Positions 1 to 32,382 of a stretch of DNA of 32,382 nucleotides are shown here, piece by piece. A program made the translations under genes and the position numbers. Source of the DNA: an uncultured Atopobiaceae bacterium. GTDB lineage: Bacteria > Actinomycetota > Coriobacteriia > Coriobacteriales > Atopobiaceae. The stretch is from contig CANQFP010000010.1 in assembly GCA_947599965.1 (NCBI GenBank), positions 1-32,382 of the forward strand, in the 5' to 3' direction. Each line of letters opens with the position of its first letter. Within the stretch, counting starts at the first letter, position 1. A model generated the notes under the pieces. The model saw only the letters and a program-made list of their open reading frames with translations, was not told where the DNA came from and did no database searches.

Positions 1-717
1 GGCGGCGCCGGCGGCATCGGCGAGGCCACGGCGCGCATGTACGCCAAGAAGGGCGCCAAGGTCGCCATCGCCGACATGAAGGACACCGTGGACGAGGTGG
101 CCGGCAAGATCGCCGAGGAGTACGGCGTGGAGACCATCGGCGTCTTCTGCGACGTCACGAGCCAGGAATCCGTCGAGGCCATGGTGAACACGGTCGTCGA
201 GAAGCTCGGCGGCGTCGACGTCCTCGCCGCGATGCCCGGCTACGTGCACCTCACGCCCGCCAAGGACATCGCCATCGAGACCATCGAGAAGCACATCAAC
301 GTGAACGCCATCGGCGTCTTCCGCGTGTGCCAGGCCGTGGCCAACCAGATGATCAAGCAGGGGCGTGGCGGCAAGATCGTCTGCGTCACCTCCCAGGCCG
401 ATTTCATCGCCATTAACGAGCACGTGGGCTACACCATGAGCAAGGCCGCGGTCGTGGGCATGATCAAGGTCTGCGCGCTCGAGTGGGCCGAATACGGCAT
501 CAACGTGAACGGCGTCGCTCCCACCGTCGTGAACACCTACATGGGCGAGAAGGCCTGGCAGGGCGAGGTGAAGGAGAACATGATCCGCGCCATCCCGGCC
601 CATCGCTTCGCCGAGACCGACGAGATCGCCGCGGCGGTGCTCTTCCTCTCCTGCGCCGAGTCCAACATGATCACGGGCGAGGACCTCGTGGTGGACGGCG
701 GCTTCACGATCTACTAA
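1..717 (+). CDS. Short-chain dehydrogenase/reductase (SDR), 5'-truncated by the window edge
   Basis: The reading frame is open from base 1, and its first residues GGAGGIGEA are the Rossmann glycine motif (TGxxxGIG), so only a short N-terminus is missing. An internal ATG at 37 is not the start. The catalytic residues are visible: Ser at 391 (VTSQ), then YTMSK with Tyr at 430 and Lys at 442, plus the helix-alpha4 Asn in INVNAIG. The Asp at the end of beta-2 (VAIADMK) favours NAD(H) over NADP(H). The C-terminal VDGGF is typical of classical SDRs of about 250 residues. Oddity: the usual NNAG after beta-4 reads AMPG (LAAMPGY). The substrate cannot be told; sugar alcohol, steroid or hydroxyacid dehydrogenases all look like this. 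A strong hairpin follows the stop. Confidence 0.9.
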   Translation, partial: GGAGGIGEATARMYAKKGAKVAIADMKDTVDEVAGKIAEEYGVETIGVFCDVTSQESVEAMVNTVVEKLGGVDVLAAMPGYVHLTPAKDIAIETIEKHINVNAIGVFRVCQAVANQMIKQGRGGKIVCVTSQADFIAINEHVGYTMSKAAVVGMIKVCALEWAEYGINVNGVAPTVVNTYMGEKAWQGEVKENMIRAIPAHRFAETDEIAAAVLFLSCAESNMITGEDLVVDGGFTIY

Positions 718-744
718 GCGCCGCGTAAAGCCGCTTCGAACCTG

Positions 745-772
745 CGAGCCCCCGGCATGCGCCGGGGGCTCG
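745..772. terminator. 12-bp perfect hairpin between convergent genes
   Basis: CGAGCCCCCGGC (745-756), loop ATGC, GCCGGGGGCTCG (761-772). It lies 28 bases after the dehydrogenase stop and before the convergent membrane-protein gene. No clear T-run follows on either side, so it may act as a bidirectional but non-canonical terminator. Confidence 0.6.
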
Positions 773-815
773 TCTCGTCGGCGCCCGGCACGAGCTCGCT
801 TCTCGCGAGCGCTCG

Positions 816-1850
816 CTAGCCGCGATCGGCGGTCTCGCCGTCGTCTGACTCGGGGATGGCGTCCTGGGCGGCGGCCACGGCCTCGGCGAAGGCGTTCTCG
901 GTTGCCTCGAAGGCCGCGAGCTTGGCCTCCTCGCTCTCGGGCGCGCCGCCTCCTCTCCCGCCCTGCGCCTTCCCGTGGATGACGCGATCGCGGAAGGCCT
1001 GCAGATCCTCGCTCGCGCGCACCTGCCCAACCACCCAGTGCACGGCTCGGTTGATGACGAGGCCGCAGAGCGCGAGCGCCACGGCGAGCGGCACCCACCA
1101 AAGAGGCGTCTCCAGCGTCGGCAGGAAGTAACAGGCCATCGAGCCGAGGGCGCCCGCGGTGAGGAGCACGCGGTTCACCGACTGGGCGCGCATGGCGCGG
1201 CGCTTGGCGGCGAGCACGACGTCGCGCTCGGGACCCCGGTAGTACTGCTCGATTCGGTAGAGGCTCGTGTGCTGGAGCGATTCGTAGTTGTAGAGGAGAC
1301 TCTGGGCCACCCTATCGCCGAGCACGCCGTGGGCGACGAGCCACACGCCCACGGCCGAGATGCAGAAGCCGAAGCCGTTGGCGATCTTATGCTGCCCGGT
1401 CTCGTGGATGGCAAGGGCGAGGGCGATCGCGGCGACGATGACGGCGATCCCGGCGAGGATGAAGCGCCGCTGCACGCGCCGGGCCTCGCGGATCTCCTCC
1501 GGGGTGAACGTGAGGTCGATGAAGGGGTTGGCCTCCATGAAGGCCACGTTGTCCTTGTGGGAGAAGCGCAGCATGACGATGCCGATGACCACGAGGGCGA
1601 TGAGCGTGAACGCCGAGCTCACGTGGGCGTTCGAGAACTTGTATTGGATGAGCTGGTCGCTCTCGAAGTGGATGAACCAGTCGAGCACCCAGGCGAGCCG
1701 CGAGGCGTCCTCGGACTGGATGGGCGGCAGGAGCATGAAGAAGCTGCTCACCCCGAAGGCGCTCGTGAGCACGGCGAGCCCGAGCGGGGTCCAAAACGCC
1801 CGCTTGCGCACGTGGTACTCATAGCCGTTGAAGGGTTTCTCCTCGCCCAT
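816..1850 (-). CDS. Six-TM membrane protein of unknown function (paralogue of 25766-26674)
   Basis: A 344-residue integral membrane protein. Hydrophobic segments lie near residues 21-41, 79-95, 130-148, 158-177, 226-243 and 250-270. It ends in an acidic, Ala-rich cytoplasmic-looking tail (about 285-344). I do not recognise a named family. It is clearly homologous to the protein at 25766-26674: AFMEANPFIDLTFTPEE against AYMEAFPHINLSFTKEQ, and YNYESLQHTSLY against YNFEALKHSSFY, followed in both by AKR..M.AQSV. These shared blocks sit in the loop after TM2 and the loop between TM4 and TM5. The tail is absent from the paralogue. The start ATG at 1850 is preceded on its strand by a modest purine stretch. 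The gene is single and diverges from the phasin/AarF pair. Confidence 0.8.
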   Translation of the reverse strand: MGEEKPFNGYEYHVRKRAFWTPLGLAVLTSAFGVSSFFMLLPPIQSEDASRLAWVLDWFIHFESDQLIQYKFSNAHVSSAFTLIALVVIGIVMLRFSHKDNVAFMEANPFIDLTFTPEEIREARRVQRRFILAGIAVIVAAIALALAIHETGQHKIANGFGFCISAVGVWLVAHGVLGDRVAQSLLYNYESLQHTSLYRIEQYYRGPERDVVLAAKRRAMRAQSVNRVLLTAGALGSMACYFLPTLETPLWWVPLAVALALCGLVINRAVHWVVGQVRASEDLQAFRDRVIHGKAQGGRGGGAPESEEAKLAAFEATENAFAEAVAAAQDAIPESDDGETADRG

Positions 1851-1942
1851 CTTCCCGCCTCCCCTCGAAACGCTCCACCGGAGCTATACCCCTTACGATG
1901 CCCCGCGGCGGCAAGGGGCGCCCCGATGCTTCGGCGACGCGA

Positions 1943-1971
1943 AACTCCCGTGCCCGGGAGTTGGGTACACA
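1943..1971 (+). promoter_or_regulatory. Candidate promoter/operator ahead of the phasin-like gene
   Basis: A perfect 8-bp inverted repeat, AACTCCCG-TGCC-CGGGAGTT (1943-1962), is followed immediately by a -10-like TACACA (1966-1971). The repeat would cover the -35 region, a common repressor position. No experimental or family match is known to me. The rest of the 173-base gap (1851-2023) holds the start region of the divergent membrane-protein gene, including a possible minus-strand -10 (CTATAC on the plus strand near 1884), and a good ribosome site (AAAGGA) before 2024. Confidence 0.35.
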
Positions 1972-2023
1972 CCGATGAGACCGTGGGGCGCGTGCGCCCC
2001 TTCGCACACGGGAAAGGAATCTC

Positions 2024-2452
2024 ATGGCAGACGAGCAGACCTCCATCAACCTCGACGACATCACGAACTCCCTCCACAGCATCTTCCTCGCGGGCGTGGG
2101 CGCCATCGCGTCCTCGTCGGAGAAGGGCTCCGAGCTCTTCAAGGCGCTCGTCGACAAGGGCCGGGCCACGGTCGACGAGGGCAAGGCCAAGAGCGCCGAG
2201 CTCGTGCAGAACGCGCAGGACAAGGTCTCGGGCACGACGCACGACGCCATCCGCTCCTATCTCTCGAAGCTCTCGCCCGACCAGCGCGCGGCCTTCGTCG
2301 AATCCGTTCAGAAGGCGGCCGCGGAGGCCGAGGACGACGTTCGCAAGGCCGCCGAGAAGACGGCCGAGGCCGCGCGCCACACGGCCCAGGACGTGGCCGA
2401 CGAGGCCGCGAAGCTCGATGCCGAGGGGAGCCCCTCGGAAGACGAGGCCTGA
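2024..2452 (+). CDS. Phasin-like helical protein
   Basis: A 142-residue, highly charged, Ala/Glu/Lys-rich protein with no signal peptide or TM segment. Residues about 10-60 (LDDITNSLHSIFLAGVGAIA, then a Lys/Asp-rich helix) resemble the PhaF/PhaI-type phasin domain, whose first amphipathic helix binds lipid or granule surfaces. Residues about 75-130 are predicted coiled coil ending in an acidic tail. Canonical phasins coat polyhydroxyalkanoate granules, but no PHA synthase is in the window. Here the protein more likely acts with the AarF kinase whose ATG overlaps its stop by one base (TGATG at 2450-2454), which implies translational coupling. That partnership is inferred from gene order. A ribosome site (AAAGGAATCTC) precedes the ATG. 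Confidence 0.75.
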   Translation: MADEQTSINLDDITNSLHSIFLAGVGAIASSSEKGSELFKALVDKGRATVDEGKAKSAELVQNAQDKVSGTTHDAIRSYLSKLSPDQRAAFVESVQKAAAEAEDDVRKAAEKTAEAARHTAQDVADEAAKLDAEGSPSEDEA

Positions 2453-4242
2453 TGCCCCCCGGCCACGAGTCGAAAGATCCGAGGCGCGCATCCGGGCCCG
2501 GCGCAGAGATGCCGGGTGGCGCGCCCGGCGATGAGGTCGTCGGCGACGAGATCCTCACGGAGGATGGCGAGGCCCTCACCGCCGACGGCGAGGAGGTGAC
2601 GCTCTCCATCTTGGGCGAGCGCCTGCGCGAGCCCAAGGGGGAGCGCCGCGCGCGCCTCTCGCGCGTGCGCGAGGTGCTCGCCATCGTGCGTCGCTACGAC
2701 GTGGTGCACGGCCTCACGCCGAGCCAGTTCAAATCCATGCTCGAGGAGCTCGGCCCCACCTTCGTGAAGGCGGGGCAGATCCTCTCCATGAGGACGGAGA
2801 TCATCCCACCGGCCTTCTGCAAGGTCCTCGAGGACCTGCGAACCTCCGTGGAGCCCATGCCCTTCTCCACCGTGCGCGAGGTGCTGGAGACGGAATACGA
2901 GCGGCCGCTCTCCGAGGTGTTCGCGCAGATCGACCCCATCCCGCTGGGGAGCGCCTCGGTGGCGCAGGTGCACAAGGCGGAGCTCCTCTCCGGCGAGATC
3001 GTGGCCGTGAAGGTGCAGCGTCCGCACGTGCGCGAGACCATGGCGCAGGACATCGAGGTCCTTCGCCAGCTCTTGCGCCACCTGGGGCCGCTCGTGAGGA
3101 ACTTCGAGGTCATGGATTTTCAGGGCGTGGTGGACGAGCTCTGGGAGAGCTTCACCGAGGAGACCGACTTCCTCGCCGAGGCGCGCAACCTCCGCGAGTT
3201 CCGCGAGATGAACGCCGACGTGGCCTACGTGACGGCGCCGAGGCCCCACCTCGCGCTCTCCACGAGCTCCGTGCTCGTGATGGAGTACGTCGAGGGCTTC
3301 TCCATCTCCGACCCGGCCGCCATCGTGGCCGATGGCTACGACCTCACCGACATAGGCACCAAGCTCGTGGAGAACTACACCAAGCAGGTGCTCGACGACG
3401 GTTTCTTCCACGCCGATCCGCATCCCGGCAACATCATGATCCGCGACCGGAAGATCGTGTGGATCGACCTCGGCATGATGGGGCGCATCTCCACCTACTA
3501 CCGCCGGATCCTGAGCACGATGCTCGTGGCCGTGGGCACGCACGACACGCCGGCCCTGAAGGACAGCCTGCTCGCGCTCTCCGAGACCCGCGCGCTGCCC
3601 GACGTGGACCACAGCTCGCTTCTGGCCGAGCTCGACGAGATCATCAACACCTACGGTTCCATCGACCTCGCGGAGCTCGACATCGGGCGCTTCCTGAACA
3701 GCCTCATCGCGCTCGCGCGGCGCTACCACGTGGAGCTGCCGGGCGCCATGACCATGATCGCCCGCGGGCTCGTGACGCTCGAGGGCGTGCTCGACGAGTT
3801 CATCCCCGGGGTGTCGATGCTGGCCATCATCGAGAAGCACCTCTCGGGCACGAGCGACCTCGCCGCCATGGCGAAGAAGGAGCTCGCGGAGCTCGGCTCG
3901 GAGGGCAGGAAGGCGCTCCACGGCACGCTGCGGGGCCTCTCCGATCTCGGGCTCGTCACGCAGATGCTCACGCGCGGCCAGCTCAAGGTGAACATGGACT
4001 TCTCCGGCTCCCAGGACCCGGTCGACGACCTCTCCCACATCGCGGATCGGCTGACGATGGGCGTGATCGTCGCGGGGCTCCTCCTGGGGAGCGCCATGCT
4101 CTTCTCCGCGGGGGCGGGTGATGGCTGGTTCTGGATGGCGATCGTAGCCATCGTGGGCTACGGCCTCGCGCTCCTCATGGCGCTCTACATCGCGTGGGAC
4201 ATTTGGAAGCGCCATTCCCGCCGCAAACGCGGGGATGGGTGA
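2452..4242 (+). CDS. AarF/UbiB (ABC1/ADCK) family atypical kinase
   Basis: A 596-residue protein starting at the ATG that overlaps the phasin-like stop, with GGAAG ten bases upstream. The frame stays open further upstream, but the overlap and ribosome site support 2452. UbiB hallmarks in order: KxGQ motif (FVKAGQILSMR), Ala-containing nucleotide loop (GSASVAQVHKAEL, replacing a Gly-rich loop), VAVKVQRP lysine, ExD motif (EETDFLAEARN), HADPHPGNIM catalytic loop and WIDLGMMGR in place of DFG. Two C-terminal TM helices (VIVAGLLLGSAMLF and the stretch before WKRHSRRKRG) anchor it. The acidic N-terminus (about 60 residues) is not conserved. UbiB proteins are ATPases supporting isoprenoid-quinone metabolism; in an anaerobic actinobacterium this would be menaquinone or another lipid. 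The exact substrate is unknown. Confidence 0.9.
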   Translation: MPPGHESKDPRRASGPGAEMPGGAPGDEVVGDEILTEDGEALTADGEEVTLSILGERLREPKGERRARLSRVREVLAIVRRYDVVHGLTPSQFKSMLEELGPTFVKAGQILSMRTEIIPPAFCKVLEDLRTSVEPMPFSTVREVLETEYERPLSEVFAQIDPIPLGSASVAQVHKAELLSGEIVAVKVQRPHVRETMAQDIEVLRQLLRHLGPLVRNFEVMDFQGVVDELWESFTEETDFLAEARNLREFREMNADVAYVTAPRPHLALSTSSVLVMEYVEGFSISDPAAIVADGYDLTDIGTKLVENYTKQVLDDGFFHADPHPGNIMIRDRKIVWIDLGMMGRISTYYRRILSTMLVAVGTHDTPALKDSLLALSETRALPDVDHSSLLAELDEIINTYGSIDLAELDIGRFLNSLIALARRYHVELPGAMTMIARGLVTLEGVLDEFIPGVSMLAIIEKHLSGTSDLAAMAKKELAELGSEGRKALHGTLRGLSDLGLVTQMLTRGQLKVNMDFSGSQDPVDDLSHIADRLTMGVIVAGLLLGSAMLFSAGAGDGWFWMAIVAIVGYGLALLMALYIAWDIWKRHSRRKRGDG

Positions 4243-4250
4243 GCGCGGTT

Positions 4251-4269
4251 TGCTATACCTTGCGCAAGG
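4251..4269 (+). promoter_or_regulatory. Extended -10 with 12-bp palindromic operator candidate
   Basis: TGCTATACC (4251-4259) is an extended -10 box. A perfect palindrome, CCTTGCGCAAGG (4258-4269), overlaps its end and would cover the transcription start. Its core TTGC|GCAA with a central CG resembles LacI-family sugar-repressor operators, which suits the glucosidase downstream. No regulator gene is in the window. A ribosome site (GGGAGTGGG) follows near 4280. Confidence 0.5.
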
Positions 4270-4296
4270 CGCGAAGACGACGGGAGTGGGCGGGTC

Positions 4297-6066
4297 ATGG
4301 CGAACGAGAACGTGAACCGGGGCGAACGGGCGCTCTTCAGGGAGGACGGTCGACCGAAGACCCCAGCCGAGCTCGCCGCCGACGCGGCGGCCGAGAAGCT
4401 CGCGTGGTGGCAGAGGACCATCGTCTACGAGTGCTACCCCAAGAGCTTCCAAGACACGCGGGGCAAGGGCACGGGCACGCTCCGCGGCGTCATCGAGCAC
4501 CTCGATTATCTGCAGCGTCTCGGCATCGGCGCCCTCTGGCTCACGCCGATCTACCCCTCGCCCATGAAGGACAACGGCTACGACGTGGCCGACTACTGCG
4601 CCATCAACCCCGAGTTCGGCACGATGGAGGACATGGAGGAGCTCATCGCCGAGGCGGGCGAGCGCGACATCCGCCTCGTCATGGACCTCGTGCTCAACCA
4701 CACCTCCGACGAGCACCCGTGGTTCATCGAGAGCTCCTCGAGCCGTGAGAACCCGAAGGCGGAGTGGTACATCTGGGCCGATCCGAAGCCGGACGGCTCG
4801 GCGCCCACGAACTGGCGCTCCTGCTTCGGCGGCTCGGCGTGGACCTGGTGCGAGGCGCGCGGGCAGTACTACCTCCACACCTTCGGCAGCTACCAGCCCG
4901 ATCTCAACTGGGAGTGCCCGGAGGTGCGCCACGCCATGCACGACGTCGCGCGCTTCTGGCTCGCCAAGGGCGTGGGCGGCTTCCGCATCGACGCGGTCAT
5001 CTACCTGAAGAAACCCGAGTTCGTGGACGCCGAGGTGGACGACCTCGACATGCTCGGCAACATCCACGACATGACGGCCAACCGGCCGGGCATCATGGAC
5101 TTCCTCCGGGAGTTCCACGACGAGGTCATGGCGGGCACGGACGCCTTCACCGTGGGCGAGGCCTCGAGCGCGACGCCGGAGACGCTTCGCGACTGGGTGG
5201 GGCCGAACGGCGTCTTCGACATCATCATCGAGTACAGCCACATCAACGTGATCCGCGGGAAGACCCCGCACTGGTACGAGCGGCCGGGCTGGAAGCTCAC
5301 CGACCTCACCGACGTGATCACCCGCGTGCAGGCGAACACGGCAGAGGAGGGCTGGTGCAGCGTCTACTTCGAGAACCACGACCAGCCGCGCTCACCCAAC
5401 CACTTCTTCCCGCACTGCCGAGACTACGAGGCGGAGGCGAAGCTCCTCGGCCTCGTGCTCCTCACCATGCGCGGCACGCCCTTCATCTACCAGGGCGAGG
5501 AGCTCGCCATGACCAACATCCGCCTGCCCTCGATCGACGACTACTTCGACCCCGAGGTGAAGAACCAATACCGGCAGGCGCTCGACCACGGCTTCACGCC
5601 CGAGCGCGCCCTCGAGCTCTGCGGCGAATACTCCCGCGATAACGCGCGCTCGCCCATGCAGTGGACGGACGGACCGAACGCCGGCTTCACCACGGGTGTG
5701 CCCTGGCTGCCGGTGAACCCGAACTACCCGGAGGTGAACGCGAAGGTGGAGGGCGAGAGCGCCGCCTCCGTGCTCAGCTGGTTCAGGCACCTGGCCTACC
5801 TGCGCAATCGCTTCCCGCTGCTCCTGGCGGGCGCGTATCGCGAGCTCCTTCGCGGAGAGGGGGGCGTCTACGCCTTCGAGCGCACGCTGGAGGGGCTCCG
5901 CGCCGTGGTGCTCGCGAACTTCACGGACGAACCGAAGGCCTACGACCCCGCGCTCGTCGCCGGTCTGGCGCCGCACACCTCGTCGAGGGGGGCGCCCGAG
6001 AGCGTTTCCGCGGGGGAGCTCCGGCCGCTCGAGGCCGTCTTCTACGTGACGCCGGAGCTCATCTAG
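4297..6066 (+). CDS. GH13 alpha-glucosidase (oligo-1,6-glucosidase / trehalose or sucrose hydrolase type)
   Basis: A 589-residue cytoplasmic enzyme with no signal peptide. All GH13 regions are present: region I DLVLNHTS, region V QPDLNWE, region II GGFRIDAV with nucleophile Asp232, region III FTVGEASS with acid/base Glu288, and region IV FENHDQPR with Asp362. The opening (WWQRTIVYECYPKSFQD) and length match the oligo-1,6-glucosidase, alpha-glucosidase, trehalose-6-phosphate hydrolase and sucrose hydrolase group, which cleaves non-reducing alpha-glucosyl ends of short sugars. Substrate cannot be assigned: no PTS or ABC sugar transporter and no regulator adjoin it. The N-terminal 35 residues (charged, Ala-rich) are an extra extension. 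It is a single-gene unit with its own promoter and palindromic operator candidate. Confidence 0.92.
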   Translation: MANENVNRGERALFREDGRPKTPAELAADAAAEKLAWWQRTIVYECYPKSFQDTRGKGTGTLRGVIEHLDYLQRLGIGALWLTPIYPSPMKDNGYDVADYCAINPEFGTMEDMEELIAEAGERDIRLVMDLVLNHTSDEHPWFIESSSSRENPKAEWYIWADPKPDGSAPTNWRSCFGGSAWTWCEARGQYYLHTFGSYQPDLNWECPEVRHAMHDVARFWLAKGVGGFRIDAVIYLKKPEFVDAEVDDLDMLGNIHDMTANRPGIMDFLREFHDEVMAGTDAFTVGEASSATPETLRDWVGPNGVFDIIIEYSHINVIRGKTPHWYERPGWKLTDLTDVITRVQANTAEEGWCSVYFENHDQPRSPNHFFPHCRDYEAEAKLLGLVLLTMRGTPFIYQGEELAMTNIRLPSIDDYFDPEVKNQYRQALDHGFTPERALELCGEYSRDNARSPMQWTDGPNAGFTTGVPWLPVNPNYPEVNAKVEGESAASVLSWFRHLAYLRNRFPLLLAGAYRELLRGEGGVYAFERTLEGLRAVVLANFTDEPKAYDPALVAGLAPHTSSRGAPESVSAGELRPLEAVFYVTPELI

Positions 6067-6092
6067 GGCCCGCGCGGCGCGGCTCGCGGAGG

Positions 6093-6145
6093 CTTTAGCT
6101 CGCCTTTAGGCGGCTCCTCGAGACTTGTCGTGCGGGGGGTATAAC
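6093..6145 (+). promoter_or_regulatory. Candidate response-regulator site (direct repeat) and promoter
   Basis: Two CTTTAG hexamers (6093-6098 and 6104-6109) are repeated with an 11-base period, the spacing at which OmpR/PhoB-type regulators bind as head-to-tail dimers. A -10-like TATAAC follows at 6140-6145. The repeat ends about eight bases before where a -35 would lie, which fits activation and autoregulation of the two-component genes. The rest of the 116-base gap shows nothing else. Confidence 0.4.
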
Positions 6146-6182
6146 CCGAGACGAGCACATCCGGCGAGGCGGCGGAGGGACC

Positions 6183-6860
6183 ATGCGGCTTTTGGTGGCT
6201 GAGGACGAGCGCGATCTCGCCGAGGTGATCGGCGTCTACCTCGAGCGCCACAACTACGTGGTGGACGTGGTGAACGACGGCGCCGCGGCGCTCGACCACG
6301 CGCGCACGGGCGTCTACGACGCCCTCATCCTCGACATCCTCATGCCCAAGATGGACGGCATCACCGTGCTCAGAACGCTTCGCGCCGAAGGCGTGGAGAC
6401 GCCGGTCATGATGCTCACGGCCAAGGGTCAGAAGGCCGATCGCATCGCGGGCTTCGACGCCGGTGCCGACGACTACCTGCCCAAGCCCTTCGCCCCCGAC
6501 GAGCTTCTCGCCCGCGTGCGGGCGCTCCTGCGCCGCCGCGGGGGCTATCGCGCGGACGTCCTCACGTTCGGCGACCTCTCCCTCGACGTGGGCACCTCGA
6601 TGCTCGCCTGCGGGGACGCCTCGGTGGAGCTCCCGCGCCGGGAGTTCCAGATCCTCGAGCTCCTCATGGGCACGCCCACGCGCGCCTTCTCCGCGGAGGA
6701 CATCCTCGAGCGCATCTGGGGTTGGGACGCCGAGGCCGAGGTGAGCGTCGTCTGGGTCCACATCTCGAACCTGCGCAAGCGCCTCCACGCCCTCGGCTCG
6801 AAGGTCACCATCAAAGCCGCGCGCGGGCTCGGCTATAGGCTCACGGAGGACGGCTCGTGA
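6183..6860 (+). CDS. OmpR-family response regulator
   Basis: A 225-residue two-domain regulator. The receiver domain (1-118) has the acidic pocket AEDE near the N-terminus, phospho-acceptor Asp51 (LILDILMPKMDG), the switch Thr in MLTAKG and the conserved Lys in LPKPF. The C-terminal winged helix (about 128-225) carries the typical AEDILERIWGWD and VSVVWVHISNLRKRL segments. The ATG is preceded by GGCGGAGGGACC, a good ribosome site. The stop overlaps the GTG of the sensor kinase gene (GTGA at 6857-6860), so the two are co-translated. It probably activates its own operon through the CTTTAG direct repeat upstream (inference). Confidence 0.95.
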   Translation: MRLLVAEDERDLAEVIGVYLERHNYVVDVVNDGAAALDHARTGVYDALILDILMPKMDGITVLRTLRAEGVETPVMMLTAKGQKADRIAGFDAGADDYLPKPFAPDELLARVRALLRRRGGYRADVLTFGDLSLDVGTSMLACGDASVELPRREFQILELLMGTPTRAFSAEDILERIWGWDAEAEVSVVWVHISNLRKRLHALGSKVTIKAARGLGYRLTEDGS

Positions 6861-8230
6861 GGCCGGCCGATCCCTCCGAGGCTCCTCGGAGCCCACTCGC
6901 CCCCTCCGAGGACGAGGATCGGCGTCTGCCGGCGCGCATCGAGGCCCTGCGCAAGAAGTTCGTCGGCTTCACCATGCTCGCCGTCATCTGCGTGCTCGTG
7001 CTCGTGGGGCTCGCCGTGAACGTGGCGAACTCGCTCGCCACCACGGCCGATCTCGACAACCTCCTCACGCTCATCTCGAAGAACGAGGGCGCCTCGAGCT
7101 CGGTGGCGCAGAGCGCCCCCGGCTACCTCGACGACTACGACGAGCTTGACGACTGGGACGAGTGGGACGACGACGCCGACGAGCGCGGCCCCCTCGGCTT
7201 CCTCGAGCGCCCGCTCACGCGCGAGACCTCCTACGCCACCCGCTGGTTCTCGGTGCGCTGGGTGCCCGGCGGCTCCATCGCCGAGATCAACCTCTCCCAT
7301 ATCGCCTCGGTCTCCCAGGCCGATCTCCCCCGCTTCGTGGAGGTGGCCACGCAGGCGGGCCCGGGCTTCGGATGGGTGGGCGATTTCCGCTACCTCGTCA
7401 TCGAGGGTGCGGCCCAGGACGAGGCCATCTTCCTCGACGCCTCGGACGAGGCGCACGCCCTCCGCACGCTCGCGCTCCTCACGGTCGCCGTGGTCGTCGT
7501 CTCCGCGGCGGCGATCTTCGTCGCCGTCTGGGCGCTCTCCGGCTGGGTCGTGCGGCCCTTCGCCGAGGCCGATCGCCGGCAGCGCCGCTTCGTGACGGAC
7601 GCCTCGCACGAGCTCAAGACGCCCCTGGCCGTGATCCTCACGAGCCTCGGCGTGCTCGAGATGGACGTGGGGGAGAACCGCTTCCTCGAGAAGGCCGAGA
7701 GCCAGGCCCATCGTATGGGCGAGCTCGTTGACGAGCTCGTCACGCTCTCGCGGCTGGACGAGGAGGCGGATCGGCCGAGCACGACCTTCGACGCCTCCGC
7801 CGCCGTGGCCTCCGTGGCCGAGGGCTTCGAGGACCACGCCCGCTCCCGCGGCCACGGGCTCACGCTCGCCATCGCCCGCGAGCTCGTCTACACGGGCGAT
7901 GAGCCGGGGCTTCGCCAGATCGTCTCGGTGCTCCTCGACAACGCCGTGAAGTACGCCCTGCCCGAAGGGGCCATCACGCTCACCCTCGAGCGCCATCGTC
8001 GCCGCGGCCTCAGGCTCACCTGCGCGAACCCGGCCGCGCCCATGGCCGCCGAGACCCTCGCGCACCTCTTCGATCGTTTCTACCGCCCGGACGATTCCCG
8101 CTCGAGGGAAAGCGGCGGCTTCGGCATCGGCCTCTCCATCGCGCGCCAGATCGCCGAGGCGGCGGGGGGAGGCATCGCGGCCACGCAGGACGCGGAGGGC
8201 ACGCTCACGTTCGAGGTGCTCCTGCCCTAG
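6857..8230 (+). CDS. Sensor histidine kinase with acidic extracytoplasmic loop
   Basis: A 457-residue kinase with GTG start in the GTGA overlap. TM1 spans residues 36-58 and TM2 about 203-227, enclosing a ~145-residue external sensor domain. HisKA has phospho-acceptor His251 in DASHELKTPL. The N box is LLDNAVKYA and the G box GGFGIGLSIARQ. Only a short linker joins TM2 to HisKA, so a full HAMP domain seems absent. Oddity: residues 92-109 of the sensor loop contain 13 Asp/Glu mixed with Tyr and Trp (DDYDELDDWDEW and on), a polyacidic patch that could bind divalent cations or cationic peptides as in PhoQ. That role is inference; the signal is unknown. It partners the regulator encoded immediately upstream. 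Confidence 0.93.
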   Translation: MRPADPSEAPRSPLAPSEDEDRRLPARIEALRKKFVGFTMLAVICVLVLVGLAVNVANSLATTADLDNLLTLISKNEGASSSVAQSAPGYLDDYDELDDWDEWDDDADERGPLGFLERPLTRETSYATRWFSVRWVPGGSIAEINLSHIASVSQADLPRFVEVATQAGPGFGWVGDFRYLVIEGAAQDEAIFLDASDEAHALRTLALLTVAVVVVSAAAIFVAVWALSGWVVRPFAEADRRQRRFVTDASHELKTPLAVILTSLGVLEMDVGENRFLEKAESQAHRMGELVDELVTLSRLDEEADRPSTTFDASAAVASVAEGFEDHARSRGHGLTLAIARELVYTGDEPGLRQIVSVLLDNAVKYALPEGAITLTLERHRRRGLRLTCANPAAPMAAETLAHLFDRFYRPDDSRSRESGGFGIGLSIARQIAEAAGGGIAATQDAEGTLTFEVLLP

Positions 8231-8243
8231 GACGCGGGGAAAC

Positions 8244-8403
8244 GGGGAGCGCGCGAGCGGCACGCGCGAGACGACGTGAAGCCCGGCTCCCCGAGTGTTT
8301 GCTTCAAACTCCGGTCATTCGGTCGGTGAACCGAAGACGTCAACCTAGCGAGGAGGGCCTCGTCCACACGGGGCTCAGAGTGCATCACGGTCGGGGAACC
8401 GGG
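8244..8403. other. Structured convergent intergenic region with repeated hairpins
   Basis: The 176-base gap between the kinase and pth stops has no ORF. It holds GGGGAGC (8244-8250) pairing with GCTCCCC (8286-8292) around an inner GCGCG/CGCGC stem; GTTTG-CTT-CAAAC (8297-8309); and a hairpin TTCGGT/ACCGAA (8318-8335) whose core CGGTCGGTGAACCG recurs as CGGTCGGGGAACCG at 8388-8401. It probably contains terminators for both converging transcripts. A small RNA is possible but unproven. Confidence 0.35.
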
Positions 8404-8406
8404 CAT

Positions 8407-9120
8407 TCACCTGTAGCTTAACGTATCTTTCCCCTTTGTGTGGTGGCGATGAAGTCCGTTGAAGCAATCTCGGGCAGCGACCGGCCCCGCCTCGAGCACC
8501 GAGAGGGCCGCGTCGGCGGCGACGGCGCACGTGACGTCGTGTTCCTCGCCGGCCTCGCCCTTGAGTTGCCTGAGGACGAAGTCGACCGGGTCCATGCGGC
8601 CGGGCGGGCGTCCGATCCCCACGCGCACGCGGATGAAGTCGCGGCTTCCGAGCTTGTCGATGATCGAGCGCAGGCCGTTGTGGCCGCCGTGGCCTCCGCC
8701 CACCTTCACGCGCACATCGCCGTCCTCGATGTCGAGCTCATCGTGGATGACGAGGATTTCCGCAGGTGAGAGGCTGAGTTCGCGCGCGATCTTGGAGACG
8801 GGGCCGCCGCTTGAGTTCATGAACGACTGCGGCTTGGCGAGCGTCACCTCCCGGCCGGCGAGCGTGGCCTGGGCCACCATCGCGCCGAGGTGGTTCTTCC
8901 AGTAGGAGACGCCGGCCTTCTCGGCGAGGCGGTCCACCACGTGGAAGCCCGCGTTATGGCGGGTGCGGTCGTACTCTTGGCCGGGATTGCCGAGGCCCAC
9001 GACGAGGCGGATCGGCGGCTCCGGCTTCCTCTCGGGCCTCCGATGTCGCTCGGTCGCGGGTGCCTTCGCCTCGGCGGACGGCGCCGCCTGTGCGGCTTCG
9101 GATTCCGTGTTCGGTTCCAC
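8407..9120 (-). CDS. pth: Peptidyl-tRNA hydrolase
   Basis: A 237-residue protein. Residues about 37-225 match bacterial Pth, which recycles peptidyl-tRNAs by hydrolysing the ester bond. Visible motifs: VVGLGNPGQEYDRTRHNAGF with catalytic His55 (equivalent to E. coli His20), KPQSFMNSSG with the substrate-binding Asn, VIHDELD with the catalytic Asp, and GGGHGGHNGLRS. An N-terminal extension of about 36 residues (Glu/Ala/Pro/Arg-rich, probably disordered) is not part of the usual fold. It is the last gene of a glmU-prs-pth cluster; its start lies nine bases after the prs stop. The same gene trio clusters in many Gram-positive bacteria. Confidence 0.96.
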   Translation of the reverse strand: MEPNTESEAAQAAPSAEAKAPATERHRRPERKPEPPIRLVVGLGNPGQEYDRTRHNAGFHVVDRLAEKAGVSYWKNHLGAMVAQATLAGREVTLAKPQSFMNSSGGPVSKIARELSLSPAEILVIHDELDIEDGDVRVKVGGGHGGHNGLRSIIDKLGSRDFIRVRVGIGRPPGRMDPVDFVLRQLKGEAGEEHDVTCAVAADAALSVLEAGPVAARDCFNGLHRHHTKGKDTLSYR

Positions 9121-9129
9121 CGATCGCCC

Positions 9130-10131
9130 CTAGAGGTTCAGATCGGCGCCGAACATCGCCGAGACGGGGATCTCGTCGTAGACGCGGCGGATGCACTCGG
9201 CGAACTCCTCGGCCACGGAGATCTGCTTGATCTTCGTGTCCGGCGCGGCGAGCACTTCCTCATCCACCGGCACGGCGTCCGTGACGACGCACTCGACGAT
9301 GGGCGCGCCTTGGAGCCGCTCCACGGCGGAGCCCGAGAAGATGCCGTGGGTGGAGCAGACGTAGATGTCGCCCGCGCCGAGCTTCTTGAGCTCGCGGATG
9401 GAGGCCACGAGCGTGCCGCCGGTGTCGATCATGTCGTCGTTCACGATGCAGGTCTTGCCGTCGATGTCGCCGATGATGCCCGTGACCTCGGCCATGTTGT
9501 GCTTCGGGCGGCCCTTGTGGGCGATGGCGATGGAGCAGCCGAGCATGTCGGAGAGCTTCTTGGCGGCCTTGGCGCGGCCCACGTCGGGCGAGACGACGCA
9601 GAGGGTCTCGGGGTCGAGGTCCATGGCGCGGTAGTAGCTCGCGAAGAGCGGGAGCGCCGTCATGTGGTTCACGGGGCAGTCGAAGAAGCCCTGGATCATG
9701 TTGGTGTGCAGGTCGAGGGTGATCACCCGATCGACGCCCGCGGTCTCGAGCAGGTTCGCCACGAGGCGCGCGGTGATGGGCTCGCGGGGCGCGGCCTTGC
9801 GATCCTGGCGCGCATAGCCGTAGTGGGGGATCACGGCGGTGAAGGTGCGGCAGCTTCCGCGCTTGGCGGCGTCGCAGGCGATGAGCAGCTCCATGAACAT
9901 GTCGTTCACGTTCTGCCCCACCACGGACTGCACGAAGAAGACGTCGGTGCCGCGGACCGTCTGGTCGTAGCGGGCGTAGATCTCGCCGTTGGCGAAGGTC
10001 TCGAGGGTGAGCCCGGAGAGGTCGACGCCGAGCGCCGTGGCGATGCGCTGGCTGAGCACGGGGTTGGAGCGGCCGGCGAAGAGTTGGAATCGCTTCTCGA
10101 TGCTCTTCTCGCGGTTGAGATCGTTCGTCAT
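9130..10131 (-). CDS. prs: Ribose-phosphate pyrophosphokinase (PRPP synthetase)
   Basis: A 333-residue class I PRPP synthetase, which transfers pyrophosphate from ATP to ribose 5-phosphate for nucleotide, His and Trp synthesis. Visible: FANGEIYARYDQTVRGTDVFFVQS, the flexible catalytic region YGYARQDRK, the metal-binding LDLHTNMIQGFF, VSPDVGRAKAAKKLSDML, and the PRPP-binding loop NDDMIDTGGTL. Its length is slightly above the usual ~315 because of a charged N-terminal extension of about 15 residues. It lies 49 or so bases downstream of glmU and nine bases upstream of pth on the same strand, consistent with one transcript. Confidence 0.97.
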   Translation of the reverse strand: MTNDLNREKSIEKRFQLFAGRSNPVLSQRIATALGVDLSGLTLETFANGEIYARYDQTVRGTDVFFVQSVVGQNVNDMFMELLIACDAAKRGSCRTFTAVIPHYGYARQDRKAAPREPITARLVANLLETAGVDRVITLDLHTNMIQGFFDCPVNHMTALPLFASYYRAMDLDPETLCVVSPDVGRAKAAKKLSDMLGCSIAIAHKGRPKHNMAEVTGIIGDIDGKTCIVNDDMIDTGGTLVASIRELKKLGAGDIYVCSTHGIFSGSAVERLQGAPIVECVVTDAVPVDEEVLAAPDTKIKQISVAEEFAECIRRVYDEIPVSAMFGADLNL

Positions 10132-10180
10132 GGTTGCCTTTCGCGTGGTGGGCGGATGGTGCGACGTGACATCGGCCGAG

Positions 10181-11563
10181 CTAGCGGGCCGTCTTCTTGG
10201 CGTGTCGTTCGGCGTAGCCCTCGACGATCACCTGCCGGCTGCGCTCGATGGCGAGCGCGCCCGCGGGCACGTCCTTCGTGATGCAACTCGCGGCGCCGGT
10301 GATGGCGCCGTCGCCGATGGTGACGGGCGCCACCATCATCGTGTCGGAGCCGATGAAGACGTCGTTTCCGATGGTGGTGCGGTGCTTGGCGGAACCGTCG
10401 TAGTTGCAGGTGACGGAGGCGGCGCCGACGTTCACGCCGGAGCCCATGCTGGTGTCGCCGATGTAGGAGAGGTGGGGAACCTTCGAGCCCTCGCCGATGA
10501 CGGAGTTCTTGATCTCCACCGACGTCCCCACGTGGGCGCCCCGCATGAGGTGCGTCCCGGGGCGCAGGTACGCGCGCGGCCCGCAGGTGACGCCGTCCTC
10601 GATGACGCTCTCCGAGGCGACGGTCTCCTCCAAGCGGCAGCCCTCGCCGACGGTGACGTCGGTGAGGCGGCTGTTCGGGCCGATGACGCACCCCGCGCCC
10701 ACGCTCGTCTGCCCCATGAGGAAGGTGAGGGGCCAGAGCTCGGTGTCGCGTCCCACGCGCACGTCGGGGCCCACCCACACGAGATCGGGGTCGAGCATCG
10801 TCACGCCGTCCGCCATGAGGCGCTCGTTCACGCGCCGCTGCATGACCTTCGTCGCCTCGGCGAGCTGGGCGCGGGAGTTCACGCCGAGCATCTCGGTGGG
10901 ATCGTCCACGAGGACGCGCCCCACCGAGAGCCCCTCGGCGCGCAGGAGCTCGATCATGTCGGTGAGGTAGTACTCGCCCTGGGCGTTCGAGCGCTCGATC
11001 TTTCCCACGAGGCGCGCGAGCGCGGCCCCGTCGAAGGCGTAGACGCCGCTGTTGCACTCCCGGAGGAGCTCGCGCTGCTCGAGCGTGGCGTCGGCGTGCT
11101 CGATGATGGCGAGGATGCGATCCTCGGCGTCGAGGACGATCCGCCCGTAGCCCGTGGGGTCGGGCGGCTCCATGGTGAGCACGGCGCCGGCGAGGCCCTC
11201 GACCGTCACCTTCTCGGAGAGCCGGGCGATGGTCTCCGGGCGCACGAGCGGCGTGTCGCCGTAGAGCACGACGACGCAGCCCGAATCGATGCCCGTCGCT
11301 TCGAGCGCCACCCGCACGGCGTGGCCCGTGCCGAGGCGCTCGGCCTGCTCCACCACCTCCGCGCCGAGGCGCTCGCAGATGGCGTTCACCTCGGCGGCAC
11401 CGGCGCCGCTCACGCAGACGACGCGCTCGGCCCCGGCCGCGCGAGCGGCTTCGATGGGCCAGGCCACCAGCGGTTTTCCCAGGATGGGGTGGACGGTTTT
11501 CGAGTGGGCCGACTTCATGCGCGTGCCCTCGCCGGCGGCGAGGACGAGAGCGGTAAAGGCCAT
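10181..11563 (-). CDS. glmU: Bifunctional GlmU: GlcNAc-1-P uridyltransferase / GlcN-1-P acetyltransferase
   Basis: A 460-residue enzyme making UDP-GlcNAc for peptidoglycan. The N-terminal Rossmann-like pyrophosphorylase domain has LAAGEGTRMKS, the Lys of KPLVAW and YGDTPLV. The C-terminal half is a left-handed beta-helix with hexapeptide repeats (for example VGAGCVIGPNSRLTDVTVGEGC) and the acetyltransferase core (SYIGDTSMGSGVNVGAASVTCNYDG). Start choice: the ATG at 11563 gives the canonical N-terminus MAFTALVLAAG. A TTG two codons upstream (11569) is closer to the AAAGGA ribosome site (5 against 11 bases) and cannot be excluded. It is the first gene of the glmU-prs-pth cluster and diverges from tRNA-Gln. 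Confidence 0.96.
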   Translation of the reverse strand: MAFTALVLAAGEGTRMKSAHSKTVHPILGKPLVAWPIEAARAAGAERVVCVSGAGAAEVNAICERLGAEVVEQAERLGTGHAVRVALEATGIDSGCVVVLYGDTPLVRPETIARLSEKVTVEGLAGAVLTMEPPDPTGYGRIVLDAEDRILAIIEHADATLEQRELLRECNSGVYAFDGAALARLVGKIERSNAQGEYYLTDMIELLRAEGLSVGRVLVDDPTEMLGVNSRAQLAEATKVMQRRVNERLMADGVTMLDPDLVWVGPDVRVGRDTELWPLTFLMGQTSVGAGCVIGPNSRLTDVTVGEGCRLEETVASESVIEDGVTCGPRAYLRPGTHLMRGAHVGTSVEIKNSVIGEGSKVPHLSYIGDTSMGSGVNVGAASVTCNYDGSAKHRTTIGNDVFIGSDTMMVAPVTIGDGAITGAASCITKDVPAGALAIERSRQVIVEGYAERHAKKTAR

Positions 11564-11615
11564 GGCCAAGGCCGTCCTTTCCGCGGAGTTCGCAAGTCCG
11601 CTTCGAGATACGAAC

Positions 11616-11640
11616 GCGCCCTCCCGAACGTGGGAGGCGC
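11616..11640 (-). other. Hairpin in the glmU upstream region
   Basis: GCGCCCTCCC (11616-11625) pairs with GGGAGGCGC (11632-11640) around GAACGT, with one bulged base. It lies 50-75 bases before the glmU start. A possible minus-strand -10 (TACCAT, plus-strand ATGGTA 11649-11654) lies just upstream, so the hairpin would form in the 5' leader. Its function is unknown. Confidence 0.35.
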
Positions 11641-11701
11641 TGCCCTCCCATGGTAGCGCACGGGCCCCGGGGCGAGCTCTCGCCGGAGCCGGGCGGGGCT
11701 T

Positions 11702-11710
11702 TGCTACACT
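11702..11710 (+). promoter_or_regulatory. Extended -10 promoter for tRNA-Gln
   Basis: TGCTACACT (TG at 11702, hexamer TACACT 11705-11710), about 26 bases before the mature tRNA 5' end. It shares the TTTGCTA start with the promoter candidate at 4251. No convincing -35 is seen. Confidence 0.5.
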
Positions 11711-11735
11711 GGCCTTGAGGCACTCGGTTCCACGG

Positions 11736-11809
11736 TGGGGCTTCGTCCAATGGCAGGACCCTGGTTTTTGGTGCCAGTTATGGGGGTTCGAATCCCTCAG
11801 CCCCAGCCA
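11736..11809 (+). tRNA. tRNA-Gln (UUG anticodon)
   Basis: A full cloverleaf can be folded by eye. Acceptor TGGGGCT (11736-11742) pairs with AGCCCCA (11799-11805). The anticodon stem CTGGT/GCCAG encloses the loop TTTTGGT, giving anticodon TTG. The T arm GGGGG-TTCGAAT-CCCTC contains the standard TTCGAAT. Discriminator G and encoded CCA (11807-11809) close it. The U1-A72 acceptor pair is typical of bacterial tRNA-Gln. A weak 5-bp stem (11822-11839) follows before the convergent gene. Confidence 0.95.
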
Positions 11810-11839
11810 GTGCCGATTTTCGCGGGCGTGCGTTCCCGC

Positions 11840-12766
11840 CTACTCCTCGAACCCCGGCTCGAAGGCCGCGCAGAGCGCGTCGAGGAGCGTCATGGCGAGC
11901 ATCTGGGCCTTGGTGGTGGTGAAGCTGCCGTCGAAGGGGTCGGCCGTGGAGGGGAGCTCCACGCGCACGAGGGGCGGCTTGGTGCGTGCCGCGTCGTAGG
12001 CGGTGCGGAGGCGCCGGGGCAGATCCTCCGGGCTCTCCATCGTCACGTTGCCGAAGCCCGCGCTCGGGTCGGGCGCCACGCAGGAGAGCTCGAAGACGCA
12101 GGTGGTCTGCGTCGGCGCGTCGGCGATGTCGTTCAGCAGCGTGAGGCCCGAGTGCTCGCTCGTGGCGCTCGCGAGGTTCCATATGCGGCCGGCCACGTTG
12201 CGCGCGATGGGGTCGGTGGCCGCGAGTGCGAGCACCGTCTCCTCGAGCACCGATGCGGCGCGGGCGAAGCCGATGACGCCGAGGGTCTTGCTACGGGCGC
12301 GCTTCTCGTCGGCCCAGACGTGCTTCAGGTGCCAGATGGCCTCGAAGGTGTCTTGGAAGCACATGCCGTCGGGGTAGAGGCCGACGTTCTCCTGGAACTG
12401 GCGCACGGCCGCCTCGGTGTGGGCGTCGTAGGCGCCGCTCACCTGGCCGCAGGAGAAGCCGAGCGTGTTGAGGGCGTGCTGGAGGATGCGCACGTCGTTG
12501 CCGTGGAAGTTGGGAAGTCGCAGGTAGAGCGTGCGATCTCCGAGTTCGTAGCACTCCGAGACGAGCTCCACCCACGTGGCGCCGTCCACTTCGGGCCGAG
12601 AACCCAGGTCGTGGCTCTCGCGGAAGTCGCGGACGGCGGCGCTCGTGGTCTCGCCGAAGACGGAGTTCGTCGTCTCGGCGTCGTCGATGAGGTAGCCGAG
12701 GTGCGCGAGGCGCTCCTGCACGTCCTCGACGGCGGCTCCGCTCATGCCGTAGACGATGGGCTCCAT
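11840..12766 (-). CDS. Peptidoglycan-binding (PG_binding_1) repeat protein with unassigned C-terminal domain
   Basis: A 308-residue protein from the ATG at 12766, chosen because GAGGAAG lies six bases upstream. The frame stays open further but would run into the neighbouring synthase gene. Residues about 8-55 (AAVEDVQERLAHLGYL ... VFGETTSAAVRDFRESHDL) and about 88-135 (VRILQHALNTLGF ... YDAHTEAAVRQFQENVGL) are two PG_binding_1 domains, three-helix modules that bind peptidoglycan. Residues about 150-308 form a domain I cannot name; it has no obvious amidase or peptidase motif (no clear HxE or Cys/His pair). There is no signal peptide or TM segment, which is odd for a wall-binding protein. It could be an inactive N-acetylmuramoyl-L-alanine amidase-like domain. 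It lies 46 bases downstream of the polyprenyl synthase gene. Confidence 0.8.
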   Translation of the reverse strand: MEPIVYGMSGAAVEDVQERLAHLGYLIDDAETTNSVFGETTSAAVRDFRESHDLGSRPEVDGATWVELVSECYELGDRTLYLRLPNFHGNDVRILQHALNTLGFSCGQVSGAYDAHTEAAVRQFQENVGLYPDGMCFQDTFEAIWHLKHVWADEKRARSKTLGVIGFARAASVLEETVLALAATDPIARNVAGRIWNLASATSEHSGLTLLNDIADAPTQTTCVFELSCVAPDPSAGFGNVTMESPEDLPRRLRTAYDAARTKPPLVRVELPSTADPFDGSFTTTKAQMLAMTLLDALCAAFEPGFEE

Positions 12767-12812
12767 GGACGCTTCCTCACCGGCTTTCCGCGGCCGCGGC
12801 CGCAACGCGCAT

Positions 12813-13871
12813 CTAGGACGTTCGCTCCACGACGTAGTGTGGCAGAGAACGCAGCGCTCGGGCGGCCTCGCCCGAGCCGAGCTCAAGATGGTCGAGAAGC
12901 TCCCCCGCGCCGCGGGCGAGCTCGAGGGCCCGCTCCCGGGAGCGCTCGATGCCGCCGCCCGCGCGGATGAGCTCGAGCCCGCGCCGAAGCGCCCCCGGCT
13001 CCCGGCTCCCCGAATCGAGGAGGGCGCGCAGCTCCTCGGCGCGCGCATCGTCGAGGCCCTCGAGGGCGTAGCAGACGGCGAGCGTGCGCTTGCCCTCGGC
13101 GATGTCGCCGAGCGGCTCCTTGCCGAGCGTCTCCACGGATCCCTCGAGGTCGAGGAGATCGTCGGCGATCTGGAAGGCGAGGCCGGTCGCGAGGCCCGCC
13201 TCGCGGAGCACCTCGCGCGCTTCCACGGTGGCGCCGGCGATGCGGGCGCCGAGGACGAGCGGCGAGGCCACCGAGTAGTGGGCCGTCTTCAGCGTCGCCA
13301 TCTCGAGGTAGTCGGCGGGGGAGAGGTCGAAGCGCCCGTCACGGGCCCAGCCCACGTCGAGCGCCTGGCCCTCCACCGTGCGCGCCATCATCTCCGCGAG
13401 CTCGAGCACGAGCTCGAGCCTGAGCTCGGCCGAGAGCCCGCGGGAGCTCGCGACGTCGAGGAAGCTCTCCACGAGGGCGCCGTCGCCGATGGTGATGGCG
13501 AGTCCCTCGCCCTCCCTCACGTGCACGGCGGGAAGGCCGCGCCGCGTGGCGGCGTGGTCGGCGATGTCGTCGTGGATGAGGGCGGCCGCCTGGAAGTGCT
13601 CGACCGCGGCCGCGGCGCCGAGGGCATCGAGTGGATTTCCCCCGAGGGCCTCGCAGCCGAGGAGCACGAGGGCGGGGCGGGTGCGCTTGCCGCCCCGGGC
13701 GAGGAACTCCAAGAGCGGGCGGCGGTAGTAGGTGCGCAGGTCCTCGGGTTCGCCGAACGAGATGCCGCCCAGAAGCGCGGCGTCGACGGCGTCTCGCCAC
13801 TGCTCGACGTAGGCCGCGAAGGCTTCGCGTGCCCCGGGCTTCGCCCCGATCCCTTCGCGCGGCTCGCTCAC
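12813..13871 (-). CDS. All-trans polyprenyl diphosphate synthase
   Basis: A 352-residue protein starting with GTG at 13871, which overlaps the galE stop (GTGA). A much longer open frame upstream lies inside galE and is rejected. It carries the isoprenyl synthase signatures: GGKRTRP for substrate binding, first Asp-rich motif DDIAD (101-105) and second DDLLD (237-241), plus TLKTAHYS near 194. It condenses isopentenyl diphosphate onto allylic diphosphates. Residues four and five before the first motif are Ala, which in this family leaves an open pocket and favours longer products (GGPP or menaquinone side chain); this is an inference. It is translationally coupled to galE. Confidence 0.9.
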   Translation of the reverse strand: MSEPREGIGAKPGAREAFAAYVEQWRDAVDAALLGGISFGEPEDLRTYYRRPLLEFLARGGKRTRPALVLLGCEALGGNPLDALGAAAAVEHFQAAALIHDDIADHAATRRGLPAVHVREGEGLAITIGDGALVESFLDVASSRGLSAELRLELVLELAEMMARTVEGQALDVGWARDGRFDLSPADYLEMATLKTAHYSVASPLVLGARIAGATVEAREVLREAGLATGLAFQIADDLLDLEGSVETLGKEPLGDIAEGKRTLAVCYALEGLDDARAEELRALLDSGSREPGALRRGLELIRAGGGIERSRERALELARGAGELLDHLELGSGEAARALRSLPHYVVERTS

Positions 13872-14920
13872 GCCTCGTAGCCCTCGGGGTTCATCGACTG
13901 CCAGTGCCAGGAATCGCGGCACATGTCGGCGAGGTCGTAGGCGGCGCGCCAGCCGAGTTCCCGCTCGGCCTTGGAGGCGTCGGCCCAGTTGCGCGCGATG
14001 TCGCCCGGACGGCGGGGGTCGATGACGTAGGGGATCTCGCGGCCGCTCGCAGCGGCGTAGGCGTCGATGACCTCGAGCACCGAGGAGCCGCGGCCCGTGC
14101 CGAGGTTGAAGATCTCCACGCCTCGGCGCCCGGCCATCCATTCGAGCGCCGCCACATGGCCCTTCGCGAGGTCGACCACGTGGATGTAGTCGCGGATGCC
14201 CGTGCCGTCGGGGGTGGGGTAGTCGTTTCCGTAGACGTGGACGGCGTCGCGGCGTCCCACGGCCACCTGGGCCACATAGGGTACGAGGTTGTTGGGGATG
14301 CCCTTCGGATCCTCGCCGATGAGGCCCGAGGGGTGCGCGCCGATGGGGTTGAAGTAGCGAAGGAGCACCACGTCCCAGCGATCGTCGGCCACCCAGAGGT
14401 CCGAGAGGATCTGCTCGATCATCCACTTGGTCCAGCCGTAGGGGTTCGTGGCGTTCTTCTTGGGCGAGGCCTCGGTGAGGGGCACCTCGTCGGGGTCGCC
14501 GTAGACGGTGGAGGAGCTCGAGAAGACGATGGCGCGGACGTCGTGGGCCTCCATCACGCGGCAGAGGGTGAGGGTGCCGCCGAGGTTGTTCGAGTAGTAG
14601 GCGAGCGGCTTCGCCACGCTCTCGCCCACGGCCTTGAAGCCGGCGAAGTGGATGACGGCCTCGGGCCGCTCTTCGTCGAAGACCCTCGAGAGCGCCGCCT
14701 CGTCGCATATGTCCACCTCGTGGAAGTGCAGGTGGGAGGCGCGCGTCTCGCCCACGATCTCGACGATGCGCCCTATGACCTTCGGGCTCGCGTTGGAGAA
14801 GTCGTCCACGACGCAGACCTCGAACCCCGCTTCGAGGAGCTCGACTACGGTGTGGCTTCCGATGAAACCGGCGCCGCCTGTGACGAGGACGCGGGATGTG
14901 GCGGGCGCGGATTCGCTCAT
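13868..14920 (-). CDS. galE: UDP-glucose 4-epimerase
   Basis: A 350-residue extended SDR. Features: NAD-binding VTGGAGFIGSHT (residues 13-24), DDFSNAS after beta-2, HFAGFKAVGES, SSSSTVYGDP with the catalytic Ser/Thr near 137, and YGWTK with Tyr161 and Lys165. The sequence NNLGGTLTL and the region FNLGTGRGSSVLEV are characteristic of GalE rather than of dTDP-glucose dehydratase or WbpP. It interconverts UDP-glucose and UDP-galactose for the Leloir pathway or for surface polysaccharide. No galK/galT neighbours are present; the downstream overlapping gene is an isoprenyl synthase, so a glycan role is plausible but unproven. Confidence 0.95.
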   Translation of the reverse strand: MSESAPATSRVLVTGGAGFIGSHTVVELLEAGFEVCVVDDFSNASPKVIGRIVEIVGETRASHLHFHEVDICDEAALSRVFDEERPEAVIHFAGFKAVGESVAKPLAYYSNNLGGTLTLCRVMEAHDVRAIVFSSSSTVYGDPDEVPLTEASPKKNATNPYGWTKWMIEQILSDLWVADDRWDVVLLRYFNPIGAHPSGLIGEDPKGIPNNLVPYVAQVAVGRRDAVHVYGNDYPTPDGTGIRDYIHVVDLAKGHVAALEWMAGRRGVEIFNLGTGRGSSVLEVIDAYAAASGREIPYVIDPRRPGDIARNWADASKAERELGWRAAYDLADMCRDSWHWQSMNPEGYEA

Positions 14921-14966
14921 GGCTGCTCCAAACGACCGGCGTTACCTGACCGTTTCAGCTTAGCGC

Positions 14967-16160
14967 CTAGAGCCAGCCGAAGCGCACGGGCACAGTGTCG
15001 TCGTAGTAGCTGATCCAGTCGTCCAAGCTGATCGTTCGGATGTAGCCGATGTTGTCCATCACCATGCCGCCGCCGATGTAGATGCCCACGTGGCCGTAGA
15101 TGGAGCCGGCCGTGGTGTGGGGGTGCGTGGAGACGGCCACGATCATGCCGGGTTGGAGGTTCGAGCGGTTCGACGTGGTGCACTGGACGTACATGTCGTT
15201 GGCGTTGCCGCCGGGGTAGTAGCCGAGGGCGGCTTGGTAGACCTGCGAGACCCACATGGCGCAGAGGCCGTTTCCGGGCGAGCCGACCTCAGAGCAGGCG
15301 GCCACGATGGCCGAGCCTTTGTCCGAATAGGCGTCGTTCGCGCTGCCGCCGTAGTCGTAGTCGGGCGTGCCGGAGGTGCCGCTCGGCGCCGGATGGGCCG
15401 CGGAGCCGGCCGCCTGGGCGGCGCGCTGGGCCGCCTCGGCCTCGATGGCGGCCGCGAGCTCCTTGTCGCGCTTGTCCATGAGGTCGCGCACCTCTTGGCT
15501 GAGGTTGGCGACGGTGGCCTCGGCCTCCTGCTGCTTGGCCTGCATCTCGTCCATGCGGGCCTGCTGCTCGTCGCGGAGCTTCTCGAGCTCGGCTTCCTGG
15601 GCTTTCAGCTCGAGGCGGTCGTCCTCGAGTTCGCGCTTGATCTCGCGCACGTCGTCGATGAGGTCGACGTCGCGCTCTGTGACCTTGTTGGCGTAGTAGA
15701 TGTTGGAGGTGAGCTCCTCGAAGGAGGAGGAGCTGAGCACGAGCATGAGCAGGCTCTCGTGGCCGGCTTTGTAGTTGGCCGCGACGCGATCGGCGAGCAC
15801 CGCCTGCTTCTCCTTGAGCTCCACCTGGCGGGCCTCGATCTTGGCCTCGACCTCGGCGATTTGGCCCTGCACGCCCTCGATGGCCTCGAGGGTCGCCTGC
15901 TCCTCCTTGGCGAGGGCCTCGTAGTCCTTGGCGATCTGGTCGAGCTGCCTCTGCACCTCGTCGAGCTGCTTCTCGGCATCGGAGAGCTGCTGGAGGGTCT
16001 CCTTGGTGGCGCTCGCCGCGAAGGCGGGAAGCGTGGGCAGGCACACGGAACCGAACGTGAGGACGCCCGTGAGCAGGGCGGCCGCGAGGCGCTTGGTCAT
16101 CGACGGCGAGGAGGGCGCGCGGTGGCGCGCGGCATCGCTCCTTCGCGAGGGCATCGACAT
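14967..16160 (-). CDS. Secreted coiled-coil NlpC/P60- or CHAP-like peptidoglycan hydrolase
   Basis: A 397-residue protein; ATG at 16160 has GGAG five bases upstream, while an internal ATG at 16100 lacks a ribosome site. Signal peptide: Arg-rich n-region to about 24, hydrophobic core (AALLTGVLTFGSV), cleavage after AFA near residue 48. Residues about 52-290 form a long Glu/Gln/Lys coiled coil like the PcsB/CwlO N-terminal domain, which in PcsB keeps the enzyme inactive until FtsEX engages it. An Ala/Pro/Ser linker precedes the catalytic domain (about 290-397), with candidate Cys300 (GLCAMWVSQVY) and His357 (IYGHVGIYIGGG), a papain-like pair. It probably cleaves peptide stems during growth or division. 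No ftsEX is in the window. Confidence 0.88.
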   Translation of the reverse strand: MSMPSRRSDAARHRAPSSPSMTKRLAAALLTGVLTFGSVCLPTLPAFAASATKETLQQLSDAEKQLDEVQRQLDQIAKDYEALAKEEQATLEAIEGVQGQIAEVEAKIEARQVELKEKQAVLADRVAANYKAGHESLLMLVLSSSSFEELTSNIYYANKVTERDVDLIDDVREIKRELEDDRLELKAQEAELEKLRDEQQARMDEMQAKQQEAEATVANLSQEVRDLMDKRDKELAAAIEAEAAQRAAQAAGSAAHPAPSGTSGTPDYDYGGSANDAYSDKGSAIVAACSEVGSPGNGLCAMWVSQVYQAALGYYPGGNANDMYVQCTTSNRSNLQPGMIVAVSTHPHTTAGSIYGHVGIYIGGGMVMDNIGYIRTISLDDWISYYDDTVPVRFGWL

Positions 16161-16216
16161 GGGGGCTCCGTTCGATCTGCGTTTGATGTCGAGCTCGGTT
16201 CGGCAGGTAGGTGTGC

Positions 16217-16245
16217 ATTCTAGCGCGATCGCGGGGGTTTGCCAG
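16217..16245 (-). promoter_or_regulatory. Promoter for the NlpC/P60-like gene
   Basis: On the minus strand, CTGGCA (plus 16240-16245) is separated by 17 bases from TAGAAT (plus 16217-16222). The spacing is ideal and the -10 matches five of six consensus bases. It lies about 57 bases before the ATG at 16160. Confidence 0.5.
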
Positions 16246-16285
16246 ATGGGCGCGCCGTTTGCGCCCGGGCTCCATGAGGTCTCCG

Positions 16286-16294
16286 TGCTAGAGT
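16286..16294 (+). promoter_or_regulatory. Extended -10 promoter driving the FMN riboswitch
   Basis: TGCTAGAGT: TG at 16286, hexamer TAGAGT at 16289-16294. The predicted start, about seven bases later (near 16301), coincides with the first base of riboswitch stem P1, which supports the call. No good -35 is seen. Confidence 0.55.
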
Positions 16295-16301
16295 GGGTTC
16301 G

Positions 16302-16415
16302 CTGTTTCAGGGATGGGTGGAACTCCCTACTGGCGGTCAGAGCCCGCGAGCCGCGAACGCGGCCGATCCGGTGGAACCCCGGAGCCAACGGTCACAGTCC
16401 GGATGGAAGAAACGG
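16302..16415 (+). promoter_or_regulatory. FMN riboswitch (RFN element) controlling riboflavin import
   Basis: This matches the RFN consensus along its length: AGGGATGGGTGGAACTCCCT, then ACTGGCGGTCAGAGCCCGCG, GATCCGGTGGAACCCCGGAG, CCAACGGTCACAGTCCGGAT and GGAAGAA. Stem P1 is CTGTTTC (16302-16308) with GAAACGG (16409-16415). The ribosome site of the next gene, GGAG at 16414-16417, shares its first two bases with the 3' strand of P1, and the ATG follows at 16424. FMN binding, which stabilises P1, should therefore block ribosome access directly. No separate terminator or anti-terminator is visible. The class is certain; the mechanism is inferred from the overlap. Confidence 0.95.
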
Positions 16416-16423
16416 AGCGTGCC

Positions 16424-17011
16424 ATGGCTGCATCGTCCCACTCGACTTCGACCGTCTCCCGAAGCCATTCCACCGGCGCCGCAGGTGGCCCCTGGACCCC
16501 GCGGCGCGTGGCCGTCTGCGCGCTCTTCACCGCGCTCGCGCTCGTGCTCTCCTTCGTCGAGCTGCCGATCTTCCCGGCCGCGCCCTACCTCAAATACGAC
16601 CCCTCGGGCATCGTCGGCCTCGTCGCCGGCCTCGCCTTCGGCCCCGGCGTCGGCGTCGTGGTGGCGGTGCTGCCCTGGCTCGTGCACCTCTTCGTGGAAC
16701 CCTTCGGCGCGATCATGGCGCTCTTCTGCTCCGTGGCCACGGTCCTCCCGGCCGCGCTCGTCTACCGCGCCCGGCCCACGCGCACGGGGCTCGTCCTCGC
16801 GCTCGTCATCTCGGGCGTCATCGCCCTCGTGGCGGCGATCATCGGAAACATCGTGATCACGCCGCTCTACTCCGGCATGGACGTGGGCGCCGTCGTCGCG
16901 CTCATCGTGCCCGTGCTCATCCCGTTCAACGTGCTGAAGATCTGCATCAACGCCGTCGTGGCCGCCATCGCGCTCCTGCCGGTGCAGATGATCTCCGGGC
17001 GCTGGAGCTAG
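16424..17011 (+). CDS. ribU: RibU, riboflavin-binding S component of an ECF transporter
   Basis: A 195-residue membrane protein with about five or six hydrophobic helices after a Ser/Thr-rich N-terminus of ~30 residues. The first helix (VCALFTALALVLSFVELP) followed by IFPAAPYLKYDPSGIVGLVAGLAFGP is the RibU signature; the L-K-Y-D-P-S segment contributes to the riboflavin site. The start at 16424 is set by GGAG six bases upstream; an earlier in-frame ATG at 16403 lies inside the aptamer. Control by an FMN riboswitch fixes the substrate as riboflavin or a close flavin. It is the first gene of a three-gene operon with the ATPase and EcfT components, four bases before the next GTG. Confidence 0.95.
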   Translation: MAASSHSTSTVSRSHSTGAAGGPWTPRRVAVCALFTALALVLSFVELPIFPAAPYLKYDPSGIVGLVAGLAFGPGVGVVVAVLPWLVHLFVEPFGAIMALFCSVATVLPAALVYRARPTRTGLVLALVISGVIALVAAIIGNIVITPLYSGMDVGAVVALIVPVLIPFNVLKICINAVVAAIALLPVQMISGRWS

Positions 17012-17015
17012 GCGC

Positions 17016-18803
17016 GTGGACGGGGCTCGCGAGGGCCGCGTCCCCCTCGGCCGCTACGCGGCGCGCGTGGGGAGGGATCGCCTCCTCGCCACGCTTTCGG
17101 ACGTGGGCTACAGCTTCGACGGGGGCGCCACCTGGGCGCTCGAGGGCGTGTCGCTCTCGGTGGGGGCCAGGGAGCGTCTCTGCCTCATGGGGGCCAACGG
17201 CTCCGGCAAATCCACGCTCGCGCTGCTCCTGGCCGCCCTCCGCGCACCCGACGAGGGCACGGTCGAGCTCAAGGGCAGGGTCTGCTTCGCCGAGGGCGTT
17301 CCCGAGCCCGACGCCTACAGGGCGGCGCGCCGCTCGACCGGGCTCGTCTTCCAGGATCCCGACGATCAGATCGTGGCCGGGATGGTGGCCGACGACGTGG
17401 CCTTCGGCCCGGAGAACCTCGCCCTCGATCCAGCCGAGATCGGCCGGCGCGTGGAGCGGGAGCTCGACCGGGTCCACGCCCTCGACCTCGCGCCCGCCGA
17501 CCCCGCGGAGCTCTCGGGCGGCCAGCTGCAGCGGGTGGCCATCGCGGGCGCCATGGCGATGGAGCCCGCGCTCATGGTCTTCGACGAGGCGTCGGCCTTC
17601 CTGGACGTGCGCGGGAGATCGGCGCTCGCGCGCGTGCGGGGGCGCCTCGCCGACGTCTGTGCGCAGGTGTGGGTGAGCCACGCCCCCGAAGACGCCGAGG
17701 AGGCCGATCGGCTCGTCGTGCTCGAGCGGGGGCGCGTGGCCTTCGACGGGCCGCCGGCCGAGCTCCTCGCGGATGCCCCCCGCATGCGCTCGCTCGGCCT
17801 GGAGCCGCCGTTTCGCCTGCGGCTCTTCGAGGCCCTGCGCTCGCGGGGGTGGGAGCTCTGCCCGCCCGGGAGCGACGACGAGCTGGCGTGCTCGATCGCG
17901 CGCATTCTCGCAAAGGGGGGAGGGGTTTCGCGCCCCGTGCGGGCTTCGAGGGGTGCGAAGGCCTCGGCCCCATCGGGCGACGCCGCCGTCTTCGAGGCTC
18001 GCGACCTCGGGTTTTCCTACGGTGCCACGCCGGTCCTCGCGGGCATCGACCTGAGCGTCCGCCCGGGGGAGCTCGTGGCCGTGGTCGGCGCCACGGGCTC
18101 CGGCAAGTCGACGCTCGCGCGACTCCTCGCCGGCCTCGCCGAGCCGAGTACGGGCGTGCTTCGCTTTTGCGGGGCGGACCTCGCCACGCGCGCCGGTCGC
18201 CGGGCGGCGAGCGGGCGCATCGGCTTCGTCATGCAGCGCCCCGAGCGCCAGCTCTTCGCCGAGACGCTCGCCAAAGACGTGGCCTTCGGCCCGGAGAACC
18301 TCGGCCTTCCGGGAGTTGAGGTGGAGGCGCGCGTGGAGGGCGCGCTTGGGCGCCTCGGCATCGCCGAGCTCGCCGATCGCTCGCCCTTCGAGCTCTCGGG
18401 CGGTCAGCAGCGTCTCGCGGCCCTCGCGGGCGTGCTCGCCTTGGATCCGGAGGCGTGGATCCTCGACGAACCCACGGCCGGCCTCGACGCCGAGGCCGCG
18501 GCGCGCGTCGACGCGCTCATAACCGAGCTCGGAGCCGAGGGCCGTCCCGTCATCCTCATCACGCACGCCATGGAACGGGCCGCCGCGGCCGATCGCGTGG
18601 TCGTCCTCGCGGATGGGCGCGTGGGGCTCGCGGGTACGCCGGCCGAGGTCTTCTCCCACGCGCGCGAGCTCGAGGCCGCCGGGCTCGGGCTCCCGGCGCC
18701 GCTCGTCTTCGCCCGCAGGCTCCGCGAGCTCGGCGCGGACGTTGGCGATCCGCTCACCTTCGAGGCGCTCGTGGACGCGCTCGGGGAGGTGGGGTGCTCG
18801 TGA
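17016..18803 (+). CDS. Fused double ATPase (EcfA1-EcfA2) of the ECF importer
   Basis: A 595-residue protein with two complete ABC ATPase domains in one chain. Domain 1: Walker A GANGSGKST (59-67), Q-loop FQDPDDQI, signature LSGGQ (166-170), Walker B MVFDE (187-191), switch His in WVSHAPED. Domain 2: Walker A GATGSGKST (358-366), MQRPERQLF, LSGGQ (460-464), ILDEP (482-486), His in ITHAMER. A linker of about 25 residues near 300-325 joins them. In most bacteria EcfA and EcfA' are separate subunits. Domain 1 has DEAS instead of DEPT after Walker B, a small deviation that may make the two sites unequal. GTG start; GGAG about nine bases upstream overlaps the end of ribU. Confidence 0.93.
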   Translation: MDGAREGRVPLGRYAARVGRDRLLATLSDVGYSFDGGATWALEGVSLSVGARERLCLMGANGSGKSTLALLLAALRAPDEGTVELKGRVCFAEGVPEPDAYRAARRSTGLVFQDPDDQIVAGMVADDVAFGPENLALDPAEIGRRVERELDRVHALDLAPADPAELSGGQLQRVAIAGAMAMEPALMVFDEASAFLDVRGRSALARVRGRLADVCAQVWVSHAPEDAEEADRLVVLERGRVAFDGPPAELLADAPRMRSLGLEPPFRLRLFEALRSRGWELCPPGSDDELACSIARILAKGGGVSRPVRASRGAKASAPSGDAAVFEARDLGFSYGATPVLAGIDLSVRPGELVAVVGATGSGKSTLARLLAGLAEPSTGVLRFCGADLATRAGRRAASGRIGFVMQRPERQLFAETLAKDVAFGPENLGLPGVEVEARVEGALGRLGIAELADRSPFELSGGQQRLAALAGVLALDPEAWILDEPTAGLDAEAAARVDALITELGAEGRPVILITHAMERAAAADRVVVLADGRVGLAGTPAEVFSHARELEAAGLGLPAPLVFARRLRELGADVGDPLTFEALVDALGEVGCS

Positions 18804-19585
18804 GCTCGACCTCCCGCATCGCCGCCGATCGCTCGCCGCTCGCCTCGCTCGACCCGAGGACCAAGATCCTCGGCGCCATCGCCCTCATGGCGATGAGCTT
18901 CTTCGTGGGAAACCTCGCCCAGGGCGCCCTCGCGCTCGCCATGGTCTTCTCGTTGCTCGGCCTCGGCGATCTTTCCGTGGGCCGCTTCTTTCGCTCGGTT
19001 GTGCCCATCGTCTTGCCGCTCATCGTCGTGGCGGCGCTCAACCTCGTCGTCACGCGAAGCGGTCCCGTGATCTGGAGCTGGGGGTTTCTCTCCGTCACGC
19101 TCGACGGGGCCGCCACGGCGCTCGCCTACGGCTTTCGCGTGACCCTCATCGTCTGCTTCGGCGCCACGCTCCTCGCCACGACGCCCGCCGGAGAGCTCGC
19201 CGATGCCTTCGCGCGCCTGCTATCGCCGCTTCGCAGGCTCGGCGCGCCGGTGGAGGAGTGGGCGCTCGTGTTCTCCCTCGCCCTGCGCTTCGTGCCGACG
19301 CTCGCGGGGGAGTTCCATGCGGTTCGCGAGGCCCAGGCCTCGCGCGGCGGCACCATCGCCCGCGGACGGGCGACGCAGCGCCTTCGCGCCCTCGTCGCCC
19401 TCGTGGTTCCGGTCTTCGCGGCGGCGCTTCGCCACGCCGACAACCTCTCGCTCGCCCTCGATTCGAGGGCCTGGGAAAGCGGCGGCGTGCGCACGCGCTG
19501 GCATCCGCTTCGCTTCACGGGACGGGACGCGGCCGCCTCGGCGGTGCTCGTCTTCTACGCGGTGATCCTCACGGCGCTGTCGTGA
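18800..19585 (+). CDS. ecfT: EcfT transmembrane coupling component
   Basis: A 261-residue membrane protein with about five hydrophobic segments (near 22-52, 64-84, 103-127, 155-168 and 243-260). The two Ala/Ser-Arg-Gly-type coupling-helix motifs that dock into the ATPases are present: ASRG (180-183) and DSRAW (221-225). The GTG at 18800 forms a GTGA overlap with the ATPase stop. Another in-frame GTG at 18794 is closer to the GGGGAGG ribosome site and is a real alternative. With ribU and the fused ATPase it makes a self-contained riboflavin importer; whether other S components elsewhere share it is not visible. Its last 17 bases overlap the convergent HAD gene. Confidence 0.93.
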   Translation: MSSTSRIAADRSPLASLDPRTKILGAIALMAMSFFVGNLAQGALALAMVFSLLGLGDLSVGRFFRSVVPIVLPLIVVAALNLVVTRSGPVIWSWGFLSVTLDGAATALAYGFRVTLIVCFGATLLATTPAGELADAFARLLSPLRRLGAPVEEWALVFSLALRFVPTLAGEFHAVREAQASRGGTIARGRATQRLRALVALVVPVFAAALRHADNLSLALDSRAWESGGVRTRWHPLRFTGRDAAASAVLVFYAVILTALS

Positions 19586-20411
19586 GGCCGAGGTGGTCGA
19601 AGGCGAGCGCGAGGCCGTCCTCGTCCACGTCGCCCGTCACGTAGTCGGCCGCGGCCTTGGTCTCGTCGTCGGCGTTTCCCATGGCCACGCTGAAGGCGCA
19701 CACCTGAAACATCGGGATGTCGACGATGGCGTCGCCGAAGGCGATCGTGTCGGCCTGCGAGGCGCCGATGTAGGCGAGGAGCTTGCGGACCGAGAGGCCC
19801 TTGTCGATCTCCTTCACGCCGAGGTCGCCGAAGAGGGCCGTGTTCTCGTAGCCGCCCCAGAGGCCGACCTTGAGGTCGGGGAACGCCTCGATCGCGTCCA
19901 GATAGTCCTGGTAGCTCGAGAGGACGAAGCTGATCTTGTTCACCTCGTCGCGGAAGAGGTCCGCGCCGAAGATCATGGTGGGGAAGGCCTCGCGTACGCC
20001 GTAGCTCTCGTCCACGGGGCGATCCTTGCGCCGCATGTACTCGCGGATGGCGCCATCGCCCACGCCCTCGAACCGCTCGCTCGCGAAGAGGCCGTCGTTC
20101 GCCTCGAGGTAGAACTCGAGGCCGCGACCGTGGAGCCATTCGACGCATTCGCGCTCCTCCTCGGGCGTGAGCGACTGGTGGAAGACCTCGATGCCGTGGT
20201 CCTCCACGTAGCCGCCGTTCGCGCCGATGAGCCCGTCGAGGCCGATCTCCCAGATGTCGGGGTAGATCTCGGCCTTCGAGCGCCCGGTGCAGAGGTAGAC
20301 GCGGTGGCCGAGCGCGCGGGCGGCGCGAATGGCCTCGATGGCGCTCTCGGGAACCACGTTGTGGGAGCCGGTGAGGGTGTTGTCCACGTCGACGAAGCAA
20401 ACCTTGGGCAT
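19569..20411 (-). CDS. Cof-type HAD hydrolase
   Basis: A 280-residue HAD-superfamily phosphatase with a C2B-type cap. Motif I is DVDNT (nucleophile Asp8, acid/base Asp10), motif II CTGRS, motif III the Lys in DKGLSVRKL, and motif IV GDAIVDIPMF. The family (Cof/YidA/YbiV) dephosphorylates sugar phosphates, flavin or pyridoxal phosphates with loose specificity. FMN or a flavin precursor is conceivable given the adjacent riboflavin importer, but the two are on opposite strands and the link is weak. Its start lies nine bases after the helicase stop, so these two are probably co-transcribed. The 17-base convergent overlap with ecfT leaves no room for a terminator between them. Confidence 0.9.
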   Translation of the reverse strand: MPKVCFVDVDNTLTGSHNVVPESAIEAIRAARALGHRVYLCTGRSKAEIYPDIWEIGLDGLIGANGGYVEDHGIEVFHQSLTPEEERECVEWLHGRGLEFYLEANDGLFASERFEGVGDGAIREYMRRKDRPVDESYGVREAFPTMIFGADLFRDEVNKISFVLSSYQDYLDAIEAFPDLKVGLWGGYENTALFGDLGVKEIDKGLSVRKLLAYIGASQADTIAFGDAIVDIPMFQVCAFSVAMGNADDETKAAADYVTGDVDEDGLALAFDHLGLTTAP

Positions 20412-20420
20412 GGGCGTCTC

Positions 20421-23021
20421 CTAACGCTCGGTCAATCCGCTTTCGAGCAGGTCTTCGATGAAGCCGGCGGCGTAGGCGGAGAAGACCACCTCGCCGGCTT
20501 CCTGGGTGGCGTCGAGATCGATGGTGGCGAGGATCTGGAAGTCGTGGTCGCCGGCCTCGTCCGCGACGATCTGGCGAACCTTCCACCTGTGCGTGGCGAG
20601 CTCCGGGGCCTCGTCGAGCTCGAAGTGGGCCGCGGAGCGCGCGTCGGCGTCCGTGCCCACGAGCTCATGGGCATCGTAGTAGGCGTCGAGGAGCTCGCGC
20701 CAGCGCGCCCGACCGAAACCCATGGCGCCGTCGAGTTCCCCCAGGGCCTCGGCGTCGTCTGCCGCCATGGCGAGCACGCGCCTGAAGAGCGCGTTTCTCA
20801 CCTGCACCTCGAGCCCGTGCCTATCGACGTGGAGGACGGCATCCGCCGCGGGCGGCGCCACCTCCTCCTCGCCGGCCGCCGCCCAGGCGTCCACGAGGGA
20901 GCTGTCCGTCGTGCGCACCACGTAGCCGAGCCACGCGATGATGTCGGCCAGGCGCTCGTCGACGTAGGCGTCGGGCACCGAGCGCGAGAGCAGGTGGTAG
21001 GCGTTGGAGAGGTAGCGAAGGAGGATGCCCTCGGCTCGGGCGATGCCGAGGGCGCCGATGTAGGCCCGAAAGCCCATGGCGCCCTCCACCATGGCCCTGA
21101 GCACGCTCTTCGGGCTCGGCTCGACGTCGCGCGCCCACGGCACGCGCACGCAGTAGATCTCGTAGGCGCTTCGGATGAGCTCCTCGAGCGGCTTCGGCCA
21201 GCTGATCTCGGCCACGCGCTCCTTGCGCTCGTCGACGTCGACACCCTCGGCGCGAAGCTCGGCCCAGGCGGCGTCGCGCGCCTTGCGCTCCTGGGCGCGA
21301 AGCACCTGGCGCGGGTCCTCGAGCACGGCCTCGGCGAGCGAGATCACGTCGAGGGCGTAGGTGGGGCTCTCGGGCTCGAGGAGGTCGAGCGCCGCGATGA
21401 AGAAGGGCGAGAGCGGTTCGTCCAAGGAGAAGTCCTCGGGCAGGTCGATGGTGAGCTCGTAGCGCTCGTCTCCGGCTTCGTCCTCGCTCGCCACGACGAC
21501 GCCGGTGTCGATGAGGGTGAGGAGGATCTCGCGGGCGCGGGCTCGCTGCGTCTCCTTCGCCTCCTCGGAGATGGCGGCGCCGTCGATGAGCGCGAGGATC
21601 GATTCCCAGGCGTCTCCGCCGCGCGCCACGAGGGAGAGCACCATCGCGTGGGAGATCTGGAACTGCGCGACGAGCGTTTCCGGCGCCTTGGCCACGAGGT
21701 TCTCGAAGGTCTTCTCGCTCCAGCCGACGAAGCCCTTGGGCGGCTGCTTCTTACGCAGCTTGCGGGCCCTCTTCGGATCGCCGCCCGCCTTCTGCCGCTG
21801 GCGTTCGTTCTCGATCTCGTGCTCGGGCGCCTGGGCGATGACGACGCCCTCCACGTCGAATCCGGCGCGCCCGGCGCGCCCCGCGATCTGGTGGAACTCG
21901 CGGGCCGAGAGGCGGCGCACGCGCGTGCCGTCGAACTTGGAGAGCGCCGTGAGGAGCACGGTGTGGATGGGCACGTTGATGCCGACGCCGAGGGTGTCGG
22001 TGCCGCAGATGACCTCGAGGAGGCCCTGCTGGGCGAGGCGCTCCACGAGGAGCCGGTAGCGCGGCAGCATGCCCGCGTGGTGGACGCCGACGCCCGCCTG
22101 CAGGAGGCGCTGGAGGGTCTTCCCGAAGGGGGTGGTGAAGCGCGTGCCCTTCATGGCCTCGCGCACGCCGTCTCGCCGCTCCTTCCCCGCCACGCCGAAG
22201 CTCGCCAGGGCCTGGGCGCTCGCGAGCGCCGCGTCTTGGGAGAAATGCACGATGTAGAGGGGGCCCTCGTCGCGTTTGAGCGAGAGCTCCACCGCCGCCT
22301 CGAGGGGCTGCAGCGAGTAGCGGTAGGCGAGCGGCACCGGCCGCGGCGCGTCCTCGATGCGATCGACGGGTCGGCCGCCTCGCTCCTCGAGGGCCTCCGC
22401 GATGGCGCTCACGTCGCCGAGCGTGGCGCTCATGAGCAGGAACTGCGCATGCGGCATCTCGATGAGCGGCACCTGCCAGGCCCACCCGCGCTCGGGGTCG
22501 CCGTAGTAGTGGAACTCGTCCATGACCACGCAGTCGACGCCGCAGCCCTCGCCCTCGCGAAGCGCCCGGTTGGCGAGGATCTCCGCCGTGCAGCAGATGA
22601 CGGGCGCATCGGCGTTGATGGAGGCGTCGCCGGTGAGCATGCCCACGTTGTCGCGGCCGAGGACGTCGACGAAGTCGAAGAACTTCTCCGAGACGAGTGC
22701 CTTGATGGGCGCGGTGTAGTAGCACGTGCGTCCGGTGGCGATGGCCATGAAGGCGAGCCCGAGGCCCACGAGGCTCTTCCCGCTGCCGGTGGGGGTGCCG
22801 AGGATCACGGAATCGCCCGCGGCGAGGTCCATGAGGGCGTCTTCCTGATGCGGCCAGAGCTCGAAGCCGCGCTCGAGGGTCCACTCGAGGTACGTCTCGA
22901 ACGCCTCGTCGGGCACGAGGAGCTCCCCCTCGCCCGTCTTGGCCCAAGGGAGCTTGTAGCCGAGTGAGCCGTAGGCGAAGGCGTCGTCTGCGAGCTGCTC
23001 CGTGTGTTCCGCTTCATCCAT
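20421..23021 (-). CDS. Ski2/Mtr4-like DEAD/DEAH-box helicase (DUF3516 type)
   Basis: An 866-residue superfamily 2 helicase. RecA-1: Walker A GTPTGSGKS (75-83), TAPIKAL (Ia), DEFH box (168-171), SAT (198-200). RecA-2: GVHHAGMLP, TDTLGVGIN, QIAGRAGR (378-385). A Lys/Arg-rich segment (about 400-420, RKLRKKQPPKG) and a ~440-residue helical C-terminal region follow, the arrangement of actinobacterial DUF3516 helicases, which resemble Ski2-like RNA helicases. A role in RNA turnover or ribosome maturation is likely but unproven. There is no good ribosome site; the ATG lies six bases after a -10-like TAGACT, so the mRNA may be leaderless. Immediately upstream is the nine-copy repeat region. Confidence 0.92.
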   Translation of the reverse strand: MDEAEHTEQLADDAFAYGSLGYKLPWAKTGEGELLVPDEAFETYLEWTLERGFELWPHQEDALMDLAAGDSVILGTPTGSGKSLVGLGLAFMAIATGRTCYYTAPIKALVSEKFFDFVDVLGRDNVGMLTGDASINADAPVICCTAEILANRALREGEGCGVDCVVMDEFHYYGDPERGWAWQVPLIEMPHAQFLLMSATLGDVSAIAEALEERGGRPVDRIEDAPRPVPLAYRYSLQPLEAAVELSLKRDEGPLYIVHFSQDAALASAQALASFGVAGKERRDGVREAMKGTRFTTPFGKTLQRLLQAGVGVHHAGMLPRYRLLVERLAQQGLLEVICGTDTLGVGINVPIHTVLLTALSKFDGTRVRRLSAREFHQIAGRAGRAGFDVEGVVIAQAPEHEIENERQRQKAGGDPKRARKLRKKQPPKGFVGWSEKTFENLVAKAPETLVAQFQISHAMVLSLVARGGDAWESILALIDGAAISEEAKETQRARAREILLTLIDTGVVVASEDEAGDERYELTIDLPEDFSLDEPLSPFFIAALDLLEPESPTYALDVISLAEAVLEDPRQVLRAQERKARDAAWAELRAEGVDVDERKERVAEISWPKPLEELIRSAYEIYCVRVPWARDVEPSPKSVLRAMVEGAMGFRAYIGALGIARAEGILLRYLSNAYHLLSRSVPDAYVDERLADIIAWLGYVVRTTDSSLVDAWAAAGEEEVAPPAADAVLHVDRHGLEVQVRNALFRRVLAMAADDAEALGELDGAMGFGRARWRELLDAYYDAHELVGTDADARSAAHFELDEAPELATHRWKVRQIVADEAGDHDFQILATIDLDATQEAGEVVFSAYAAGFIEDLLESGLTER

Positions 23022-23027
23022 GACGAA

Positions 23028-23033
23028 AGTCTA
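23028..23033 (-). promoter_or_regulatory. -10 box placing the helicase start at its ATG (leaderless candidate)
   Basis: Minus-strand TAGACT (plus AGTCTA 23028-23033) is six bases from the ATG at 23021. With usual -10 to +1 spacing, transcription would begin at or next to the A of ATG. No Shine-Dalgarno sequence is seen in those six bases (TTCGTC). The -35 is unclear. Confidence 0.4.
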
Positions 23034-23050
23034 CGCCCGGCAGGCCTCTC

Positions 23051-23354
23051 TGGCGCCTAGCCGCTTCCGCCGCCTGCCACACACTTTTTCTTTCGCACTC
23101 CACCTGTCGCGTAACCGCTTCCGCCGCCTGATGCTGTCGCGTAGGCGCTTGGGCCGTGTCACGTAGGCGCTTCTGCCTGTGTATGTGGCACGTAGGCCTT
23201 TCCGCCTGTGCTCGATTCAGCGAAATCGACCCGATTCGGGCGGCGCAAGCCTCTACGCGGCCGGTTTCGGGCGGCCGAAGGCGCTACGTGCCAGATTCCA
23301 ACACGGCGTAAGGACCTACGTGCCATCAGCACAGGCACAAGGCTCTATGCGGCA
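23051..23354. repeat. Nine-copy ~21-bp repeat cluster in two opposing orientations
   Basis: Five plus-strand copies start at 23051, 23105, 23135, 23157 and 23186. Four minus-strand copies occupy 23242-23262, 23273-23293, 23305-23325 and 23334-23354. All align without gaps. The consensus begins TGNCRCGTAG, has TT at positions 15-16 and ends GCC at 19-21. Positions 2, 4, 6, 8, 9, 15, 16, 19, 20 and 21 are identical in all nine. Several copies continue into CTGTG or CGCCCGAA. Centre spacings are about 54, 30, 22, 29, 56, 31, 32 and 29 bases, close to whole helical turns. The block lies in the 481-base gene-free gap (23022-23502) upstream of the helicase. Small ORFs across it are not convincing. 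Confidence 0.85.
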
Positions 23355-23406
23355 GGAACGGCGGCATCGAGGAAGATGCGCGAGGGTTCGCTGGCGAGCG
23401 TCGGGC

Positions 23407-23437
23407 GCGGCGCGGCACCCTCAAACTGCCGCGCCGC
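23407..23437 (-). terminator. 11-bp hairpin downstream of corA
   Basis: 23407-23417 pairs perfectly with 23427-23437 (core GGCGCGGCA/TGCCGCGCC) around a nine-base loop. It lies about 65-95 bases after the corA stop in the direction of transcription, behind the 54-bp element. No U-run is visible, as is common in GC-rich actinobacteria. Confidence 0.45.
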
Positions 23438-23438
23438 C

Positions 23439-23492
23439 GCAGCCTCCGCGAGCACTCCCCATCCCTTCACAAGCCTGTTAAGGGGCGGAGCG
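23439..23492 (-). repeat. 54-bp palindromic element, copy A
   Basis: Read on the minus strand, this matches 26660-26713 at 49 of 54 positions without gaps; the first 38 bases differ at one position. It begins 11 bases after the corA stop. The core CTCCGCCCCTTAACA, loop GGCT, TGTGAAGGGATGGGGAG folds into an imperfect hairpin, so either orientation gives a stem-loop. Confidence 0.85.
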
Positions 23493-23502
23493 ACGGGCCG
23501 GC

Positions 23503-24651
23503 TCAGAACCACTTCTTGTGCTTGAAGAAGAGGATCTCGCCGACGACGACGGCGACGGAGATGGCGATCACGTAGTAGTACGAACCGTCCCAGTGGAGCA
23601 CGGGCATGACGTCGAAGTTCATGCCGAACCAGCCGGTGATGAGCGTGAGCGGCATGAAGATCACGGTCACGACCGTGAGGATCGACATCACCTTGTTCTG
23701 TCGCACGTCGATCTTGCTCTGGAAGAGGCCGCGAAGCTGGAGGGCAAATTCTCGCAGCTCGAGGGTGTCGGCCGCCATGTGGCGCGAGGAGTCGGCGAGC
23801 ACGCCGAAGAGCGCACGGTCGTCGGCGTTGAGGATCTGCGTGCGCGAGGTGGAGAGCGTCTGAGCCATGTCGGCGTATTGGCGGTAGAAGTTGTAGAGCT
23901 CTCCGAGGAGGCGGCGCTCGCGGGTGATGAAGAGGTCGAAGTCGTGCGGGATCTCCGTCACGTCCTCGCCCATGTGGTCTTCGAGGCGCTCGAGCCGCGT
24001 CTCCTCGTCCGAAAGGAACATGAGTCCGTCGTCCACGAGGAACTCGAGGATCTCGAAGAGCGCGGTGCCGCCGGTGTCCTTTCGAAAGCTCTGGTTCTTC
24101 ACGTACTCGTTCACGAGCACGACGAACTCGGGATCGTCGGTGCCGAAGACGAGCCGCTCGGTGTCGAGGTAGAAGTGCGCCTCCACGTCGCGGTAGGCGC
24201 CAGGGAGGTGCGGCGCGAGCGCGTTCGGGGGAAACCCCAGCGTACCGGCCACGCAGGTTTGGAAGGCGTAGGCGCGGCAGTGGCCGACGGGCACGTCCTC
24301 GGGGTCGCGATTGCCGTCATCTGCGAGGTGCGCCGCGATGGGAGCGATGAGGGAGAACTCCGCCTCGGGCACGACGCTCACGTAGCAAAAGGTCGGCGCG
24401 ACCTCGCTGCCGTCCGCGGCAAGGGGTGGCTCGAAGAGCGCGAGGAGATCGGCCGTGCGCTCGCTCGCCTCATCCGCTACCTCGGCCTTCATGGGCTCGA
24501 GCATGCGCGCCTCGTCGAGGCGAAACTCCCTCGGAAGGCCCTCCGCGCGTTCCTCGATCTCAGCTACCCACGCCGCGCGCGCCGCTTCCTCGTCCTTGGG
24601 ATCCGCGTCCTTGATGCCTCGCCAGAAGTCGCCCTCGCGCTCGCTTGCCAT
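23503..24651 (-). CDS. corA: CorA-type magnesium/divalent cation channel
   Basis: A 382-residue CorA-family protein: a large acidic cytoplasmic N-terminal domain with a long helical stalk (about 200-315, ending LFQSKIDVRQNKVMSIL) and two C-terminal TM helices. The pore signature GMN is at residues 343-345 (GWFGMNFDVMP), and the chain ends in the basic tail FFKHKKWF as in other CorA proteins. CorA forms a pentamer that conducts Mg2+ (or Co2+/Ni2+) inward and closes when cytoplasmic Mg2+ is high. The start ATG lies 15 bases after the lipase-like gene stop, so they probably share a transcript; its ribosome site is weak. The 54-bp palindromic element and a hairpin follow the stop. Confidence 0.93.
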   Translation of the reverse strand: MASEREGDFWRGIKDADPKDEEAARAAWVAEIEERAEGLPREFRLDEARMLEPMKAEVADEASERTADLLALFEPPLAADGSEVAPTFCYVSVVPEAEFSLIAPIAAHLADDGNRDPEDVPVGHCRAYAFQTCVAGTLGFPPNALAPHLPGAYRDVEAHFYLDTERLVFGTDDPEFVVLVNEYVKNQSFRKDTGGTALFEILEFLVDDGLMFLSDEETRLERLEDHMGEDVTEIPHDFDLFITRERRLLGELYNFYRQYADMAQTLSTSRTQILNADDRALFGVLADSSRHMAADTLELREFALQLRGLFQSKIDVRQNKVMSILTVVTVIFMPLTLITGWFGMNFDVMPVLHWDGSYYYVIAISVAVVVGEILFFKHKKWF

Positions 24652-24666
24652 AGAGATCTCGCTCGC

Positions 24667-25650
24667 CTAGGCGCCCGTGCGCGTGGCCGCGGCCTCGGCC
24701 TTCGCCTTCTCCCAGGCGATGAGGTCGAGGCTCTGCACGACGGCCTCGAGCATGTCGGGAGAGTTCGCGTAGACCGTGCCGTCGGGCATCGTGAGCTCGA
24801 TGTCCTTCTCGTTGAGGTCGTAGGAATCGTCGTGGTTCATCTCCACGCCGCGCTGCCCGCGCACGACGCACCAGTTCGTGGCCTCGGTCGAGGCCAGCGG
24901 CACGATGCCGTCGTTGTCGCCGTCGAAGAAGTGGATGAAGAGGCTCCGCGGGTTCATCTGCTGGGCCTTCGACATGCGCGGCACGAAGGCGTAGCTGCGG
25001 TATTCGATGCCGGGGAGATCCGGGTTCTCGGCGATGAGCGTCTCGGCGGCCGTGGTGGTCGTTGTGTGGAGGAGTCCGAGGGCGTCGGGATCCTCGTCGC
25101 CCATCTTGCGCGCGTTCGAATCGATGACGGGAGCCACCACGCGGGAGAGGATGGGCCCGAGGTACATGAGGGCGTTCGACATGCGAAGCCCGTGGTAGGG
25201 CGTGCCGAGCGTGACGATGGAGGCCGTGTGGTCGCCGAGGTCGCGCACGTGGACGCAGTGGCGGATGTCGAGGCCGCCCTTGGAGTGGGCGATCATGTGG
25301 ACCTTCTCGGCGCCGGTGCGCTCGAGCACCTCGTGGACGCTGTGGTAGAGCTGGAGCGAGTTGCGCTCGACGTCGCCCCAGGCGTCCTGGCAGCCGAAGA
25401 AGACCCGCGAGCCGCCCGCGCGCAGGCGCTCGGGAATGCGACCCCAGAGCGGCGAGCTGTCCAGCGAGTAGTCGCGCGCGTGCATGCCGTGGACGAGCAG
25501 CACCGGCAGGTGCGGCATCTCGGGGTCGAGGTGCACGAGGTGGGTCGTGCCGTCGGCCGCGAGGATGCGCACGCGCGTGGGCGCGCCCGAGGCAGCCTGG
25601 ATGCCGGGGTCGCGCTCGGGGGCGCTCGTCTCTGTCCGCTCGTCGGTCAT
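24667..25650 (-). CDS. Alpha/beta-hydrolase, lipase/esterase-like
   Basis: A 327-residue protein from the ATG at 25650. It opens with a ~25-residue polar tail, no signal peptide. Oxyanion-type segment VLLVHGMHARDYS (50-62), nucleophile elbow AHSKGG with Ser123 (first Gly of GxSxG replaced by Ala), acid Asp in DGDNDGIVPL (Asp247 the likely one) and candidate His273 (MNHDDSY). The TLGTPYHG segment after the nucleophile is typical of triacylglycerol lipases and PGAP1-like hydrolases. A Thr run (about 196-200) lies in the cap region. It lacks export signals, so it probably acts on an intracellular ester; substrate unknown. Its promoter -10 (TATAGA) lies six bases from the ATG, which suggests a leaderless mRNA. 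Confidence 0.87.
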   Translation of the reverse strand: MTDERTETSAPERDPGIQAASGAPTRVRILAADGTTHLVHLDPEMPHLPVLLVHGMHARDYSLDSSPLWGRIPERLRAGGSRVFFGCQDAWGDVERNSLQLYHSVHEVLERTGAEKVHMIAHSKGGLDIRHCVHVRDLGDHTASIVTLGTPYHGLRMSNALMYLGPILSRVVAPVIDSNARKMGDEDPDALGLLHTTTTTAAETLIAENPDLPGIEYRSYAFVPRMSKAQQMNPRSLFIHFFDGDNDGIVPLASTEATNWCVVRGQRGVEMNHDDSYDLNEKDIELTMPDGTVYANSPDMLEAVVQSLDLIAWEKAKAEAAATRTGA

Positions 25651-25656
25651 GCCCTC

Positions 25657-25737
25657 TCTATACCCGCAAACGCGCTCCGGCTCGCCGGGCGCGGCCGCTC
25701 GCGAAGGCGCGCGACGGGAGCGGGAAGCGGGTATAGA
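25657..25737. promoter_or_regulatory. Divergent promoter pair in an 11-bp perfect inverted repeat
   Basis: GCGGGTATAGA occurs at 25727-25737 on the plus strand and, inverted, at 25657-25667 on the minus strand. Each contains a -10-like TATAGA, one facing the membrane-protein gene (GTG at 25766, with GGGAG ribosome site) and the other the lipase-like gene (ATG at 25650). The identical flanks (GCGGG) suggest one sigma factor or a shared regulator reads both. The region between is GC-rich without other clear signals. Confidence 0.5.
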
Positions 25738-25765
25738 AAGCTGAAACCGCAGGACGGGAGCGGCT

Positions 25766-26674
25766 GTGACCACGGACACTTCGACAGATCGCTACGGCTA
25801 CGTCGCCCACATGAATTGGCGATCGGTGGTCGTGCCCACCGGGATCGCCTGCCTCGTGGCGAGTTTCTCGGCCGCGAGCTTCCTCATGCTCGTGCCGGCC
25901 ATGGAGACCTCGGATGCCCAGGTGCTCGCCACCGGGCTCGACCAGCTCGTGAAGGCGGAGAGCGATTCGGCTCTCGACCTCAACTTCGGCGACTCGCACA
26001 TCCTCGCCTCGCTCGCCTTCGTGGCACTCGTGGCCATCGGGCTCATCATCCTCTCCTACGCCCGCAACGACCGCATCGCCTACATGGAGGCCTTCCCGCA
26101 CATCAACCTCTCCTTCACAAAGGAGCAGATGGCTGAGAGCATCGCCGTGCGGAAGCGCTGCACCGCACTCGCCGTCCTCGTCTACCTCGTGGCGGCGGGG
26201 CTCTTCACCCTCTTCAAGCTGTTCGGGCTCTCGCACCTCGCCACCGGCTGCGCCTTCGCCCTCGGCGCCCTCGGTACGTGGGTGGTCGTCCACGGCGGCA
26301 TGCGCGCCAAGCGCGAGGATCTCTTCGCCTACAACTTCGAGGCGCTGAAGCACTCCTCCTTCTACGAGCTGAACGCCGAGGCCAAGGCCCAGAACCGCGA
26401 GTGGATGCTCATGGCCAAGCGCCACTCGATGCTCGCCCAGAGCGTCGACAGCGTGATCCTCACCATCGGCGCGTTCGGCTCGCTCGCCCTCTACGCGCTG
26501 CCCTCGCTCGCCACGCCCTACTACTGGGTGGCCATCGCCGCATCCGGCGTCATCGCCATGCTGAACACGCACGCCGCCATGGAGAAGACGCGCCGGCTCT
26601 CCGTCATCGACGGCGACGTCTACCGCGTGGCCGAGAGCGCGAACGACGAGGCGCCAGAGCGCTCCGCCCCTTAG
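25766..26674 (+). CDS. Six-TM membrane protein of unknown function (paralogue of 816-1850)
   Basis: A 302-residue protein with GTG start (GGGAG five bases upstream). Hydrophobic segments lie near 24-44, 79-96, 131-150, 155-175, 225-243 and 250-268, the same pattern as the protein at 816-1850. Shared blocks are AYMEAFPHINLSFTKEQ after TM2 and YNFEALKHSSFYEL ... AKRHSMLAQSV before TM5. The acidic C-terminal tail of its paralogue is replaced by a short one. The strictly kept loops suggest a cytoplasmic functional surface. The last codons and stop lie within copy B of the 54-bp element, so the C-terminus ERSAP is encoded by the repeat. Function unknown. Confidence 0.8.
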   Translation: MTTDTSTDRYGYVAHMNWRSVVVPTGIACLVASFSAASFLMLVPAMETSDAQVLATGLDQLVKAESDSALDLNFGDSHILASLAFVALVAIGLIILSYARNDRIAYMEAFPHINLSFTKEQMAESIAVRKRCTALAVLVYLVAAGLFTLFKLFGLSHLATGCAFALGALGTWVVVHGGMRAKREDLFAYNFEALKHSSFYELNAEAKAQNREWMLMAKRHSMLAQSVDSVILTIGAFGSLALYALPSLATPYYWVAIAASGVIAMLNTHAAMEKTRRLSVIDGDVYRVAESANDEAPERSAP

Positions 26675-26713
26675 CAGGCTTGTGAAGGGATGGGGAGCAT
26701 TCGCCGAGGCTGC
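26660..26713 (+). repeat. 54-bp palindromic element, copy B
   Basis: It matches copy A (23439-23492, opposite strand) at 49 of 54 positions. It starts inside the final codons of the membrane-protein gene and supplies its TAG stop (26672-26674). The stem-loop core is preserved, differing at one loop-proximal base. It runs up to the promoter region of the UPF0210 gene. Confidence 0.85.
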
Positions 26714-26719
26714 TACCAT
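26711..26719 (+). promoter_or_regulatory. Candidate extended -10 for the UPF0210 gene
   Basis: TGCTACCAT (hexamer TACCAT 26714-26719), matching the TGCTAnnnT pattern seen before tRNA-Gln and the glucosidase. It abuts the end of the 54-bp element and lies 33 bases before the ATG. No clear -35. Confidence 0.35.
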
Positions 26720-26752
26720 GGGCTCCGTAGCCGTTTCGGCGAAGGGAGGACC

Positions 26753-28117
26753 ATGGCCATCGAGCCCGAGGAGGTCCTCGAAGTCCTCGACATGGTCTTC
26801 GAGCAGAACCTCGACATCCGCACCATCACGCTCGGGGTTTCCCTCGAGGAGTGCGCCTCCCATTCGATGGCGAGGCTCTGCCGGCGCGTCTACGACCGCG
26901 TCTGCACCGCGGCCGAGCACCTCGTGGACGTGGCCGGCGCCATCGAGGCGGAATACGGCATCCCCATCGTGAACAAGCGCGTGGCCGTGACCCCCGTGGC
27001 CCTCATCGCCGCCGGCATCGCCGACGAGGATCTCTCGCCCGTGGCCATGGCCTTGGACGACGCTGCGGCCGCCGTGGGCGTCGATTACCTCGGCGGTTTC
27101 TCCGCGCTCGTGCCCAAGGGCATGGGCGAGGCCGATCGCCGCCTCATCGCCTCCATCCCCAGGGCGCTCGCCGAGACCAAGCGCGTCTGCTCCTCGGTGA
27201 ACGTGGCCACGAGCCGCGCCGGCATCAACATGGACGCCGTGTTCGCCATGGCGAAGGCCGTGAGGGAGGTCGCCGAGCTCACGGCCGACGAGGATAGCGT
27301 CGGGGCCTCGAAGCTTGTGGTCTTCAGCAACATGGTGGAGGATTCGCCCTTCATGGCGGGCGCCATCCACGGCCCCGGCGAGGCCGACTGCGTCGTGAAC
27401 GTCGGCGTCTCGGGCCCGGGCGTCATGGCCGCCTCCCTCGAACAGCTCTCGCCCGAGGCCGACCTCATGGCCGTGGCGGAGCGCATCAAGGAGACCGCCT
27501 TCAAGATCACCCGCGCGGGCGAGCTCGTGAGCCGCGAGGCAGCGCGCAGGCTCGGCGTGGCCAAGGGCATCGTCGACCTCTCGCTCGCCCCGACGCCGGC
27601 CGTAGGCGATTCGGTGGCGCGCGTGCTCGAGATCATGGGGGTCGGCCGGTGCGGCGGCCCCGGCACCACCTGTGCGCTGGCGCTCCTGAACGACGCGGTG
27701 AAGAAGGGCGGCGTGATGGCGTCGAGCTCCGTGGGCGGGCTCTCCGGCGCCTTCATCCCCGTCTCCGAGGACGCGGGCATGATCGCCGCCGCGAGGGACG
27801 GGGCGCTCACGCTCGAGAAACTCGAGGCCATGACGAGCGTCTGCTCCGTCGGCATCGACATGGTGGCCGTTCCCGGGGAGACGTCGGTGGAGGCGCTCGC
27901 CGGCCTCATCGCCGACGAGATGGCCATCGGCGTCATCAACAACAAGACGACGGCCGTGCGCGTGATCCCCGCCATCGGCAAGCGCGAGGGCGACGTCGTG
28001 CGCTACGGCGGGCTCTTCGGCGAGGCGCCGGTGATGGCGCTGAACGGCCACGCGGGCACCGTCTTCGCGCATCGCGGCGGGCGCTTCCCCGCGCCCCTGA
28101 ACTCGCTTCGCAACTAG
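26753..28117 (+). CDS. UPF0210 / DUF711 (PFL-like) protein
   Basis: A 454-residue soluble protein; the ATG at 26753 has a strong GGGAGGA ribosome site. An in-frame ATG at 26690 lies in the 54-bp element and is rejected. The chain matches UPF0210 over its length: opening [42 protein letters not shown], then [30 protein letters not shown] and the [20 protein letters not shown] glycine-rich part. The fold is related to anaerobic ribonucleotide reductase/pyruvate formate-lyase barrels, but no reaction is established. In many bacteria an ACT-domain partner (UPF0237) is encoded just upstream; here that place is taken by the membrane protein and no ACT gene is in the window. Confidence 0.92.
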
Positions 28118-28132
28118 CTCCCGGGCGTTTCC

Positions 28133-29098
28133 ATGGGGGATCGGCGAGCCAAACTCGGTCTCAATCGACCGTCGGGCGCCCACGCGGCGCCGGGCGGCGG
28201 CGGTGGCACCCGGTCGGGCTGGTTCGCCTCCGTCGTGGTCGCCGTCGTCGTGGTGGCGGCGATCCTGGTCGACGTGGGGCTTGCGAGCTGCGGGCGGCAG
28301 GCTCGTGTGAACGCTTGGGTGAGCGAGCGCTCCCAGGCGGCGGAGCGCGTGAACGCCGCCCTCGCGGCAGCTCACGAGAAGCGGGTCACCGAGCTCGAGG
28401 GAAAGCTCGCCGATGCGCAAGGGGCGCTCAACGCCGTCGTCGCCCAGATCGAGGGCGAGGGCTATGAGGTGGGCTATTACGTGGCCACGCTCGGAGGCGA
28501 GGAGCTCCTCTCGCTGAACCCCGACGAGGTCTTCTACGGAGCGAGCTCCATCAAGGGGCCCTACGTCCTCGCCACCTATCCCGATGGCGTGCCGTCCGAT
28601 CTCACCGGGCTCGTCGAGGAGGCCATCCAATGGTCGGACAACGAGGCCTATTGGACGCTTCGCAACGTGAGCGGCTTCGACACCCTCTCCGCGCAGCTCG
28701 AATCCCTCGGCGTCGACGGGCTCACGGTCTACGACTCCTTCGTCCACCTCACGCCCCGGCAGCTCGCCGGGCTCTGGCTCGAGAACCGAGACGCGCTCCT
28801 CGGTTCGAAGGAGAGCGCGGCGTGGTTCCGCGCGCTCTTCGACGCGCCCTTGAACGCACCCATCTCGGAGCTCGAGGGTGAGAGCTGGTCGAAGGGCGGT
28901 TGGATCGAAACGTCTGAGCTCAACTGCACCGTGGACGCCGGGATCGTGCGGCGCGGCGAGAACGCCTACGTCATGGCCGCGATGATCAGCAAGGGCGAGG
29001 ACACCGAGCTCCTCCGCACGCTCGTGCGCGCCATCGACGCCGCGGAGCAGGCCGTCTACGAGCTCGACGTGGAACGGGGCACCTGGCCCGCGGAGTGA
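28133..29098 (+). CDS. Membrane-attached class A beta-lactamase-like serine hydrolase
   Basis: A 321-residue protein. A polar, Gly-rich N-terminus of 30 residues precedes one hydrophobic helix (31-50), followed by LASC with Cys53, which fits a lipobox; it may be a lipoprotein or simply TM-anchored. A short coiled coil (about 60-105) leads to the catalytic domain. Active-site motifs of the serine beta-lactamase/PBP fold are present: SxxK as Ser138-Ser-Ile-Lys141, SDN at 168-170 and KGG at 254-256 (for KTG). The class A general-base Glu in the omega loop (ExxLN) is not evident, so it may be a slow acyl-enzyme or cell-wall hydrolase rather than an antibiotic-degrading enzyme. The ribosome site is weak. 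It starts 15 bases after the UPF0210 stop. Confidence 0.82.
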   Translation: MGDRRAKLGLNRPSGAHAAPGGGGGTRSGWFASVVVAVVVVAAILVDVGLASCGRQARVNAWVSERSQAAERVNAALAAAHEKRVTELEGKLADAQGALNAVVAQIEGEGYEVGYYVATLGGEELLSLNPDEVFYGASSIKGPYVLATYPDGVPSDLTGLVEEAIQWSDNEAYWTLRNVSGFDTLSAQLESLGVDGLTVYDSFVHLTPRQLAGLWLENRDALLGSKESAAWFRALFDAPLNAPISELEGESWSKGGWIETSELNCTVDAGIVRRGENAYVMAAMISKGEDTELLRTLVRAIDAAEQAVYELDVERGTWPAE

Positions 29099-29115
29099 GC
29101 GCGGGCCTTCGCGCT
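29098..29115. terminator. Compact hairpin spanning two convergent stop codons
   Basis: AGCGCG (29098-29103), loop GGCCTT, CGCGCT (29110-29115). The left arm begins at the last base of the serine-hydrolase TGA and the right arm covers part of the murB stop. It is a candidate bidirectional terminator squeezed into a 15-base gap; the 6-bp stem is short and lacks a T-run. Confidence 0.4.
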
Positions 29116-30019
29116 AGAACTCGCCGATGCGGCGCACCTCGGGCTCGAGCGTGACGCCGAAGGCATCCTCCACCTCGGCGATCACGAGATCGATGAGCGC
29201 CGACACGTCGGCCGCCGTGGCGCCACCGGTGTTGATGATGAAGCCCGCGTGCTTCTCGGAGACCTGGGCGCCGCCGATGCGCCGCCCCTTGAGGCCGGCG
29301 TCGGAGATGAGCTTTCCCGCGAAGTGGCCGGGCGGCCGCTTGAAGGTGGAACCGGCGCTCGGGAACTCGAGCGGCTGCTTGGAGACGCGCCGCTCCCAGA
29401 GATCGTCCATCTTCGCCCGGATGGCGCTCCGCTCTCCCGGCTCGAGGGCGAAGGTGGCGTCGAGGACGGTGAGGCCCTCGGTGCGCACGCGGCTTCGGCG
29501 ATAGCCGAAGTCGAGCTCGGAGGCCGCCAGGTTCGCGAGGGAGCCGTCCGGCATGCGCACCCGCACGCTCTCGGTCACGTCCGCCATGCAGCCGTCGTAG
29601 GCGCCGGCGTTCATGAAGATCGCGCCGCCGACGCTTCCGGGGATGCCCGAGGCGAACTCGAGCCCGGTGAGGGAGGCGTCGGCCGCCGCCTCGGCGAGCG
29701 CCTTCAGGCTGAGGCCCGAGGAGGCGTGGATGCGCGTTCCGTCGATGACGAGATCCGAGAGTCGCTCGGTGGAGACGACGCAGCCGCGAACGCCCGCGTC
29801 GGAGACGAGGAGATCGGAGCCCTTGCCGAGGATGAAGGCGGGAACGCCTTCCGCGGCGTCGAGGACGGCGAGGAACTCGGCCTCGCTCGAGGGCTCCACG
29901 AAGAGGTCGGCGGGGCCTCCCACCTCGAAGCTCGTGTGGAGGGAGAGGGGCTCGTCGCGCCTCACCGCGCCGGGGCCGACGATGGCCTCGAGCTTCGCCC
30001 GCACGTCGCTCAGCTCCAC
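29114..30019 (-). CDS. murB: UDP-N-acetylenolpyruvoylglucosamine reductase
   Basis: A 301-residue flavoenzyme reducing UDP-GlcNAc-enolpyruvate to UDP-MurNAc with NADPH. The GTG at 30019 is chosen because GAGAGGAGG lies six bases upstream and the N-terminus then matches family length; the frame continues upstream without a better signal. FAD-binding signatures: LHTSFEVGGPADLFVEP, ILGKGSDLLVSD, GIPGSVGGAIFMNAGAYDG. Catalytic Ser is in SAGSTFKRP, and the C-terminal Glu in VTLEPEVRRIG. The Y-loop and Tyr arrangement looks type I/II mixed and was not resolved. It requires FAD, so it depends on flavin supplied by the riboflavin importer elsewhere in the window. A possible -10 (minus CATAAT, plus 30068-30073) lies upstream. 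Confidence 0.95.
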   Translation of the reverse strand: MELSDVRAKLEAIVGPGAVRRDEPLSLHTSFEVGGPADLFVEPSSEAEFLAVLDAAEGVPAFILGKGSDLLVSDAGVRGCVVSTERLSDLVIDGTRIHASSGLSLKALAEAAADASLTGLEFASGIPGSVGGAIFMNAGAYDGCMADVTESVRVRMPDGSLANLAASELDFGYRRSRVRTEGLTVLDATFALEPGERSAIRAKMDDLWERRVSKQPLEFPSAGSTFKRPPGHFAGKLISDAGLKGRRIGGAQVSEKHAGFIINTGGATAADVSALIDLVIAEVEDAFGVTLEPEVRRIGEF

Positions 30020-30067
30020 GGCGTCCCTCCTCTCCGCGTCCTTCGTCCGCTCATGCGGCTCGCCCAG

Positions 30068-30073
30068 ATTATG
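30068..30073 (-). promoter_or_regulatory. Candidate -10 box for murB
   Basis: Minus-strand CATAAT (plus ATTATG), five of six consensus bases and unusually AT-rich for this DNA, about 50 bases before the murB GTG. No -35 identified. The remaining divergent gap to 30197 also holds a 6-bp hairpin AGCGTG-CGG-CACGCT (30165-30179) in the leader of the next gene. Confidence 0.3.
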
Positions 30074-30197
30074 CCGCGCCCGCGCTCGCCTCCGCCCTCC
30101 GCGCGCTTCGGGCCGTCCGAGCGCGCGATGGGGCTCGGCTCCGATCAAGAGGGGTAGAGAGTTCAGCGTGCGGCACGCTCTTCGAGAAAGGCTCGCT

Positions 30198-31025
30198 ATG
30201 ACCACCATCGGCTGCCATCTTTCCGATCGCAACGGTTTCATGGGCATGGCCTACGAATCCACCGGCCTCCAGGCAAACACCTTCCAGTTCTTCACCAGGA
30301 ATCCCCGCGGCGGCCGCGCCCGCACGTGGGATCAGGCCGATCTCGAGAAGTTCAAGGCCTATGCGCAGGAGAACGCCATGGGCCCGATCGTGGCCTATGC
30401 GCCCTACACGGCCGACCCCGCTTCGGGCGAGCTTCCCAAGGAGGACTTCGCGCGGCTCGTCTACTCCGAGGATCTCGCCCGGCTCGAGGAGCTCGGCCAC
30501 CAGCTCTACGCGGCCCATCCCGGAAGCGCCATCCACGAGGATCGCGATGTGGCCATCGCCCACACGTGCGCAGCGCTGAACGAGGTGCTCACGAGGAGCC
30601 AGACCACGACCTTCCTCATCGTGAACATGCCCGGTGCCGGAAACGAGATCGGCGTCACCTTCGATGAGCTGGCGAGGCTCTTGGACGGCGTCTCGCTCGC
30701 CGACCACGTGGGGCTCTGCCTCGACGTCGTGGGACTCTGGGGCGCCGGCTACGACGTCGTGGGCGATCTCGGCGGCGTGCTCGACGAGCTCGACCGGAAG
30801 GTGGGGCTCGATCGCGTGAAGGCCGTGCACCTCGCCGATCCGCGCTACGACCTCGGCACGCACCACATGAACCACGAGCCGCTCGGCGAGGGCAAGATCG
30901 GCCTTGCCGGCCTGCTGGAGATCGCGAAGCGCCTCTCCGACAAGGTCCTCATCCTCGAGACGCCTCACGATGACGTGGGAGCCTACGGCGAGGCGATGCA
31001 GGCGTTGAGGGCGGCGCTCGGCTAG
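30198..31025 (+). CDS. Endonuclease IV-like TIM-barrel protein with degraded metal site
   Basis: A 275-residue protein collinear with E. coli Nfo: IGCHLSDRNGF, ANTFQFFTRNPR, AAHPGSA, NEIGVTFDELARLLDGV, GAGYDVV, HLADPRY, HEPLGEGKIG and LILETP. Aligned by eye to the nine zinc ligands, five are kept: His107 (H109 in Nfo), Asp176 (D179), His211 (H216), His226 (H231) and Glu254 (E261). Four are replaced: Tyr67 for H69, Val142 for E145 (the bridging Glu), Gly179 for H182 and Met224 for D229. The first and third zinc sites are thus lost and at most one metal site remains, as in sugar-isomerase-like barrels. AP-endonuclease activity is doubtful; function unknown. The ATG has GAGAAAGG upstream. It diverges from murB. 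Confidence 0.85.
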   Translation: MTTIGCHLSDRNGFMGMAYESTGLQANTFQFFTRNPRGGRARTWDQADLEKFKAYAQENAMGPIVAYAPYTADPASGELPKEDFARLVYSEDLARLEELGHQLYAAHPGSAIHEDRDVAIAHTCAALNEVLTRSQTTTFLIVNMPGAGNEIGVTFDELARLLDGVSLADHVGLCLDVVGLWGAGYDVVGDLGGVLDELDRKVGLDRVKAVHLADPRYDLGTHHMNHEPLGEGKIGLAGLLEIAKRLSDKVLILETPHDDVGAYGEAMQALRAALG

Positions 31026-31061
31026 TTCGCGCCCGCTTCGAACGCGTCGCATCGGCGGGCC

Positions 31062-31067
31062 TACACT
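31062..31067 (+). promoter_or_regulatory. Candidate -10 box for the nitroreductase gene
   Basis: TACACT, the same hexamer as the tRNA-Gln promoter, 35 bases before the ATG at 31103. The -35 is unclear. A ribosome site (GAGAAAGG) follows. Confidence 0.4.
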
Positions 31068-31102
31068 GGAGGCGGACATCGCCTCCGTGAGAAAGGTCTG
31101 CC

Positions 31103-31630
31103 ATGGACTTCCTGGAACTCGCCTCCGCTCGCTATTCCTGCCGCCACTATCTGGACGCGTCCGTCGAGGACGAACTGCTCTCGAAGGTGCTCGAAGCCGG
31201 TCGCATCGCGCCGACGGCCAAGAACAATCAACCCCAGCGCGTGGTCGTCGTCCAGTCGAAGGAGGCGTTGGCTCGCCTCCACGAGGCAACGCCCATGGCG
31301 AGGAACGCCCCCGTGGTGCTCGCGGTCGGCTACGCGCCGAGCGAGGCCTCGGTCATCGCCATGGACTCCTACTATGACGGCACCTACTGCGCGGGCACCC
31401 AGGACGCCTCCATCGTGGCCACGTCCATGATGTACGAAGCCGCCGAGCTCGGCCTCGGCTCGCTTTGGATCCGCGGCTACGACACGGGCAAGGTCCGCGA
31501 GGCGCTCGATCTCGGCGACGACTTCGAGCTCGTGATGCTCCTCGCCATCGGGCATCCCGACGAGGAGTACGGCCCGTCGCCCATGCACGAGAGCCGCAAG
31601 GCCCTGGACGAGACGGTGATGTATCTCTAG
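31103..31630 (+). CDS. Nitroreductase-family flavoprotein
   Basis: A 175-residue protein of the short nitroreductase type. Typical elements: N-terminal LASARYSCRHYLDASVEDELL with FMN-phosphate-binding Arg/Ser residues, GRIAPTAKNNQPQRVVVV, a central region around the cofactor (AGTQDASIVATSMMYEAAELGLGSLWIRGYD) and the C-terminal AIGHPDEEYGPSP. Members bind FMN and use NAD(P)H to reduce nitro groups, quinones or enones; natural substrates are mostly unknown. The length (~175) matches the family of small, dimeric enzymes. It has its own -10 candidate and a good ribosome site, and lies 77 bases after the endonuclease-IV-like gene. FMN dependence again ties it to flavin supply. Confidence 0.93.
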   Translation: MDFLELASARYSCRHYLDASVEDELLSKVLEAGRIAPTAKNNQPQRVVVVQSKEALARLHEATPMARNAPVVLAVGYAPSEASVIAMDSYYDGTYCAGTQDASIVATSMMYEAAELGLGSLWIRGYDTGKVREALDLGDDFELVMLLAIGHPDEEYGPSPMHESRKALDETVMYL

Positions 31631-31753
31631 CCGAGCCCTTCGCCTTCGCTTCGTTGCCGGTCGATGACGCGGCCCCGTGCGATCGTCTAAAGGCGCTCGC
31701 GCGGGGGAATCTCCTTGCCATGAGAAGGCGCGTTGATCCGGGAGGAGGACGCC

Positions 31754-31858
31754 ATGAGGGAAAGGGCCATCGGCTTCGGCAGGACCTTGAAGGGGCTCGT
31801 CCTCATGTCCCGGGAAGTCTTCAAGATCTTCTTCGTGAGGGGCTGGACCAAGGCCTAG
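31754..31858 (+). CDS. 34-residue basic amphipathic small ORF
   Basis: ATG at 31754 is preceded by GGGAGGAGGACGCC, one of the strongest ribosome sites in the window. The product runs from [10 protein letters not shown] to RGWTKA: 34 residues, about nine Lys/Arg against two Glu, with a hydrophobic middle ([17 protein letters not shown]) that would form an amphipathic or membrane-surface helix. The stop TAG (31856-31858) shares the tetramer CTAG with the stop of the convergent copper ATPase. The 123 bases before it, back to the nitroreductase stop, show no clear promoter. I do not recognise it. It could be a small membrane-associated regulator or a chance ORF; the ribosome site argues for translation. 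Confidence 0.5.
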
Positions 31859-32382
31859 CTCGCCGTTCCCGCGCCGCTCTTCGGCGCGGGCTTCGTCCAC
31901 CGCTTGAGTTTGAGCGAGTTGAGCACGACGCCCACCGATGAGGCGGCCATGGCGGCCGCCGAGACCTCCGGCGGGATGTTGATGGACGCCCAGGCGAGCA
32001 CGCCCGCCGCGAGCGGAATCGCGATGACGTTGTAGACGAGCGCCCAGACGAGGTTCTGCTTGATGTTGCGCATCGTGGCGCGTGAGAGATCCATGGTCGC
32101 CGCCACGTCGGTGAGGTCGCTCGACATGATGACGACGTCGGCCGAGGCGATGGCCACCTGGGTGCCGGCGCCGACGGCGATGCCCACGTCGGCCGCGGCG
32201 AGCGCGGGCGCGTCGTTCACCCCGTCGCCCACCATGGCCACCTTCACGGGGTGCCCGTCGCCCTTGGGAAGCGGGGCGGGCTTCATGTCCATGCCGCCCA
32301 TCGAGCCCATGTCCATGCCGCCCATCGAGCCCATGTCCATGCCGCCCATCGAGCCCATGCTCTGCATGTCCATCGGCTTCGT
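31855..32382 (-). CDS. Copper-translocating P1B-type ATPase, C-terminal part (cut by window edge)
   Basis: The frame is open to the window end (preceding residues TKP before the first Met), so about 175 C-terminal residues are seen. P-domain motif [24 protein letters not shown] is intact. TM7 contains [10 protein letters not shown] and TM8 [17 protein letters not shown]; the Tyr-Asn and Met..Ser-Ser residues are the Cu(I) site signatures of CopA (P1B-1). Oddity: just before MVGDG, where family members have a short helix (usually LLPEDK ... [10 protein letters not shown]), there is a Met/Gly/Asp-rich insertion with three exact GSMGGMDM units. This probably binds copper. The pump exports Cu(I). 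Its stop overlaps that of the small ORF on the other strand. Confidence 0.92.
32284..32355. repeat. Three perfect 24-bp tandem repeats within the copper ATPase gene
   Basis: Units 32284-32307, 32308-32331 and 32332-32355 are identical, beginning CATGTCCATG on the plus strand. They encode the Met-rich octapeptide (MDM/GSMGG) on the minus strand. A degenerate partial unit follows to about 32373. Perfect identity implies recent expansion, and copy number may vary between strains. Confidence 0.9.

Follow-up and report, generated by a model that had tools for sequence, protein, structure and literature searches.

REP/BIME elements with RAYT transposases are short, abundant, intergenic repeats in inverted clusters; they contain GTAG, are absent from some orthologous gaps, and BIMEs bind host DNA proteins. 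Each REP unit is a GT(A/G)G head plus a palindrome, accompanied by a RAYT gene (PMC2817692). Iteron origins and iteron-type partition sites of plasmids are asymmetric direct repeats of about 20-22 bp, spaced in whole helical turns and bound cooperatively by a protein. The multi-site ends of transposons such as Tn7 (TnsB) and Mu (MuA) have several oriented sites of about 22 bp per end, with the two ends facing each other and unlike on the left and the right. Neisserial and other intergenic mosaic repeats and MITEs are dispersed composite repeats with empty orthologous sites. Here I describe a dispersed family of arrays of a 21-bp motif in a group of uncultured rabbit-gut bacteria of the Atopobiaceae, which shares some properties with each of these systems.

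The resemblance to REP/BIME is superficial: GTAG lies inside the motif, the unit is not palindromic, the orientation is converging rather than alternating, and the spacing is in helical turns. The arrays would work most like iterons, but there are two opposed arms and many arrays per chromosome beside housekeeping genes. A Pfam scan of 29 proteins from array loci revealed no Rep or Par family. Compared with the ends of Tn7 and Mu, there is no cargo, the outer edge is variable while the centre is conserved, up to 11 sites occur per arm, and most carriers have no rve-type transposase. Compared with mosaic repeats and MITEs, no terminal inverted repeat plus target duplication was detected, though at the two loci compared unalignable sequence hides the ends, and the 10.5-bp spacing is not, to my knowledge, a feature of these repeats. 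A CRISPR array can be excluded, since the copies diverge, occur in both orientations, and have spacers of 0-12 bp or 19 bp and more. No match to an Rfam family was found for the array at the gathering score or at E <= 1. In the papers searched, which are only part of the literature, nothing was found for such repeats in Atopobiaceae, Olsenella or Coriobacteria.

The nine-copy array and its dispersed relatives

The window is the whole 32,382-bp stretch analysed, contig C10 of a draft genome (G000; 1.43 Mb, 96 contigs, 96% complete). As shown in the table, the array lies in the 481-bp gap between a helicase gene and a corA-like gene. The closest named relatives of the helicase are from uncultured Atopobiaceae MAGs of the 'Lapin' set (84% identical). 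The observation of nine gap-free copies, five forward and four reverse, with ten invariant positions of 21, was confirmed. The invariant positions are 2, 4, 6, 8, 9, 15, 16, 19, 20 and 21. The start-to-start spacings are 54, 30, 22, 29, 56 (across the centre), 31, 32 and 29. Thus, the clustering of spacings at about 22, 30 and 55 stated in the original prediction holds, while the centre of symmetry is nearer 23224, the middle of the centre gap, than the proposed 23220. A weight matrix, trained on copies that include these, scores above 14 bits at only these nine places in the window and once in 1.0 Mb of other actinobacterial DNA.

Features of the array and of other segments in the window
Position	Strand	Feature	Remark
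23051-23071	+	copy 1, forward arm, outermost	TGGCGCCTAGCCGCTTCCGCC
23105-23125	+	copy 2, forward arm	54 bp (5 turns) from copy 1; no convincing hidden site between
23135-23155	+	copy 3, forward arm
23157-23177	+	copy 4, forward arm	abuts copy 3 at 22 bp (2 turns)
23186-23206	+	copy 5, forward arm, innermost
23207-23241		centre gap between the facing arms	GC-rich with short inverted repeats (TCGATT...AATCGA); same 56-bp step in the arrays of contigs C29, C37 and C91
23242-23262	-	copy 6, reverse arm, innermost
23273-23293	-	copy 7, reverse arm	best match to the matrix in the window (31.2 bits)
23305-23325	-	copy 8, reverse arm
23334-23354	-	copy 9, reverse arm, outermost
23355-23440		right-hand extension	shared with the C37, C49 and partly C29 arrays and C90; ends in a GC-rich palindrome (GGCGCGGCA...TGCCGCGCC)
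20421-23021	-	DEAD/Ski2-like helicase gene with DUF3516	start codon 30 bp from the array; not part of the element
23503-24651	-	CorA-like transporter gene	not part of the element
23439-23492 and 26660-26713 (-)		54-bp segment downstream of corA, repeated elsewhere in the window	91% identity
16299-16418		FMN riboswitch	Rfam RF00050, 102.8 bits

Is the motif found elsewhere in the genome and in related genomes? This search had been suggested in advance. The pattern TGNCRCGTAGNNNNTTNNGCC hits G000 23 times, while its reversed control gives 0 hits. In G000, arrays lie on contigs C10, C24 (two), C29, C37, C42, C49 (cut by the contig end) and C91, and a single copy lies at the end of C62. In 106 kb of own DNA, 53 of 55 hits lie in arrays, and one of the other two is at a contig end. 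The congeneric genomes G001, G003 and G004 carry 43-67 exact hits each of a 19-bp core pattern (controls 0-2), G005 has two arrays of the type called C-type here, and G002 has none. Thus, five of six sampled species of one uncultured genus carry the arrays, and G002 is a viable member of the genus without the motif. In a sequence-model search of 400 genomes of the class, more than two hits were found only in G000, G001, G003 and G005; G004, which was found separately, was not drawn in this sample. The other 396 genomes, including the sixth species, show no arrays, and other genera have 0-2 hits each at E <= 0.05, near chance. No blastn match was found in plasmid and phage collections, and viral contigs gave three records with one or two hits and no array. 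A plasmid or phage origin was therefore rejected.

Orientation, spacing and conservation

I collected 52 arrays with 473 copies. All 46 two-sided arrays face inward, with the TG end outermost and the GCCG end toward the centre, and the six others show one arm only, several of them cut by contig ends. Neighbouring copies on the same strand are spaced at 22-24, 28-34, 40-43, 51-54, 62-65, 72-74, 82-84 or 105-108 bp and nowhere between. The 27 distinct spacings peak at a period of 10.5 bp with phase zero (cos 0.58), and none of 100,000 random sets did as well. Since the arrays share ancestry, the spacings are not fully independent and this overstates the significance. The centre gaps take the values 33-35, 44, 56, 66-68 and 77, again in single-turn steps. 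The 52-54 bp gaps hide no decayed site apart from one weak exception, so five turns is a real spacing, while the 51-bp gaps hold a weakened site at +22.

In the five homologous G000 arrays (C10, C37, C29, C91 and C49; 82-88% identical), core motif positions differ at 6.4%, spacers at 14.9% and free motif positions at 36% of compared sites. The high change at free positions may result from conversion between copies. The four complete arrays align over 224 columns without a gap. Six C-type arrays from three species keep the same architecture over 230 bp, but in this group the core positions are not better conserved than the spacers (13.5% vs 14.6%), a point against uniform selection. Homologous arrays show no length change at up to ~18% divergence. 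Among 402 distinct copies, only neighbouring or near positions within the unit are correlated, with no distant base-pair partners, so the unit is an asymmetric double-stranded site and not a hairpin.

Orthologous gaps differ between species. Absence from the syntenic gap of close relatives together with chance frequency had been named as grounds for refutation; the array is in fact absent upstream of the same helicase in every relative checked, but the frequency is far above chance, so that the refutation fails on its second half. The gap after groEL is empty in G005, filled by a long array in G001 and by a different short array in G003. The gap near SAICAR synthetase is filled in G003 and lacks the insertion in G005 and G001. 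At these two loci, 18-26 bp of unalignable sequence hides the ends, so the filled/empty comparison leaves it undecided whether terminal inverted repeats and target-site duplications exist. In contrast, a C-type array is kept beside the same RelB/RelE-like toxin-antitoxin pair (named from sequence, not searched) in G000 and G001 and beside the RelB-like gene in G005. A cluster of short Nif11-like peptides (MNEKVTKFYEIVSADDALQAEL...) also lies near the C-type arrays of loci L118, L119 and L162. The arrays have been copied around the genome as whole segments of ~220-400 bp, and arms have grown by tandem duplication of 51-bp and 93-bp modules. Two related arrays have exchanged flanks between G001 (loci L131 and L132) and G004 (loci L136 and L137), which is consistent with recombination between arrays or with a draft-assembly join.

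The neighbouring genes are unrelated, and the gap orientations of 24 classified arrays are unremarkable (14 tandem, 5 divergent and 5 convergent). An uncharacterised protein family of ~370-430 aa (49% identical) lies between arrays in both G001 and G004 (L128:3286-4518 and L135:5514-6809) and has no Pfam match, while the other neighbours differ. A second dispersed intergenic repeat family, with units of about 110-120 bp and very many hits in G001 and G003, was seen adjacent to an array (L122:7870-8190, on G003 contig C36) and has not been identified. An association of the arrays with a gene family was rejected. Terminator or promoter consensus hits were not found in 22950-23560 of the window, and a terminator or promoter role was rejected. 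Because the array is absent at the helicase gene in relatives, a role specific to this gene is not supported.

A proposed binding-site array and its alternatives

The interpretation in the original prediction, an array of protein-binding sites or a genome-wide intergenic repeat family, is supported, and both alternatives hold together: the family is genome-wide and has the signature of protein-binding sites, with a motif more conserved than the spacers in the G000 group, helical spacing and fixed orientation. Its further statement that selection rather than recent duplication explains the motif is partly right, since segments and modules have also been duplicated. It is most likely (probability roughly 0.6) that the asymmetric ~21-22 bp sites (TGNCRCGTAGNNNYYTNNGCCG), set on one face of the helix in two arms that point at a common centre, are bound cooperatively by a genus-specific, sequence-specific protein that has not yet been identified. 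Since multiples of 10.5 bp within the arms and across the centre mean a fixed rotational relation, the bound protein could contact its neighbours and form one wrapped or looped nucleoprotein body. Such bodies at several intergenic places would act in chromosome architecture, segregation or insulation rather than in control of one neighbouring gene, since the arrays lie between unrelated housekeeping genes in tandem, divergent and convergent gaps. The analysis itself establishes the motif, the orientation and 10.5-bp rules, core conservation in the G000 group, genus restriction and presence/absence polymorphism, whereas the binding of a protein, the wrapping or looping and the architectural role are inferences. 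The spacing fits a helically phased protein-binding array, but no binding data exist. Pfam scans of the neighbouring genes gave no candidate for the protein, and a phyletic-profile search for it was not run. No single site is essential, since the helicase, groEL and SAICAR-synthetase gaps lack the array in some relatives. It is possible, though unlikely, that the arrays are a new class of dispersed architectural element, folded into discrete bodies that give the bacterium several chromosome anchoring or segregation points.

A non-autonomous selfish element (MITE- or REPIN-like), whose 21-bp sites are recognition sites of a transposase and whose inward orientation reflects two transposon ends brought together, is an unlikely alternative. 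It may explain the dispersed homologous copies, the empty orthologous sites in G005 and G001, the oriented asymmetric sites with TG outermost and the different architectures of the left and right arms. However, rve-type transposases (PF00665), the class of Tn7, Mu, IS21 and IS3, are absent from G000, G001, G004 and G005, four of the five carriers, and a Tn7/Mu/IS21-type MITE was rejected for this reason. Y1 transposases (PF01797) are absent from G000 and G003; other transposase classes, including other DDE classes, were not tested. The conserved part is the centre while the outer ends vary in copy number, the reverse of a transposon, and some arrays are kept at orthologous loci in G000, G001 and G005. 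G004 (L146, contig C7) and G001 (L147, contig C30) have single Y1 transposase genes, but these are flanked by clusters of a different, palindromic repeat ACAGTGGGGACGGACCTTTTGTCTT (see also L013, about 2880-2960, and L014, about 5240-5330) and show no 21-bp motif. This RAYT/REP-like pair is distinct from the 21-bp family, and its repeat is also present in G003 and G005. A RAYT/REP origin of the arrays was rejected on unit structure and on the absence of a Y1 transposase in G000 and G003. A known REP family, which had been named beforehand as a reading that would refute the proposal, is thus excluded as far as tested.

A transcribed RNA element, in which the converging arms form a long imperfect hairpin that stabilises or terminates mRNAs, is less likely still. 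Both strands of the block fold better than shuffled sequences (z -4.0 and -2.6), as any inverted repeat would, and consensus pairing extends over 73 pairs in four arrays. In contrast, only 1 of the 73 pairs shows a two-sided change, several are broken, and opposite sites are out of register. Spacing of 10.5 bp is a property of double-stranded B-DNA, and a hairpin does not explain the arrays between divergent genes. Non-functional repeats spread by replication slippage and recombination, with the motif preserved only by recency and gene conversion, would account for the tandem modules and the variable free positions, but are the least likely, since neutral duplication explains neither the multiples of 10.5 bp, nor the invariable inward orientation, nor the absence of length changes at ~16-18% divergence.

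If a protein binds these arrays, they are a natural and modular series, with 3 to 19 sites and centre gaps increasing by single turns, for reading how an oligomeric DNA-binding protein uses helical phase and orientation to build a complex. Since the family is confined to one genus and varies between species at the same gaps, its function, spread and loss can be compared directly. It would also add a repeat type with non-palindromic units and strict converging orientation to the catalogue of bacterial intergenic repeats, which is dominated by palindromic REP/BIME and MITE types.
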